Shown piece by piece: positions 1 to 64,000 of a DNA stretch of 64,000 bases. The stretch comes from Lysinibacillus sp. FJAT-14745 (lineage in GTDB: Bacteria; Bacillota; Bacilli; Bacillales_A; Planococcaceae): positions 220,319 through 284,318 of the forward strand of contig NZ_LITM01000009.1 in assembly GCF_001275675.1 (NCBI RefSeq). Direction: 5' to 3'. Under the pieces are notes generated by a model that made no database searches, was not told the origin of the DNA, and saw only the letters and a program-made list of their open reading frames with translations. How positions within the stretch are numbered: the stretch's first letter is position 1; each line of letters starts with the position of its first letter. The position numbers and the translations under genes are program-made.

Positions 1-49
1 GACAATTTTACTAGAGTGCAATGCTGAATGGATTCAGTATGGCTCTTAG

Positions 50-238
50 TCAAGCACATGTTTTGGTGAAGAGCCAATTTTTATTGTCTATTTTTTTAAT
101 AAATGCAGTTTCTGAAAAACGAACTTCTGCAGCAAATTTTTGCATAAATTCTTCATCTAAATTTTCATGGATTACTACACCTGCTGGATTACCACCAAAT
201 TTTGTTTCTGTAAAAGCATCAATTACATAATATGACAA
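50..238 (-). pseudogene. PhzF-family isomerase, N-terminal fragment
   Basis: Only the first ~60 residues of a PhzF/YddE-type isomerase-like protein are present. They include the family's N-terminal signature V-I-D-A-F-T-x-x-x-F-G-G-N-P-A-G-V-V and an S-E-T-A-F segment. The frame stops at 50, where the family would continue into its LCGHATLA region; intact members are about 260-300 residues. No continuation is visible in the other frames of the remaining 49 bases. A TTG at 238, about 8 nt after GGGAG, is the best start; a TTG at 244 is closer to it. The gene lies downstream of the apt terminators and is probably not functional. Whether more of it lies beyond the window edge cannot be seen. Confidence 0.6.
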
Positions 239-310
239 AGCCAATTCTCCCTTACTAAAGAATTTAAAAAGTTTTTAATACTTACTATATCGATTAATCT
301 CTTTATAAAT

Positions 311-338
311 AAAAAAACGCCACAAAAATGTGACGCTT
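311..338 (-). terminator. Hairpin with T-run between apt and the PhzF fragment
   Basis: Read on the minus strand, GCGTCACA and TGTGGCG arms enclose a short loop and are followed by seven Ts. It is a second possible terminator below apt, after the one that overlaps the apt stop codon. Confidence 0.5.
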
Positions 339-355
339 TTCATATTATTGTATGA

Positions 356-440
356 CTCTTCAGCAAAGCGAGAGGTTGATTTCCGTTCCGACTATGTGCC
401 TTCATGAGGGGGTACTGCCCTTCACTCCAATCAACCGCTT
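356..440. repeat. Family A dispersed repeat, copy 1
   Basis: GGTTGATTTCCGTTCCGACT at about 374-393 is the same arm seen at 9636, 25170, 26620 and 59468. A degenerate opposite arm (CAATCAACCGCTTC) lies near 427-440. The flanking text GACTCTTC...CGAGAGG matches, in reverse complement, the right end of the 25-kb hybrid element. It fills the gap between apt and the PhzF fragment. Confidence 0.7.
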
Positions 441-446
441 CACCAT

Positions 447-485
447 TGCAAAAAACACTCACTTATTAATATTGAATAAGTGTTT
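447..485 (-). terminator. apt terminator overlapping the stop codon
   Basis: On the minus strand AACACTTATTC pairs imperfectly with AATAAGTGAGTGTT, followed by a T-rich run. The apt stop codon sits inside the hairpin. Confidence 0.7.
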
Positions 486-978
486 TTATGTTAATGTCGC
501 CAAGTTTTGCACGTCCGTTTAACTCTGTTAACTCGATCAGGAATGCACAGCCAACAACTTGACCACCTAATTGTTCAATTAAACGTACAGTCGCTTCAAC
601 TGTACCACCTGTCGCAAGTAAATCATCACAGATTAATACTTTTTGACCTGGTTTAATCGCATCTTTGTGCATTGTAAGTGTATCTTTACCATACTCAAGC
701 CCGTAGTCAGCACTTATCACTTCACGGGGTAATTTTCCTGGCTTACGAACAGGTGCAAAACCAATTTCAAGCGCATAAGCAACTGGACATCCGATAATGA
801 AGCCACGAGCCTCAGGACCTACTATAATTTCAGCACCTAATTCTTTTGCGTAACTTACGATTTGATCTGTTGCATATTTGTATGCAGGACCGTTATCCAT
901 AATTGTTGTAATATCTTTGAAGCTGATGCCCTCTTTCGGCCAGTTTTCAACCGTTGTTACGTATTGCTTTAAATCCAT
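466..978 (-). CDS. apt: Adenine phosphoribosyltransferase
   Basis: This 170-residue cytosolic enzyme makes AMP from adenine and PRPP in purine salvage. The PRPP-binding motif [13 protein letters not shown] is near residues 113-125, and the upstream VGPEARGF segment typical of Apt is present. Length is normal for the family. The ATG at 978 follows a good ribosome binding site (GGAGGAAC). It lies 33 bp downstream of recJ on the same strand, so the two are probably cotranscribed, as in Bacillus. In B. subtilis relA follows apt. Here apt instead ends in a terminator and is followed by a repeat and a broken gene. Confidence 0.97.
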
Positions 979-1011
979 GTTATTGTTCCTCCTACGAAAC
1001 TTATTCGTATA

Positions 1012-3330
1012 TTAATGTAATCGTTCATCAAACCATTGTTTTAATTCTATATAAGGGGCATATACAAGCTTTTGCTCCATTTCAATCTGTTCTGAACGCT
1101 GTTTGTAAGACGATGCCTCTGTAAGTGCCTGTTTTGTTGCATTCACATTGACAGTCGTCAGTCCACTCTCCATTTTAACAAAACCAAGCTCAAAAAACAC
1201 CTGTGTCATAAATTTTAATGCATCTAATGGCCAACCTGTATGCTTCGCTAATTCAGCCAAATGCATATTTAATGGGAAAGCAGGACGATTTTTTAAAAAC
1301 TTATAGTACCAGGAGAATTGCTCGCGTGTAGGCAATCCATTGAAATACTGTGAATCTGGCATGTAAAAGTGTGCATAAATACGAGAAGGTGCTGTTTTTT
1401 GTAAGACATTTTCTAACATTTGAACATTTTGTGGCAAATCCAATAGCACGATATAATTGCTTTGTTCTACATTTGAAAGTGTAGGATCCACCGCTAGGAT
1501 TGGTACACCAATTAGTGATTGGTAATAGGTAATCGTCTCTGAACGGAAGGCGATGAATGTTGCCTCCTCTTTCGGGACCGTATTTAACCAGCGTGATGTT
1601 TGTCGTATACCACGAATATCAAATAATTGCCATTCAGTCGTTTGGACATCCTCTATCATAAATTGTGCTTTTTTACGTCCTTGCCACTCGTTAATTTGTA
1701 AATCTCCTGTAAACGATACTTTTATTCCATATGTTAGCTCATCGTGTAGATGTCCTTTATTAAAACCGACACTATCTAATTTTTCAAAGCCATCCGTCAA
1801 TTCCATTTTTATATGATTTTCTGCTGCTCCAATTTTCCGCATAGAGGCTATCTCCACATCTTCTAGCACATAAACAGGCTTCGGAAAATTCGTACCATAT
1901 GGACCAAGCGTTGAAATTTCTTCAATAGCATCTGCTGAAATTTCATCCATTTTTAGTGGTATATCAATGTTGAGTACAGGTGTCAATTGCTCTTCTGATA
2001 AACATGCTCTTGCTTGAGTATCTAAGCGTGATCTTAATTCATCCACATGCTCAATGGGTAATGTCATCCCCGCTGCCATAGGATGCCCACCAAAATGAGG
2101 TAATATATCTCGATTCTTTGCTAGTTCATTATATAAATGGAAGCCTTCAATACTACGAGCTGAGCCTTTAGCTGTTCCTTTTTCATAGTCTAATGAAAGT
2201 ACAATTGTTGGACGATAATAAAGCTCTACAAGACGAGATGCGACAATCCCTACTACCCCTGCATTCCAGCCTTCTCCTGCAATAACTAAAACGAGTGACT
2301 CCCCGACCTTTTTATCTGATTCAATGAGAGCAATGGCCTCATCTGTAATACTCTTTACAATATCTTTACGCTCGCTATTACACGTATTAAGCTGTTTCGC
2401 CAATGCTATTGCCTTAGCATTATCTTCAGCCATTAATAGCTCTACACCTGGCGCCGCTTCTCCTAGACGACCAACTGCATTTAAGCGCGGGCCAAAGTAA
2501 AAACCGATTGTTTCTTCGTTAATTTTAGCTTGCTCTGCACTGGCTACTTCACACATTGCTTGTACCCAAGGGCTGAGTGAACAGCGCATTTCTTCTATTC
2601 CTCGCTTTACTAGGTAGCGGTTTTCATCAACTAATGGTACTAAATCCGCTACTGTTCCAACAGCGACATATTCAATTAAATGCGTTGGCAGTTCTCCATA
2701 AAGAGCATGTGCTAACTTAAAAGCTACACCCACACCTGCAAGCTCACCAAATGGATAATGTCCTTCTGGTATACGAGGATGTAAAATAATATCTGCAGGT
2801 GGTAATTCATCGCCTGGTTCATGGTGATCTGTAACGATAACATCCATACCTAGTTCCTTCGCGACACGAATCGGTTCAATGCCCGAAATACCATTATCAA
2901 CTGTTATAATTAACTTTACGCCCTCTTCATGTGCTTCACGAAATAGTGCTTCATGTGGTCCATAGCCATGAATAAAACGATTCGGTATTTTAAACGATAC
3001 ATCGGCACCGAGATCAAGTAACACATTCATCATTACTGTCGTGCTTGTGACACCATCGGCATCGTAATCTCCATAAATTAACATTTTCTCTCCGTTTTCA
3101 AGCGCTTCCTCAATACGTGCCACAGCTTCCGCCATGCCATGCATTAAAAACGGGTCATGGATACTTGCTTCTGTCATATTTAATAAGCTCTCTGCATCAG
3201 CAGTTGTTTCGCAGCCTCGTGCTGCCAAAATTTTAGCTGCAATCGCAGAAAGTTGTAGGTCATTTTGTAATGTTTGGACAAGCTTGGCGTCTGGGCGCTC
3301 TACTTGCCATCTCTTTTTCGATAGAATCAT
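1012..3330 (-). CDS. recJ: Single-stranded-DNA-specific exonuclease RecJ
   Basis: This 772-residue 5'-3' single-strand exonuclease acts in recombination and repair. The DHH-family motifs are visible: Y-G-D-Y-D-A-D-G-V-T-S-T near residue 86, VTVDNG, V-T-D-H-H-E near 166, and the DHHA1 region with G-G-H-P-M-A-A-G near 415. The C-terminal ~200 residues form the extra domain typical of Bacillus RecJ. The length is in the usual range (about 780 in Bacillus). The ATG at 3330 is preceded by AGGAAGTG. apt follows it on the same strand. The upstream region holds the 21-bp repeat array. Confidence 0.97.
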   Translation of the reverse strand: MILSKKRWQVERPDAKLVQTLQNDLQLSAIAAKILAARGCETTADAESLLNMTEASIHDPFLMHGMAEAVARIEEALENGEKMLIYGDYDADGVTSTTVMMNVLLDLGADVSFKIPNRFIHGYGPHEALFREAHEEGVKLIITVDNGISGIEPIRVAKELGMDVIVTDHHEPGDELPPADIILHPRIPEGHYPFGELAGVGVAFKLAHALYGELPTHLIEYVAVGTVADLVPLVDENRYLVKRGIEEMRCSLSPWVQAMCEVASAEQAKINEETIGFYFGPRLNAVGRLGEAAPGVELLMAEDNAKAIALAKQLNTCNSERKDIVKSITDEAIALIESDKKVGESLVLVIAGEGWNAGVVGIVASRLVELYYRPTIVLSLDYEKGTAKGSARSIEGFHLYNELAKNRDILPHFGGHPMAAGMTLPIEHVDELRSRLDTQARACLSEEQLTPVLNIDIPLKMDEISADAIEEISTLGPYGTNFPKPVYVLEDVEIASMRKIGAAENHIKMELTDGFEKLDSVGFNKGHLHDELTYGIKVSFTGDLQINEWQGRKKAQFMIEDVQTTEWQLFDIRGIRQTSRWLNTVPKEEATFIAFRSETITYYQSLIGVPILAVDPTLSNVEQSNYIVLLDLPQNVQMLENVLQKTAPSRIYAHFYMPDSQYFNGLPTREQFSWYYKFLKNRPAFPLNMHLAELAKHTGWPLDALKFMTQVFFELGFVKMESGLTTVNVNATKQALTEASSYKQRSEQIEMEQKLVYAPYIELKQWFDERLH

Positions 3331-3379
3331 CTTTTCACTTCCTTACGTAGGCTATTATACAGAAAATCTAGCCTATCCG

Positions 3380-3700
3380 CACTATCTGTCAGAATGATAG
3401 TTTTATCCATCAGAAGGATAGAAGTTAGAGCGAAAGATAGAGCCGGCCAAGTGACGGATGGAAATCAGAGTTACGGATAGAACAGCCAAAGTCGTGGATA
3501 GAACCATCAAAATCGCGGTTAGAATCGGAAAAATCGTGGATAGAACAGCCAAGATGACGGATGTAAATCAAAGCGACGGATAGAACAGACGAAGTGACGG
3601 AAAGAATCATCAAAGCGACGGATAGAACAGCCACGGTGACGGATGTAAATCAAAGCGACGGATAGAACAGCCGAGCCGAAGTCGTAGTTAGAACCGTCAA
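3380..3700. repeat. Family C tandem array, 21-bp unit, about 12 copies
   Basis: A run of degenerate units with consensus GATAGAACAGCCAAAGTGACG fills the trpA-recJ gap. Most units are 21 bp, and at least three are 19 bp (for example GATGTAAATCAAAGCGACG, seen twice). The reverse complement of the core, TTCTATCCGTCGCTTTG, recurs as a second array at 12328-12448. A 69-residue minus-strand reading frame over the array is only translated repeat. Confidence 0.9.
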
Positions 3701-3715
3701 TACCAGTCTCAAAAG

Positions 3716-3745
3716 AAAAAAGCCTACTCCGTTAATGAGTAGACT
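3716..3745 (-). terminator. trp operon terminator
   Basis: On the minus strand AGTCTACTC and GAGTAGGC arms surround a short loop that holds the trpA stop codon, followed by TTTTTTC. It ends the trpEDCFBA transcript. Confidence 0.8.
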
Positions 3746-4523
3746 TCTGAATCACACCTTTTGAAGCAGAAACTAATGCTTCAACCTTCTCTAAATTACC
3801 TTCATGCAATGCTGTCACGATCGCACTGCCAACGATTACACCATCACTAAGTGCCCCCATGCTTACCACTTGCTCGGGAGTTGAAATTCCAAAACCAGCT
3901 AGTACTGGTATTTGGCTTGCTTCACGTAAGCGAGCAAAATGATCATTTAAATCATTTGCAAAGCTTGCACGAGCCCCTGTGATACCATTGACTGTCACAG
4001 CATAGACAAAGCCTTGACTGGCAGCCGCGATACGTGCTATTCGTTCTGGTGGACTTGTTAACGATACAAGCTGAACGATGTCGATACCATGAGGATTTAA
4101 TGTGTCACATAAGACAGCACTTTCCTCAAGCGGTACATCAGGAACGATTAATCCTTTAACCCCTCCCGCCTCACACGCCTTCGCAAAAGCCTCTAACCCA
4201 AAAGCTAACACAGGATTAAAATAAGTCATGACAACTAACGGAACTTGAATTTCTTCTTTAAATGAAGCTAATGTTGCTAGCACTTTCCGTAATGTCACAC
4301 CTTCTGCTAAAGCCCGTTCACCTGCTTGCTCGATCGTTGGTCCATCCGCTACAGGATCCGTGAATGGTATACCAACTTCTATTGCAGTTACTCCCATTTG
4401 CTGTAGCTTCAAAATCGTAGGCTTCAAAGTTTCTAGACCCCCATCACCCGCCATAATATAGGGTACAAATGCTTTATGACCAGCGATTTTCGTTTCTTCA
4501 ATTGCCTGCTGTAGTGTTGTCAT
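3732..4523 (-). CDS. trpA: Tryptophan synthase alpha subunit
   Basis: This 263-residue TIM-barrel protein cleaves indole-3-glycerol phosphate to indole and glyceraldehyde phosphate, and passes indole to TrpB. The segment G-I-P-F-T-D-P-V-A-D-G-P near residue 51 carries the catalytic Asp, the catalytic Glu is in the preceding A-I-E-V-G, and a phosphate-binding G-F-G-I-S is near residue 210. It is the last gene of trpEDCFBA. Its start shares one base with the trpB stop, indicating translational coupling. A terminator overlaps its stop. Confidence 0.97.
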   Translation of the reverse strand: MTTLQQAIEETKIAGHKAFVPYIMAGDGGLETLKPTILKLQQMGVTAIEVGIPFTDPVADGPTIEQAGERALAEGVTLRKVLATLASFKEEIQVPLVVMTYFNPVLAFGLEAFAKACEAGGVKGLIVPDVPLEESAVLCDTLNPHGIDIVQLVSLTSPPERIARIAAASQGFVYAVTVNGITGARASFANDLNDHFARLREASQIPVLAGFGISTPEQVVSMGALSDGVIVGSAIVTALHEGNLEKVEALVSASKGVIQKSTH

Positions 4524-5731
4524 TACATATCTCCTCCTAATGCTTTACGAACAGTATGAACATCTTTATCTCCTCGGCCGGATAAGCACACAACAATGAT
4601 GTCATCTGTAGACATTGTCTGCGCAAGTTTTGCTGTATAGGCAATGGCATGAGAGCTTTCAAGTGCAGGTAGTATCCCTTCTGTTCTACACAGTAACTGC
4701 AAACCCTCAAGTGCTTCACTATCTGTAATCGAGTCAAATTTAACACGCCCAATATCATGTAAATAACAGTGCTCTGGCCCCTTCCCTGGATAATCTAGAC
4801 CAGCTGAAATAGAATGTGCTTCTTGCACGAAGCCATTTTCATCTTGTAATAAATACATGTATGCACCATGTAAAACGCCTAGCTGTCCGCCGGCAATTGC
4901 TGCAGCATGCTTTCCAGTCTCAATGCCATTGCCTGCAGCCTCTACTCCGTATAGCGCTACCGTTTCATCGTCGACAAAAGGATGGAACATACCGATTGCA
5001 TTACTACCACCACCTATACAAGCAACGACTGCATCTGGTAAACGTCCTTCCTTATTTAAAATCTGCTCTCTAGTTTCAACACCAATTATACGCTGGAAAT
5101 CCCTTACGATTTTCGGGAATGGATGGGGTCCTAAAGCTGAGCCTAAAATATAATGCGTATCTTCAACATTTGTCACCCAGTAGCGTAGTGCTGCATTAAC
5201 AGCATCCTTCAATGTTTTTGAACCTGTTTCTACAGACTCCACTTTTGTACCGAGTAGCTCCATGCGAAACACATTCAACTGTTGGCGTTTTATGTCCTCT
5301 GCACCCATAAATACAACACATTCAAGATTCAATAATGCGCATGCTGTTGCTGTTGCCACCCCATGCTGCCCTGCACCTGTTTCAGCCACAATTTTCTTTT
5401 TACCCATTCGTTTTGCAAGAAGCGCTTGACCAATCGCATTATTAATCTTATGGGCTCCAGTGTGATTTAAATCTTCACGCTTTAAATAAATCTTTGCGCC
5501 GCCTAGCTCTTTTGTTAAATTTTCCGCGTAGTACAAAGGCGTCTCACGACCAACGTATTGTTGTAAATAATAGGCTAGCTCATCCGTAAATGTTTGATCA
5601 TTCATCGCCTCATCATAAGCCGTCTCTAATTCCAACAAAGCCGTCATTAATGTTTCCGGAACAAATTGTCCACCAAATTTCCCGTAACGCCCTTCCTTTG
5701 TCGGTACACTATTTGCAATTGAATTCGCCAT
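4523..5731 (-). CDS. trpB: Tryptophan synthase beta subunit
   Basis: This 402-residue PLP enzyme condenses indole with serine. The PLP lysine motif H-K-I-N-N-A-I-G-Q is near residues 93-101, the substrate loop E-T-G-A-G-Q-H-G near 116-123, and the glycine-rich phosphate loop C-I-G-G-G-S-N-A near 237. The C-terminal L-S-G-R-G-D-K-D is typical of the TrpB1 type that pairs with TrpA. It overlaps its neighbours trpF and trpA by one base each. Confidence 0.97.
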
Positions 5732-6345
5732 TATGCTCTCCCCTTCTTTACTGCCTGTATAAATGCGGTTATTTTCGCTATGTCTTTTACACCGTCTGTC
5801 TCCACACCACTCGAAACATCTACCATAAATGGCGACACAAGTGTTACTGCTTCTTCAATATTTTCAGCTTGCAAACCCCCTGCTAAAATTAGCTTTTCAC
5901 GAGGAATCCCTACCATCTCTAGAAGGGCCCAATCAAATGTGTGACCACTGCCTCCTTTAAAATCTGTCCCTGGTGCATCAAATAAGTAGTAGTCCACATC
6001 ATAATTAGCAGCAGCCCGAACATCTTTAGCACCTTTCACGGATAAAGCTTTGATTGCTGGATAGTCTTGCTGACGAATAAACTCTGGAGATTCTTCCCCG
6101 TGGTATTGCACATAATCTAATGGTATAGTTTCAATCGCTGTTCGTAATTCCTCTGCGCTTGGATTGACAAAAACACCGATTTTCAAAACGCCCTCTGGCA
6201 CATGTTTTGCTAATTGCTGTGCCTGTTCAACCGTCACCTGGCGTTTACTTGGCGCTAAGACAAAACCAATTGCATCCGCTCCGGCCTCTACTGCTGCCTG
6301 CACATGCTGTTGTTCCTTCAGTCCACAAATTTTCACCTTCGTCAT
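5731..6345 (-). CDS. trpF: Phosphoribosylanthranilate isomerase
   Basis: This 204-residue TIM barrel catalyses the Amadori rearrangement of phosphoribosylanthranilate. The catalytic Cys lies in V-K-I-C-G-L near residue 7 and the catalytic Asp in Y-L-F-D-A near residue 126. The phosphate-binding L-A-G-G-L segment and the C-terminal V-D-V-S-S-G-V-E motif are present. It overlaps trpC by 4 bp (ATGA). Confidence 0.96.
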
Positions 6346-7133
6346 ACAGATGCCCCCACCTTATTGACCTGTAAACTTTTTAGAGCAGTACCTGCATCTC
6401 CACTGCGCATTAATGATTCACCTACAAGAACGCCACTAGCTCCCATGGCTGCCACCGTTTTTGCATCTTCTTGTGTCCAAATACCGCTTTCACTTATTAA
6501 TACTTTCTCTTCTTCGAACGGAAAAGCTTCAGCAATTTCACGTGTACGATCTAAGCTCACCTCAAAGGTACGTAAGTCGCGGTTATTGACACCAATCAGT
6601 TTGGCACCTACTGCAATAGCACGTTCAAGCTCCACAAGATCATGCACCTCAACCAACACCTCTAGATTTAAGCCTGTTGCATAGCTATACAGGTCACGTA
6701 ATGCCTCATCTGTTAACGCGGCTACTATTAGCAAAATGATAGATGCACCTGATGCCTTTGCAAATCGAATTTGCACACGATCGATCATAAAATCCTTACA
6801 AAGAAGTGGCGTTTGAACAGCATTTGCAACTGCGGCTAAATCATCAAAGGAGCCTTTAAAAAACTTTTTATCTGTTAAAACAGAAATAGCAGCTGCCCCT
6901 GCTTCAGCATAAGTTTTTGCCTGCGTAACTGGATCTGCCCCTTCTGCGATTAGCCCCTTTGATGGGGATGCACGCTTCATTTCTGAAATGACCTGTAATG
7001 TTTCAGCTTGTCGCAAGAGCTCAAATAATGATGGACGCGGTTTTTCTGTAAAATTTGCTAATGGATCAGGCTGTTCAAGTAAAGCACTAACTTCTAGCTT
7101 TTTTTGTTCGAGAATTTTATTTAAGATATTCAT
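6342..7133 (-). CDS. trpC: Indole-3-glycerol-phosphate synthase
   Basis: This 263-residue TIM barrel closes the indole ring. The signature V-I-S-E-M-K-R-A-S-P-S-K-G carries the catalytic Glu and Lys near residues 48-60. F-F-K-G-S near 92 and L-L-C-K-D-F near 110 hold the second lysine. The C-terminal I-S-E-S-G-I and V-G-E-S-L-M segments bind phosphate. It is fused to neither TrpF nor TrpD, as is usual in Bacillus. It overlaps trpD by 4 bp. Confidence 0.97.
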   Translation of the reverse strand: MNILNKILEQKKLEVSALLEQPDPLANFTEKPRPSLFELLRQAETLQVISEMKRASPSKGLIAEGADPVTQAKTYAEAGAAAISVLTDKKFFKGSFDDLAAVANAVQTPLLCKDFMIDRVQIRFAKASGASIILLIVAALTDEALRDLYSYATGLNLEVLVEVHDLVELERAIAVGAKLIGVNNRDLRTFEVSLDRTREIAEAFPFEEEKVLISESGIWTQEDAKTVAAMGASGVLVGESLMRSGDAGTALKSLQVNKVGASV

Positions 7134-8161
7134 TGTCGGACCTCCACTCCTTTAATATGCTCACTATAAGCAATGACTGCCTCTAATTTTTGACGTGCAC
7201 GCCCACTAAAAATACTATCCTTCGCCATTTCTACACCTTCTTTAACGGTTTCAGCAATTCCATAACTGAACAATCCAATACCAACATTCAATAAAACTGT
7301 GTCAAAGTAAGCACTTTGTTCACCAGCTAATAATTTACGCATAATAGCAGCGTTTTCATCAGCATTACCTCCACGAATAGCTTCTATTGGTGCATAGTTA
7401 AGACCCGCTTCCTCTGCCGTTAATGAAAATGGAATTAAGTCTCCCTTATCTACTAAGACAAAAGTATTTTGACCAGCTAATGACGCCTCATCTAAACCTA
7501 GTGGCCCAGAAACGACCATAGCACGTTCACGCCCGAGCATTTGTAATACGGAAGCATACTCCATGACAAAATTAGGACGGTTAATGCCTGTAAATTGCGT
7601 CGATAAAGGCACTGGATTCGTAAGTGGACCGACGAGATTAAAAATAGTTGGCTTACCCAGTGCTCGACGAACCTCGCCAATCCGCTTTAATTTCGGATGG
7701 ACATTTGGAGCATATAAAAAGGCTATTCCTTCTTTCTCTAACAGATCAACAGTTTGTTCAATGGAAATATTCGTGTGAATACCGAGTGCTTCTAAAACAT
7801 CCGAGCTTCCTGATGCCGAAGAAATTTTACGATTGCCGTGCTTCGCCATTTTGACACCTGCTCCTGCTAATACGAAGGCGCAAGTTGTACTTATATTAAA
7901 TGTATTAAGACCATCGCCGCCAGTACCGCAATTATCCATATAGACACCTGCTTTTGCTGGTACGTCTAGTGCAAAGGAACGCATAATTGTAGCTAATGCT
8001 GCTACTTCATGTGCTGTTTCCCCTTTGTCAGATAATGCCGTTAAAAAACTTGCGATTTGTTCCTTCGGTGTGTCATCTTGGAACATCCAATTAGCTGCCT
8101 GTAGCATTTCCTCATACATTAAATGCTCTCGTTGTTGTACTTTTTGACGAATACCTTCCAT
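7130..8161 (-). CDS. trpD: Anthranilate phosphoribosyltransferase
   Basis: This 343-residue enzyme adds phosphoribose from PRPP to anthranilate. The PRPP-binding motif C-G-T-G-G-D-G-L-N-T-F-N-I-S near residues 78-91 and the K-H-G-N-R segment near 107 are diagnostic. There is no fused glutaminase domain. It overlaps the trpE stop by one base and trpC by four. Confidence 0.97.
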   Translation of the reverse strand: MEGIRQKVQQREHLMYEEMLQAANWMFQDDTPKEQIASFLTALSDKGETAHEVAALATIMRSFALDVPAKAGVYMDNCGTGGDGLNTFNISTTCAFVLAGAGVKMAKHGNRKISSASGSSDVLEALGIHTNISIEQTVDLLEKEGIAFLYAPNVHPKLKRIGEVRRALGKPTIFNLVGPLTNPVPLSTQFTGINRPNFVMEYASVLQMLGRERAMVVSGPLGLDEASLAGQNTFVLVDKGDLIPFSLTAEEAGLNYAPIEAIRGGNADENAAIMRKLLAGEQSAYFDTVLLNVGIGLFSYGIAETVKEGVEMAKDSIFSGRARQKLEAVIAYSEHIKGVEVRQ

Positions 8162-9534
8162 TAGTGTTGACCTCCTTCTTTTTCAAGTAGCTGTAAAAAT
8201 TCCTGTTCGTCCTTTTCTACTTGTTTTATTATTTCTTTGACGTTTGTGTATTTGGTCACCGTTACAGTTGATTGCATATGCATCGTTTCATTTTCTATAA
8301 CGATGGATTTTCCTGTTAAAGCAAAATCAAGATGACCGTTAAAACCAATAAATCCAAGAGCTCCTCCAAATATCCCTGAAGTTTGACTAAATTTTTCTAA
8401 ATAGTCTTTCGCCTGATCCTTTGGAATACTTGTTGTTGCAAAGGGTGGTAACGTTGCAGCTAATACATCAAGTGCATGAAGCATCGGTAATAGTTGCCCT
8501 TCAACTCTCGATGTCATGTGTAATGCATGCTTTGAACGCTCAATTCTCATCGCCTCAATGACTTGAATGGAATCTCGAAAGCACACAGACTGTAACTCTT
8601 GTCGCACGGCAGAAACAAGTACAGCATGTGACTCCCTAATATTCGTGTTTTCACGTAGCTTTCGTCCCTGTTCTAAATCTTCACCTTTTGTGGAACCTCT
8701 AGGATATGTCCCCTCTGTTGGTGTCGCAATCACACGTTCACCTTTTACTCGAATTAGGCTTTCAGGAGATGTTCCTAAAACAACATGACCCTCAAACTCT
8801 ACATAATACATATACGGAGCAGGATGTTTTTTACGCAATTGACGATATAAAGCGAAAGCATCTCCTTGTATATTTGCTGAAAAACGCTTTGATAGGACGA
8901 CTCTTGTAATATCTTCATCTAAAGTAGCTTTGCTAGATGTAAGGGATGTTGCAAATTGTTCATTCGTAGTCGATTCAAAAGGTTCATAGCTACAAGTTGT
9001 ATCCTCATCCTCTCTACCTTTTAAAAGCTGCTCAGCTAACTCTTCAAAATTTGGTTCTTTTTTTTCTGCATCAATATTTGTATGAATCAATGTAACTTCA
9101 TCTGTTACATGATCAAACACAATGACAGTCTCATATACGTGGAAATGCACATCTGGTAGCTGCACTTGATCCTGAGCAGTCGATAATATCTTTGTTGCAT
9201 CATGACCAACATAGCCAACAGCTCCGCCTGAAAACGGGAATTGTGTCGTATTGGAGATACGTGGCATTAATCTTTTCAGTAAAACAAACATATCGCCCTT
9301 ATGTGTATATGTGTTTCCAGTCTTATATGAGTATTCCTGAATTTCATCTCCAAAGCCTTTATACGTTTTTCTCGGATTTGCACCGATAAAAGAAAAACGT
9401 CCTGCTCCCTCATGCTGTGCTGAACTCTCAAGCAAAAATTTGTGCTTCCCTTGTAGGCGTCTAAAAATTAAAATCGGTGTTAAAGAATCAGCATTAATAG
9501 TTTTCATTTTTGTTCTTGAACTCGTCTTTAGCAT
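8161..9534 (-). CDS. trpE: Anthranilate synthase component I
   Basis: This chorismate-utilising subunit converts chorismate to anthranilate, with a glutaminase partner. No trpG lies in the operon; as in Bacillus, PabA encoded elsewhere probably serves both pathways (inference). Conserved C-terminal segments include TPTEGTYPRG and GGALGFIGFNG. The N-terminal domain carries an L-L-E-S-S feedback-type motif near residue 35. The frame is open from TTG at 9543, but AAGGAG at 9545-9550 touches that codon. The ATG at 9534, 10 nt from AAGGAG, gives 457 residues and is the preferred start; GTG at 9540 is an alternative. Confidence 0.95.
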   Translation of the reverse strand: MLKTSSRTKMKTINADSLTPILIFRRLQGKHKFLLESSAQHEGAGRFSFIGANPRKTYKGFGDEIQEYSYKTGNTYTHKGDMFVLLKRLMPRISNTTQFPFSGGAVGYVGHDATKILSTAQDQVQLPDVHFHVYETVIVFDHVTDEVTLIHTNIDAEKKEPNFEELAEQLLKGREDEDTTCSYEPFESTTNEQFATSLTSSKATLDEDITRVVLSKRFSANIQGDAFALYRQLRKKHPAPYMYYVEFEGHVVLGTSPESLIRVKGERVIATPTEGTYPRGSTKGEDLEQGRKLRENTNIRESHAVLVSAVRQELQSVCFRDSIQVIEAMRIERSKHALHMTSRVEGQLLPMLHALDVLAATLPPFATTSIPKDQAKDYLEKFSQTSGIFGGALGFIGFNGHLDFALTGKSIVIENETMHMQSTVTVTKYTNVKEIIKQVEKDEQEFLQLLEKEGGQH

Positions 9535-9629
9535 AATCACCAAGCTCCTTTTCCTAAAAATTCACTACCGTTTAACTTACAAATGTTTAGTTGCTGAATC
9601 GGTTCTTGTTGAAAAAAAGATCATCATCA

Positions 9630-9720
9630 AAGCGTAGGGTTGATTTCCGTTCCAACTGGATGCTTACCTGGGGACATCCAGGCAACAATTGGTTTCTGTG
9701 CGAAAGCGAAGCATTCATCC
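9630..9720. repeat. Family A dispersed repeat inside the trp leader
   Basis: GGTTGATTTCCGTTCCAACTGG at about 9636 is a family A arm. It is followed by CCTGGGGACATCCAG (compare CCTGGGGGCGTCCAG at 26649) and by a GCGAAAGCGAAGC piece shared with the 25-kb, 50-kb and 59-kb elements. It lies between the T-box terminator and trpE, so it is transcribed whenever readthrough occurs. Confidence 0.75.
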
Positions 9721-9740
9721 CCTTGCAAATTAAAAACAAC

Positions 9741-10118
9741 AAAAAAGTCCTCTGCAAAAAGGATTTTTCCTAAATGCAGAGGACGATCATGACCGCGTTG
9801 CCACCTCATATTAGAGCATATTTGCTCTCTCTTATGTGCTCAGCCTTAGTTCGACATTAAAACAGACATACGTTAACTAAAGTCAAAGCCCCCCCTATAA
9901 CGTGGGGAATCCGTTCGCTATTTTCATAAGCGACTCTCATAAGTCCATTCACATAAGCTACAAATCAGTTTGCACCATCCACTGACTCTCTAAATTGCAC
10001 ACTTATGCTACTACTCTTATTCAACAATTTCTCAGCTATTCTCATCTAAACTCAGCTCATCTGTTCTAAGGCTGACCTCGCTCCCGAGACCAACTACCTT
10101 GTATCGAACAAAAAAGTT
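9741..10118 (-). promoter_or_regulatory. T-box leader of the trp operon, tryptophan specifier
   Basis: On the minus strand the leader carries the antiterminator motif AGGTGGCAACGCG at 9805-9793. It has a stem I region with the conserved AGAGAG...GGTGCAAACTG text. The specifier context is GAATGGAC, with codon UGG at 9947-9945. A strong intrinsic terminator (GTCCTCTGCA/TGCAGAGGAC, 9784-9747, then six Ts) follows. In this class uncharged tRNA-Trp pairs with the leader and prevents termination, so trp is induced by tryptophan starvation. This differs from the TRAP attenuation of B. subtilis. Confidence 0.92.
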
Positions 10119-10124
10119 AGCCTT

Positions 10125-10153
10125 ATTCTATGCCAAATTTCAAAAATTGTCAA
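10125..10153 (-). promoter_or_regulatory. trp operon promoter
   Basis: On the minus strand a -35 TTGACA (10153-10148), a 17-bp spacer and a -10 TAGAAT (10130-10125) form a near-consensus sigma-A promoter. It places the transcript start at about 10118, just before the T-box leader. Confidence 0.85.
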
Positions 10154-10275
10154 TCAATTCAGACAAAAAAGAAAAATATTAGAAAAATTTCATAGTTATA
10201 TAAAAGGAGAATTTACCCTTTCCATTTTACATAAAAAGGGATTGAAACTGCCTACTTTTGAGTATTTTTCAAGTA

Positions 10276-10304
10276 TTGACCTAAAAAAAATATCAAGTTA
10301 TATT
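10276..10304 (+). promoter_or_regulatory. Promoter of the chemoreceptor gene
   Basis: A TTGACC -35 (10276-10281), a 17-bp spacer and a TATATT -10 (10299-10304) predict a transcript start near 10311. That leaves about 44 nt before the ATG at 10355 and argues against the TTG at 10316 as the start. Confidence 0.65.
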
Positions 10305-10354
10305 AATTTCAGAACTTGGATTCTCTAATACAATTAAAGAAAGTAGGAACGAAT

Positions 10355-12043
10355 ATGTCCGTTCGTAAAAAACTAAATATAGGTTTTATTTCACTTACTT
10401 GTTTACTCTTATTATCAAGTATTATTGCATATTTTCAATTTAAGTCAGTTGAGGGAGATATAGTAGAGGTACTTGATCACAGAATCGTGCAAATGCAATT
10501 AACAGAAAAAATACAACAACAGCTTGCCTCACAAGGGCTATTTTTAAACTCATATATTCTAAGTAATAAGGATAAAGAGACAAAAGAAACTTTAGATTAT
10601 TATGAAAAAATATTGCCCGAAACGATTAAGGAACTTTCAGGCATTGTTCGTTCCGATTACACAAAAAATATTATGAAGCAAGTAACTGAATTACAGAAAA
10701 ATTTACTAACAAGTTCTGATAAAGCAGTACAAGCATTTAATAATGGAAATACAGATTTAGCATTATCATACATAAATGGCGAAGTTTCGAAAATCAGTGA
10801 TAAAATCTACTTTCTAACTAGTGATTTATTAGATTATCATGATGAACAGCTTGGAAAAGTAAAAAGCAGTATTGTCAAAACAGTTGTACGAGCTATTATT
10901 ATTTCCATTGTCTTACTTGTTTTAAGTGCAATTGTTGGTTTATATTTTATGTATTTTGTCAAACGCTACATCACTCAACCGCTTCTTAAAGTTATTGACG
11001 CAGCCGATACATTAGCAAAAGGTGATTTAACGATTGCTCAACTTGAACATAACTCTAAAGATGAAATTGGTACACTTGCCACAGCAGTGAATGCATTAAA
11101 ACAGAATTTATCTGTACTGCTTAAAAATGTTCAGGACAACGCTACACAATTATCTGCTGCTTCTGAAGAACTTTCCGCAAGCACTATAGAAGTGACAACA
11201 ACATCCAGCGACATTTCTCATCGAGTACAAGACACGTCAAACCATTTATCTTCATCTGCTAGCGCTTCTCAACAAAGTGCTCTAGCTATGGACGAAACAG
11301 CTGCTGGTGTACAACGAATTGCTGAGGCTACTCAAAATTTGCATCACAATGCTATAAATATGACACAGCTTGCCAATACCGGGGGGAAAACTATTTCAAC
11401 TGCCAAAGAGCAGATGGATACAATTTCTGAATCAACTACAAGGATTGCCAATTTAACAGAAAAGCTAAGTAAGCAATCTGAAGAAATCGGGCAAATTACA
11501 AAAGTAATTACGGCTCTTACTGAACAAACCAATTTACTGGCACTCAATGCTGCCATCGAAGCAGCACGAGCTGGTGAACATGGCAAAGGATTCGCGGTTG
11601 TAGCAGATGAAGTACGAAAGCTTGCTGAAGAATCTAATCAATCTGCTGGACAAATTGTTGCCCTCACAAATGAAATTCAAACGGATACAAGAAATGTAGC
11701 AGCTGCTGTGCATGAAGGATTAGTATCTGTCCAAGATGGTGTAGCAAAAATTCATGAGGCCGGTAATGCATTTGATTCCATTACAGAATCTGTGCAAGCA
11801 TTTACTGACCAAATTGAAGATATCTCAGCCACTTCAGAACAAATTTCAGCAAGTGCTGAAGAAGTCGCTGCCTCTGTAACAGAAATTGCAAATGGTGCGA
11901 GCATTTCAGCGAGCAACTCACAAATCATCGCTGAAGCAGTAGAAGAGCAAGCTGCAACAATGCAGCAAGTTAATGAGGTAGCTGAGGAATTAAGCAACAA
12001 CGCTCAACAGCTGCAGTCTTTACTACAACAATTTAAACTTTAA
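10355..12043 (+). CDS. Methyl-accepting chemotaxis protein
   Basis: This membrane chemoreceptor passes ligand signals to CheA/CheW. It has a membrane segment near residues 9-28 and an extracytoplasmic, mostly helical region of about 150 residues, probably a four-helix bundle. A second membrane segment near 181-205 is followed by a HAMP domain near 205-258 and a long coiled-coil signalling domain. The conserved hairpin tip, [18 protein letters not shown], is near residues 390-407. The ATG at 10355 follows AGTAGGA by about 8 nt and starts MSVRKK. A TTG at 10316 would add 13 residues but lacks a ribosome binding site. The ligand cannot be told from sequence. It is monocistronic between the trp and secDF units. 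Confidence 0.95.
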
Positions 12044-12067
12044 TAGATAATTTAATAGATATTAGCA

Positions 12068-12111
12068 AAAGAAACTACTGTTTTCAGAAGAAAGCTAGCA
12101 GTTTCTTTTGT
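12068..12111 (+). terminator. Terminator of the chemoreceptor gene
   Basis: AAAGAAACTACTG and CAGTTTCTTTT arms are followed by GTTTTTTT, 25 bp past the stop codon. Confidence 0.75.
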
Positions 12112-12117
12112 TTTTTT

Positions 12118-12281
12118 CAGGTGTGTCGATTAACCATTTTTATATATTCGAATTAATTCGAAGAGACTGATTTCCGCTACAGGCTACAATCAGTTAAAAT
12201 GGACATACATTTGAAAAATATCTGCAAAAAAATCCTTTTATCATTCAATAAAAACCTATATTTTCCTAATCAACACGCCTG
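12118..12281. mobile_element. Family B MITE-like element, short copy (164 bp)
   Basis: The ends are CAGGTGTGTCGATTA and, reading inward from the other side, CAGGCGTGTTGATTA, a 15-bp inverted repeat with two mismatches. Both end regions match the two ends of the 50-kb element for about 70-100 bp, in opposite orientation. The central ~200 bp of that copy is missing. It has no coding capacity. Target duplication is unclear because the flanks are T-rich. Confidence 0.8.
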
Positions 12282-12327
12282 GTTTTTATTAAAAAAATTT
12301 TGCATTAAATGTGGTAGGTGAAGCAAT

Positions 12328-12448
12328 CCTTCCGTTCGGCTCTTCTATCCGTCGCTTTGGTTCTACTATCCGTCCCTTTGACTCTTCTATCCGTCGCTTT
12401 GCTTCTACTATCCATCATTTCGACTCTTCTATCCGTCGCTTTTATTTT
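12328..12448. repeat. Family C tandem array, 21-bp unit, five copies
   Basis: Five consecutive 21-bp units, TCTTCTATCCGTCGCTTTGGT and close variants, alternate TCTTC and TCTAC beginnings. They are the reverse complement of the units at 3380-3700. The array sits between the chemoreceptor gene and the secDF terminator. Confidence 0.9.
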
Positions 12449-12452
12449 CCAT

Positions 12453-12488
12453 AAAAAAAAACAGGGAAAGAAATGATTCTTTCCCTGT
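12453..12488 (-). terminator. secDF terminator
   Basis: On the minus strand ACAGGGAAAGAA pairs with TTCTTTCCCTGT around a four-base loop and is followed by eight or more Ts. Confidence 0.9.
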
Positions 12489-12506
12489 TCGTATTAAAGG
12501 CTGATG

Positions 12507-14774
12507 TTACACAGTAGGCTCATCAGTTCCCCATTGTTTTTTCTCTTTTTTGTGAATCTGACCATCTGACTTTTTCATTTCACGAACTTTTAATGTATAC
12601 CAGATTTGTGCAGCAATACAAATTGAAGAATACATACCTGTGATTAAACCAATTAATAACGCGATTGAGAAGTTTTGAATCGATGGTGCACCTAAAATAA
12701 GAAGTGCCACTGTCACGATAATAACCGTTAACACTGTGTTAACAGATCGACCCATCGTTTGACGTAGTGATTTGTTAACGATATCCGCTAACACTTCTCG
12801 GTCTTTAATCGTATCATATCGATTTAAGTTTTCACGCATACGGTCAAACGTAACGATCGTATCATTAATAGAATAACCGACAATCGTCAGTACAGCTGCA
12901 ATAAACGTAATATCGACTTCTAAGCGCATGAAACTAAATACAGCAACAATTAAGAATACGTCATGTATTAATGAAACAATTGCCCCAACACCCATGCGCC
13001 ACTCGAAACGAACCGCTACATAGATAATGATGCCGATAGCTGCAAAAGATAATCCTTTAATAGCATTTTTTACAAGCTCTTTACCGACAGTTGGTGACAC
13101 TGTACTTACGCCAGGTTCATGACCAAATTTTTTGCCTGCTTCTTTTTTGAATTTTAAAATTTCTGCTTGCGATAGGTCATCTTTATAACGGATAACCGCA
13201 GAGTTGTTCTTTTCACCTGCCAAAACGATATCTTCAGATGAGAAGTCGATACTATCTAAGTATTTAGATACTTCTTCTTTAGTTAAAGTATGATCCGCTT
13301 CAATTTGAACACGAGTACCACTTTGGAAATCAATACCTAGGTTTAGACGGAATATACCAAGAACCACTAAACCAGCTACTAAAATAGCTAATGAGAATGT
13401 ATAGAATTTCTTACGGTTGTGCACAAAGTCAAAACGATCGAATTTCGTTGATAAATCTAAAGTTCCAATATTTTCATCTAAGCTATGCTGTTTAGATTTT
13501 GCAATACCAAACCAGGCTGGATTGTTGAAATAGCCACTGTTGACAAGTAAACCTAATAGTACACGAGAACCCCAAACAGCAGTTAAGAAGCTTAGTAAAA
13601 TACTAATGATTAAAGTTGTTGCAAACCCTTTTACAGAGCTTGTCCCGAATTGGAATAAAACAGCAGCTGCTAATAATGTAGTTAGCTGTGCATCGACAAT
13701 TGCTGATAAAGACTGCTTCGAGCCAATTTGGAATGCTTGTTTAACCGAATAACCTACTCGTAGCTCTTCACGAATACGCTCTGCTGCTAAAATATTCGCA
13801 TCCACGGCCATCCCTATACCGAGCACAATAGCTGCGATACCTGGAAGCGTTAATACTGCATTAATCCAGTCGAATACTACTAGTACTAGGAAAGTGAAAA
13901 TAGCAAGTGTAATGATGGAAATCAAGCCAGGTAAACGATAGTAGAATAGCATGAATAAGAATATTAATACTACGCCCACAACACCTGCGAAAATTGTACT
14001 TTTCAGTGCTTGGTCACCAAATTGTGCACCAACTGAAGTAGAATAAATTTCATTCAGCTTTACAGGAAGTGCCCCAGCGTCTAAAATACCTGCTAGATTT
14101 TTTGTTTCTTCAACTGTGAAATTTCCGCTAATCATTACATCTGTTGTATTTAATGTTTGGTTAACTGTTGCTGCAGATGCATAGCGAGGCTTCGCTTTTT
14201 GTGATTCAGCTTTATATGAATCGACACCTTCTTCAAAGTCTAACCATACAACGAGTAAATTTTGACCTGCTGGTTTAGCGGCAATTTTACTCGTTATATC
14301 AGCAAATTTTTTCGCATCTTTTAATGTTAGTGAAACAATTGGACGATTTTGCTGATCAAAGGAATCCTTAGCGCCACCTGGCTTTAAGTCATTACCATCC
14401 AGCAATAAATTGTCATCGACATCACGGAATGTTAAATTTGCAGAAGTAGACAATAATTCACGTGCTGATTCTTGGTCTTCGACACCCGCTAATTGCACAC
14501 GAATACGGTTTTTGTCTTCAACCTGAATGCTCGGTTCACTTACCCCGATAGCATTTACACGTTCACTAAGAGCTGTTGCTGTTGCCGATAAAACACCCGG
14601 TGTAATTTTGTCTCCCTTGTGTAATTCTTTCACCTCATAAAGAACCTCAAACCCGCCCTGTAAGTCAAGGCCTAGTTTAATGTCCTTTAAGACGCCGCCT
14701 ACAGTCGTACCGATGGTTGCTGTAAAAATAACCATTAGTAGTACGAATGCAACTATACGACTTTTTAGTTTCAT
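12507..14774 (-). CDS. secDF: Protein translocase subunit SecDF (fused)
   Basis: This 755-residue fusion of SecD and SecF uses the proton gradient to assist SecYEG-dependent export. The SecD half has an N-terminal membrane helix, the motif LGLDLQGG near residue 35, an external P1-like region and six membrane helices near 255-410. The SecF half starts near residue 450 with its own helix and L-G-I-D-F-Q-S-G. It contains the V-G-Y-S-I-N-D-T-I-V-T-F-D-R motif near 643-656. The ATG at 14774 follows GAGGAGG. The fusion is the usual Bacillus arrangement. In B. subtilis secDF lies nearer recJ; here the trp operon and a chemoreceptor gene separate them. Confidence 0.97.
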   Translation of the reverse strand: MKLKSRIVAFVLLMVIFTATIGTTVGGVLKDIKLGLDLQGGFEVLYEVKELHKGDKITPGVLSATATALSERVNAIGVSEPSIQVEDKNRIRVQLAGVEDQESARELLSTSANLTFRDVDDNLLLDGNDLKPGGAKDSFDQQNRPIVSLTLKDAKKFADITSKIAAKPAGQNLLVVWLDFEEGVDSYKAESQKAKPRYASAATVNQTLNTTDVMISGNFTVEETKNLAGILDAGALPVKLNEIYSTSVGAQFGDQALKSTIFAGVVGVVLIFLFMLFYYRLPGLISIITLAIFTFLVLVVFDWINAVLTLPGIAAIVLGIGMAVDANILAAERIREELRVGYSVKQAFQIGSKQSLSAIVDAQLTTLLAAAVLFQFGTSSVKGFATTLIISILLSFLTAVWGSRVLLGLLVNSGYFNNPAWFGIAKSKQHSLDENIGTLDLSTKFDRFDFVHNRKKFYTFSLAILVAGLVVLGIFRLNLGIDFQSGTRVQIEADHTLTKEEVSKYLDSIDFSSEDIVLAGEKNNSAVIRYKDDLSQAEILKFKKEAGKKFGHEPGVSTVSPTVGKELVKNAIKGLSFAAIGIIIYVAVRFEWRMGVGAIVSLIHDVFLIVAVFSFMRLEVDITFIAAVLTIVGYSINDTIVTFDRMRENLNRYDTIKDREVLADIVNKSLRQTMGRSVNTVLTVIIVTVALLILGAPSIQNFSIALLIGLITGMYSSICIAAQIWYTLKVREMKKSDGQIHKKEKKQWGTDEPTV

Positions 14775-15122
14775 TTATAAATCCTCCTCGAATTGTGTAA
14801 GGCAGTTCCTTACACTACAAACAAGTATAATAGCAAGTCCTTTTGAAACGTTTATTCCTCCTTTTCCTTTAGAATAATGTTGCCTGTGCTTCAAAAAGGT
14901 TGCTTCACTTATTTCAATCGTTCATAACGCGCAAATTTATCCCTGTATTTGAATAAGTGTATTCCTCCAAATTTAGAAAAGAATTATTAGGAGTCTTTTG
15001 AATAAATATACTTATACAAATAAAAAAAAGCGCAACACACTCATTATGAAACACGTTGCGCTCGGTGTCAATTCAACACTTTTAGTATTCTTTTATTATT
15101 TGACAAATTTCACACATTCTTC
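14775..15122. other. Intergenic gap secDF-comN
   Basis: This 348-bp gap holds the comN terminator (15025-15063). I see no open frame with a ribosome binding site and no structured RNA motif I recognise in the rest. It probably carries the secDF promoter. Confidence 0.5.
15025..15063 (-). terminator. comN terminator
   Basis: On the minus strand AGCGCAACGTGTTTC and GAGTGTGTTGCGCT arms are followed by eight Ts. Confidence 0.85.
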
Positions 15123-15431
15123 TTAGGTTTTAACCGGACCAAGTAGCATTTTTAACTCTTCCGTATTCAATTCTGTAAACCAATTATTACTTTGTAAAAA
15201 TTCTACTTGATTAAATGATACGATATCGGAAGGTGATACTGCAAAAATAGTTGCGATAATTTCATGTAAACGTAATTGATCAATATTTTTTCTGCGCCAT
15301 TTTTTCTCTACACAATAGCGCCATAGTTCTTCTGCTGTAATCGCATCGTATTGATAATGTTTAAACTCTTCTATCTTACTATCGATTGCAGGACGAATTT
15401 TTTCAAATAGTTGCTCATACTGCATACTCAT
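15123..15431 (-). CDS. comN: Post-transcriptional regulator, ComN family
   Basis: This small cytosolic protein of 102 residues has no membrane segments. Its hydrophobic/acidic helical pattern, the W-R-Y-C and K-K-W-R-R segment and its place between secDF and spoVB match ComN (formerly YrzD). In B. subtilis ComN promotes accumulation of comE operon mRNA, a late-competence locus. The ATG at 15431 follows GGAGATGA by 6 nt. It is divergent from spoVB. The name rests on synteny as much as on residues. Confidence 0.75.
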   Translation of the reverse strand: MSMQYEQLFEKIRPAIDSKIEEFKHYQYDAITAEELWRYCVEKKWRRKNIDQLRLHEIIATIFAVSPSDIVSFNQVEFLQSNNWFTELNTEELKMLLGPVKT

Positions 15432-15524
15432 TTTGAATCATCTCCAATCAAAGTTGTATCGTAAGACATGTTTGCATACAAATAGTGTAAATGAATTTTT
15501 GTGGCTTGAGAAGGGACGGATGGC

Positions 15525-17042
15525 ATGAGTTCTTTTGTACGGGGTACACTATTTTTAATGTTTGTGATTTTTTTATCTAAACTCTTTGGCTTCTTTTATA
15601 GAATGCAATTTATGCGTATCGCTGGTGAAGAGGCAGTCGGCATTTATATGACCGTCTATCCGGCGTTCATTTTCTTCATCTCACTCATTCAACTTGGACT
15701 ACCTATCGCTGTGGCAAAAATTGTAGCAGAATTACTAGCAAAAAACAAACGCGAAGACATCTATGGTGTTATGCGTACGGCTATTCTTTGGTCATTTATT
15801 GGAATGATCATCTTTATGCCGATTGTTGCACTTACAATACCATATATTTCGACTACACTTTTACATAATGAACAAACAACATTTACGCTTTGGATTGCAC
15901 TCTTTGCTGTACCAGTGTCAGTTGGTTCTGGATTATTGCGCGCTTATTTGCAGGGTATTGCGAAAATCACACCAACAGCTTGGGCTCAAATGATTGAACA
16001 AATTATCCGCATTAGCTTCATCACATTTACGCTACCTTTTGTGGCTGCCTATGATAATGCTGCCGTTACAGCAGCCTCTGCTATGGGTATTACGCTTCTA
16101 GCTGAAGTCGTAGCATTCTTGTATTTGTGGATGCATTATATTGTTTCAAAGAAAAAATTATTGACACAAAAAAACAAAATCGAGGCTTATCCTTCCTCTC
16201 CGATGTTACGGATTGCCCTTCCTTCTGCAGGAAGCAAGCTGTTTGGATCTTTTACCTGGTTTTTAGAGCCTATCATTTTTTTAAAGGCTTTAACTATGGC
16301 TGGATTGACAGCCTCGGCAGCAACAATTTTATATGGGGTTATTTCGGGTGTTCTTGTCCCTCTATTATTATTCCCAGCTTTTGTGTCTGCAGCACTTTCA
16401 ATCGTTCTTATACCGGCTGTTAGTGACGCCGTTGCACGCCAGCATATTCCGCTCCTACAGGAACGCATTTCTGTATCATTGCGACTTTCATCATTAGTGG
16501 GCTGTGTTGCTGCTACGTACTTTTTCGTTCATGGAGACGACTTAGCTGTGAAGCTCTTTCACTTACAAGAAAATCGCGGTTATGTGAAAATATTAGCGCC
16601 TATTTTTTATTTTTATTATATACAAAGCCCTTTGCACTCTATATTACAAGCAATCGGTGAAGCTCGCGCAGCAATGATGAACTCCATTTTCGGAGGTCTT
16701 GGAAAGCTCTTTGTCATGTTCGTGCTTGCTTCTCAACCGGGTATACAGGAAAAAGGTGCCGTTGTAGCAATTGGTTTTGGCGTTTTATTAACTTCATTTT
16801 TGCATATCGCGACAGTAAGACAGCGCAAAAATTTGCGTGCCGGATTTAGAATGTTCGTTGTTCCATATAGCTGCTTTATTGCTGTTTGTGTTACTCAGTA
16901 TTTCCTGATGCAAATGATGCCACTGCCTTTTATTTTAAGTAGTTGTGTAACCTTGTTTTTACTATTTACTTTCTTACTATTTTCCAATCAGTTGCGCATA
17001 ACTGATTTGCGCTACCTTCGTAAGCTGGCCAAGAAAGTTTAA
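15525..17042 (+). CDS. spoVB: Stage V sporulation protein B, MOP-superfamily flippase
   Basis: This 505-residue polytopic membrane protein has about 12-14 hydrophobic segments and the polysaccharide-flippase fold (Wzx/MurJ-like). SpoVB is needed for spore cortex synthesis and is thought to move lipid-linked precursors. The N-terminal L-S-K-L-F-G-F-F-Y-R-M-Q segment and L-G-L-P-I-A-V-A-K are typical. The ATG follows AAGGGACGG. Position next to comN and convergent with a YrbG-like gene matches the Bacillus order. Its end overlaps the converging gene by 4 bp. Confidence 0.93.
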   Translation: MSSFVRGTLFLMFVIFLSKLFGFFYRMQFMRIAGEEAVGIYMTVYPAFIFFISLIQLGLPIAVAKIVAELLAKNKREDIYGVMRTAILWSFIGMIIFMPIVALTIPYISTTLLHNEQTTFTLWIALFAVPVSVGSGLLRAYLQGIAKITPTAWAQMIEQIIRISFITFTLPFVAAYDNAAVTAASAMGITLLAEVVAFLYLWMHYIVSKKKLLTQKNKIEAYPSSPMLRIALPSAGSKLFGSFTWFLEPIIFLKALTMAGLTASAATILYGVISGVLVPLLLFPAFVSAALSIVLIPAVSDAVARQHIPLLQERISVSLRLSSLVGCVAATYFFVHGDDLAVKLFHLQENRGYVKILAPIFYFYYIQSPLHSILQAIGEARAAMMNSIFGGLGKLFVMFVLASQPGIQEKGAVVAIGFGVLLTSFLHIATVRQRKNLRAGFRMFVVPYSCFIAVCVTQYFLMQMMPLPFILSSCVTLFLLFTFLLFSNQLRITDLRYLRKLAKKV

Positions 17043-17674
17043 GATTCTTTCAGCTGGATATGAAGCCGATCTTCCTCCCAAACGCAAAAAAATACAGTCT
17101 TACTATCCGTAATATTATTTTTAGCAAGCTCTGCCATTAACCAATCAGCATCTTTATGCAATACCTTTAAATGCCTATCCTGAATATCACCGTCGATAAT
17201 CAATGGGTAAACAAATGCCTTTTCATCTTTTTGGTATACAGACAGATTGCCGGAGGGCTCTAAATAGGCATAAGCAATATCTGTAACGGAAGCATTTCCG
17301 TTTTCGCGTAATTGTTGACACAAATCATCTAAATTATAGCGTTGCTTGCGCATTTCACTTTCTAAAATGACACCATCTCTTATAAGTAATACTGGATCAC
17401 CATCAACTAGGTCACGGAATTTTTTATTTTTAAGTGAAATATATGCCGTTATTATTTGAATGAAAAACAATATGATAATTGGTAAAATCACATTAAATAA
17501 AGGACTTTCGAAATCATCAAGTGCAAACGCAGCAACCTCAGCCATTAAAATGGATACAACTAAATCTATTACAGATAATTCGCCGACCTCACGTTTACCC
17601 ATTAAACGAAAAATTATTAGGATAAACACATATAAAAAGCATGTTCTAAAAATAATCGTTAAATATTCTCCCAT
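17039..17674 (-). CDS. DUF421 (YetF/YrbG-like) membrane protein
   Basis: The 211-residue protein has three N-terminal membrane segments (about residues 5-25, 35-52 and 58-80) and a cytoplasmic DUF421 domain. R-L-M-G-K-R-E-V-G near residue 24 is the family signature. The segment D-G-D-P-V-L-L-I-R-D-G-V near 94 begins the soluble domain. The homologous yrbG of B. subtilis occupies the same place between spoVB and yajC. Molecular function is not established; related YetF is linked to spore germination. It ends within the last codons of spoVB. Confidence 0.85.
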   Translation of the reverse strand: MGEYLTIIFRTCFLYVFILIIFRLMGKREVGELSVIDLVVSILMAEVAAFALDDFESPLFNVILPIIILFFIQIITAYISLKNKKFRDLVDGDPVLLIRDGVILESEMRKQRYNLDDLCQQLRENGNASVTDIAYAYLEPSGNLSVYQKDEKAFVYPLIIDGDIQDRHLKVLHKDADWLMAELAKNNITDSKTVFFCVWEEDRLHIQLKES

Positions 17675-17722
17675 GCAGTCACCCCCATATAATAAGGTGA
17701 CCGTGTACGTTACTTTTTATAC

Positions 17723-17767
17723 AAAAAAAAGCCTTGTCAAAAATGAATTCCTGCATTTTGACAAAGC
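17723..17767 (-). terminator. yajC-tgt unit terminator
   Basis: On the minus strand GCTTTGTCAAAA and TTTTGACAAGGC arms are followed by eight Ts. Confidence 0.8.
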
Positions 17768-17774
17768 TGTTTAT

Positions 17775-17807
17775 AAGGCGTTGTCCACTAATGTTGGACA
17801 ACGCCTT
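17775..17807. repeat. Perfect 13-bp inverted repeat
   Basis: AAGGCGTTGTCCA (17775-17787) and TGGACAACGCCTT (17795-17807) surround a 7-base loop, directly before the yajC terminator hairpin. No T-run of its own follows on either strand. It may be an extra termination or mRNA-stability structure. Confidence 0.7.
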
Positions 17808-17819
17808 TAAGACCAAGTA

Positions 17820-18083
17820 TTAGTTATTAACAATACGTCCGATTGCCTGACGATCAAATTTTACGCGCACATTGTCTGCGATTTTTAATGTTATAGTTGT
17901 GTCCTCAATTGAGTCAATCTCACCATGTAAGCCACCGATTGTAATAACTTTATCTCCACGTTGCAAATTACTCTGCATACTTTGTGTTTCCTGCTGTCTC
18001 TTTTTAGCAGGGCGGATTAAAATAAACCACATTGCAACGAACATGATTAAAATCATGATTAAGCCAGAATATTGTTCCATCAT
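17820..18083 (-). CDS. yajC: Preprotein translocase subunit YajC
   Basis: This 87-residue protein has a single N-terminal membrane helix (about residues 6-24), followed by I-R-P-A-K-K-R-Q-Q-E and a small basic domain. YajC associates with SecDF at the membrane. The ATG at 18083 (or the next codon, also ATG) follows GGGGG. It is the last gene of the ruvAB-queA-tgt-yajC cluster, the common Bacillus order. Confidence 0.93.
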   Translation of the reverse strand: MMEQYSGLIMILIMFVAMWFILIRPAKKRQQETQSMQSNLQRGDKVITIGGLHGEIDSIEDTTITLKIADNVRVKFDRQAIGRIVNN

Positions 18084-18248
18084 TCTTGCCCCCTTTCCAA
18101 TTCCTTATTAGTATAGACTATTCCACCCTAAAAAAGCGATGGACAAGCCCAAAATTTTTCTATATTACTAATATTTTTTCTATGATTGACAATAATTTAC
18201 TAGAAATATTCATAAATCACATAAGTCACATGATTTTTTTACTAAATT

Positions 18249-19412
<1,164 letters not shown>

Positions 19413-19448
19413 TTATCTAAAGTAAAAACAGTACTCCGATTTTTTTCT

Positions 19449-20492
19449 TTATTCTCCTTTTGGACGAATAAACATAGCATCACCAAAGCTAAAGAAGCGA
19501 TATTTTTCTTCTACAGCTTGTTGATAAGCACTTAAAATTGTTTCTTTTGTTGCAAGCGTACTAACAAGCATTACAAGGGTAGACTTTGGTAAATGGAAGT
19601 TGGTGATTAAACCATCCACAACCGTAAATTCATATCCCGGATAAATGAAAATAGACGTCCAACCTTGTTCTGCTCGCACTTCACCTTCATATTTTGAGCC
19701 GATAGTTTCTAAAGTACGTGTAGAGGTTGTACCAACTGCAATTACTTTCCCACCATTACTCTTTACTCGGTTTATGATAGATGCGGTTTCTTCCGTTACA
19801 CTATAAAATTCAGCATGCATTTCGTGATTTTCAATTGAATCTACACTTACAGGACGGAAAGTTCCAAGTCCCACATGTAACGTGATAAATACAACTTCGA
19901 TCCCTTTTGCTTTTACTTGCTCTAGTAATTCTTCTGTAAAATGCAGGCCTGCAGTTGGTGCTGCAGCTGAGCCACGCTCTTTTGCATAAACCGTTTGGTA
20001 ACGATCCTTGTCCTCTAATTTTTCACGAATATATGGAGGTAATGGCATCTCACCAAGTTGCTCTAAAATTTCGTAAAAAATCCCATTATATTTAAACTCA
20101 AATGTACGTCCACCATGAGCAAGCTCTCCTGTACAAGTAGCTGTCAGTAAGCCATCTCCAAATGTTACAACTGTGCCGACTTTTACACGTTTAGCTGGTT
20201 TAACAAGTGTTTCCCATTCATCTGTACCTGCCATTTGCTTTAATAGCAGTACCTCTATATGAGCACCAGTTTCCTCCTTAACGCCCATTAAACGCGCTGG
20301 TAAGACCCTTGTATCATTTAACACAAGGCAGTCTCCAGCTTGTAGCTCATCTAAAATATGAGCAAAATGATGATGCTCAACATTTTTCGAGCCTGGCGTC
20401 ACTACCATTAAACGACTAGCTGTACGGTCCAAAAGTGGTGTTTGTGCAATAAGCTCTTCTGGCAATTCAAAATCAAAATCTTCTACACGCAT
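19449..20492 (-). CDS. queA: S-adenosylmethionine:tRNA ribosyltransferase-isomerase
   Basis: This 347-residue enzyme makes epoxyqueuosine on tRNA from the base that Tgt inserts. Characteristic segments are [14 protein letters not shown] near residue 5, [11 protein letters not shown] near 58, and F-I-Y-P-G-Y-E near 277. [10 protein letters not shown] near 292 is also typical. Start at ATG 20492, with AGAAGGAAG upstream. It lies between ruvB and tgt on one strand. Confidence 0.97.
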
Positions 20493-20509
20493 GAAAATAC
20501 TTCCTTCTT

Positions 20510-21514
20510 CTAGGTTTGTTGGGGATAATCATATCCAAAATGTTCGTAGGCTAAATGTGTTGCCACACGTCCACGTGGCGTCCGTTGTATAAAGCCAATT
20601 TGCATCAAATATGGCTCGTACACATCCTCTATCGTTACGCGTTCCTCGCCAATAGATGCTGCCAACGTATCTAAGCCTACAGGGCCACCACGGAAGCGCT
20701 CAATCATATTGGTCACAAGTTTATGGTCAATATGGTCAAGCCCTCTAGGATCGACTTGTAATAGCTCAAGCCCTTGCTTAGCAAGTCCCTCCGTTATCAT
20801 ACCATCTCCAAGCACCTGTGCATAATCTCGCACTCGTTTAAGCAAACGGTTAGCGATACGGGGTGTACCACGCGAGCGTGTCGCCATTTCAAGAGCTGCT
20901 ACTTGCTCAATATCAACATCAAATAAATGCGCACTACGTACGACAATTTCTGCAAGTGAAGTATGATCATAATACTCCAATCTTAATAATACGCCAAAGC
21001 GATCCCTTAACGGTGCTGATAATGCGCCAGCCCTTGTTGTTGCACCAACGAGTGTAAATGGCGGTAAATCAAGTCGTACAGAACGCGCTTCAGGGCCTTT
21101 ACCAACGACAATATCTAAACAAAAATCCTCCATAGCAGGATAAAGCACCTCTTCTATTGCACGAGGCAGGCGATGTATTTCATCGATAAATAGCACATCC
21201 CCTGGCTCTAGTGAGCTTAAAATAGCTGCTAAATCTCCAGGACGTTCGATTGCAGGGCCGCTAGTCATGCGCACATTGACATTCATTTCATTAGCAATGA
21301 CAGCAGCTAATGTAGTTTTACCAAGTCCAGGCGGTCCATATAACAGCACATGATCTAAACTTTCCTGACGAAGCTTTGCCGCTTCAATGAAAATTTGTAA
21401 ATTCTCCTTTACCTTATGTTGACCAATATATTGTGCTAATCTTTGTGGTCGTAAAGATAATTCAAACTGTTCATCATAGCTACCTGCCTCACTAGCCATC
21501 ATACGTTCAGACAT
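20510..21514 (-). CDS. ruvB: Holliday junction branch-migration ATPase RuvB
   Basis: This 334-residue AAA+ motor drives Holliday junctions together with RuvA. Walker A is G-P-P-G-L-G-K-T-T near residue 60, Walker B is L-F-I-D-E-I-H-R near 108, and sensor/arginine-finger segments are G-A-T-T-R-A-G and L-R-D-R-F-G. The C-terminal winged helix ends with P-R-G-R-V-A. It is 18 bp from ruvA. Confidence 0.97.
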
Positions 21515-21532
21515 GTACTTCCCCCCCTTTCA

Positions 21533-22153
21533 CTATTTTAACTTTAATAGCAGTTGCAAAGCTTGTTTCATAAATGCATCTGTTGTTTCAAGCTTGTCGT
21601 TCTCTTCGAGCTGTGGACGTATTTTTTCTAATTCTTTTTCAGAATAACCAAGTGCCATTAAGGCAAGAATAGCTTCTTCAAGCTCATGTTTATATGGATT
21701 TACACCAAATAACGGTAGCTCATCTTCTGTACTAGGTAGCTCAATAGTCTCCAACAACCCGCCAAGTTTACCTTTTAAATCTAGAATCATTTGACGTGCA
21801 GTTTTCTTACCAACACCAGGAAACTTCACTAAAAACGATTCATCCTCTCGTTCAATGGCACTGATAACCTGTTGCGGATTCCCAGTAGCTAAAATAGCAA
21901 GTGCACCCTTCGGTCCAATTCCTGACACTAAAATAAGTTTACGAAACAGCTCTCGTTGATCTAAATTTGGAAAGCCATATAACACTTGCGCATCCTCACG
22001 TACATGCAAGTGGACAAATATTTGCTGTTCAAGTGCAGATGTCCTGAACGCAAATGGATTAGGTGTATTCAACTGCCAGCCAATCCCTTGTTGTTCAAGA
22101 ACGATATACTCAGGAGTTATACGCTTTATTTGTCCTTTTAAATAATCATACAT
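21533..22153 (-). CDS. ruvA: Holliday junction DNA helicase subunit RuvA
   Basis: This 206-residue protein binds Holliday junctions and loads RuvB. It has an OB-fold N-terminal domain, helix-hairpin-helix segments (S-G-I-G-P-K-G-A-L near residue 79 and F-P-G-V-G-K-K-T-A near 113), and a C-terminal RuvB-contact domain after an acidic linker. The frame opens at ATG 22174, but the ATG at 22153 follows GTGAGGGA by about 7 nt and starts MYDYLKGQ, the family's usual beginning. Confidence 0.96.
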   Translation of the reverse strand: MYDYLKGQIKRITPEYIVLEQQGIGWQLNTPNPFAFRTSALEQQIFVHLHVREDAQVLYGFPNLDQRELFRKLILVSGIGPKGALAILATGNPQQVISAIEREDESFLVKFPGVGKKTARQMILDLKGKLGGLLETIELPSTEDELPLFGVNPYKHELEEAILALMALGYSEKELEKIRPQLEENDKLETTDAFMKQALQLLLKLK

Positions 22154-22266
22154 TCCATAATCCCTCACAATCATCGTCTTCGATTATAGCATATTGCGAA
22201 CGAATGCTCGACTATAAGAAATAACACAGTAGTCGTTCACATACAAAAATGACCGCCGAAAGACGG

Positions 22267-23064
22267 TCATTTCTTTATCATTTTATCAATATCGTACCAC
22301 AGTTTAGGCCAATATGTGAGAGCTCGTTTTGTAAATGGCACTAAATAATCTAAAAATACAAGCTGTTGATCTAATGGTAAATCTACTGCAAAAAGCCATT
22401 CACGTAATAGCTCATTCGGATATTTTAAACGATGTAGCTTTCTTTTATCTAATCGTTTCATCTCTGGTAGCTCTGCAAATATTTTACCAAGGTCATAATC
22501 TACAGCTGGCAATACACGATGTAACCATAAAATATATTCATCATCCGCTTCTCCAAGGTGAGCCAAATCAAAATCAATTAAACGTAATTTCCCATCTGAG
22601 CACCTTAAAAAATTATGATGTACGACATCTCCATGTAAAAGCGTTATTTCTTTTTCAGGCACATCTTCCTGAGCGATTAGCTGTAACGATTTCTCACTAT
22701 AATGTACAATTTGATCGATTTCTTCTTTTGTTAAAAATGCACGAAATTCATTCCGTCTATTTTTAAAACGCATATGACGCATTTGCCATTTTAAAAGCTG
22801 TGAATAGGTGTGCAAGCCTGGCACCCGCTGCCAAGCAATTTTTTTATGGGTATCATGTAACGTATTTAATAACTTGAGAGATTCCTTCCGATCTTTTTTA
22901 TGTGCAAAATTAGCACTACGACTTCCTTCTTGCCAATCTTGCACGATTAAATACTCATCATCACTTTTCATTAAAGGTAAGATCAGTGAGGGTTCCAGAT
23001 AACCAAGCTGTCGATGAATAACCCTCACCTTTTCAGCTATTTCTATCTGCTTTGCTCGTTTCAC
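22267..23064 (-). CDS. Phosphotransferase-fold protein, coat kinase-like (CotS/YsxE/YutH type)
   Basis: The C-lobe of an aminoglycoside-phosphotransferase/choline-kinase fold is clear. It has the catalytic L-L-H-G-D-V-V-H-H-N-F-L (HGDxxxxN) near residue 142 and the metal-binding L-I-D-F-D near 162. Position after safA and the protein's size suggest a CotS/YsxE-type spore-coat kinase. Substrate is unknown. GTG at 23064 is the only standard start in frame, but its ribosome binding site is poor. Coding-like sequence (YIIEEVKSNIWKYKY...) continues upstream in frame for about 33 codons to a TGA that overlaps the end of safA. The N-lobe is therefore short (265 residues against about 330), and the true start is unresolved. 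Confidence 0.7.
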   Translation of the reverse strand: MKRAKQIEIAEKVRVIHRQLGYLEPSLILPLMKSDDEYLIVQDWQEGSRSANFAHKKDRKESLKLLNTLHDTHKKIAWQRVPGLHTYSQLLKWQMRHMRFKNRRNEFRAFLTKEEIDQIVHYSEKSLQLIAQEDVPEKEITLLHGDVVHHNFLRCSDGKLRLIDFDLAHLGEADDEYILWLHRVLPAVDYDLGKIFAELPEMKRLDKRKLHRLKYPNELLREWLFAVDLPLDQQLVFLDYLVPFTKRALTYWPKLWYDIDKMIKK

Positions 23065-23134
23065 AAAATAATTATTGGATTGATATTTATACTTCCAAAT
23101 ATTCGACTTTACTTCTTCAATGATATACGCTTTT

Positions 23135-24178
23135 TTACCATCGATAAGGCGTCATCCCGCCTGGGGAAAAGTGCGGTGACATCCATGGTCCTACCGAAGA
23201 ATGTGGCATATGGCAATGTGATGGACATGGCATTGGGCATGGTGGTGGACATGGCGGTGGACAGAAACATGGGTCCATTTGCCAAGTCGGCATCATAACT
23301 GGTTGTGCATGACAACCACATGGCTGTTCCATTTCCGGCATCATTTCCGCAGGCTTCATAGGGAAGAATGGAGATGTACTAGATTCTAAGAACCCTTCCA
23401 TCCCAGCAACTTTTTCACATCCCATTTCACATGATGTTGGTTGCTCCGGCATTGTATATGCCTCAACTTGTGGCTCCATCTGCATTGGCATCTCCATAGG
23501 CATCGGCATTGGCCAATACATATGATGATGCACTGGCTGATGACAGCTTGCACAATGTGGTACTGCTGGCATTTGTGGCATGATAAAAATCGGTTGCGGC
23601 ATTGGCATTGGCATCGGCATCGGCATTGGTGCTGGCGCCTCCGGTTGGGCTACAGGTTGTGGTGGTGGCTGAATTTGAATTGGAGATACAGTTTGAGTCT
23701 GCTCTATATTTGGCATGACAACGTTTTGATTCCAGCTAAGCTCAACAGGTGTTGGCTGAGGCATCGGCATCGGCATTGGATAAGGAATTGGAATCATCTG
23801 TGGTTCTGGCATTGGTGGTGGTGGTACAATAATTGGTGGTGGCATTGGTCTTTGAACCTCTTTTTCTTTAACGTACTTTGTAGGTGACTCCTTATGCATA
23901 TGTTCTTTGTGCATGTGTTCCCTGTGCCCATCTCTATGTCCTTCTCTATGTCCCCCCTCTCTATGTCCTTCTCTGTGCATTCCCCAATCTGTTTCTCGAT
24001 GATGTTCTCTATGTGGTTCTTTGTTTATTTTTTCAGGTAGGATAATTTCCATGCCCGGTACAATATAATCTGGATTAGCAAGATGGGCATTCAGTCGCTT
24101 TAAATCTTCAAACGAAATGCCATACTCTTTCGCAATCTTCCACAACGTATCTCCCTTTTGGACAATATGAATACGCAA
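23135..24178 (-). CDS. safA: SafA-like LysM spore-coat morphogenetic protein
   Basis: The N-terminus is a LysM domain (R-I-H-I-V-Q-K-G-D-T-L-W-K-I-A near residues 2-16, N-P-D-Y-I-V-P-G-M near 36-44). This is followed by a low-complexity body: a His/Arg/Glu-rich stretch near 60-95, then Pro-Met repeats (PMPMPMP) and Cys/His-rich segments. SafA anchors the inner spore coat to the cortex in B. subtilis, where it is also upstream of the nad genes. A TTG at 24178 preceded by GGGAGG at 6 nt gives 347 residues and starts MRIHIVQKG as in B. subtilis SafA. An upstream ATG (24208) lacks a ribosome binding site. The body diverges strongly, as expected of coat proteins. Confidence 0.85.
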   Translation of the reverse strand: MRIHIVQKGDTLWKIAKEYGISFEDLKRLNAHLANPDYIVPGMEIILPEKINKEPHREHHRETDWGMHREGHREGGHREGHRDGHREHMHKEHMHKESPTKYVKEKEVQRPMPPPIIVPPPPMPEPQMIPIPYPMPMPMPQPTPVELSWNQNVVMPNIEQTQTVSPIQIQPPPQPVAQPEAPAPMPMPMPMPMPQPIFIMPQMPAVPHCASCHQPVHHHMYWPMPMPMEMPMQMEPQVEAYTMPEQPTSCEMGCEKVAGMEGFLESSTSPFFPMKPAEMMPEMEQPCGCHAQPVMMPTWQMDPCFCPPPCPPPCPMPCPSHCHMPHSSVGPWMSPHFSPGGMTPYRW

Positions 24179-24320
24179 TTTTTTCCTCCCTTCCTCTCTT
24201 CGTATCATATGTTCAATGTTTCATTTGGATACAAAAATTTCATGCATGTTAGAAATGCTTCATGGTACACTAGTTTTTAAGGAAAACTGCTTCCTTTATT
24301 ACAGGCAGAGGTGATCTCTT

Positions 24321-24854
24321 ATGAAAAAAATGTTAGGCGAAGAACGCCGACTGCAACTTCTAGCACAACTAAAAAACAGCACAGCACCTATAACAGGGAC
24401 GGACCTTGCTAAATTCGCTAATGTTTCTAGACAAGTCATTGTCAATGATATGACATTATTAAAGGCTAGAAATGAACCTATTATTGCAACTAGTCAAGGA
24501 TATCTTTTTATGCATCAGGAACAATTACACCAAACTGTTGAACGTACAATTCCTTGCTTCCACACTGCAGAGGATGCAGAAGATGAACTTATAACAATAG
24601 TTGATTGCGGTGGTACGGTAAAAAATGTTATTGTTGAACATCCTATTTATGGAGAAATTACCGCATCCATTATGGTTGCTAACCGTCATGAGATAAAAAA
24701 ATTTATTCAACGCGTCAACGAAACACAGGCAAGTTATTTATCCGAACTAACAGGTGGTACACATCTTCATGTTATTTCTGCGCCTTCTGTTGAAATTTTA
24801 GATTTAATTGAGCTTACTTTACAAAAAAAGGGCTATTTAGTTGTCGATCAATAA
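24321..24854 (+). CDS. niaR: NAD-biosynthesis transcriptional repressor NiaR
   Basis: This 177-residue nicotinate-responsive repressor (formerly YrxA) has a helix-turn-helix at residues 5-60 (G-T-D-L-A-K-F-A-N-V-S-R-Q-V-I-V-N-D). A 3H domain follows, with metal-binding histidines in V-E-H-P-I-Y-G-E near residue 105 and G-G-T-H-L-H-V near 147. In B. subtilis it represses nadABC-nifS and a niacin transporter. Those nad genes usually lie between safA and niaR but are absent here, so its local target is missing. The start follows AGAGGTGAT. It is transcribed divergently from safA. Confidence 0.93.
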   Translation: MKKMLGEERRLQLLAQLKNSTAPITGTDLAKFANVSRQVIVNDMTLLKARNEPIIATSQGYLFMHQEQLHQTVERTIPCFHTAEDAEDELITIVDCGGTVKNVIVEHPIYGEITASIMVANRHEIKKFIQRVNETQASYLSELTGGTHLHVISAPSVEILDLIELTLQKKGYLVVDQ

Positions 24855-24892
24855 TTGAACAAATCAATTTTCCGTAACATGTAAAGTTAAAC

Positions 24893-24926
24893 AAAGCTGC
24901 TAGCCTTCATAGAGACTAGCAGCTTT
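24893..24926 (+). terminator. niaR terminator
   Basis: AAAGCTGCTAG and CTAGCAGCTTT form an 11-bp perfect stem about 40 bp past the stop codon. The following T-run is weak. Confidence 0.65.
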
Positions 24927-24956
24927 CAATTTATCTGAATTCAAATGATTTACTAT

Positions 24957-25215
24957 AAGGTGTATTGAATAACATTTTTATACATACTCTAATTAATTCG
25001 AAGAGACTGATTTCCGCTACGGGCTACTTGCTTTGTTGCTGTCGCTTCGCTTTCGCACAGATAAAACATTTGTTGCTGTCGCTTCGCTTTCGCACAGATA
25101 AAACCTTTATAGCTGCCGCTTTGCTTTCGCAGATAAAACAATGCAGAAGTTTGTTTTAGGTTTTCTACAAAGCGCTCAGTCGGAACGGAAATCAACCTCT
25201 CGTTTTACAGAAGAG
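24957..25215. repeat. Hybrid family B/A repeat with three 37-bp tandem units
   Basis: The left ~70 bp (AGGTGTATTGAATAACATTT to CTGATTTCCGCTACGGGCTAC) matches the left end of the 12-kb family B element. The right ~45 bp (CAGTCGGAACGGAAATCAACCTCTCG near 25168-25203) is a family A arm. Between them lie three units of 37 bp starting at 25034, 25071 and 25108, each carrying a CGCTTCGCTTTCGC core (the third degenerate). It fills most of the niaR-DCC gene gap. Confidence 0.8.
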
Positions 25216-25268
25216 CCATACTTTATATAATATCTTAACTTCATCCACTTTAATTGGATAACTTCAAG

Positions 25269-25658
25269 TTAAAGAAATCTTTTTCGTTGTGAAGGTGTTG
25301 GCAATAAACAGCTTTCTTTTCGTCCAAAAAGACGAAATCTATTTTTAGCAAATAGTCGATACATTATATTTCGTATAGATGGAGGAATAAGGATGAAAAC
25401 ATAGCAGACAGGCCAAAAACTATCTAATCTCCTACAGATTTTAAGTGCTGCTGTGGACTCAGAATATACCTTTCCATGCTCAATTAACATGACACTATCT
25501 ATATCTTCTGGTACCTCGTATTGTGCAAGTAATGCCTGCCCTGCATCACTTTGAATAGCAGCAAATTGAAAATATGCTGCCTGATCATATTTAATAATAA
25601 ATTGCACACTACTATCACAAAAATTGCACACTCCGTCAAATAAAATAATGCCACCCAC
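25269..25658 (-). CDS. DCC-family thiol-disulfide oxidoreductase-like protein (DUF393)
   Basis: The 129-residue protein has the family's N-terminal D-G-V-C-N-F-C motif near residues 8-14, the paired cysteines of the DCC family. A thioredoxin-like pattern follows, ending with basic residues. B. subtilis YuxK belongs here. The biochemical substrate is unknown. The GTG at 25658 follows AGGAGG by 7 nt. It lies 30 bp after pheA on the same strand and may be cotranscribed. Confidence 0.8.
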   Translation of the reverse strand: MGGIILFDGVCNFCDSSVQFIIKYDQAAYFQFAAIQSDAGQALLAQYEVPEDIDSVMLIEHGKVYSESTAALKICRRLDSFWPVCYVFILIPPSIRNIMYRLFAKNRFRLFGRKESCLLPTPSQRKRFL

Positions 25659-25688
25659 AATTATTCCTCCTAGCTAAGGCGAAATTGA

Positions 25689-26564
25689 TTACTCGTCCGC
25701 TGTTAGATAAGTAAAGTATGTACCAAGTGACTTCACCTTGCAACCAAGCGCAGCTAGTTCTTCCATAGCCCCACGCATCATAGGCTCCTTTTCATCTGCC
25801 AATACATCAATCATAAAGAAATAATCACCTAAGCCCGTTTTTAATGGTCTTGATTCTATCTTACTTAAGTTCAACTGTCGCCATGCAAATACTGATAATA
25901 CTTGATGTAATGCCCCTGAACGATCCGTTGGCAATGTAATCATGAAAGTTGTCTTCGCCTGTCCATCTGATAACTCTTGCGGTAATCGTATATTTTGCTT
26001 AGATAATACGAAGAAACGTGTATGGTTAAAATGGAAATCATGAATATTAGGTTGAACGATTTCCAAGCCATATTTATCTGCCGCCGCTGCATTTCCAACT
26101 GCTCCAATGCACTCATTTGGATTTTCGGAAACAAATTTTGCCGCAGCTGCTGTTGATGTCGTTTGATGTAAAGGAATATGGCTGAAACGATAAAATAAGT
26201 ATTTATGACATTGAGCTAGAGCATGTGGATGTGAATAAACTCCTATAATCGATTCCCAATTGTCCTTATACACTTTATTGACCATTAAATGCTGCTGTAT
26301 TTTTAATAGGAGCTCACCTGTAACATATAGAGTCGCCTCATGGAATAAATAATCGAGCGTTAACGATACAGAACCTTCTAAAGCATTTTCCAATGGTACA
26401 ACTGCTAAATCAACCTTCCCCTCTGCTACTGCCTCAATACATTCTGGAATGGTAGCACAAGGGACAAGCCACTCATTCGGAAAGGTTGCCTTTGTTGCTA
26501 AGTATGTAAATGATGCCTCCGGTCCTAAATATCCTATTCTTTTTTCCCATTGTTGCTCTGTCAT
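25689..26564 (-). CDS. pheA: Prephenate dehydratase
   Basis: This 291-residue cytosolic enzyme converts prephenate to phenylpyruvate in phenylalanine synthesis. The catalytic domain starts with G-Y-L-G-P-E-A-S-F-T near residue 11. It has V-V-P-L-E-N-A-L-E-G-S-V near 55, and the catalytic T-S-T-A-A-A near 136-141. A C-terminal ACT domain near 205-285 carries E-S-R-P-L and mediates phenylalanine feedback. The ATG follows AGGAGGT by 7 nt. pheB, its usual partner, lies upstream but is separated by about 450 bp that holds a palindromic repeat. Confidence 0.96.
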   Translation of the reverse strand: MTEQQWEKRIGYLGPEASFTYLATKATFPNEWLVPCATIPECIEAVAEGKVDLAVVPLENALEGSVSLTLDYLFHEATLYVTGELLLKIQQHLMVNKVYKDNWESIIGVYSHPHALAQCHKYLFYRFSHIPLHQTTSTAAAAKFVSENPNECIGAVGNAAAADKYGLEIVQPNIHDFHFNHTRFFVLSKQNIRLPQELSDGQAKTTFMITLPTDRSGALHQVLSVFAWRQLNLSKIESRPLKTGLGDYFFMIDVLADEKEPMMRGAMEELAALGCKVKSLGTYFTYLTADE

Positions 26565-26609
26565 TACATTTACCTCCTGTTTAAGCTTTGATTTTTATTG
26601 GCTCATCAC

Positions 26610-26690
26610 CATAACGCGGGTTGATTTCCGTTCCGACTGCGCGCTTTCCTGGGGGCGTCCAGTCGGAACGGAAATCAACTTATATATACG
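26610..26690. repeat. Family A palindrome with perfect 20-bp arms
   Basis: GTTGATTTCCGTTCCGACTG (26620-26639) and its exact reverse complement (26660-26679) enclose a 20-base loop, CGCGCTTTCCTGGGGGCGTC. This is the cleanest copy in the window and defines the family. The text GACATACGTT to its right recurs at the right end of the 59-kb element. It lies in the 448-bp gap between pheA and pheB. Confidence 0.9.
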
Positions 26691-26919
26691 ACATACGTTC
26701 TAACAAATGTTATCCTCAACCTTTTGATAATGAACCTTTTAAATTTCACTAATGCAAAAATTTAGAATTTTCAATTCCCGATAATCACTTTTTAGTTCTA
26801 CATCAAATGTTAAGCAAAGGTATAATGTGAAGCTTTCCTAAATGCTCCTACAATTACCTCTCCTCTTAAATCGTATTATAAAATTTTTGTAATAGTCTTT
26901 ATCTTTTGTTATAGAATAA

Positions 26920-26964
26920 GGAGCTGTCCCATGAAGCGATCATTTCATCACATGGGACTGCTCC
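26920..26964. terminator. Inverted repeat downstream of pheB
   Basis: GGAGCTGTCCCATG and CATGGGACTGCTCC form a 14-bp stem with one mismatch, about 50 bp past pheB. The T-run on the minus strand is short (CCTTATTC), so termination may be partial. Confidence 0.55.
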
Positions 26965-27012
26965 TTTTGAGCTTATTTACATTTTGTCAAAATTCAAGCT
27001 TGCTTTCAGTCA

Positions 27013-27468
27013 TTACAATGCACCAGAACTAATTACTTCCGCTGACTCTACAAAATCTAGACGTTTGAGTTGCTGTATTAAATCATCAAGTTCACATGTC
27101 ATACTAGTTACATCTAATGACAATGTAACATTAGCACGTCCTTGAATCGGTATTGTTTGATGGATAGTCAGTACATTGCAATGCGTAATTGTCACTGTTT
27201 CTAAAAGCTTTGCAAGTGTTCCTTTACGGTCTTGAAGCTGTAAAAAGACTGTTAAAATGCGTTCCTGCACAATTGAATGAAAAGGAAATACAGCATCACG
27301 ATATTTGTAAAACGCACTACGCGATAAATCCACCTGCTTTACCGCATCCCAAATGGAAGATACCGAACCACTTGAAAGTAAGTGTTTCGCCTCCAAAGTT
27401 TTTTGCATAGCATCCGTTAAAACATCTTCACGAACTAAATAATATCGCTGATTCGCAACATTCTTCAT
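27013..27468 (-). CDS. pheB: ACT domain-containing protein PheB
   Basis: This 151-residue protein of the UPF0735 family has an N-terminal region with Y-Y-L-V-R-E-D-V-L and a helix-turn-helix-like A-V-K-Q-V-D-L-S-R-S-A-F-Y-K-Y. A C-terminal ACT domain (Q-D-R-K-G-T-L-A-K-L-L near residues 79-89) would bind an amino acid. Genes next to obg and pheA carry this name in Bacillus, where it was long mislabelled chorismate mutase. Its role is not established. It lies 24 bp after obgE. Confidence 0.85.
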   Translation of the reverse strand: MKNVANQRYYLVREDVLTDAMQKTLEAKHLLSSGSVSSIWDAVKQVDLSRSAFYKYRDAVFPFHSIVQERILTVFLQLQDRKGTLAKLLETVTITHCNVLTIHQTIPIQGRANVTLSLDVTSMTCELDDLIQQLKRLDFVESAEVISSGAL

Positions 27469-27492
27469 ACGCTTCCCCCTAAAACTCTTGTC

Positions 27493-28782
27493 TTAATCGA
27501 CAAATTCAAATTCAAACTCTTGCAGACGAACTATATCGCCATCTTGCGCTCCGCGTTCGCGTAGAGCTTCATCCACACCCATTGCACGTAATTGACGAGC
27601 AAAACGGCGAATACCATCTTCACGGCTAAAGTCAGTCATTTTAAATAGGCGCTCAATTGCGTAACCACTAATAATAAATGTACCATCATCATCACGAGTA
27701 ATTTCGAAATCTTCACCTTTTGCTTCATGTTTATACATTACCGTTGCGTCAGATTGCTCTTCTAAATCATCATATAGAAGGAATTCAGGCGTTACTTCAA
27801 GTAAATCGGCAATAGCAAATAGTAACTCTTTTAAACCTTGGCGTGAAATAGCTGAAATTGGGAAAATTTGAACGTCTTCTCCCACTTTTTTGCGGAATTC
27901 CTCTAAGTTTTCTTCTGCACCTGGCATATCCATTTTGTTGGCAACAATAATTTGGGGACGCTCAGTTAAACGAAGATTATATTGCTTTAGCTCTTCATTT
28001 ATCGTTAAATAATCCTCGTATGGATCGCGACCTTCCATTCCTGACATATCAATAACATGGACAATAACACGTGTACGTTCAATATGGCGTAAAAACTGAT
28101 GACCTAAGCCTACCCCTTGGTGTGCTCCTTCAATAAGACCAGGTAAATCAGCCATCGCGAAGCTTCGATGATCATCTGTTTCAATCATCCCTAAATTTGG
28201 GACAATTGTTGTAAAGTGATATGCACCAATTTTTGGCTTCGCAGCAGAAACAACAGATAAAAGCGTTGATTTACCAACACTTGGGAAACCTACTAGTCCC
28301 ACATCTGCTAAAACTTTTAACTCTAATATAACATTTAATTCTTGTCCTGGCTCACCTTTTTCAGAAAGTTCTGGTGCTGGATTTGCCGGTGTTGCGAAGC
28401 GTGAATTTCCTCGACCACCTCGGCCAGCTTTTGCGATAATCGCTTGTTGACCGTGCTCGACTAAATCGGCAATAACAGCGCCTGTTTCTTCGTTCATTAC
28501 GACTGTGCCTGGTGGTACTTTAACGATTAAATCGTCTGCACGTTTACCATGCATTCCTTTACTCATACCATGCTCACCACGGTCAGCCTTAAAATGGCGT
28601 TTATAGCGGAAATCCATTAATGTTCGTAAGCCCTCTTCAACTTCAAATACTACGTTACCACCATGTCCGCCGTCACCACCAGCCGGACCACCATTCGGTA
28701 CATATTTTTCTCGGCGGAAGGCAACCATTCCATCCCCGCCGTCGCCACCTTTTACATAAATCTTAACGTGATCGACAAACAT
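27493..28782 (-). CDS. obgE: Obg-family GTPase (CgtA)
   Basis: This 429-residue essential GTPase is tied to ribosome assembly and, in Bacillus, to the stress response and sporulation. It has a glycine-rich Obg domain (residues 1-157) and a GTPase domain with G-F-P-S-V-G-K-S-T near 165, D-L-P-G-L near 212 and N-K-M-D near 282. The OCT domain is at the C-terminus (about 345-429). It sits in the conserved rpmA-spo0B-obg order, 6 bp after spo0B. Confidence 0.97.
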
Positions 28783-28787
28783 TTAGT

Positions 28788-29315
28788 TCACTCCCTATTT
28801 GCTTTCAATACATATTGCCAGTACGAATTCGTCTGTTCAATTGTTTGAATATCTAATTGTTTCAAACCTTTTTCGGTGAATGCATCAGCACTCCATAGCC
28901 CATTTAACGTGAATGTCACGGCAAATGTATGATCGTCAACACGTACATCGAGCACTAAGCTCTGCTCTGTATATGGATCTAATGTATCATAAACATGCAT
29001 AACTGTTTTGTTTAAGTAATCTACAACTTCCGAATCAATAGTATTTGTAACAGACTTTTTTATCTCACCGCTTAGCTTCATTGGTAATGAAGGGTAGCGC
29101 CAGCCTGCTGTTTGCAGCCATTCTATTGTTTGGGGTAATTGTAGACGATTAAGGATAGAAAATACTTGTAATTGCTCTGAATACACTTTAATAAGTTTTT
29201 TTGATTCATCAATTCTACCTAAATCTAAATTCATGCGAATAAGCTGAAGCTGATTCACATAATCATGATTTGCAAAACGTAATACTTCACTAATGGTTAG
29301 TGATTGATTGTTCAT
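28788..29315 (-). CDS. spo0B: Sporulation initiation phosphotransferase Spo0B
   Basis: This 175-residue phosphorelay protein passes phosphate from Spo0F to Spo0A. The active histidine is in F-A-N-H-D-Y-V-N-Q-L-Q-L-I near residue 17, in the same setting as the B. subtilis site. The ATG at 29315 follows GGAGTGA by about 7 nt. A longer frame opens at 29390 but adds 25 unrelated residues. Location between rpmA and obgE is the standard Bacillus context. Confidence 0.92.
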   Translation of the reverse strand: MNNQSLTISEVLRFANHDYVNQLQLIRMNLDLGRIDESKKLIKVYSEQLQVFSILNRLQLPQTIEWLQTAGWRYPSLPMKLSGEIKKSVTNTIDSEVVDYLNKTVMHVYDTLDPYTEQSLVLDVRVDDHTFAVTFTLNGLWSADAFTEKGLKQLDIQTIEQTNSYWQYVLKANRE

Positions 29316-29480
29316 CCCATTCACTCCAATAAAGTTATCCTTACTAGTATAACAAGTTTTGCTGTATTTTTCCCTTAATTCTTCAATCAATTATGCCTCT
29401 GCATAATTGCGTCCGGAATCGGCTTTGTGTTACGCTTTCGCTACAGAAAAACAACTACTGAAAAAAGTTATAATTTAGCC

Positions 29481-29509
29481 AAAAAAAGGACTGCAATAAA
29501 TGCAGTCCT
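29481..29509 (-). terminator. rplU-prp-rpmA terminator
   Basis: On the minus strand AGGACTGCA and TGCAGTCCT arms are followed by seven Ts, about 27 bp past rpmA. Confidence 0.85.
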
Positions 29510-29535
29510 CCGCTTTATGTTATCTTTTTTGAAGA

Positions 29536-29835
29536 TTAAGCTTCTTGTGATGCTGGGTATACAGATACTTGTTTGCGATCGCGACCTAAGCGTTCGAATT
29601 TAACAACGCCGTCAACTTTAGCAAATAGTGTATCGTCACCACCACGACCTACGTTTGTACCTGGGTAAATTTTTGTACCGCGTTGACGGTAAAGAATTGA
29701 TCCACCAGTTACGAATTGGCCATCAGCACGTTTAGCACCAAGACGTTTTGACTCAGAGTCACGTCCGTTTTTTGTAGAACCTACACCTTTTTTAGATGCG
29801 AAAAGTTGAAGGTCTAATGCTAATAATAATTTCAT
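29536..29835 (-). CDS. rpmA: 50S ribosomal protein L27
   Basis: This 99-residue protein sits near the peptidyl-transferase centre. The mature part starts [15 protein letters not shown]. In front of it is the Firmicutes N-terminal extension [12 protein letters not shown], which must be cut off by Prp. The cleavage signal L-Q-L-F|A is intact. prp lies directly upstream and overlaps it by 4 bp. Confidence 0.98.
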
Positions 29836-30188
29836 CGTGTTCCACCTCCTACTTGGTTGTAGTTGATTTGGATGTATTGTCCGTAATTTTGCACCATTGA
29901 ATACACTTGAGCAGTCATTACTTGGACAATTAACTGTAGTTTTGCATCAATATCAGGCTCTAAATCTGATGGTAAATCTACCTTAAGATAGCCTCCACCT
30001 TCAGCAGCTTGTTCGATTTCCGGCTGTAATTGTAATAGTGCATAAATAGCATTCACCGTACCTATGGCAATTGTAGATGCCCCTGCACATACTAAATCCT
30101 TACCAGATTCATCGTATCCAGCATGTCCTGAAAATTCAAATGCTGACACATGTCTATTTTCATCGTGATGAATCGTAACTTGTATCAT
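29832..30188 (-). CDS. prp: Ribosomal-processing cysteine protease Prp
   Basis: This 118-residue protease (formerly YsxB) removes the N-terminal extension of L27. The catalytic pair His22 and Cys34 sit in F-S-G-H-A-G-Y and L-V-C-A-G-A-S, the same spacing as reported for S. aureus Prp. It lies between rplU and rpmA, overlapping rpmA by 4 bp (ATGA), which couples protease and substrate translation. Confidence 0.95.
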
Positions 30189-30204
30189 TCGCTACACCTC
30201 ACTA

Positions 30205-30513
30205 TTAAGCGTTGATAGTTTCAACAACTAATTTTGTGTAAGGTTGACGGTGACCTTGTTTACGACGGTAGTTCTTTTTAGCTTTCAATTTGAAAACAAC
30301 GATTTTTTTCGCACGGCCTTCTTTCACAACTTTAGCTGTTACAGTAGCGCCTTCTACGAATGGAGCTCCAACTTTAACGTTTTCGCCACCAACGAATAAA
30401 ACTTTATCAAAAGTTACAACCTCGTCAGCTTCTACGCCTAATTTTTCAACATAGATTTCTTGACCAGCTTCTACTTTGATTTGTTTACCACCAGTTTCAA
30501 TAATTGCGTACAT
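30205..30513 (-). CDS. rplU: 50S ribosomal protein L21
   Basis: This 102-residue ribosomal protein has the typical start [11 protein letters not shown] and the C-terminal [13 protein letters not shown]. It is the first gene of rplU-prp-rpmA. The ATG follows GAGGAGGTG. Confidence 0.98.
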
Positions 30514-30521
30514 TTTACTGC

Positions 30522-30625
30522 ACCTCCTCTTAGACTCAGACTCGCCTGTATATAAAGGTGATCATAAGATACTTGAACCTTTCCAGTGCGGTTGCAGTAG
30601 CACAGGTGCTACAAGCAATAACATT
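30522..30625 (-). promoter_or_regulatory. Possible L21 leader RNA
   Basis: The ~100 nt before rplU contain paired segments such as TAGCACCTGTGCTA and GTATCTTATGATCACCTTTATATAC. This is the place where Firmicutes carry the L21 leader, a candidate autoregulatory structure. I matched position and base-pairing only, not a covariance model. Confidence 0.4.
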
Positions 30626-30648
30626 AAAATATTACCACACGATTTATT

Positions 30649-31260
30649 TTAAGTCAATCTATTCATTACATATTTCTCAAATGCTAATCGATATTTTCGA
30701 TAATTCCATTCTTTTAACACTTGAAGCCATATAAATAAACATAATATTGCTAAAAAAATAGATTGTGGGAGGTAACATAAAGTTATCATGAATAGTATAA
30801 AAGCAATTATAAGAGAAAACCAGTAGTAATATTCAAAAGCACGAACACTTGGATAGGATAAAAATAAACACGCTAAAAATATTCTACCACCGTCTAACGG
30901 AATAATCGGTAAAATATTGATTGCTAATAGCACTAGTTGCACATTAATAAGCTTAGCAGCAAGCAGTTCTGGCATAAAAAAAGCGAGGCCAATCCCTAAC
31001 ATTGTAGCGATTGGTCCCCCTAAGGCAATCCAAAGGAGTGACGTTGCAGGCACAACCGCTGGATTTTCGAATTCTATTTCCCCTCCGTAAGGTGTAATAA
31101 CACATGATTTTACCTTAACACCACATAGCATTGCCGCTAACAAATGACCAGCTTCATGCCATAATAACGAAGATAAAATAATGGCGTAATAAGCAATTTG
31201 GCCAGTAAAAATCATTAAAAATACGAGAGGGATACATAGAAGATGCAGTTTAATTTTCAT
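30649..31260 (-). CDS. spoIVFB: SpoIVFB-like intramembrane metalloprotease
   Basis: This site-2-protease-type enzyme releases sigma-K from its pro-form in the mother cell of sporulating Bacillus. The zinc motif is W-H-E-A-G-H near residues 34-39. The second zinc ligand is in the N-I-L-P-I-I-P-L-D-G-G-R segment near 124-135. Several membrane helices cover most of the 203 residues, shorter than the 288 of B. subtilis because the C-terminal CBS-like part is missing. ATG 31260 starts MKIKLHLL and overlaps spoIVFA by 11 bp; an upstream start at 31290 is possible. Confidence 0.87.
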   Translation of the reverse strand: MKIKLHLLCIPLVFLMIFTGQIAYYAIILSSLLWHEAGHLLAAMLCGVKVKSCVITPYGGEIEFENPAVVPATSLLWIALGGPIATMLGIGLAFFMPELLAAKLINVQLVLLAINILPIIPLDGGRIFLACLFLSYPSVRAFEYYYWFSLIIAFILFMITLCYLPQSIFLAILCLFIWLQVLKEWNYRKYRLAFEKYVMNRLT

Positions 31261-31804
31261 TGGACGCCGCTTTTTCAAGCCACTGTACAATCTGCTCTAA
31301 ACTATAATGTGTCTTATCTTTTTCAATCGAGATATAAAGTTGTCCCGCTTCTTTCATGCCGATTAAATCATTTGCCTGCACTGTTGTATATGGCAGTTGT
31401 GCTAAACTATCCAGCATACCATAGGATACTGTTGTACCATCATCATAGCTTATCGTCATTGTTTTACCAGTATATTTTGTATGACCAGTAAAAACGACAA
31501 GACCATTCTTTCCAGCATAAACAGGTAAGCCCATGTCATATTGCAATAAAAAACCTTCCTTAAATACTTGCGCATTGGCAAATGATAATAATTCAGTTTG
31601 CCCAACATCGCTCGATACCAAAATTGTTGTATCCTCTTTATTTAGCCAACTTTGTCCGAGCTCACTTAAATAGGTTAAATCTGCTGATGTTGTAACTAGT
31701 TTTCGCACTGGTGTTTCCAATACACCTTGATCCTCTAAACGAATTACGAGCATAATTGCAGCCACAAGCAGTATTGTGACCAACCATTTCCATATCTTAA
31801 ACAA
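31250..31804 (-). CDS. spoIVFA: SpoIVFA-like regulator with M23-type domain
   Basis: The 184-residue protein has one N-terminal membrane segment (about residues 6-21) and a C-terminal LytM/M23-like domain (G-L-V-V-F-T-G-H-T through Q-L-Y-I-S-I). SpoIVFA anchors and inhibits SpoIVFB until the forespore signal arrives. It is much shorter than the B. subtilis protein (264). The metal-binding histidines of active M23 peptidases are not evident, so it is probably non-enzymatic. The start is TTG at 31804, behind AAGGA. Confidence 0.8.
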   Translation of the reverse strand: MFKIWKWLVTILLVAAIMLVIRLEDQGVLETPVRKLVTTSADLTYLSELGQSWLNKEDTTILVSSDVGQTELLSFANAQVFKEGFLLQYDMGLPVYAGKNGLVVFTGHTKYTGKTMTISYDDGTTVSYGMLDSLAQLPYTTVQANDLIGMKEAGQLYISIEKDKTHYSLEQIVQWLEKAASNEN

Positions 31805-31858
31805 GCCCTCATCCTTTTTTTCACACTATATGAGATTGCATGTCCATTCATGCACAAG

Positions 31859-31892
31859 AAAAAAACCTTCTCGTACAAATGCACGAAAAGGC
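31859..31892 (-). terminator. mre-min operon terminator
   Basis: On the minus strand CCTTTTCGTGC and GTACGAGAAGG arms are followed by seven Ts, directly after minD. Confidence 0.85.
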
Positions 31893-31898
31893 TGATGA

Positions 31899-32696
31899 TT
31901 ATCTTGAAAATAACGCTTTTAGTTTTGAAAATACACCTTTATGTTCATCTTCAATTGCCATAAGTGGCACAGACTCACCTAGTATTCGACGGGCAATATT
32001 ACGATAGCCTAAAGATGCTTTATTAGTAGGATCCATTACTACTGGTTCACCTTTATTGGATGATGAAATAACCCCTTCATTATCTACGATGATCCCTAAT
32101 AAATCGATAGACAAATGTGTTGTAATTTCATTCACATCTAACGTATCACCGCTTTTCATCATATGCTGACGAATACGGTTAATGATTAGTTTAGGTGCAG
32201 AAATTTCTTCCTGTTCAAGTAAGCCGATAATTCGATCTGCATCACGCACAGCAGAGATTTCTGGCGTTGTTACTACAATTGCATGATCTGCACCAGCAAC
32301 AGCATTGCGATAGCCTTGTTCAATGCCCGCTGGACAGTCTATTAAAACGTAATCATAGTCTCTTTTTAATTCTTCTACTAAGTTCTTCATTTGCTCAGGT
32401 GTAACAGCATTTTTATCTGTCGTTTGAGCAGCAGGTAATAAAAATAATTTCTCATCTACACGTTTATCTTTGATTAACGCTTGATGAATCTTACAGCGCC
32501 CTTCCACAACATCAACTAAATCATAGATGATTCGATTTTCAAGACCTAAAATTACATCTAAATTACGCAGGCCAATATCAGTATCTACTAAACATACTTT
32601 TTTACCTTGTAGAGCCAATGCAGTCCCCAGGTTAGCCGTTGTCGTCGTTTTCCCGACACCGCCTTTACCTGAAGTTATGACGATCGCTTCTCCCAC
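31899..32696 (-). CDS. minD: Septum site-determining ATPase MinD
   Basis: This membrane-associated ParA-type ATPase recruits MinC and blocks polar division. The deviant Walker A motif G-K-G-G-V-G-K-T-T-T is near residues 10-19. V-D-T-D-I-G-L-R-N-L-D is near 38-48. The C-terminal F-S-K-L-K-A-L-F-S-R is the amphipathic membrane-targeting helix. GTG at 32696 (V-G-E-A-I-V-I-T-S) follows GGGAGG by 8 nt and is preferred over the upstream start at 32720, which lies inside minC. The product has 265 residues. Confidence 0.96.
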   Translation of the reverse strand: MGEAIVITSGKGGVGKTTTTANLGTALALQGKKVCLVDTDIGLRNLDVILGLENRIIYDLVDVVEGRCKIHQALIKDKRVDEKLFLLPAAQTTDKNAVTPEQMKNLVEELKRDYDYVLIDCPAGIEQGYRNAVAGADHAIVVTTPEISAVRDADRIIGLLEQEEISAPKLIINRIRQHMMKSGDTLDVNEITTHLSIDLLGIIVDNEGVISSSNKGEPVVMDPTNKASLGYRNIARRILGESVPLMAIEDEHKGVFSKLKALFSR

Positions 32697-32697
32697 A

Positions 32698-33366
32698 CTA
32701 GCTACCTCCCTTAGACACATTTAACAATGGTCGAATATTTTTTAACGCTTGAAGTTGATCGTACGTAATACGCCCATCATAGCCAATAAATGCACAAGTC
32801 ATCTCTTCCTGGTTAATTACTTTTACATGTTCGTCTGACATTGCCTGAACCTGATCAGCAATCATGATATGAGTAGCTGCAAAACGAGATGCTGCAATGA
32901 TTGCTTCCTTATTACCATGAACACCAGCATGCGCAATTCCTTTAAGCTTACCTAGGACATACACATTACCACCCGCTTCTACACGTCCGTTCGGATTGAC
33001 ATTCCCTACGATTATAATATCTCCTACCGAACGCAGAACTTGCCCCGATCTGACCACACCTATATATGTATCTTGTTGACTTTCAATCCTTTTCTGGTTG
33101 CTCTCATGGACAGTCAGTACTTCACTTTGCACCTTTGAAACGATTAGTTGCTCAGTTTCCTGAACAATTTTAATAAGCTCTTTGATTTGTTCATCAGAAC
33201 AGTATCGATAGCCCAAATATAATTGTACATCTACTTGGCTATCGATTCCGCTCTCTGAAACTTTCTTTTTCAGCTCTTCTACTAAATCGGCATACGCACA
33301 TTGATCGTCTAAACGAAGAACAAATCCATCCTTTGTTCCCTTCATATTAACTAACTGTTTTTTCAT
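32698..33366 (-). CDS. minC: Septum site-determining protein MinC
   Basis: The 222-residue FtsZ antagonist has an N-terminal domain (residues 1-100). A short linker and a C-terminal beta-helix follow, with G-D-I-I-I-V-G-N-V-N-P-N-G-R-V-E-A-G-G-N near 115-134, the MinD-binding face. It lies just upstream of minD and downstream of mreD. Confidence 0.95.
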   Translation of the reverse strand: MKKQLVNMKGTKDGFVLRLDDQCAYADLVEELKKKVSESGIDSQVDVQLYLGYRYCSDEQIKELIKIVQETEQLIVSKVQSEVLTVHESNQKRIESQQDTYIGVVRSGQVLRSVGDIIIVGNVNPNGRVEAGGNVYVLGKLKGIAHAGVHGNKEAIIAASRFAATHIMIADQVQAMSDEHVKVINQEEMTCAFIGYDGRITYDQLQALKNIRPLLNVSKGGS

Positions 33367-33393
33367 GAATGCCTCACCCCACGTTGTTCTTTG

Positions 33394-33918
33394 TTAAGAA
33401 ACTTCACGTGCTCTCTGTAAGACACGCGCATTAATTAGATACTTGAAGGCCCAACCAAGAATCATTAAAAATAGTGCATTAGCAATGATCGTTGGCAGTA
33501 GTCGTGAAAGTAAGAAATCCGATAATGGAATCGTTGTAAAGTCGATAAGATAGAAGAATTGATAGAGTATAAATTCTAAAATTGCTACTAAAACAACTGA
33601 AATCGTCGTTGTCACAACTAAGTGCTGATGAATAACTTTCACAATAGATCCTGCTAAAAAACAAATAAGCGGAAACAGTACTGAATATAATCCAATAATA
33701 TCAATGTAAAACACATCATACAAGACACCAAAAAAAAGTCCATACATTACCGCTCGTTGACGGCTGTAATAAATGGATATAAATATTAAATATAAGATTA
33801 AAAATCTCGGAACTAAATAATAGACTTGCCCTTTCACTTCAATTGGTGAAAGCATAGCAAACTCTGGTTCTAGTAAAAATAGTAACACTGCCACAGTGGG
33901 GATGAGAAACCGAACCAT
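33394..33918 (-). CDS. mreD: Rod shape-determining protein MreD
   Basis: This 174-residue integral membrane protein has five or six hydrophobic segments and few conserved residues, as is normal for MreD. It overlaps the mreC stop by one base and forms the elongasome with MreB and MreC. The call rests on length, hydrophobic profile and position. Confidence 0.9.
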   Translation of the reverse strand: MVRFLIPTVAVLLFLLEPEFAMLSPIEVKGQVYYLVPRFLILYLIFISIYYSRQRAVMYGLFFGVLYDVFYIDIIGLYSVLFPLICFLAGSIVKVIHQHLVVTTTISVVLVAILEFILYQFFYLIDFTTIPLSDFLLSRLLPTIIANALFLMILGWAFKYLINARVLQRAREVS

Positions 33919-34829
33919 TATTTCGCCCCCTCTTTACCCTTTTGTGGATGTGATAAATCTTCGTTCGATGTATTACCATCAGATCCATCTATTACAGTAG
34001 CGGAACGTTTAGCAATAACAACATAGTCTAAAATTGAAAAATCAGCAGATGGTTTTACATAGGCCATTTTTGTTAAGCCAAAATCATCTGTACTTACTTC
34101 AGTTATTTCTCCGATTGGCACATTTTTAGGGAAAATACCGCCAAGTCCTGATGAAACTACTTGCTGACCCTTTTTAACTGTTAAACTTGAATCGATTCGC
34201 TTCATAATGAGTTCATTACGCTCTTTATCATAGCCCTCGATTAAACCGTATGCTTGTTTATCTCCTTGAACCATCGCAGAAACACGATAATTTGGATTAT
34301 TTGTATATAAAAGCTCTACCTCAGAGGTGAAAGGTGTCACTAAAGTAACTTTACCGACTAACCCTTTCGCTGTCATAACTGCCATATTTTTTTCTACACC
34401 GTGTGAAGATCCTTTATCTAAAATAATTTTTTCTTCCCACTGATCAGGATTTCTAGCGATAACTGTGGCATGAATCGGATCATATGCTTTTAAGCTTTCC
34501 GATTTGTCCGTAAGCTCTTGAAACTTTTTAATTTCAGATTTCAAGTCCGATGCCTCAGCTTGTACAGCTGCAAATTCTTCTAAGCGTGCTTTTAAACGTT
34601 TATTTTCTTCGTACGTGTTTAAGAGGGAATCAATACTATTAAAAACTCCAGTAATATAATTCGCCGGCTTCGCAACAATAGATTGTGCGACGCCGACAGT
34701 GTCTTTAATAATTTGCTCTGGTAAAGTTGCTTTCGTCCGTTCACGTAATGAGAAGCTAATCAATGCCACAAGAAAAACCATGCCCACGAGTAGCAAAATT
34801 AATTTCTTATTGAAAAAAAATTGTGGCAT
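33918..34829 (-). CDS. mreC: Rod shape-determining protein MreC
   Basis: The 303-residue bitopic protein has one membrane helix near residues 10-26 and a coiled coil near 65-105. Extracellular beta-barrel domains follow, with A-T-V-I-A-R-N-P-D-Q-W near 122-132 and S-S-G-L-G-G-I-F-P-K-N-V-P-I-G near 226-240. The C-terminal tail is hydrophilic. It links MreB to the wall-synthesis enzymes. It is 13 bp from mreB. Confidence 0.95.
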   Translation of the reverse strand: MPQFFFNKKLILLLVGMVFLVALISFSLRERTKATLPEQIIKDTVGVAQSIVAKPANYITGVFNSIDSLLNTYEENKRLKARLEEFAAVQAEASDLKSEIKKFQELTDKSESLKAYDPIHATVIARNPDQWEEKIILDKGSSHGVEKNMAVMTAKGLVGKVTLVTPFTSEVELLYTNNPNYRVSAMVQGDKQAYGLIEGYDKERNELIMKRIDSSLTVKKGQQVVSSGLGGIFPKNVPIGEITEVSTDDFGLTKMAYVKPSADFSILDYVVIAKRSATVIDGSDGNTSNEDLSHPQKGKEGAK

Positions 34830-34842
34830 TGCCTAAACCTCC

Positions 34843-35862
34843 TTAACCTTTAACTTGTTGTTGACGAATTAAATCAATATGTTCTAGAGCCTTACCTGTA
34901 CCAATAGCAACACAGTCTAGTGGATCTTCGGCGATAAATACTGGCATATTCGTTTCTTGGCTAATAACTTTGTCTAAATTCGTTAATAGCGCTCCACCAC
35001 CTGTTAGTACAATTCCGCGCTCCATTACGTCTGCAGATAATTCAGGAGGTGTTTGTTCAAGCGTTTTTCGAACACCATCAATAATAGATGCTACCGCTTC
35101 ACGTAAAGATTCAGAAATTTCTTGTGAAGAAATTTCGATTGTTTTAGGTAAACCAGTTAAAAGGTCGCGTCCTCTAATTTCCATTTTTTCTTCTGGACCC
35201 TCAGCCAACGCTGTACCAATTTCCATTTTCACTGCTTCCGCAGTACGTTCACCAATTGTTAAGTTATATGTTTTACGAATATACGAAATGATGGATTGGT
35301 CCATTGCATCCCCGCCAACACGCACAGATTCACTTGTTACAATACCACCTAATGAAATTACTGCTACCTCTGTTGTACCACCACCGATATCAACGACCAT
35401 TGACCCTGTTGGATCCCATACTGGTAAGTTCGAACCGATTGCTGCTGCAAATGGCTCTTCAATTGTAAATGCATCTTTAGCACCTGCTTGGCGAGCAGCA
35501 TCAATAACCGCACGTTGTTCAACCGATGTAATACCGTAAGGCACACAAATCATAACATTCGGCTTTTTCCAATTACCACCAGAATTTTTACAAGCTTCTT
35601 TTAAATAGTATTCTATCATTGCTGTAGTAATATCAAAATCAGCAATAACGCCATCTTTCATAGGACGAATTGCTACGATTGAGCCAGGTGTACGACCAAT
35701 CATATTTTTCGCATCATTACCAACTGCAACGATATCTCCAGTTTTTGTATTTTTTGCTACGACTGAAGGTTCGCGTAAAACGATTCCCTTCCCTTTAATA
35801 AACACTAATGTATTCGCTGTGCCAAGGTCAATCCCGACATCTTTACTTCCTAATCCAAACAA
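34843..35862 (-). CDS. mreB: Rod shape-determining actin homologue MreB
   Basis: This 339-residue cytoskeletal ATPase directs cylindrical wall growth. The actin-fold phosphate motifs G-I-D-L-G-T-A-N-T near residues 10-18, V-D-I-G-G-G-T-T near 158-165 and L-T-G-G-G-A near 287-292 are intact. It is the first gene of mreBCD-minCD. In Bacillus radC and maf lie just upstream, as here. Confidence 0.98.
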
Positions 35863-36434
35863 ATTGTGTACTCCCTTTCTATTTAAGCCATACTTTCGTT
35901 GACATCAACTAACACCCCGGCGCGTTTCACCCCGAGGTTTTATCTTCATTCACTCGGTGTTAGACACCTACTGAAAAAAAACTACACACTCATTTATCTC
36001 ACACCTGAAGGAGTGAGAGTCTCTTTCTGAACAAAAATAAAATCATACCGTTCATTATAACGGAAAAACGCAAGAATTTGTAGTACCACATACCTCTTCT
36101 CGCGGAAAAGATACTATTTTAATTCCCTCCTAAACAAAAATAGTACGTATAGATTAGCATATAATTTTTATTCTTGTAAGACAACGTGTAATAGGCTACC
36201 AATTTTTGTGAATATTATAGACATTTCTACGAATACAATAACGTTTTATATAAAAAAAGGTTCATTTTTATTTTTAGCTTTCGAAAAAAAATACAAAATA
36301 TTTATTTTTAATATAGTAAAGCGCTTTGATTTTCATTAAATTTTAGAAACAAGGAACGCTGTGAGGCTTCCCGAAGTGATTCGGCAACTGCTTGACAATT
36401 CTACATCGTATAAATAAACTCTAAAGATTTCCAT
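35863..36434. other. Upstream region of mreB
   Basis: This 570-bp gap holds no plausible gene. A TATAAT (minus strand, 36057-36052 area, within CCGTTATAATGAACGG) is a possible -10 box for mreB, but no good -35 is visible. AT-rich sequence fills the remainder. Confidence 0.4.
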
Positions 36435-36464
36435 CAAAAAAACTCTGCAAAAACATGCAGAGTT
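36435..36464 (-). terminator. radC terminator
   Basis: On the minus strand AACTCTGCA and TGCAGAGTT arms around a six-base loop are followed by six Ts. The radC stop codon lies at its edge. Confidence 0.85.
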
Positions 36465-36666
36465 AAAAATATCCTTTTTCTTTCAGACTAATAAACTGAT
36501 GATCACCGATGATGAGGTGATCGATTAAATCAATGCCTATAATATAACCAGCCTCTATAATTCTTCTCGTCACTTCAATATCCTCATCACTAGGTGTTGG
36601 AACGCCACTAGGATGATTATGTGCACAAATAATAGAAGCCGCAGATCTTTTTACAGCTTCGCGATA
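36463..36666 (-). CDS. radC: radC, 3' exon (JAB/MPN domain)
   Basis: The second exon of radC encodes [21 protein letters not shown] and the rest of the JAB metalloprotease-like domain ([14 protein letters not shown] near its residue 15), ending K-E-K-G-Y-F. Joining base 39146 to 36666 restores H-P-R-E-I-Y-R-E-A-V in frame. An open frame reaches back to 36729, but those codons belong to the intron's 3' end. RadC's biochemical role is still uncertain despite its old DNA-repair name. Confidence 0.93.
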
Positions 36667-39145
36667 GTAGGGTGAGAACCCAGCGCCTTGATATATTTCT
36701 ACATTAGGTTTCCAAGAACTCCCCTCCAAACCGTACGTACTCCTCTCAGAGTATACGGCTTTCCATTTACTTTAATCTAACTTGCCATTATGCAAATCGT
36801 GATGGCACGATATACATAAAGCCATTGTTTTTCGTCTACGGGCTATCATTTTCTGTTCCCATTTTTTCTTACCTTGTAAATTCTTCAATTTATGAATATG
36901 ATGCATTTCAAGTGATATACCTGATACTCCACACCATTCACATTTTTCGGCAAGTAATCGGTCAATCAGACTTGTTCGCCCTGTATAAATTAGTGTATTT
37001 TCAACTATATCAACTGTTGGCTGTTTAATCGCATCGTTCTTTTCCATTCGTTGCTCTGTAAAATAAGCAATTTTCGGACCTTCTTTTGTTTCATATCGAA
37101 TGCCAAATTCCCCGTTAATCTTATATTTAGTGATAATTTTGCTAACAGTACTCCTATATTTATTCGCATACGTTTTAATCATGCTGTATTTCATCGTTTG
37201 ACGGAAAGACTGTAAAACATGTACATTACTTGCTAGGCGATAGTAATTGTAATAGCCTTCTATTTCTGCATTGTACGTACGAATAATTTCAAGGTCGTCA
37301 TTATGCACTAAATATGGGCGATGAATAGGTTTCCAACCATTATTCGTTCCTATTTTTAACGCGTTTAATTGTAAGAGCTTTTGAATATATTTTTCATGTG
37401 GAACGAAAAGCTTTGTTTGATAGTTGAATTTACGCTTTTTAGTTCCGTTTGGCATTTTCATTCGTTGCCAATCTCTTACGACACGAATGTCATACCCAAG
37501 AAAACGGGCATTCTTCTTGCTATGAGTAATCAATGTTTTCTCAGCACTCAATTCTAGCCTTAACCGTTCTTTTAAGAACATTGCCAAGTCTTGTTTAATT
37601 TGTTCAGCTTCCTTTTTACTTCCAATGACGCCAAGTATAAAATCATCTGCATAACGAACATATTTTAGACGTCGGTAATTTGGGTCGAAAAGGCCTTTAC
37701 TATCATGGCTTTGTAATTCTTTATAAAGGATTTTTAGTTCCTTTAAGCGCTCTTTCTTTTCTTCTTCGGATAAGGTCGCCCAATCATGTTTATTCTTACT
37801 TTTGCGATGATTAATCTTAGAAGCAAGATTATGATATGTTAAATTGTGCATTCGTTTGTCACCTTTGTTATAGCTTTCAATATATTGCTCCACATATTTA
37901 TCGAGTTCATTTAAATAAATATTCGATAACAAGGGGCTGATGATTCCTCCCTGTGGTGCACCACTATAAGTTTTATGAAACTCCCAATCTTCTACATAAC
38001 CTGCTCGTAAAAATTTCCAGATTAAGTTGATGAATTTTTCATCATGAATCCGTCTTCTTAAAATGCTAATTAACACATGATGGTCTATATTATCGAAGAA
38101 CCCTTTAATATCACCCTCAATAAACCATCTAGTTCCCGTAAAAGTATTACGGATTTCTTTTAATGCTGTATGACAGCTCAGATTTGATCTAAATCCATGA
38201 GAGTGTACCGAAAACTGTGGCTCATAAATGCTTTCAAGTAATCGCCGAACAACTTCTTGGACTAGTTTATCCTCGAAAGTAGGGATGCCAAGTGGTCTTG
38301 TTTTCCCGTTCTTCTTTGGGATGTACGTCCGTCGTGCTGGATTTGGTTGATACGCTTGATTTTTTAATTTCTCAATGAGCTTTTCTATACGCTTTATGCT
38401 CATGCCATCAATTGTATCTTCATTGATTCCTTTTGTATTACTGCCCTTGTTTTTATACAGTTTTACGTAAGCTTCAAAATAGAATTCTTTGTTGTACAAG
38501 TTACGATATAGTCGTTCAAATACATAGCTTTCATCTTTTGCTTTGGCAGTTAGACGATTTAATACTACTTTTGGAATTCTCATAGAGCCTCCGCTCCTTC
38601 CCAATTTTGTATTAACAGTGTAAACTGCTCCCCTTCGCCATGTACTAGGCTTTCCCTAGCTCGGACTACTACGAGAGCTCCGTTACCATATCAGATATTC
38701 AGTATCTAAACACATAGCCCATAGGCATTCTGACTTAGGTAATCCCCATTTAGATTTATAAAGACTTATCGCATGTATAATGTCGGATATGACGTTCGCT
38801 CGTTACTTTTATATGAAAGTTGGGTGAAATGGTATCACATCATCATTCTCGAAATCTTTAAGAACAATGCACATTTCAAATAGCGTAAATCATGACCTCC
38901 CGCTAAAGGTCCCCGTAGTCCCCCTTGAGCTATCATTCAAGCAGTTTAGCCTTTATCCTTATTTATACAATTCATCTCGCCATTCAGTCGTACTTTGGTC
39001 ATTAAGTAACTTCTGGCTTTTCCAACATGCTACACTCCCTGATTAGTTTCCCTTTCAGATAAGTTGGCTAATGATAGGGTACAGATAGTGATATTTCCCT
39101 ACTGCTGTGCGAAAGCAGATTCCTTATAAACCCTTATGGGCGCAC
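36667..39145 (-). mobile_element. Group II intron inserted in radC (2479 bp)
   Basis: On the minus strand the element begins GTGCGCCC at 39145 and ends with CCCTAC at 36667, the GUGYG...AY pattern of group II introns. Domain V is recognisable as AGCCGTATACTC...GTACGTACGGTT around 36727-36761, with GGAGGGGAGTTC leading into domain VI. The 5' ribozyme domains I-III occupy about 38600-39145. An intact multidomain intron-encoded protein lies in domain IV. It has the same orientation as radC, so splicing could restore the message. Confidence 0.93.
36772..38583 (-). CDS. ltrA: Group II intron reverse transcriptase/maturase
   Basis: The 603-residue intron-encoded protein carries an RT domain with the catalytic Y-A-D-D in Y-V-R-Y-A-D-D-F-I-L near residue 315. 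A maturase (X) domain (about 390-500) follows. The C-terminal HNH endonuclease region has C-E-W-C-G, M-H-H-I-H and C-I-S-C-H-H-D-L-H near 550-600. All catalytic residues are present and the frame is open. The ATG at 38583 follows GGAGG by about 5 nt; an upstream in-frame ATG at 38604 overlaps that site. It promotes splicing and DNA retrohoming of its intron. Its symbol is used in the generic sense. Confidence 0.95.
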   Translation of the reverse strand: MRIPKVVLNRLTAKAKDESYVFERLYRNLYNKEFYFEAYVKLYKNKGSNTKGINEDTIDGMSIKRIEKLIEKLKNQAYQPNPARRTYIPKKNGKTRPLGIPTFEDKLVQEVVRRLLESIYEPQFSVHSHGFRSNLSCHTALKEIRNTFTGTRWFIEGDIKGFFDNIDHHVLISILRRRIHDEKFINLIWKFLRAGYVEDWEFHKTYSGAPQGGIISPLLSNIYLNELDKYVEQYIESYNKGDKRMHNLTYHNLASKINHRKSKNKHDWATLSEEEKKERLKELKILYKELQSHDSKGLFDPNYRRLKYVRYADDFILGVIGSKKEAEQIKQDLAMFLKERLRLELSAEKTLITHSKKNARFLGYDIRVVRDWQRMKMPNGTKKRKFNYQTKLFVPHEKYIQKLLQLNALKIGTNNGWKPIHRPYLVHNDDLEIIRTYNAEIEGYYNYYRLASNVHVLQSFRQTMKYSMIKTYANKYRSTVSKIITKYKINGEFGIRYETKEGPKIAYFTEQRMEKNDAIKQPTVDIVENTLIYTGRTSLIDRLLAEKCEWCGVSGISLEMHHIHKLKNLQGKKKWEQKMIARRRKTMALCISCHHDLHNGKLD

Positions 39146-39640
39146 GATCTCCCTAGGATGCACGATCGAAGCATTTAGACTGCCTATAAAAATCGTCTGT
39201 CTATGAATAATTTGATTTTTTACGTTTAGAAAAAGAACTACGAAATGCTCCTGGTTCAGTGAAGTCATATCAGGCATTAAATAGGCAGCGGCATCTTGCG
39301 GTGAACGAATCGTATATTTTTCATCGTTATGTTTCTGTGCGAGACGTCTACCGAGTTCAATTGCCGCTAATAATTGAATGGCTTTAACCTCACCAATCCC
39401 TCTAATAGCAACCATTTCTTCTATTGTTGCATGTTTCAAATGATGTAAACGCTCAAAAACACTTAGTACGCGATTTGCGAGTACAAGAACAGACTCTTCT
39501 TTAGTGCCTGTCCTTAGTAAAATAGCCAGCAGCTCCTGATTCGATAAACTCATAGCTCCTTGTCTCCGTAGTCTTTCACGAGGTCGATCCTGTATATTAA
39601 CGTCCCGTATCATCATTCTTGGTAAAACATCATTTGTCAA
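39146..39640 (-). CDS. radC: radC, 5' exon
   Basis: The first exon encodes the RadC N-terminal UPF0758 region: I-R-D-V-N-I-Q-D-R-P-R-E-R-L, then S-N-Q-E-L-L-A-I-L-L-R-T-G-T. A helix-hairpin-helix (I-R-G-I-G-E-V-K-A) and the first part of the JAB domain follow, stopping at H-P-R-E-I where the intron begins. The TTG at 39640 lies about 10 nt after AAGGAG. ATG codons at 39616 and 39613 are alternative starts. It overlaps nothing but lies 7 bp after the maf stop. The spliced product would be about 232 residues. Confidence 0.93.
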
Positions 39641-39647
39641 AAAACCC

Positions 39648-40241
39648 TCACTCCTTCGCAAATTGGATAATATTAAGTGCTACCAATTGCGTAAACAACG
39701 ATGCAAGTGGTAAGCCGACAACATTGTTATAATCTCCTTCAATTCGTTTTACTAGAAGGGTTCCGGCAGTTTGAATGCCATAACCACCTGCTTTATCAAA
39801 TGGATCTCCCGAATCTACATATGCTTCGATAAGCTCCTGCGATAAATGATGAAAGACAACATTTGTCTCTTCAACGATTATAGTTTCATTACCGTTAGGT
39901 TCAATAATGGCAACAGCTGTCATGACCGCATGACACTTACCTGATAAGCGCAATAAGTGAGAAATTGCCTCCTCACGATTTTTTGGTTTGTGGAGTAGCT
40001 CATCATCATAAACAACAATAGTATCCGCTCCAATAATTGTTGCATTTGGAGCTTTTTTCGCCACATCACGTGTTTTTAATAGCGCTACACCTTTTACATA
40101 ATCTTGCATAGTTGTTGCTTGCACGCTTGTCTCTTCTACTTCACTAGTTATGATGTCAAATGGAAGTGATAGCATAGCAAGTAATTCCTTTCGTCGTGGT
40201 GAAGCAGAAGCAAGCACTAGCTTGTGATTTGTTTTAAACAT
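39648..40241 (-). CDS. maf: Maf-family nucleotide pyrophosphatase
   Basis: This 197-residue enzyme hydrolyses non-canonical or modified nucleoside triphosphates and affects septum formation in Bacillus. The signature L-A-S-A-S-P-R-R-K-E-L-L near residues 9-20 and G-A-D-T-I-V-V near 71 are clear. The ATG at 40241 starts MFKTNHKLVL and lies 12 nt after AAGGAGG. The longer frame from 40454 is not family-like and overlaps the SpoIIB gene. It is followed by radC. Confidence 0.94.
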   Translation of the reverse strand: MFKTNHKLVLASASPRRKELLAMLSLPFDIITSEVEETSVQATTMQDYVKGVALLKTRDVAKKAPNATIIGADTIVVYDDELLHKPKNREEAISHLLRLSGKCHAVMTAVAIIEPNGNETIIVEETNVVFHHLSQELIEAYVDSGDPFDKAGGYGIQTAGTLLVKRIEGDYNNVVGLPLASLFTQLVALNIIQFAKE

Positions 40242-40339
40242 TATCTGACCATTCCTCCTTATAGTTATCATAACGGAGAATTTAGAATTTGAAAATTTTC
40301 TATAAATCAAGATAATGCTAATTTCACTATCTTTTGTGC

Positions 40340-40987
40340 TTAAAATTTCACTTGAAGACAAGCATTTTTCGATTTGTAATGAGCAAATACTTGTAAGCGA
40401 ACGATGCTGATATCGCTTGAAATAGACGAAGCTGCCGCTCCAATAGATTGCCAATCAGCAGGCAGTGTAGAATCCTTTGAGTTATCCTTAAAATTTAATT
40501 TTGTTGCATTTTTGTCAGCTAGCACAGATGGAAGCTCTGCAAGCGTTGCCTCCTTACAACTGTCACCGCTCACAGTAAATGCTTTTTTAAAGGTTGCTGG
40601 ATCTTTTAAAAAGACAAGTTGACTTTCATCTGTTACCATACTTGTCCAAACATAAAATTTCCCATCGACCTCGACAACGGCACTTTCTTTTAATGAAGGA
40701 TGTTCAGATACAAACGAGCTCGCACTTTCATAATTTGAATAGACCCCTGCTTGACTAGCAAAAAACATGGACCCGTTCGTAGCTCCTCCCGCTGTTGGAA
40801 TTGTTTCTCCGTCTGTATTGCCTTTATTGCTTTTATTGGCTACCTCATTACTATCATTTTTTAAAGAAAATTGGGTGCTTGCTTGAAGAATTCCTAAAAA
40901 AATGCCTACACCAAAAAGTCCGACTACTCCTCCAATAATCATCGCTCGAAATATTTGTTTTTTCATCACATGACTGACAATTTTCAT
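40340..40987 (-). CDS. spoIIB: SpoIIB-like protein with SPOR-type domain
   Basis: The 215-residue protein has a membrane segment near residues 17-35 and a low-complexity Asn/Thr/Gly linker. A C-terminal region follows (residues about 75-140, F-F-A-S-Q-A-G-V-Y-S-N-Y-E-S-A) resembling a SPOR domain that binds denuded peptidoglycan. The position between folC and maf is where SpoIIB, which aids septal wall dissolution in engulfment, lies in B. subtilis. Identity is low, so the name rests on synteny and architecture. No comC is seen beside it. Confidence 0.65.
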   Translation of the reverse strand: MKIVSHVMKKQIFRAMIIGGVVGLFGVGIFLGILQASTQFSLKNDSNEVANKSNKGNTDGETIPTAGGATNGSMFFASQAGVYSNYESASSFVSEHPSLKESAVVEVDGKFYVWTSMVTDESQLVFLKDPATFKKAFTVSGDSCKEATLAELPSVLADKNATKLNFKDNSKDSTLPADWQSIGAAASSISSDISIVRLQVFAHYKSKNACLQVKF

Positions 40988-41333
40988 TCGACCATCACCT
41001 CTTTCTCCAACGTATCAAAGTAAATTTAGAAAAGACGATATTGTTACAATTTGATATAAGTATATGTATAAAAGGATGTGTAAATGCGAATTTACTAAAT
41101 TTTGATTTACTAGTTATTTTCGAGGTTTTACTGCAAAATCAACTATTTTTGTAACAAAAGATTTACTAAGAGATGGATTTTTTATTCTACTCTTTTGCAC
41201 CTCTATCAAAGGAGTCTTCTACTGAATGAAGATAATTCGGTTATCCAAAAATTTCGGGGATGTACAAGGAAATAGAAAACAGAACTAGAAATAATATTAT
41301 TTATATACAAATATTCGTTATGGAGGTAAGTAG
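40988..41333. other. Divergent gap between spoIIB and the SRPBCC gene
   Basis: 346 AT-rich bases must hold two divergent promoters. I see no gene, RNA motif or repeat. Confidence 0.4.
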
Positions 41334-41750
41334 ATGGATAATTCGAAAATTATTGGACAAACAAAAACAGTAGGGTTTCAAGTAGGTGTTAGAAGGATGT
41401 TCCCGATTTCCCAAGAGGAAGCATGGAACCTAGTTACTTCACAAGATGGATTAAACGTATGGTTAGGAGAGAGTATGATCATTATCCTTGAACCAGGACA
41501 GAACTATATTACGAAATTAGGGTCAGGAGAAATACGTGTTGTCAAACCTTTACAACAACTTCGCCTAACTTGGCAAAAGGTAGGATGGGAAAAGGCATCG
41601 ACCGTACAAGTTCGTATTATACCGAGTGCAAGCGATAAAACAACAATTAGCTTTCATCAAGAAAAACTTTCTAATCAGAATGTACGAGAAGAAATGAAAA
41701 AGTATTGGGAAAAAGTACTTACGGAACTCAAAGAGAGAATACCCAAATGA
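41334..41750 (+). CDS. SRPBCC/AHSA1-type small-molecule-binding domain protein
   Basis: The 138-residue protein matches the START/Bet v1 (AHSA1) fold by its alternating pattern: V-R-R-M-F-P-I-S-Q-E-E-A-W, W-L-G-E near residue 43, R-L-T-W-Q-K near 83 and the final W-E-K-V-L-T-E-L-K. Such proteins bind hydrophobic ligands or act as chaperone co-activators. The ligand cannot be predicted. The ATG follows GGAGGTAAG. It is a lone plus-strand gene between spoIIB and folC, and not part of the usual Bacillus order. Confidence 0.75.
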   Translation: MDNSKIIGQTKTVGFQVGVRRMFPISQEEAWNLVTSQDGLNVWLGESMIIILEPGQNYITKLGSGEIRVVKPLQQLRLTWQKVGWEKASTVQVRIIPSASDKTTISFHQEKLSNQNVREEMKKYWEKVLTELKERIPK

Positions 41751-41753
41751 AAA

Positions 41754-41787
41754 AATCAGGTACTCTTTTTTTTATGAGTACCTGATT
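41754..41787. terminator. Bidirectional terminator between the SRPBCC gene and folC
   Basis: AATCAGGTACTC and GAGTACCTGATT form a 12-bp stem. Ts follow on the minus strand and AT-rich sequence on the plus strand. It serves two converging genes. Confidence 0.8.
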
Positions 41788-41813
41788 TATACTTGAAATA
41801 TACTAACTACATG

Positions 41814-43067
41814 TTAATTGTTTTTTAATCTACTACGTACTTCGGTTAATAAATACAAAGAACCCGATACAATCGTCCTCGATTTGTTTGCTGACTGTTG
41901 TTTTAAAAATGGCACATACTCTTCTAAAACTGCTTTATGAGAGGCGTTGGACAGCTCAAGCATGTTATGAGCAGCCATCGCACGGGGATTATCGAAATCA
42001 ACAAAGTAAAAATTATCACTTACCTGCTCGAAATGCTGCAAAATCTCTTTTACAGCCTTATCTGCAAGAATTCCAATTACAAAAGTAATCTGCTCATCTG
42101 GGTACTCATGCTTAATCGTTTCTATTAATTTCTCAGCACTCGCTGGATTATGCGCACCGTCTAAAATAATACAAGGCATAATCTCTTCAAAACGTCCTAA
42201 AATTGTTGCGTTTTTCACAGCTTTCTGAATAGCTTCTTTACTAATTTGTAACGCTAATGCAGTCGCCACTTCGAAAAAGGCTGTAATAGCAAGTGCCATA
42301 TTATTCGCCTGATGTGTTCCCTTTATAGTGCGTGTAAGCTTTGTAATACGGAGGCCATTGTCATTATGCACATAACTCTCTCCATCTTTCTCTTGTGCCA
42401 CATAAAATTGATGATTTAGCTCAAGAACGGATGAATGTTTTTTTGAGGCTTCCTGATAGACTATATTCTTCGCCTCTAACGGTAAATCACCGATAATAAC
42501 TGGGCGATATGTCTTAATAATCCCTGCTTTATGATGGGCAATACTTTCAATCGTATCTCCTAAAAAATTCGTATGCTCTAATGCGATACTCGGTATAATT
42601 GACACAATTGGTGTAACCACATTTGTACTATCAAGTAAGCCCCCCATACCTGCTTCAATAAGGGCAATATCTACATTACTAGCAACAAAATGTAAAAATG
42701 TTGCAACCGTTAACAGTTCAAAATCTGTTAGTTTCCCACTGAGTCCGGCTGCCTGCATTTGTTGGAATACATGATTCATTTCCGCTTCTGTAATAGCTTG
42801 ACCCTCTACTTGAATTTGGTCATGCACGTCCACAATACAAGGAGACATAAATTTACCAACACGTAAGCCATGTTCTTTGGCGATCGATTCTAGAAATGTA
42901 AGTGTCGAGCCTTTACCGTTTGTCCCTGCTAAATGCACGACTTGCAATTTGTTTTCTGGATTACCCACTCGTGCCAATGCCTCTTCAATCGCAGTTAGAC
43001 CAGGTTTAATAACATCATCACTCTGAACATTCCACTTTTCCTTGTAGCTATTCAATCTTGGGATCAT
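41814..43067 (-). CDS. Second FolC-family protein (divergent folylpolyglutamate synthase)
   Basis: The 417-residue protein has the Mur-ligase fold: G-T-N-G-K-G-S near residue 50, D-I-A-L-I-E-A-G-M-G-G-L near 130 and I-L-D-G-A-H-N-P near 300. It is a paralog of the adjacent folC but divergent: the folate-binding S-P-H-L...N-E-R-M is replaced by S-P-C-I...H-D-Q-I. ATG 43067 follows AGGGGG and overlaps the folC stop as ATGA, so the pair is translationally coupled. It may have one of the two FolC activities (dihydrofolate synthase, polyglutamylation) or another substrate. This is inference. Confidence 0.85.
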   Translation of the reverse strand: MIPRLNSYKEKWNVQSDDVIKPGLTAIEEALARVGNPENKLQVVHLAGTNGKGSTLTFLESIAKEHGLRVGKFMSPCIVDVHDQIQVEGQAITEAEMNHVFQQMQAAGLSGKLTDFELLTVATFLHFVASNVDIALIEAGMGGLLDSTNVVTPIVSIIPSIALEHTNFLGDTIESIAHHKAGIIKTYRPVIIGDLPLEAKNIVYQEASKKHSSVLELNHQFYVAQEKDGESYVHNDNGLRITKLTRTIKGTHQANNMALAITAFFEVATALALQISKEAIQKAVKNATILGRFEEIMPCIILDGAHNPASAEKLIETIKHEYPDEQITFVIGILADKAVKEILQHFEQVSDNFYFVDFDNPRAMAAHNMLELSNASHKAVLEEYVPFLKQQSANKSRTIVSGSLYLLTEVRSRLKNN

Positions 43068-44356
43068 CGTTGTTCCCCCTGTAGCCATTGTCGTATTTCA
43101 GCTATAAAATACAATGAGCCTGTAATGACAATAACATCCTCATTATTTCTTTGATGTAGTATCGTTTGAACCATTTCACGCCAATTCGCATTATACATTT
43201 TGTTCGTATTTGTAGATAATGCAGCTAATTGATCAGCAGGCATAGCATTCGGTAGCTCAATTTGTGTAAATGCAATTGATGTAGCAATACTATCCATTAA
43301 AGCAATACTTTTCGCATGATCTTTATCCGATAATGCCGCGTATATAAATCGATAGTTTTGGTTTTGATAAACCGTTTTAAGAGTTTGAATAAGTGAGGCA
43401 GTTCCTTCAGAATTATGTGCTCCGTCTAATATAATATTGCCCGGTAATTGCTCGAAACGGCCAGCCCACAGAGCTTTAGCCAAAGCTTGACGGATTGATT
43501 CATCTGAAATGTCAACGGCTCCATTGTCTCGTAACGTTAGGATCGCCGTAATCGCAAGGCTTGCATTATTAATTTGATGCGGGCCTGCCATTTTTAATGG
43601 GACAGCTAACATCTCCACATTTGCTTTTCGGTAATTAAAGTGCTGCATATTAGTTCCTTGTTCAATGTTTTCAACCGTAAAATCCTTCCCTAAAACAAGG
43701 CATGGGGCATGACACTCATTTGCTACCTCCCTGATAACAGTAAGTGCCTCCTCACTTTTAACACCCACTACAACAGGTACACTTTCTTTAATAATTCCCG
43801 CCTTCTCAAACGCTACTTTTGCTAATGTATCTCCTAAAAACGCAGTATGTTCTAATGAAATCGTAGTAACAATTGAAATTAGGGGCGTAATGACATTCGT
43901 AGCGTCTAAACGTCCACCTAGTCCAGTTTCAATCAGCGCAATATCCACTTCTTCATCCGCAAAATATTGGAACATAATAAGTGTCACAACTTCAAAGAAG
44001 CTCGGAAAGTCACCTTCATAATGGGTCTCAATAATCTCAGCAATTTTGTTCATATAGTGTAAAAATTGTGCATCAGAAATTGGATTTCCATTAATAGTCA
44101 TACGTTCATTAACACGCTCTAAATGAGGTGAAGTAAAGGCGCCTACAGTGTAGTCAGCATGTTGTAACATTTCTCTTAGCGCATTCACTGTTGACCCCTT
44201 TCCATTTGAGCCTGCTAAATGGATAGCGCGTAGCCTGTCCTGTGGGTTATTAAGAAGCGCTAATACCTCTCGCATTAATACGAGCGGTGCACGTTTATGA
44301 TCAACTGCCTTTAACGTAAAAATAAAATCTGTACATTCTTTCATCGTTTTAAACAA
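43064..44356 (-). CDS. folC: Bifunctional folylpolyglutamate/dihydrofolate synthase
   Basis: This canonical FolC has the P-loop G-S-N-G-K-G-S near residue 50, S-P-H-L-E-R-V-N-E-R-M near 78-88, and I-A-L-I-E-T-G-L-G-G-R-L-D-A-T-N near 132-147. The carbamylated-lysine region and I-I-L-D-G-A-H-N-S near 305 are also present. It adds glutamate to dihydropteroate and tetrahydrofolate. TTG 44356 is about 8 nt after GGGAG; ATG 44344 is an alternative and GTG 44365 abuts the site. Position between valS and spoIIB matches B. subtilis. Confidence 0.93.
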   Translation of the reverse strand: MFKTMKECTDFIFTLKAVDHKRAPLVLMREVLALLNNPQDRLRAIHLAGSNGKGSTVNALREMLQHADYTVGAFTSPHLERVNERMTINGNPISDAQFLHYMNKIAEIIETHYEGDFPSFFEVVTLIMFQYFADEEVDIALIETGLGGRLDATNVITPLISIVTTISLEHTAFLGDTLAKVAFEKAGIIKESVPVVVGVKSEEALTVIREVANECHAPCLVLGKDFTVENIEQGTNMQHFNYRKANVEMLAVPLKMAGPHQINNASLAITAILTLRDNGAVDISDESIRQALAKALWAGRFEQLPGNIILDGAHNSEGTASLIQTLKTVYQNQNYRFIYAALSDKDHAKSIALMDSIATSIAFTQIELPNAMPADQLAALSTNTNKMYNANWREMVQTILHQRNNEDVIVITGSLYFIAEIRQWLQGEQR

Positions 44357-44526
44357 AAGAAACACTCCCTCTTACTACAATATCTCTATTTTAGTACAAG
44401 TAGCGCCCGATACACATACATTTCGAAAAAAACTCTTGCACTTTGAATGAAAGCTAAAAAAACACAGTTGCAAATCAATTTCGCCTTGGTATGCTGTCGC
44501 TACAAATAACATTTGCAAGATGAACC

Positions 44527-44562
44527 AAAAAAACAGCGGATGACTATATTGCCATCCGCTGT
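44527..44562 (-). terminator. valS terminator
   Basis: On the minus strand ACAGCGGATG and CATCCGCTGT arms around a 10-base loop are followed by seven Ts. It separates valS from folC. Confidence 0.9.
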
Positions 44563-44569
44563 CTCAATC

Positions 44570-47215
44570 TTACATATTTTTTAGTTCTTCTAAACGTTTT
44601 AATACAACCGCATGTTTACTTTCATAATCGGCTAATTTTTCACGCTCCGCATTCACTAATGCTTCTGGCGCTTTGGACACGAATTTCTCATTCGATAACT
44701 TACCAGTTACAAGTTTGACTTCTTTTGCCCATTTTTCTAATTCTTTTTCAAGACGAGCAATTTCTTCTTCTAGATTAATAAGTCCAACAAGTGGTAGGAA
44801 TAGCTCAGCTCCAGTTACTACTGCTGTCATTGACTGACCAGGAGCCTCTAAGCCTTCTCCAATTGTTAGTGTTTCTGGATTACAGAATTTTTCTAAATAT
44901 GCTTTATTTGCTTCAAGTACAGTAACCGTTGCAGCATCCTTCGCTGAAATATATAGCGGCACTTTTTTGCTCATTGGTGTATTAACTTCCGCACGAATAT
45001 TACGTACTGAACGTATAATATCCATTAGGAGCTTCATGTTGTCCGCTTCATCTGCAAAATGAAGATCCTTACGTACAGTTGGCCATGCTGCCACTGTGAT
45101 TGATTCACCTTCATGCGGTAAGTGCTGCCAGATTTCTTCCGTAATGAATGGCATGAATGGATGTAATAGACGCATCGTTTGATCTAAAACGTAAGCTAAA
45201 ATAGAACGAGTCGTTTTCTTAGCTACTTCGTCATCACCGTATAACGGTAATTTCGCCATTTCAATATACCAAGAACAGAAATCATCCCAAATGAAGTTAT
45301 AAAGCTCGCGGCCAACTTCGCCAAATTCGTAACGGTCTGCAAGTGATGTTACACGTTCAATTGTTTCATTTAAGCGAGTTAGAATCCATTTATCGGCAAC
45401 TGATTTTTCACCAGTTAAGTCGATTTCATCATATGTCATACCTTCCATGTTCATTAAAGCAAAACGAGAGGCATTCCAAATTTTGTTAGAGAAGTTCCAA
45501 ATTGCTTCTACTTTTTCAGTTGTATAGCGTAAATCTTGACCAGGTGAAGATCCAGTAGCTAAGAAGTAACGTAATGAGTCGGCACCATATTGATCAATAA
45601 CGTCCATAGGGTCTACACCATTGCCAAGTGATTTACTCATCTTACGCCCTTCACCATCACGTACTAAACCGTGAATTAATACGTCTTTAAATGGGCGCTG
45701 ACCTGTAAATTCAAGACCTTGGAAGATCATTCGAGAAACCCAGAAGAAAATAATATCATAACCAGTTACAAGTGTGCTTGTTGGATAGTAACGTTTATAT
45801 TCTTCGTTTGTCTCATCTGGCCAACCCATTGTAGAAAATGGCCATAGTGCTGACGAGAACCATGTATCTAATACATCTTCATCTTGTGTCCAATTTTCTG
45901 CATCTGCTGGTGCTTCTTTTCCTACGTAAATTTCACCTGTTTCATTGTGATACCAAGCTGGGATTTGATGACCCCACCATAACTGGCGAGAGATACACCA
46001 GTCACGAATGTTTTCCATCCAGCGAGAATATGTGTTTTCGAAACGAGATGGTACGAAGTTTACTTGCCCTTCTTCATCTTTTTGAAGAGCAAGTGCTGCA
46101 TCAGCGAGTGGTTGCATTTTTACGAACCATTGTGCTGAAAGATATGGCTCTACAACAGCACCAGAACGTTCAGAGTGACCTACTGAATGTGTATGCTCTT
46201 CAATACGGATAAGCACGCCTGCTTCTTGTAAATCAGCTACGATTTGCTTACGGCATTCAAAGCGATCCATACCGTTATACTTGCCAGCAAGCTCGTTCAT
46301 TGAACCATCTTCATTCATAACAAGAATGCGTTCTAGGTTGTGGCGGTTACCAACCTCAAAGTCATTAGGATCGTGTGCTGGTGTCATTTTTACAACCCCA
46401 GTACCAAATTCTATATCTACGTAGTCATCTGCTACGATAGGAATTTCACGACCTACGATTGGTAAAATAACTGTTTTACCGATTAAGTGTTGATAGCGCT
46501 CATCTTTCGGGTGAACGGCAACCCCAGAGTCTCCTAGCATTGTTTCAGGACGTGTAGTCGCAACTTCCACATATCCTGAGCCATCAGCTAATGGGTACTT
46601 CATATGATAGAATGCACCTTGAACATCTTTATAAATAACTTCAATATCTGATAATGCTGTTTTTGCAGCAGGATCCCAGTTAATAATGCGTTCGCCACGA
46701 TAGATTAAGCCTTTTTCATATAATTGAACGAAAACAGTTTTAACTGCATCAGAAAGACCTTGGTCGAGTGTGAAACGCTCACGAGAATAATCTAATGCAA
46801 GACCAAGCTTCGCCCATTGATCGCGAATATGCCCAGCATACTCTTCTTTCCATTCCCATGTTTTTTCGAGGAATTTTTCACGCCCTAAATCATAACGTGT
46901 AATATTATCTTCTCGTAGTTTGGCCTCTACTTTTGCCTGTGTTGCAATACCTGCATGGTCCATTCCTGGTAACCAAAGTGCATCGTAACCTTGCATGCGT
47001 TTCATACGAATTAGGATATCTTGTAATGTTGTATCCCAAGCATGACCAAGATGTAATTTACCTGTTACATTCGGTGGTGGAATAACAATAGAATAAGGCT
47101 CCTTTTCACTTGTAGGCTGTGCCTCAAAAAATTTACCTTGTAACCACCATTCATAACGACCTGCTTCAATGGACTGCGGATCATATTTTGTAGGCATTGA
47201 AATGTTTTCTGTCAT
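44570..47215 (-). CDS. valS: Valine-tRNA ligase
   Basis: This 881-residue class I synthetase charges tRNA-Val. The HIGH motif appears as H-L-G-H in [13 protein letters not shown] near residues 42-54 and KMSKS as [10 protein letters not shown] near 524. A CP1 editing domain (about 180-340) and a C-terminal coiled coil (about 815-880) are present. ATG 47215 starts [12 protein letters not shown] behind AGGAGGAG. The in-frame start at 47266 would add 17 non-family residues. It is controlled by a valine T-box. Confidence 0.98.
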
Positions 47216-47321
47216 TTTGACTCCTCCTGTTGACGTATTAATTTTACCGGTGTGAGATCGTACCAATCATTCTGTTTTTATGTCTCATGCTGAGGCACAT
47301 TTACCAGAAGATTAATGAAAA

Positions 47322-47629
47322 TAAAAAAAACTCCTAACGTCTAAAAGGACGAAGGAGTTTAAGTTCGCGGTACCACCTTTAATTCCAGTAGAGGTAAGTT
47401 AAGCAGTCACACATTTCATTAGAAAAAAATGTACTACTTGCTTAAGCCTTTTACTACTGGCTCTCAATTCGGTAACGGTGTTTAACCGGCTTTAACTACT
47501 GTTAGTTCACTAAAGCTGCTCGAGGGCTACATTCAATTAGGTACAAATAGAAACTTTTCAGCTACCGTTTCCTCTCTTAAAATGTACTCATAATTTACTC
47601 TTCCCTGTCATAGCATCTATATTCGACTT
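47322..47629 (-). promoter_or_regulatory. T-box leader of valS, valine specifier
   Basis: On the minus strand the antiterminator motif AAGGTGGTACCGCG is at 47379-47366. The stem I region holds a G-A-A-T-G-T-A-G-C context with codon GUA at 47530-47528. A terminator (AAACTCCT...AGGAGTTT, 47360-47328) is followed by a run of Ts. Uncharged tRNA-Val is expected to allow readthrough into valS. The specifier assignment is by alignment with the trp leader and the downstream gene. Confidence 0.9.
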
Positions 47630-47635
47630 TTTCAC

Positions 47636-47665
47636 ATTGTACCGCAAAATCGTGCAATTGTTCAA
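47636..47665 (-). promoter_or_regulatory. valS promoter
   Basis: On the minus strand TTGAAC (47665-47660), an 18-bp spacer and TACAAT (47641-47636) make a sigma-A-type promoter. It starts transcription at about 47629, just ahead of the T-box leader. Confidence 0.65.
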
Positions 47666-47717
47666 GTGATTTAGTCATTTTTTAGGAAGCACTACTAGAA
47701 AAGGAAGTGAAATTCAA

Positions 47718-47912
47718 ATGCGACGACGCAAGTATAATCCTTGGCTTTTACCACCTTGGCTACGACAATTTCGTTTTTATTGCAGAACGATAATTGTACC
47801 AATTTGTGTTTTTCAGTTTATACATGTCATCATCCTTCCGACATCTGGAGATTTTATCATCTTATTGCTCCTGCTTCTCCTATGCTATTTACTTTTGAAT
47901 GATGTCATTTGA
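47718..47912 (+). CDS. Small hydrophobic membrane protein, hypothetical
   Basis: This 64-residue frame has a basic N-terminus (M-R-R-R-K-Y-N-P-W) and two hydrophobic stretches (about residues 24-40 and 44-60, the second rich in Leu). AAGGAAGTGA lies 7-8 nt before the ATG. It converges with and overlaps the last 24 bp of the SpoVID-like gene. No family is recognised. It could be a small membrane protein or a chance frame; the ribosome binding site and composition favour the former. Confidence 0.5.
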   Translation: MRRRKYNPWLLPPWLRQFRFYCRTIIVPICVFQFIHVIILPTSGDFIILLLLLLLCYLLLNDVI

Positions 47913-48737
47913 AACACGAACCTTTAGCGGTGTATAGTCCTCCGTTAAATCCCAGATCAACGATGGAACTTCATGCCAAGAGCTGGATTCACGGACTACA
48001 ATATGACTTGAGGATTCCCTCAACACTGATTTTTGCTCAACTGGTGCAGGTTTTTCTTTTTTGTCTGAAGCCACTACAGCTTCAGACTTTTCCTTTGGTG
48101 CTGCAAATGTTACAACCTTTGCTTTTTCCTCTTTTATGGATGTTGTGGATTTTTCTTCTTGCATTGAAGCTACTACTGCTGTAGGTTTTTCTTCTTGAAT
48201 TGAGGCTACTACTGCTGTAGGTTTTTCTTCTTGAATTGAGGCTACTACTGCTACAGGTTGTTTTACCTGTGTCGTTTCTTCTATATGAGCAACCTTCTCG
48301 ATTTGAGCTGAGGCATTGACTGTGACAGGCTGTTTTTCTAAAACACGAGCTTTTTCAAATGCTGGCTCAAGCTCATTAAATACACTTGTAACCGTCCATT
48401 CGAGCTGACACATCTGATTAGTCAATATAGGTCGAACATCCTTTACCATTAGATCTTCAATAGCTGCATCCTTTGGTAAATCCACATTTAAAGGAACTGC
48501 ATACTCAAAATAACCAGTATCCCCTTGAATATCTAGCGCATCGATTTGTACTAATTCTTCATCATCCATGAAAGCTTGCATGTCTTGAAAATCAAAGCGA
48601 ACATGTGCTGTGATATGATAAATACCCATTAATCGTAGAGAATCTTCTAACTGCATTGTCTGCCATCGCGGCTTAATTTGTACAGCTGCTATTTCCGTTG
48701 GGCAGCCATAACCAGGAAAACAAAAAGTTTCACTCAT
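47889..48737 (-). CDS. SpoVID-like spore coat morphogenetic protein
   Basis: The N-terminal ~170 residues (E-D-S-L-R-L-M-G-I-Y-H-I-T-A-H-V to Q-L-E-W-T-V) have the feel of the SpoVID N-terminal beta-rich domain. A Lys/Glu/Ala-rich region follows, with three 12-residue repeats (V-V-A-S-I-Q-E-E-K-P-T-A), and then a short C-terminal W-D-L-T-E-D-Y segment. In Bacillus spoVID lies between hemL and valS, the same neighbourhood. The terminal LysM domain of B. subtilis SpoVID is absent. ATG 48737 begins MSETFCFPGYG, but the strong GGGGAGGG is about 27 nt upstream of it, so the true start is uncertain. The frame is open to 49064 in non-coding-like sequence. Confidence 0.6.
   Translation of the reverse strand: MSETFCFPGYGCPTEIAAVQIKPRWQTMQLEDSLRLMGIYHITAHVRFDFQDMQAFMDDEELVQIDALDIQGDTGYFEYAVPLNVDLPKDAAIEDLMVKDVRPILTNQMCQLEWTVTSVFNELEPAFEKARVLEKQPVTVNASAQIEKVAHIEETTQVKQPVAVVASIQEEKPTAVVASIQEEKPTAVVASMQEEKSTTSIKEEKAKVVTFAAPKEKSEAVVASDKKEKPAPVEQKSVLRESSSHIVVRESSSWHEVPSLIWDLTEDYTPLKVRVSNDIIQK
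48152..48259 (-). repeat. 36-bp in-frame tandem repeat in the SpoVID-like gene
   Basis: Three units of 36 bp (each encoding V-V-A-S-I-Q-E-E-K-P-T-A or a close variant) lie at about 48152, 48188 and 48224. The last two differ by very few bases, indicating recent expansion. Confidence 0.85.
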
Positions 48738-48824
48738 ATTCCAAGTTTTGTGTTCGATAATAATCCCTCCCCTTGCATCATATGAAGCTCCGAGGGATAG
48801 TATGCTAAAGGTTGATGAATCAAT

Positions 48825-48870
48825 TTCTCCTCGGCGACGGAAATCAACCTCACGTTTTGATAATGAGTCT
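48825..48870. repeat. Family A remnant
   Basis: CGACGGAAATCAACCTCACGTTTTGATAATGAG is a single degraded family A arm (compare CGGAACGGAAATCAACCTCTCG at 25182). It lies between the SpoVID-like gene and the IS remnant. Confidence 0.6.
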
Positions 48871-48896
48871 AAAAAAGGCATACTAGAAAATTTCGA

Positions 48897-49407
48897 GGGC
48901 ACTGAAAAAGTCCATATCTTCTCACAAAGCGAGGTATTCAACGATTTAATCGTTGAATACCTCGCTTTTTTCATTTGGCACTGTGACTCTACTGTTGTTT
49001 TCCGAAGCATTCCGCTCGCTTTCCGCGGGCGAGCGATGCTTCTCCAAACAACGCAATGTATCATACTATTATTTTAATCACGCTTTCCTTTATAAAAAAA
49101 GATTTAATGTGCAGGTGGTACCCCCGATGATTTCAAATCAAGAAACCCTTAATTTAAGTCCATATATGGCGATCTACAATATTGTTGTGCCAAAAGATAA
49201 TATGCTTCGCCAAATCAATGAACTTGTTGATTTTTCATTCATTTTAGAAGAGTTAAAAACAAAAATATTGTTTAGACAATGGACGCAATGCCATTCCTCC
49301 AATTCGAGACAGAAATAAGGCACTTCCTGTTCAAAATTGAACAAGAAGTGCCTTATTTTTATCTGAAAAAGGTTCGCTTTTATGAAAACGTAAGTTTTTC
49401 AGTGCCC
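48897..49407 (+). mobile_element. IS1182-family insertion sequence remnant (511 bp)
   Basis: The ends GGGCACTGAAAAAGTCC (48897) and, inverted, GGGCACTGAAAAACTTA (from 49407) are the IS1182-type terminal repeats. TAGAAAATTTC stands directly outside both ends (48884-48894 and 49408-49418), separated on the left by GA. Inside are a CGAGGTATTCAACG hairpin, the first ~45 codons of the transposase and a 3' hairpin (AAGGCACTTC/AAGTGCCTT). Full-length relatives are about 1.5-2 kb, so most of the transposase gene has been deleted. Confidence 0.85.
49127..49340 (+). pseudogene. IS1182-family transposase, N-terminal remnant with frameshift
   Basis: The reading frame starts M-I-S-N-Q-E-T-L-N-L-S-P-Y-M-A, then V-V-P-K-D-N-M-L-R-Q-I-N-E-L-V-D-F-S-F, the recognised start of IS1182 transposases. 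At an A-run near 49260-49275 the frame slips. The next family segment, K-Y-C-L-D-N-G-R-N-A-I-P-P-I-R, is in another frame, which ends at 49340. The catalytic DDE region is missing. Not functional. Confidence 0.85.
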
Positions 49408-49453
49408 TAGAAAATTTCTAGCATGCCTTTTTACTGTTGTTTCAAAAATGTAA

Positions 49454-49900
49454 TTATACATTCACCAATTTAATTTTATTTGCTACACGATCTGTTAACA
49501 TTTGTGTTGCTTTTGGTACGATCGGCTTAAAGATTGGATTTAAAACAGGACCAGCTAATCCTCCTGCTGTTACTTCTAAGAAGCCTGTCATTTTTGTATT
49601 TTCTGCATCAATACTTTCTGCTAGGAAATAACCGTTTCCTGAAAAGTTGTCAGAAAGTCCTTTTAGTTCGAATGTTACTTTTGTAGGCGCTGCCCATTCT
49701 AAAATAGTAATTTCTACTTGTACTGTTTTTTTCAGAACACCAACATTGCCTTTAAACGTCCAATTTGAATGTTTTTCATCAATCATTTCATGTGCATTAT
49801 AACCTGGGACAAGCTTTGCCCATTTTTCCATATCACTAACGAAATCCCATACATTTTCAATTCCTACGGGTACTTCGACCATATGTGTGCCTGTTGCCAT
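49454..49900 (-). CDS. CoxG-like SRPBCC-domain protein
   Basis: The 148-residue protein has the SRPBCC pattern of carbon-monoxide-dehydrogenase subunit G proteins: V-P-V-G-I-E-N-V-W-D-F-V near residue 10, W-A-K-L-V-P-G near 28 and a final amphipathic helix. CoxG proteins recruit partner enzymes or bind small lipids. No CO dehydrogenase genes are nearby, so the role here is unknown. The ribosome binding site is weak. It is a lone gene next to the IS remnant. Confidence 0.75.
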   Translation of the reverse strand: MATGTHMVEVPVGIENVWDFVSDMEKWAKLVPGYNAHEMIDEKHSNWTFKGNVGVLKKTVQVEITILEWAAPTKVTFELKGLSDNFSGNGYFLAESIDAENTKMTGFLEVTAGGLAGPVLNPIFKPIVPKATQMLTDRVANKIKLVNV

Positions 49901-50337
49901 ATCAATTCACTACTTTCTTTTACGAATAGCTATATTATATACGATTTCGCCCACAATTTGGCTATGCTGAAAGTTATAATTTTAATAATTTTTTTCAAGT
50001 TGTAACGATTATTTTCATTCATCGATAATCCAATGCACTTTCTAACGTGCAAAAATTAAAACCATGGCAGACAAAGGCCGTGCTCCTTCACTCTCTCTCC
50101 ATAGTCCTGCACTTTCACTAAATTAGGTAATTAACTACATAAACACAATTATCATAAGTCCACTGAATGATTGAAGATTTCCATTAGTGTAACTACATCT
50201 TTTGTCGCTCGGTAGTACGTGTACCCAAACGATAATCTTGTCAAGATAGATCTAATTCTTATTAATTCAATACTTATTACATAGAATACATATAATTAAA
50301 GTAATCCCCCTACCAAAACAAGAACGGGTTATATAAT
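49901..50337. other. Intergenic stretch before the 50-kb element
   Basis: About 440 bp with no supported frame, tRNA or repeat. The sequence is AT-rich, with scattered stop codons in all frames. Confidence 0.4.
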
Positions 50338-50346
50338 ATCTGGTAT

Positions 50347-50709
50347 CAGGCGTGTTGATTAGGAAAAAATAAGTTTATTATTGAGCGATAAAAGGATTTT
50401 TTCGTTACCACTTTGCCAATATATTTCCATTTTAACTGATTGTAGCGTAGGGCTACTCGACTCCCGCGGGAAAGCGATAGAGGAACGAAGGCTAAAACCA
50501 TCACATCCTGTGATAACGCCTTCGTGACCAACATCGTGTTGGCCCGAGACCCTGCACGGAGCGAAGCGGAGGAAGCGGAGGAAGCGGCTCGACGCTCGCC
50601 CGCAAAAAGCTCTGCTCTGCGCGAAAGCGAAGCGTCAGCGGCAAAGCGAGTAGCCCGTAGCGGAAATCAGCCTCTTTGGATGTATAAAAATGGTTAATCA
50701 ACACACCTG
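50347..50709. mobile_element. Family B MITE-like element, long copy (363 bp)
   Basis: The ends CAGGCGTGTTGATTA and CAGGTGTGTTGATTA are 15-bp inverted repeats with one mismatch. ATCTGGTAT is repeated exactly on both sides (50338-50346 and 50710-50718), a 9-bp target duplication. The interior holds GAGGAACGAAGGC...GATAACGCCTTCGTG and GCGCGAAAGCGAAGCG segments shared with the 59-kb family A element. There is no transposase frame, so mobilisation would need one elsewhere. Confidence 0.9.
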
Positions 50710-50965
50710 ATCTGGTATAAAACTATTAGAATAATATATAAAATCATCTCCCTCTATAGATTTCTTAGCTGAGAGGTATTTCCATACTAGATATTCATGT
50801 TAATATCGTAATAAAGATTGCAAAGAAATGTACTTAAACAAACGACGTATTTTAGTTTAGAACAATGTCTTAGCTTGTTGATCAATTAGAAAAAATTATG
50901 TAGTTTAAACCTCTACTCTACAAGTATTGAGGGGCAAAGCTGAATAGAGAGAAATGGAGGGGAAT

Positions 50966-51628
50966 ATGGTGAAAAAACAGCATTCAAACAAAAAGCTTAT
51001 TCTATTAGATCTGATTTTTTATGTAGCATTACCATATATTATATGGAATTTTGGTAGGGAACCTTTTGGTCATTACGTAGCAATGCTGATTTCAACTATT
51101 CCGGGAATTATTTATACCATTTACCGTTTTATTTTAGATAAGCAGTTTAACATAACAGGTTTATTTATTTTAGGCTCATTAGCACTCGGCACAACGGTGG
51201 ATCTCCTATCTGGGTCAGCAGAGCAAATGATTTGGAATGGTATATATTTAAGTCTTTTTTATTCATTTCTATATTTTGTTTCACTAGTGATTAAGCGTCC
51301 TTTTTCTTTATACTTTGCTGTTGATTTTGTATATTTACAAGGTTATGAACGAAAGGACAGTAGAGCATTATTTTATCAAAAAGGAATCTTTAAATGGTTT
51401 CAATTTATTCAAGTTATCTTTATTATCAGAGGACTTTTCATGGCAGGTTTAACTGTATTCCTGCTTAATAATTTTGGGATTGATGGCTATGGTGAAATGT
51501 TGATATATAAGCAAATCTCAGGTTGGATCTTCTCAGGTTTAATTATGGGGATGTTCTTTTATATAAATATCCCAGTACAAAAATTTTTTGCTAAGCAGCA
51601 AAAGCAATTACAAGACAAAAAAATATAG
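50966..51628 (+). CDS. VC0807-like integral membrane protein
   Basis: The 220-residue protein has about six hydrophobic segments. The spacing and the N-G-I-Y-L-S-L-F-Y-S motif resemble the VC0807 family of Bacillus membrane proteins of unknown function. ATG 50966 lies 5 nt after GGAGG; an ATG at 50954 is part of that site, and GTG at 50969 is another option. There are no close operon partners. Confidence 0.7.
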   Translation: MVKKQHSNKKLILLDLIFYVALPYIIWNFGREPFGHYVAMLISTIPGIIYTIYRFILDKQFNITGLFILGSLALGTTVDLLSGSAEQMIWNGIYLSLFYSFLYFVSLVIKRPFSLYFAVDFVYLQGYERKDSRALFYQKGIFKWFQFIQVIFIIRGLFMAGLTVFLLNNFGIDGYGEMLIYKQISGWIFSGLIMGMFFYINIPVQKFFAKQQKQLQDKKI

Positions 51629-52042
51629 CTAGCCAACGATCAAACGTGATTGTTGAATAGTCCTCCTTTTCTTTCGATGTAGGGTTTAAACTCTAATTCA
51701 ACAATGGTACTTCGTTAACTACTTAAATTCCAAACATGGATAAGCCTATCATGTAACAGTTAGTACAGAAAAAAGCTTGAGGATGTAAATAAGCCTCAAG
51801 CTTAAAATTTTTGCTACCTCATTTATATATTTTGAATCCATTATTAATATTGGATATCCTCATTCACGAACACTCTTCATCTTCAACGCTCCCAGAAGCT
51901 ACAGTAGCTCTGGGCACTTCTGTAAGATTATATTTTCACCATTTTTCTACCACCTTTTGGTTTACTATGTTAAGCTTTCTATTAATAATAGAATTTTCTG
52001 TCAGTTAGGAAACGTGCAGATTTAAATGGAGGTATGTTGAAA
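51629..52042. other. Intergenic stretch after the membrane protein gene
   Basis: 414 bp with a terminator (51773-51803) and otherwise AT-rich, unremarkable sequence. A 65-codon frame at 51811-52008 lacks a ribosome binding site and was rejected. Confidence 0.5.
51773..51803 (+). terminator. Terminator after the membrane protein gene
   Basis: AAGCTTGAGG and CCTCAAGCTT form a perfect 10-bp stem followed by AAAATTTTTG. On the minus strand TTTTTTC follows, so it could act in both directions. Confidence 0.65.
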
Positions 52043-52624
52043 ATGTTAATTAGAAACTATAAAAAAGAAGATGAGCAAGGTTGGCTACGCTGTAGAGTTC
52101 TTGCTTTTCTAAATACAGCTTATTATGACAATGTGCTAAATAAAAAAGAAGTCTATGAACACCCTTCTATTGAGCTAGTAGCCGAAATAGATGGGATAAT
52201 TGTAGGCTTAATTGATGTTGAATATGAAGTAGAAGAAGGTACAGTTTGTTCAAGAGGAAACGGTTTAGGCGGTATGATTTGGCATATAGCTGTACATCCT
52301 GATTATGCACGAAGAGGTATAGGTGAAAATTTATTAAAAATTGCTGAAAAAAGAGCGATTGGACTAAATCTAAATCGCTTTGAGGCATGGACACGTGACG
52401 ATGAATGGGTACAAAATTGGTATAATAAAATGGATTTTAATCAAGTCGAATCATATTATCATCTTTATTTTGAAGGGAATGAAATGAATAATAGAATAGC
52501 AACGAATGTTTCAAATTTATTTCCTGTTTCGACATTCGCTCACTATGTCAGTGATGATATTGAACAGTTCAATAATATTACCCGCAAACATCATTGTATC
52601 TGCTATGAAAAGTGTTTCAAATAA
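52043..52624 (+). CDS. GNAT-family N-acetyltransferase
   Basis: The 193-residue protein has the GNAT fold: L-I-R-N-Y-K-K-E-D at the start, I-W-H-I-A-V-H-P-D-Y-A-R-R-G-I-G near residues 86-101 (acetyl-CoA pyrophosphate loop Q/R-x-x-G-x-G/A type) and W-Y-N-K-M-D-F near 134. The substrate is unknown. ATG 52043 is 10 nt after GGAGG; TTG 52037 and ATG 52034 lie nearer to it and are also possible. Confidence 0.85.
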   Translation: MLIRNYKKEDEQGWLRCRVLAFLNTAYYDNVLNKKEVYEHPSIELVAEIDGIIVGLIDVEYEVEEGTVCSRGNGLGGMIWHIAVHPDYARRGIGENLLKIAEKRAIGLNLNRFEAWTRDDEWVQNWYNKMDFNQVESYYHLYFEGNEMNNRIATNVSNLFPVSTFAHYVSDDIEQFNNITRKHHCICYEKCFK

Positions 52625-52806
52625 TTCGACGTAAAGGTCCTATTTTAACATTTAATAAATTTCATCAAGATAGGACTTGGGTTTATGATGATTTTCATAT
52701 ATGCAAGCCTTTTTGTTACGCCTTCACAGTCAACCTGAGAGCACCTAAGTCTAACCGATATCGTCTATCTGCAATAAAGTCCTCATATGCAAATTTTAAA
52801 AGCATA

Positions 52807-52852
52807 CAAAAAACCACCTCCTATCAAATGTTAGAATTGATAAGAAGTGGTT
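52807..52852 (-). terminator. hem operon terminator
   Basis: On the minus strand AACCACTTCTTATCA and TGATAGGAGGTGGTT arms are followed by six Ts, about 40 bp past hemL. Confidence 0.85.
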
Positions 52853-52893
52853 ACTTACACTACTTCATAAATAGAACGTATTTTCGCCCTTTT

Positions 52894-54186
52894 TTATTTT
52901 GCTAATTGTGCAAATACTTTATGGAAGGCTTCAACCGTTTTTGCGATATGCTCCTCCGTATGTGCAGTAGAAATGAATAAACCTTCAAATTGAGATGGCG
53001 GTAGGAAAATACCTTCCTCTGCCATTAGACGGAAGTATTCAGCGAATAATTGTAAATCAGACGTTTTTGCTGAAGCAAAATCAATAACCTCTTCATTCGT
53101 AAAGAAGAAACCTATCATTGAACCAGCACGATTTACAGTATGTGGAATATTGTATTTCGTTGCTGCTTCACGGAAACCAGCCTCTAATTGATCTCCTAGC
53201 TTTTTGAAGTATTCATAAGAGCTATTATCAAGACGAGATAATGTTTCATAGCCTGCTGTCATTGCTAATGGATTCCCTGACAATGTTCCAGCTTGATAGA
53301 TTGGACCAGCTGGTGCTACCTGCTCCATAATTTCCTTTTTCCCTGCAAATGCACCGACAGGAAGTCCACCGCCAATTACTTTTCCTAATGTTGTCATATC
53401 TGGTGTTACATCAAAATAACCTTGTGCACAACCATAGTCAACACGGAAGCCTGTCATAACTTCATCAAAAATCAACAATGATCCATGTTCCTTTGTTAAT
53501 TCACGTAAGCCTTGTAGGAAGCCTGGTTGTGGAGGTACAACGCCCATATTTCCTGCAACTGGCTCAACAATTACTGCCGCAAGCTCTGAACCAAACTTTT
53601 CGAAAATTAGTTCTGCCCCTGCTAAGTCATTGTACGCTACTGTTAACGTATTACGTGCAATATCCGCTGGGACACCAGGACTGTCAGGTAAGCCTAATGT
53701 AGCTACCCCAGAACCAGCCTTAATTAGCAAGGAATCTCCATGACCATGATAAGAGCCCTCAAATTTTAAAATTTTATCGCGTCCTGTAACACCACGAGCT
53801 ACGCGTAAAGCAGACATCGTAGCCTCTGTCCCAGATGACACGAAGCGAATCATTTCCATACCAGGTAGTCGATCTAACACTAATTTGGCTAATCGATTTT
53901 CTGTGTAGCTTGGTGCTCCAAACGAAGAGCCTTTCGCTGCTGTTTCTGCAATTGCTTGTACAACTTCTGGATGTGTATGACCTAAAATAAGAGGTCCCCA
54001 TGATAATACATAATCAATATATTCATTGCCATCAATGTCTTTAATAATAGCACCGTGACCAGATTCCATGAAGATTGGATCCATATTTACGGATTTGAAT
54101 GCACGTACTGGGCTACTAACACCACCTGGCATTAAGTTAACTGCTTCAGCATATGCTTGTTTTGATTTTTCGTAAGAACGCGTCAT
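52894..54186 (-). CDS. hemL: Glutamate-1-semialdehyde 2,1-aminomutase
   Basis: This 430-residue PLP enzyme makes 5-aminolevulinate from glutamate-1-semialdehyde. [11 protein letters not shown] near residue 117, F-D-E-V-M-T-G-F-R near 240 and [11 protein letters not shown] with the PLP lysine near 264 are diagnostic. It is the last gene of hemAXCDBL and abuts hemB. Confidence 0.97.
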
Positions 54187-55167
54187 TTATTTCTCCTCCA
54201 ACCAACGTGCAACATCTTTAGCATGATACGTAATAATTAAATCTGAGCCTGCACGTTTCATGCTAAGTAACGTTTCAAGCACTACATTTTTCTCTTCAAT
54301 CCAGCCATTAATAGCCGCTGCTTTAATCATTGCATATTCACCTGAAACGTTGTATGCAACAATCGGTAATGTATAGTTATTTTTTACATCACGAATAATG
54401 TCTAAATAACTTAGAGCTGGCTTAACGATTAAGAAATCTGCACCCTCTGCTATATCCGACTCTGCTTCACGGAATGCCTCCATACGATTTGATGGATCCA
54501 TTTGGTATGATTTACGATCACCAAATTGAGGTGCACCATCAGCTGCATCTCGGAATGGCCCGTAATAGCTAGATGCATATTTTACGGCATATGACATAAT
54601 AGGAACATTTTCAAAGCCTGCTTCATCTAGACCAGCACGGATTGCTGCCACAAAACCATCCATCATATTCGATGGAGCGATGATATCCGCACCCGCTTTC
54701 GCTTGTGATACTGCTGTACGTGCTAAAACATCTAATGAAGGATCATTTAAAATTTGTTCGCCTTCAATTAAGCCACAATGACCATGATCTGTAAATTCAC
54801 ATAAACATGTATCTGCGATGATTAAAAGCTCTGGGTAACGAGCTTTAATAAGTCGAGTTGCTTCTTGCACAATACCATGATCATGGAATGCACCAGTTCC
54901 GACTGCATCTTTTTCTGCAGGTAAGCCAAACAAAATAACCGCAGGAATACCTAAAGCAACAACTTCATCAATCTCAGCTTCAAGTTTATCTAATGAAAAT
55001 TGAAATACTCCTGGCATAGAAGATACTTCATTTTTAATGTTTTCGCCTTCAATAACGAAGATTGGATAAATTAAGTCTTCTTTGTGTAAGTATGTTTCTT
55101 TTACCATTGATCGTATTGCAGCATTTGCACGCAAACGACGATGTCTTTGAAATTGTAATTTTGTCAT
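54187..55167 (-). CDS. hemB: Delta-aminolevulinic acid dehydratase (porphobilinogen synthase)
   Basis: The 326-residue TIM-barrel enzyme joins two aminolevulinates. The metal-binding [14 protein letters not shown] is near residues 119-132, with catalytic lysines in M-S-Y-A-V-K-Y-A near 194 and L-I-V-K-P-A near 246. ATG 55167 starts [13 protein letters not shown] and overlaps hemD as ATGA. A longer frame to 55308 is read in hemD codons and is not real. Confidence 0.97.
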
Positions 55168-55925
55168 TTTATTTCTCCTACTTTCGTTATTTCCTCGATG
55201 ACTGCTTGCATTGTATATACGCTCGGCATAACATCCACAAAAGCACCGTGATTTAAAATAGCAGCTTCTGTAATATGACCGATTGCTGCTACACGAACGG
55301 CTTCCCAACCGATTACCGAAGCTACATCCTTTGCGTAGACTTCAACAGCGGAAGGGCTAGCAAAAATCACTGTGACATCGCTATTCGCACGGATACATTC
55401 AATCAATAATTGTTTTTGATCGTGTCGCTCAATCGTTTCATAAACTGTCCATTCCTTCAATTTAAAGGGCAGCCCTTCCTCTAATGTCTTTTTCGCTTTT
55501 TCTCCACGAATAAATAGACAAGTAGGATTACTACCTGCAACACTAGGAAATTCCTGAACAAATACATCTGCACTAAATATAGAAGGCATAAAGCTCACAT
55601 GGAATCCTAGATTTTCTAAAGCTGAAGTAGTTTTAGTACCAATAGAAGCAATTTTCCCTTGAAAATGCCCTGCACTTACATTCAATCGTTGCATTTTGCT
55701 GGCAAAAGCTTCTACAGCATTTTGACTCGTAAAAATGAGCCATTCAAATTGACAGGCAAACGCTAAATGCACATCATCGTTTTTAGCGATAATCTCGCAA
55801 GTTTCAATCAATGGGGCAATTACTGCTTGACCACCTAAAGCTGTAATGTCATCTATTATTGTTGTCGTCTTAGATGTACCTGTCAAAATAATAGTTTTAC
55901 CTTCTAAAGGTAAATTACTTTGCAT
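55164..55925 (-). CDS. hemD: Uroporphyrinogen-III synthase
   Basis: The 253-residue protein closes hydroxymethylbilane to uroporphyrinogen III. HemD sequences are very variable. The two-lobed fold, T-S-Q-N-A-V-E-A-F near residue 66 and F-A-S-P-S-A-V near 184 support the call, as does its position. It overlaps hemC by 11 bp and hemB by 4 bp. Confidence 0.9.
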
Positions 55926-56847
55926 CTTGCTCTGCCTTTACTCGTTGAATTAAATCAAAAGCACCTTGCTTCGTTAAAATCTCAGCAAGCTCTTTCCCAA
56001 CTACTTCCGCATCAGTGCCCACAACCGTTTCCTTATAAACAACTGAAGCATCTGGTGCAGCAACAAGGCCAGTTAATGTAATTTCTTCCCCATTAGACTT
56101 TGCGTATCCTGCGATAGGAACTTGACAGCCACCATCCATAGCCGCTAGGAAAGCACGTTCTGCATGTGCTTCTTTCCATGTAAGGCTATCTGTTAACTTG
56201 CCTAATTCCGTTAATAGCTCCGTATCGTCTCCACGGCATTCAATACCTAGAGAACCCTGTGCTACTGCTGGTAGACACTCCTCTACAGATAAAAACTCTG
56301 TCACTACATCATCGCTCCAGCCAAGGCGTTTTAGTCCAGCTGCCGCTAAAATAATCGCATCGTATTCATCCGTTTCAAGTTTAGCTAAGCGTGTATCTAC
56401 ATTTCCACGAATCCATTTAATTTCTATATCTGGACGGACTGTTAAAAGTTGAGCACTGCGACGAAGAGAACTTGTCCCAACTACAGCTCCTGCTGGAAGA
56501 TCGGCAAATTTCACATGTCCTTTTGAAATAAATGCATCACGCGCATCTTCACGTGGTGGAATACAGCCAATGACTAAACCTTCAGGCAAGACTGCAGGCA
56601 TATCCTTCATAGAATGGACAGCAAAGTCAATTTCTTTGTCGTAAAGTGCTTGTTCAATTTCTTTTACGAAAAGCCCTTTACCACCTACCTTAGAAAGCTG
56701 CACATCTAAAATTTGGTCACCTTTCGTGACAATTTCTTTCACTTCAAATTCAAATGGTGCACCGGCTGCTTTTAACTCATTGATAAACCAATTTGTTTGT
56801 GTTAAAGCTAGCTTACTTCTCCTAGAACCTACAATAATTTTTCTCAA
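55915..56847 (-). CDS. hemC: Porphobilinogen deaminase (hydroxymethylbilane synthase)
   Basis: The 310-residue enzyme polymerises porphobilinogen. G-S-R-R-S-K-L-A-L near residues 7-15, the K-D-M-P segment near 82, and the cofactor cysteine in M-D-G-G-C-Q-V-P near 240-247 are all present. The start is TTG 56847, about 9 nt after GAGAGGT. It overlaps hemD. Confidence 0.96.
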
Positions 56848-56865
56848 CAGTCTTCAACCTCTCTT

Positions 56866-57693
56866 CTAATACCATAAATGGAATCGTGATAAACTGCTTC
56901 CTAAAAAGAAGTTAACAACGACTAATAGGTAAGCGTATATATGTACCCACGCATAAGTTGTCCCTGTCAGCTTACGTTTACGATTCACATACAATATAAA
57001 GCAATACAAAATTAAAATAATAAAGGACCCAATAATCTTCGCATCAAAAATTGAAAAACTCTCTAGCGTTAGTAGTGCCCATTCAAACCCTAAAACTAAA
57101 CTTACAAATAACACTGGAATACCAATGTAAAATGAAACATTCATCCAGTTGCTCGTCTGCTGTAGTGAAGGCAACCTTGTCCATAAATGTGACCATTTCT
57201 TCTTTTTAAGCAAACGATATAAAACTAAATACAATATCGCAAAAACAAATGTTAACGAAAACACTGCGTACGATAAAATTGCAAATGATATATGAATAAA
57301 AAGCAATTCCGAAATTAAAGTATCGCTAACTATTCCTGTTGACCTTTTCGGCATAAAAATAAAGATACTAGCGAATAAAAATCCTAATATATTAATAATA
57401 AATACCGGTAGATCAACCCGTGCAATACAGTGTAATACAATAGATAAAGTCACGAGTAGCCAGGAATAAAAGAGAATCCCTTCTGACAAGGATAAAATCG
57501 GAAAACGCTTCGTTTCCACAAAAGTTAATATGATAATGGCACTTTGAATAACCCATACAAATGAAACAAGCCAAAAAGCAATTCGTCTTGCGCGTATTTG
57601 CTTATAAAAATAATCAGTAAAGTAAAATACTAGACTGATCGCATACAAGACGATCATTACTTCATAGAGCCTTGTCATTGTCAAATCAGCCAA
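56866..57693 (-). CDS. hemX: HemX-like membrane protein (CcsA/ResC-type)
   Basis: The 275-residue polytopic membrane protein has eight hydrophobic segments and the W-A-L-L-T-L-E-S-F-S / H-I-S-F-A-I-L-S-Y pattern of cytochrome c assembly (CcsA) family proteins. In B. subtilis HemX lowers HemA levels. TTG 57693 follows AAGGGATG; an ATG at 57678 is an alternative. It lies after a terminator-like hairpin that separates it from hemA. Confidence 0.9.
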   Translation of the reverse strand: MADLTMTRLYEVMIVLYAISLVFYFTDYFYKQIRARRIAFWLVSFVWVIQSAIIILTFVETKRFPILSLSEGILFYSWLLVTLSIVLHCIARVDLPVFIINILGFLFASIFIFMPKRSTGIVSDTLISELLFIHISFAILSYAVFSLTFVFAILYLVLYRLLKKKKWSHLWTRLPSLQQTSNWMNVSFYIGIPVLFVSLVLGFEWALLTLESFSIFDAKIIGSFIILILYCFILYVNRKRKLTGTTYAWVHIYAYLLVVVNFFLGSSLSRFHLWY

Positions 57694-57745
57694 TAGACAT
57701 CCCTTCTTTATATTGAAAGTGCTAAAGTAGTATACTTTAGCCTAG

Positions 57746-57794
57746 AAAAAAAAACGTTTTCGTATCCTTAGTTTACCATACAGATACGAAAACG
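57746..57794 (-). terminator. Terminator-like hairpin between hemA and hemX
   Basis: On the minus strand CGTTTTCGTATC and GATACGAAAACG form a perfect 12-bp stem followed by nine Ts. It lies inside the hem operon, 80 bp after hemA and 50 bp before hemX. Confidence 0.85.
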
Positions 57795-57877
57795 CCTCAT
57801 TTAATATCAGTAGAAAATCTCGTTCGCAGGAAAAAGCTCGAAGGAACAACTTTTTTAAAGTTGCACTGCGAACATCT

Positions 57878-59242
57878 CTAGAAAGAATACTTTGGTTCAG
57901 TGGAAGATTGTGATGACTGTAAGCGTTCTTTGCGTTCAAGCTCTTGTTTTGTCATCGCAGTAACTTCAGCTTCCACAGCATCCTCAATACCGAAAATTTG
58001 TTGGAATAAACGTAACTGTTCATTTGCTTTTGGTGAATTTGCCATTTCCTTAGCTTGTAAAATTGGTTCTTTTAACAATTGATTAATAATAGACTTTGTA
58101 TGCTTACTTAAAATTTTACGTTCACGATCCGTTAAATCCGGCATTTTATTTTCAATACTAATCATTGTCTCTTCTTGAATATGACTCGCTTTTTTACGTA
58201 AAGCCGAGATGACAGGGACAACGCCAAGAGTCGTAACCCAATCTTTAAATTGTACAATCTCTTTGCCAATCATTGAAGAAATATCAGCCGCAGCGCGTTC
58301 ACGTTCAGCTAAGTTTGCTTCGACGATGCCTTGTAAATCATCTATATCATATAAGAAAACATTTGGTAAATCTCCAACACGTGGATCAATATCACGCGGA
58401 ACCGCAATGTCTACCATAAATAATGGTTTACCTTTACGCAAACGTTCAACAAATTGCATCAATTCATAATCAATAACATAATCTGTTGCACCTGTAGACG
58501 TAATTAAAATATCCGCTTCTAGTAGTGAACATTGTAGTTCCTTCATAGATTTTGCTTCACCGTCAAATTTAGCTGCCAGACTTTCTGCTTTTTCGAACGT
58601 ACGGTTAATGACGGTTACTTTTCCTACACCGCTACCGTAAAGGTTCTCCATAGCAAGCTCTCCCATTTTCCCTGCACCTAAAATTGCTACATGTTTACGT
58701 TGTAAAGATCCGAATATTTTCTTTGCTAATTCAACTGCTGCATAAGAGACCGATACCGCGTTCTCACCGATAGCCGTTTCATTATGTGCACGCTTCGCAA
58801 ATGTCACCGCTTGTTTAAATAGCTGATTGTATACCGTTCCTGTTGTTCCAATCTCTTGTCCACTTAAGAAGCTTTTTCGTACTTGTCCTAAAATTTGAGT
58901 TTCGCCAAGTACCATCGAATCAATTCCAGCTGTCACTTTGAATAAATGTTCGATTGCTTGATCTTCTTCGCGAATTGTTAAATACGATGAAAATGTTTCC
59001 ACAGGCAGGTCGAACCAATTTGCTAAAAATTGTTTAACAAAATGGCGTCCAGTATGCAATTGATCAACTACTGCATAAATTTCTGTGCGGTTACATGTCG
59101 AAACAATAACATTTTCTAATATACTCTTTTGCTTTTGCAGCGCTTCCATTGCCTGTGGTAGTTCACTCTCTATGAATGATAACTTTTCACGAATCTCAAC
59201 TGGCGCCGTTTTATAATTCAAGCCTACTACGATGGTATGCAT
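57878..59242 (-). CDS. hemA: Glutamyl-tRNA reductase
   Basis: The 454-residue enzyme reduces glutamyl-tRNA to glutamate-1-semialdehyde, the first committed haem step. The catalytic Cys lies in V-S-T-C-N-R-T-E near residues 47-54. The NADPH-binding G-A-G-K-M-G-E near 188 and the C-terminal dimerisation helices are present. ATG 59242 starts [14 protein letters not shown] behind GAGAGGTG; the frame opens 9 bp earlier at a TTG that is too close to the site. Confidence 0.97.
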
Positions 59243-59277
59243 GAATAACACCTCTCACGTTCTAATTGACAAATCTC

Positions 59278-59309
59278 ATTATAGCACAGTTCGACAAGAG
59301 TTCATCAAT
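59278..59309 (-). promoter_or_regulatory. hemA promoter
   Basis: On the minus strand an extended -10 TGCTATAAT (TATAAT at 59283-59278) is preceded by a weak TTGATG-like -35. It lies about 35 bp before the hemA start. Confidence 0.55.
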
Positions 59310-59454
59310 AATTTGTGAACATGTCATGAAGAACTGAAATTCGTCATCTAAATTAGAATTATTATAAACTAAGTGTAACAAATTATACGTTCTGTTTCAA
59401 ATTTAATGTTTGTCCAGGACATTGTTTTAAAAGGACAGAATTAAATAGCTCTTA

Positions 59455-59690
59455 ACCAAAACGTGTGGTTGATTTCCGTTCCGGCTTGGCGCTTTGCCGC
59501 TGACGCTTCGCTTTCGCGCAGAGCAGAGCTTCCTGGGGGCGTCCGATGAGCCGCTTCGGCCTACACGATGTAGGTCACGAAGGCGTTATCACAGGACGTG
59601 ATGCTTTTAGCCTTCGTTCCTCTATTACTGATCCCCAAGGAGTCGCCAAGCCTCCACTACAATCAACTTATCCACATGACATACGTTTTA
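59455..59690. repeat. Family A long element with a module shared with family B
   Basis: GTGGTTGATTTCCGTTCCGGCTTGG opens it and CAATCAACTTATCCACATGACATACGTTTTAAAA closes it. Inside are CGCTTCGCTTTCGCGCAGAGCAGAGCT and CACGAAGGCGTTATCACAGGACGTGAT...TTTTAGCCTTCGTTCCTCTAT. These two segments occur in reverse complement inside the family B element at 50347-50709. It lies about 210 bp upstream of the hemA start. Confidence 0.85.
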
Positions 59691-59775
59691 AAAAGATCAT
59701 CCTAATAGAGTCGAACTAAATTTGAACGTCTCTATTATTAATTTGAACAGTTTAAATGAAATTTATTTTAAGATA

Positions 59776-59820
59776 TAAAAAAATAGCCTTTGTTTAATTA
59801 TCTTTAACAAGGCTATTTTT
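59776..59820. terminator. Terminator after the frameshifted gene
   Basis: AAATAGCCTTTGTT and AACAAGGCTATTT arms have T-runs on both strands, so it could end transcription in either direction. Confidence 0.7.
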
Positions 59821-59912
59821 ACTTTTCTATACTATTGTTCTCGAGTCACATCAAAATTTTTGTCCCATTTAATAATCAATAGAATTGGCTACGTCTACTA
59901 AAGTTTCAAGCG

Positions 59913-60364
59913 TCACTTTATTTCAACTCGATTATCGATATTTAGCATATACTGCAAATGTCTCTCTCGAAAACGAGGACATTAAAACCTGAAATAGTCA
60001 TATACGTGGCTACTTTCCCATTTTTTAATTTAAAAGTATTCACTACATATTTCTCTCTTAGAGGCAATTTATACTTAAGTGGACGAATATCAATTTTATA
60101 GTGATTTTCGGATGATTGGTCATTGATAAATGTCACTTCAAGTGCGTCATTTCCTTCATACTTTGAATCGGAGAATCGTCCAAAATGATGTGTAAAGCTT
60201 ATAGGGGGCACTCTAAATGGTAGCTTTAATTTTTGCTTAAAGTGTTGTTCAAAATCATCCACTGCTTCTTCCACCGATTTATATCCTATTTCGGGATATG
60301 TTTCTTCATAAGGACTTGGTTTATCCTTTGCAGATGCATGTAATGTTAATAAAAAAGTGGACAA
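59913..60364 (-). pseudogene. Frameshifted secreted protein of unknown function
   Basis: The central part reads clearly: Y-P-E-I-G-Y-K-S-V-E-E-A-V-D-D-F, then R-V-P-P-I-S-F-T-H-H-F-G-R-F and Y-K-I-D-I-R-P-L. It recalls a conserved Bacillus family of small secreted/lipoproteins I know only by pattern. The frame stops at 59942 after V-L-V-F-E-R-D. Shifting by one base gives H-L-Q-Y-M-L-N-I-D-N-R-V-E-I-K to a TGA at 59913, a natural continuation. At the 5' end a hydrophobic, signal-like stretch lacks a proper start: there is only a TTG at 60364 without a ribosome binding site, and an in-frame TAG upstream. Two lesions suggest decay, or sequence errors. Confidence 0.7.
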
Positions 60365-60482
60365 AATGAAACTAAGAAAAGATAAACAGTTCTACCTATT
60401 TGTCTCCACCTCAAAATATCTTTAGGTGTAATATTCCCGAATTCATTAAAATTATTAAATGAATAAGGGTATCACCATAATG

Positions 60483-60513
60483 AAAAAACCACCACCTTCT
60501 ATGGAAGGTGGTG
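60483..60513 (-). terminator. Terminator of the metallo-hydrolase gene
   Basis: On the minus strand CACCACCTTC and GAAGGTGGTG arms are followed by GTTTTTTC. Confidence 0.85.
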
Positions 60514-60539
60514 AGCTTATATCTCCGTTCAAGAAAAAA

Positions 60540-61322
60540 TTAAAACTGTACACTAAACCCTTTAAACTTATGAATCCCTGTTCCAAACTTTACTAGATCC
60601 TTTTCTTTAAGTTCCTTAACTGCGTTTACAAGTTCTTGTAAAATACTTGGTTCAAGACCTAATGTATTATGTGAACCATAAATTTTCGTGACATACGGGA
60701 TTTTTGAAATCTTTTCCCAGGAATCAACTAAATCAAGTGGGTTAGTCGAAGGGTAAAAAGCATAGATAGGTGTTTCATCATAAAGTAAATCACCAGTAAA
60801 CAAATATCCGTTTGTTTTGTCAAAAACACATATATGACCTGGAGAATGCCCAGGAGTATGATGAATATTTAATTCTCTATTCCCTATATCAATCACATCA
60901 CCATCTTGTAATAAGCCAGTTGGGGTTCCTTGATATGGTTTATATGTTTCTGGATTAAATGTTTTTGGAGTTGGAATTGTTATGTCTCTACTAATATCTC
61001 TTCTTATTTGTTCTATGGTCAATCCTTCAATACCATTAGTTAACCAATCTGAGTCAGCTTCATGAACATAAACATTTTCAAATTCTCCATGGCTTCCAAT
61101 ATGATCAGCATGCACATGAGTTGTTAAAACAACAATCGGCAAATCAGTCAATTGATCCGTTATGCGTTTGATATTATCAATTCCAAGACCACTATCAATA
61201 AGAACTGCTTTTTCATTGCCGACTAATAGAAATGAATGCACCTTTTCCCAATGTCCATATTCACTAATTGCGAATGTTTTATTATCGATTTCCTGAATCG
61301 TAAACCACGAGTCCTTAACCAT
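60540..61322 (-). CDS. Metallo-beta-lactamase-fold hydrolase
   Basis: The 260-residue protein has the zinc motif T-H-V-H-A-D-H-I-G-S-H near residues 69-79. H-H-T-P-G-H-S-P-G-H near 155-164 and F-T-G-D-L-L near 178 are also present. It is a glyoxalase-II-like or other MBL hydrolase; the substrate is not predictable. ATG 61322 starts MVKDSWFTIQ behind GGGGGG. The upstream start at 61358 is unlikely. Confidence 0.9.
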   Translation of the reverse strand: MVKDSWFTIQEIDNKTFAISEYGHWEKVHSFLLVGNEKAVLIDSGLGIDNIKRITDQLTDLPIVVLTTHVHADHIGSHGEFENVYVHEADSDWLTNGIEGLTIEQIRRDISRDITIPTPKTFNPETYKPYQGTPTGLLQDGDVIDIGNRELNIHHTPGHSPGHICVFDKTNGYLFTGDLLYDETPIYAFYPSTNPLDLVDSWEKISKIPYVTKIYGSHNTLGLEPSILQELVNAVKELKEKDLVKFGTGIHKFKGFSVQF

Positions 61323-61514
61323 AATAATCCCCCCAAAAAGTACGATTATGACTTTCAATATTATCCGTAAACAGGCAAGAAGTGATCACCATATTGTTCT
61401 TATTCGATATAGTATTCACATATTCCTTGCTATTTAAGTAACGAAACCAAACTAAATAATTCACTGCAATCACCCCCACGTTGGTAATTACTATATGAAT
61501 ATTTCATCTAGAGT

Positions 61515-61551
61515 AAAAAAGCTGAACTAATTGTTAGAATTAGTTCAGCTT
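61515..61551 (-). terminator. Terminator of the SLH/vWA gene
   Basis: On the minus strand AAGCTGAACTAATT and AATTAGTTCAGCTT form a perfect 14-bp stem followed by six Ts. Confidence 0.9.
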
Positions 61552-61569
61552 AAAAATAACTTTTATCTA

Positions 61570-64000
61570 TTAATTTGTAATCGTCACGGTTTTTGTAGCT
61601 ATAATTTTACCGTCTTTATCATATGCTACAAATTCAATCTCATTATTAACTTTGAAGTCCTGCATTGTTTGAACTGTTTTTGTTAGCATGTAAACACTAT
61701 CACTACGCTTATTCAATTCAAATTGCACATCTCCACTTAAAGAAGGGAATCGTACATTAACCTTTGCAACATTTGAACAATTACCATCAATTCTCGCATT
61801 CATTGTAATATTGCCTTTGCGTAGAGTGACTGTCGCTTCTTCAAATAGATTTTCAGGATTCACGCAACTTGCAGACGAAGTTTTACATAAAATTGAATCA
61901 ATCATTTTTTGGAAAACTTGATGTAATTGTAAGTTATCGTTAGCGTGGTAATAAGTACCACCAGTTTCAGCAGCCAGTTGCATTAAAATTGCATCATTGA
62001 CTTGTGATTTTTTCCCCATACTTACAGTGTAAACCCTAACCCCTTTATTTTTTGCATCGTTCAGCACTTTTGTCATTTTCGACTTACTTGTTTTGCCATC
62101 TGATACGACAACTATAGCTTTTGAGGTTTTCGAGTCATTGGAGAATTTAGACAGTGCAATGTCTATACCTGCAAAAATATCTGTGGCACCATTCTCTTTC
62201 GACGCTTTATATAGATCTTTTTTCAAGACATTGTCTGTACTACCCTCTCCAAGAACAGTAGCTTTTGTATTTGTTTCAATAACAATATTATTTTTAGCAT
62301 TAATTTGATTGATTACTTCCATCATTTTCTTACCGCGGTAATTTGTTTCGTCAGAAGCTTTCATGGAAGCAGAGTAATCAACTACGTAAGCGACTTCTGT
62401 TGCTAAAGAACAAGCATTTTTACTAAAGTAAGGATTTGTGAAAATTTCCTTTGTAAATGTTTTATCTTTTAAATCCTTCAATATTGTTGCATAACGAGGA
62501 TCTATTTTATTTACTAATGTTGCTTCAGCTTTAGATTTCCCATAAATAACCGAGTCAAAATATGCTACAGCTGTTCCTGGGCTTCCTGAGTTCTTTAAAT
62601 AATCCGAAGTATTTGTAACAAATGAAGCTGTTTTCTCAACACCATCAAATTTAATTTTTACTGTTCCTTGGTAGTCAGTAATAATTTCTCCACCTGGTCT
62701 TACTAATGTAACCATTACCTTAGTATAACGATTTTTACCAGACGGTCTTGATGCCGCATCCGCACTTTCCTTTAATGCTTCCACTCGTTTTTTATAGGCT
62801 TCTACTTGACCGAGCAATTTACCACCTTGGTATTTTAATAATACTGTTCGATCATAGTTACTCAAGTTTGAGAAAATAGCATAAATTTTCATGACACTAT
62901 CATAATGCTCGAGCGTTAAGTGTTTTTCGTCTGGCATATAACTCATAAGTTGAATAATAGCACCGACTGGGTTTATGTTCTCTACCTGTGAAGCAATCGC
63001 ATCATCAATTCCTTGAATACGATAAATTGGACGCCCATCATCTGAAATCATATACATAATTTCGATCTTATCATTAATAGAATCCTTCAAGCGTTTTTGA
63101 ATAATTGTTTCGAATAGCCAAACTGAAATATTATAGTTCTCAAACTGTAAAATGGCATTTTCATAGCCTAATGCAGGATATTTTTTATCACTGCCACCAT
63201 ATTGTAAATATATATTTTCAACATTTCCTAAAGCATTTGTTACATTCGTTTGCTGTCCAATACTAAATTGCTTTTTATCTGTATCAATCCAATGAACGTT
63301 AACAATGTTTTCTGTAAAGAACTCAGGTAATTTTTCATACGGCACATATGGAGGTGTTACATTTCCATTATCATCATCTTTGTTTGCTGGATCATATACT
63401 TGATAATCAATGCGCATTTCCGGCTGAGGTAAGTAACGGACATTTGCATTTAGTTTTTGGCCTACAAGACATTTCATGCCCGGATCTGTGTTGTTAATAA
63501 GCTCAAATGTAATTGTATCACGTACAGTTTTTGTTAATTTTGGTGCTATAACAATCGCAGAAACAGTAGAGCCATCTGATTGTACATTTCGAACAGCTTC
63601 ACCCGATGTATCTACAATTTTTGCACCATATGATGATGTTACACGGAATGTATAAGATTTATCATCAGGTATTGGATCACCATTACAAGCTTTTAAAGAT
63701 ACAGTAATGAGCGTTGAATCTTGATCATTAGCAATTAAATCTGGTTTTTCAACATCAATACTTTGAAGAGCATTATTCACATACTCTGGTCCAGTAAAAT
63801 CATTAGATTTATCTTTTGGCTCTTCGAATTCTGCATTGTTTGAGCCCATGAAGCCTGAAGGTAATGTGATTTTATCGTTATCACGACCTGCTGCAACACG
63901 TTTTAATCCTAGTACAGCAAAGTTACCGTTTTGTACACCGCGATATAAAAATTCAGCAATATCTCCACGAGTTAGCTTTGTAGAAGGATTGAAATCCGCA
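61570..64000 (-). CDS. SLH-domain/vWA surface protein (partial, 5' end beyond the window)
   Basis: The open frame runs off the right edge; about 809 residues are visible. At the edge is A-D-F-N-P-S-T-K-L-T-R-G-D-I-A-E-F-L-Y, the end of an S-layer homology domain that anchors proteins to the cell wall. Beta-rich domains follow, with cysteines spaced across them. A von Willebrand A domain has its metal-ion motif V-D-Y-S-A-S-M near visible residue 540 and V-V-S-D-G-K-T near 640. A C-terminal domain ends V-T-I-T-N. It is probably displayed on the cell surface and may bind a ligand or matrix. The ATG at 63849 is internal, not the start. Confidence 0.85.
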   Translation of the reverse strand, partial: ADFNPSTKLTRGDIAEFLYRGVQNGNFAVLGLKRVAAGRDNDKITLPSGFMGSNNAEFEEPKDKSNDFTGPEYVNNALQSIDVEKPDLIANDQDSTLITVSLKACNGDPIPDDKSYTFRVTSSYGAKIVDTSGEAVRNVQSDGSTVSAIVIAPKLTKTVRDTITFELINNTDPGMKCLVGQKLNANVRYLPQPEMRIDYQVYDPANKDDDNGNVTPPYVPYEKLPEFFTENIVNVHWIDTDKKQFSIGQQTNVTNALGNVENIYLQYGGSDKKYPALGYENAILQFENYNISVWLFETIIQKRLKDSINDKIEIMYMISDDGRPIYRIQGIDDAIASQVENINPVGAIIQLMSYMPDEKHLTLEHYDSVMKIYAIFSNLSNYDRTVLLKYQGGKLLGQVEAYKKRVEALKESADAASRPSGKNRYTKVMVTLVRPGGEIITDYQGTVKIKFDGVEKTASFVTNTSDYLKNSGSPGTAVAYFDSVIYGKSKAEATLVNKIDPRYATILKDLKDKTFTKEIFTNPYFSKNACSLATEVAYVVDYSASMKASDETNYRGKKMMEVINQINAKNNIVIETNTKATVLGEGSTDNVLKKDLYKASKENGATDIFAGIDIALSKFSNDSKTSKAIVVVSDGKTSKSKMTKVLNDAKNKGVRVYTVSMGKKSQVNDAILMQLAAETGGTYYHANDNLQLHQVFQKMIDSILCKTSSASCVNPENLFEEATVTLRKGNITMNARIDGNCSNVAKVNVRFPSLSGDVQFELNKRSDSVYMLTKTVQTMQDFKVNNEIEFVAYDKDGKIIATKTVTITN

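Follow-up and report, generated by a model that had tools for sequence, protein, structure and literature searches.

The window, the whole 64,000-nt stretch of Lysinibacillus DNA that was analysed, contains a 363-bp non-autonomous element at 50347-50709, with neighbouring frames pointing away from it on both sides (49454-49900, minus strand, and 50954-51628, plus strand). Mechanically called ORFs that overlap the element have 62 and 67 aa and are candidate frames only. The features of the element, and the two related features elsewhere in the window, are as follows.

50338-50346, no strand: left copy of the target duplication, ATCTGGTAT, a perfect 9-bp direct repeat
50347-50361, plus strand: left terminal inverted repeat, 15 bp, CAGGCGTGTTGATTA
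50347-50709, plus strand: non-autonomous element, 363 bp
50436-50670, no strand: long internal hairpin, with outer arms at 50436-50459 and 50647-50670 (24 nt, 75% complementary)
50476-50542, minus strand (putative): Bacillaceae-1 RNA (RF01690); the Rfam match is on the plus strand and the wobble bias favours the minus strand as RNA
50500-50514, minus strand: inner hairpin of the RNA, loop ATCCT on plus and AGGAT on minus; ACAGGATGT resembles the CsrA site described in PMC4333381
50528-50542, minus strand: second hairpin of the RNA, loop ATCGT on plus and ACGAT on minus, no GGA loop here
50695-50709, minus strand: right terminal inverted repeat, 15 bp, CAGGTGTGTTGATTA, which reads TAATCAACACACCTG at 50695-50709 as the window shows
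50710-50718, no strand: right copy of the target duplication, ATCTGGTAT
12118-12281, minus strand: second occurrence of this MITE, shorter (164 bp) and decayed, one mismatch in one of its ends, duplication gone
59447-59710, minus strand (borders approximate, by eye): another Bacillaceae-1 carrier, of ISL3-like type, with the RNA at 59560-59626

The original prediction, a 363-bp element whose inverted ends are 15 bp long and whose 9-bp duplication is perfect, proved exact to the base (50347-50709; CAGGCGTGTTGATTA / TAATCAACACACCTG; ATCTGGTAT), and the element is short and non-coding with terminal inverted repeats and a target duplication, as is a MITE. The prediction had missed the RF01690 match at 50476-50542 and the second copy at 12118-12281; owing to the structured-RNA motif inside it, the element goes beyond a plain MITE. 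Allowing up to two mismatches, four places in the window match the end motif, against 0.29 expected, and none of 100 shuffles reached four. Folded as RNA, the element (50347-50709) beats 100 of 100 shuffles (z -5.4). Promoter-like and terminator-like sites around the element showed no excess over chance. The right flank of the element (50739-50857) is part of another dispersed repeat of about 120 bp, present at several places each in some congeners (e.g., G015) at about 75-80% identity.

Searched at the DNA level against its own genome (5.16 Mb, 29 contigs), the element gave 72 matches; allowing one mismatch, the end motif was found at 145 places, compared with 0 for a reversed-pattern control, and exact left ends at 65 places. 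From the fetched loci at least 66 elements of 164-586 bp could be paired, 54 of these 66 having a perfect 9-bp duplication, five a duplication with one mismatch and seven none recognisable, while swapping flanks between elements gave a 9-bp match in 2 of 4,290 pairs. The target duplications of the copies are 81% A+T, and CAGGCG is nearly always the left end and CAGGTG the right. Lengths are nominal for the 21 of 66 copies that have runs of N inside, leaving a gap-free set of 45. The commonest size class among these is 257 bp (15 copies, 13 distinct), with mean identity of 98.8% and a lowest value of 96.1%; it is the youngest-looking class, and its high identity points to a recent burst. A 1,145-bp end pair in one locus (L277) was rejected as spurious, having two mismatches and no duplication and overlapping a 256-bp element.

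The element was matched in 26 of 41 genomes, comprising 25/25 of the genus and 1/16 of the others, with many of the matches covering the interior only. Copies with clean borders in another genome, anticipated by the original prediction, were detected in G007, where the same ends and a perfect 9-bp duplication were present in 12 of 16 fetched loci (an 8-bp duplication in one further locus). Fourteen elements from other Bacillales genera have related ends and are flanked by a 9-bp duplication, but differ in their interiors; RF01690 is present in three of the 14, all three from Rummeliibacillus. The joined flanks of 11 of the 54 duplication-bearing sites were queried against 31 genomes, and single-target empty sites in congeners, with alignment running through the junction, were found at five (L135, L281, L009, L014, L015). 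L267 is a partial case, in which the alignment begins 25 bp to the left of the junction, with substitutions in the target, and at L010 the alignment diverges at the junction; the remaining four queried sites, including the window's own, had no clean spanning match in the 31 genomes. The expected single-target empty sites were thus borne out in congeners for five of the 11 queried sites and not for the window's own.

The multiple dispersed copies with clean empty sites (at least 66 copies; 5/11 sites) and the perfect duplications in 54 of 66 same-ended elements uphold the earlier claim of non-autonomous, MITE-like transposition. Segmental duplication or recombination as the main way in which the copies multiplied is extremely improbable: this reading has in its favour the 12 of 66 copies without a perfect duplication, but is largely refuted by the single-copy empty sites, together with the 54 9-bp duplications at different sites.

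The full-length transposon with like ends and a transposase, another expectation of the original prediction, was found as IS4-family insertion sequences with near-identical ends (13-15 of 15 bp alike) and 9-bp duplications, both in the same genome and in congeners; the IS transposase was matched in 11 of 25 genomes. The L. macroides locus L184 holds a 1,258-bp IS with ends CACGCGTGTTGATTA / CAGGCGTGTTGATTA and a 378-aa transposase that scores 212 bits with the NCBIfam IS4 family model (cut-off 115) and matches Pfam DDE_Tnp_1; this IS copy has no target duplication. This transposase (P0001) has D117-D182-E284 with spacers of 64 and 101 and Y(2)R(3)E(6)K in YKSRWAIESFFRWVK. Two relatives of the transposase, of 73% and 66% identity, are encoded in the genome of the window, where the IS L292, with CACACG/CACGCG as its ends, is flanked by the 9-bp duplication AATAAATAT but spans an assembly gap, and the IS L293 is cut by a contig end.

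In congeners, a perfect 9-bp duplication was detected for 5/5 fetched 1,258-bp IS copies of G007, for 2/3 of the 1,255-bp copies of G008 and for the 1,259-bp copy L306 of G005, which has one stop; L317 of G005 has no duplication. The duplication-bearing ISs of these three genomes and L292 have CA..GTGTTGATTA-type ends, and at position 3 of the ends the ISs usually have C where the MITE has G. A partner was additionally sought in 94 viral-contig stretches, which gave no convincing IS, only pairs with 3-4 mismatches and no 9-bp duplication; the useful end pairs in that scan came from Bacillales loci of genome contigs.

Table 1 of PMC2266710 gives the IS4Sa subgroup a length of 1,150-1,750, ends CA------T and a duplication of 8-10 bp, and the same source gives the IS4 family DDE spacers of 60-110 and 100-150 plus YREK. 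The partner ISs have DDE spacers, YREK, end pattern, length and duplication within these descriptions (PMC2266710), suggesting that by size, ends, duplication and motifs they fit IS4Sa. With 1,255-1,259 bp, ends of CA with T at position 9, a 9-bp duplication and YREK the partner ISs resemble the subgroup, whereas the MITE differs in being without transposase and having the ends alone in common. Since the terminal 15 bp are all that the MITE shares with the compared ISs, we infer its trans-mobilisation, and the action of an IS4-type transposase on the MITE ends, from this likeness.

With these ends, duplications, copy number and empty sites, and with ISs of near-identical ends in the same genome, the element is very probably a MITE cross-mobilised by an IS4-family (IS4Sa-type) transposase, with the Bacillaceae-1 RNA as a passenger. 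Acting in trans, an IS4-family transposase would recognise and bind the 15-bp ends CAGGYGTGTTGATTA and excise or copy the MITE, which would be joined to an AT-rich target with a 9-bp stagger, repair then producing the 9-bp duplication. The interior is a nested hairpin repeat with the Bacillaceae-1 RNA set in it in a minority of copies, the window's included, and the RNA would be a passenger spread by several mobile elements.

Movement by another transposase that uses similar ends by chance would accord with the scanned loci, where no IS has exactly CAGGCG/CAGGTG at both ends and the IS ends are mostly CACGCG/CACACG. However, the L. macroides IS L184, with an IS4-type transposase, pairs a CACGCG end with a CAGGCG end, L306 of G005 has CAGGTG at one end and the same transposase type as L184, and the duplication length is equal in the MITE and the IS4-type ISs, so that we regard this explanation as improbable.

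Among known systems, the MIC231 elements, mobile insertion cassettes of IS231, are close to the MITE: they are non-autonomous, have IS4-family ends and carry protein genes. Like them, the MITE is non-autonomous with the ends of an IS4-family IS; unlike them, it is far smaller and carries a structured-RNA motif. The bcr1 repeats of the Bacillus cereus group are, like the MITE, mobile, structured, non-coding and present in high copy number, but have other ends and another target duplication.

The 67-nt motif at 50476-50542 matches Rfam Bacillaceae-1 (RF01690) with 76 bits, above the gathering cut-off of 35, and a second match in the window lies at 59560-59626. RF01690 was found in 23 of 41 genomes, with at least 94 copies each in the genome of the window, G003, G015, G018 and G023, 82 in G005 and 75 in G007. 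Carriers of the RNA were classified by a structure-pattern scan of the fetched loci together with flank classification, which covered 60 loci of the own genome (not 61 rows, because L428 and L448 are one locus); the shares come from a biased sample, the loci having been fetched for a MITE match or a high Rfam score. Within that sample 13 of the 60 loci lie in the IS4-type MITE (type A), 35 are ISL3-type carriers (type B), 11 belong to a third repeat with borders AACTTCTTTCAGC ... CATAATTGAT (type D), and one, L411, is a composite (B+D).

Eighteen of the type B loci have ISL3-type ends and 17 have the core only, i.e., the same core with both ends not recognised. The loci L403-L408, L410, L413, L415-L419 and L422 combine ISL3-like ends TCATCACCAAAAGT... 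with the shared core, and the putative ISL3-type MITE has an 8-9 bp repeat in 5 of 15 located copies when borders are allowed to float. An ISL3 transposase locus of the same genome (L423) has ends GGCTCATCACCAAAAGTCGTGGGTGAC / GGCTCTTCACCATAACTTGTGGTTGATTTTC, resembling those of the ISL3-type MITE, and is flanked by AATTATAT (by eye). Two RNA units stand in tandem in the type B copies L407, L408 and L413.

A fourth carrier (type C) was detected in a congener: six of seven RNA copies of G005 lie between ends CATAGTGTTGAA / CATGTTGTTGAA, which are those of an element of 570-750 bp present in G001 and G005 (L340, L341, L342 and L333). In the four loci read, type C inserts next to transcription-terminator hairpins, and the insertion duplicates the hairpin in full, a targeting that we take to be like that of IS1182-type elements; the labels C and Crev overlap, as only two letters distinguish one end from the other, and no transposase was identified for type C in G001 and G005.

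Type D loci of the own genome (L409, L411, L412, L414, L420, L421) have hairpins near both ends, and type D is perhaps of IS200/IS605 type, a name that serves as a lead only. Y1_Tnp was matched at two places, one adjoining a 2.2-kb N run, with a type D copy about 1.2 kb off past another gene, and the other broken by a stop; the TnpA elements at these matches showed no type D-like ends. At locus L412 RNA units form a tandem array, their stems changed and their loops unchanged.

The RNA is absent from 32 of the 45 gap-free MITE copies, including the whole 257-bp class, and is not needed for the spread of the MITE. The same RNA in at least one other transposon-type element, the one with ISL3-type ends, suggests a passenger spread by several mobile elements. 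Alternatively, RF01690 may be an old chromosomal sRNA in or beside which mobile ends arose, the several carriers being chance nesting. RF01690 also occurs in B. subtilis (control search), with eight structures there according to PMC8208703, and the composite locus L411 would suit such an origin. Against this, every one of the 60 classified loci of the own genome falls within a recurrent element, compared with a full label other than A at 1 of 600 random foreign places, and we consider the old sRNA unlikely.

The remaining control labels are in line with how the places were chosen: label A appeared at seven of the 600 foreign places, since these loci had been selected by the type A end motif, and a full label at 10 of 156 own-genome places, eight of which were labelled B, as ISL3 copies are among the control loci. 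In further genomes, 5 of 32 RNA rows were labelled 'none' and nine had half labels, a share of the copies thus fitting no label.

The structure of the passenger was analysed in 94 distinct copies (120 rows), which come from the genus and from a small number of further genomes, after removal of one false match in a window ORF. The stems vary on both sides and the loops stay RTCCT and ATCNT; pair 12-48 is GC in 66, TA in 24 and AT in three copies, and pair 25-39 is AT in 61, GC in 24 and TA in eight. In the Rfam orientation, the non-Watson-Crick pairs over the 94 copies are 13 A.C against one G.U (21:6 and 14:3 in looser sets), or eight against one as distinct states, with a binomial p of 0.0018 if independent, which the copies are not. 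This A.C excess favours the strand opposite to Rfam's as the RNA, in a count that ignores relatedness.

That Bacillaceae-1 is no RNA at all but a DNA hairpin which the elements retain, perhaps for its role at replication forks or in transposition, is possible although somewhat unlikely: the motif sits in long palindromic repeats, no promoter was found around the window's element and many MITE copies are without Bacillaceae-1, whereas the conserved loops, the stems that change on both sides and the strand bias of 13 to 1 among non-Watson-Crick pairs speak against it.

The published descriptions of Bacillaceae-1 treat it either as an RNA whose function is unknown or as one predicted to bind CsrA (PMC2864571; PMC4333381). 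In PMC4333381, Gardner and Eldai (2014) report CsrA-motif matches on the reverse complement of Bacillaceae-1, whose discoverers were unsure of the strand. On that opposite strand the inner hairpin reads ACAGGAYGT in 86 of 94 copies, and the second hairpin has ACAGGATGT, with a GGA loop, in a minority of 16 of 94. These loops hint that the passenger RNA, if made from the strand opposite to Rfam's, may present GGA-loop hairpins that CsrA could bind. The csrA gene is present in 36 of 41 genomes (23/23 with RF01690 and 13/18 without), and none of the five genomes without csrA holds RF01690, a co-occurrence that is weakly compatible with a CsrA link and is tied to kinship.

By itself the MITE is a fresh example of a familiar class, and its addition is a carrier for an orphan Rfam family, of whose at least 94 genomic copies all 60 that were classified sit within mobile or repeated elements, and these belong to more than one type. 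A wider, doubtful reading is that Bacillaceae-1 is a CsrA-binding module taken up by several unrelated non-autonomous elements (IS4-type, ISL3-type, terminator-targeting and hairpin-ended) and carried in dozens to about 100 copies in one genome, which could make a distributed CsrA sponge or rewire CsrA control beside the insertion sites. If unrelated transposons did pick up the same RNA, this would suggest that the RNA is of use to the element or to its host, the 2014 prediction on CsrA would be directly testable, and sRNA counts for Bacillaceae-1 would be counts of transposable elements, a warning for their use.

The published accounts found, in the excerpts available, do not describe this RNA as transposable-element cargo. 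A search of the literature open without subscription on Bacillaceae-1/RF01690, on Lysinibacillus MITEs and on MITEs with CsrA, structured RNA or IS4 gave no report of the MITE or of the RNA as transposon cargo, and the part of PMC4383904 consulted mentions MITEs only as a confounder for eukaryotic miRNA.

Elsewhere in the window, a group II intron match (RF00029) lies at 36667-36763 on the minus strand, and T-box leaders lie on the same strand at 9776-10033 and 47342-47620, the latter upstream of a frame reading like valyl-tRNA synthetase.
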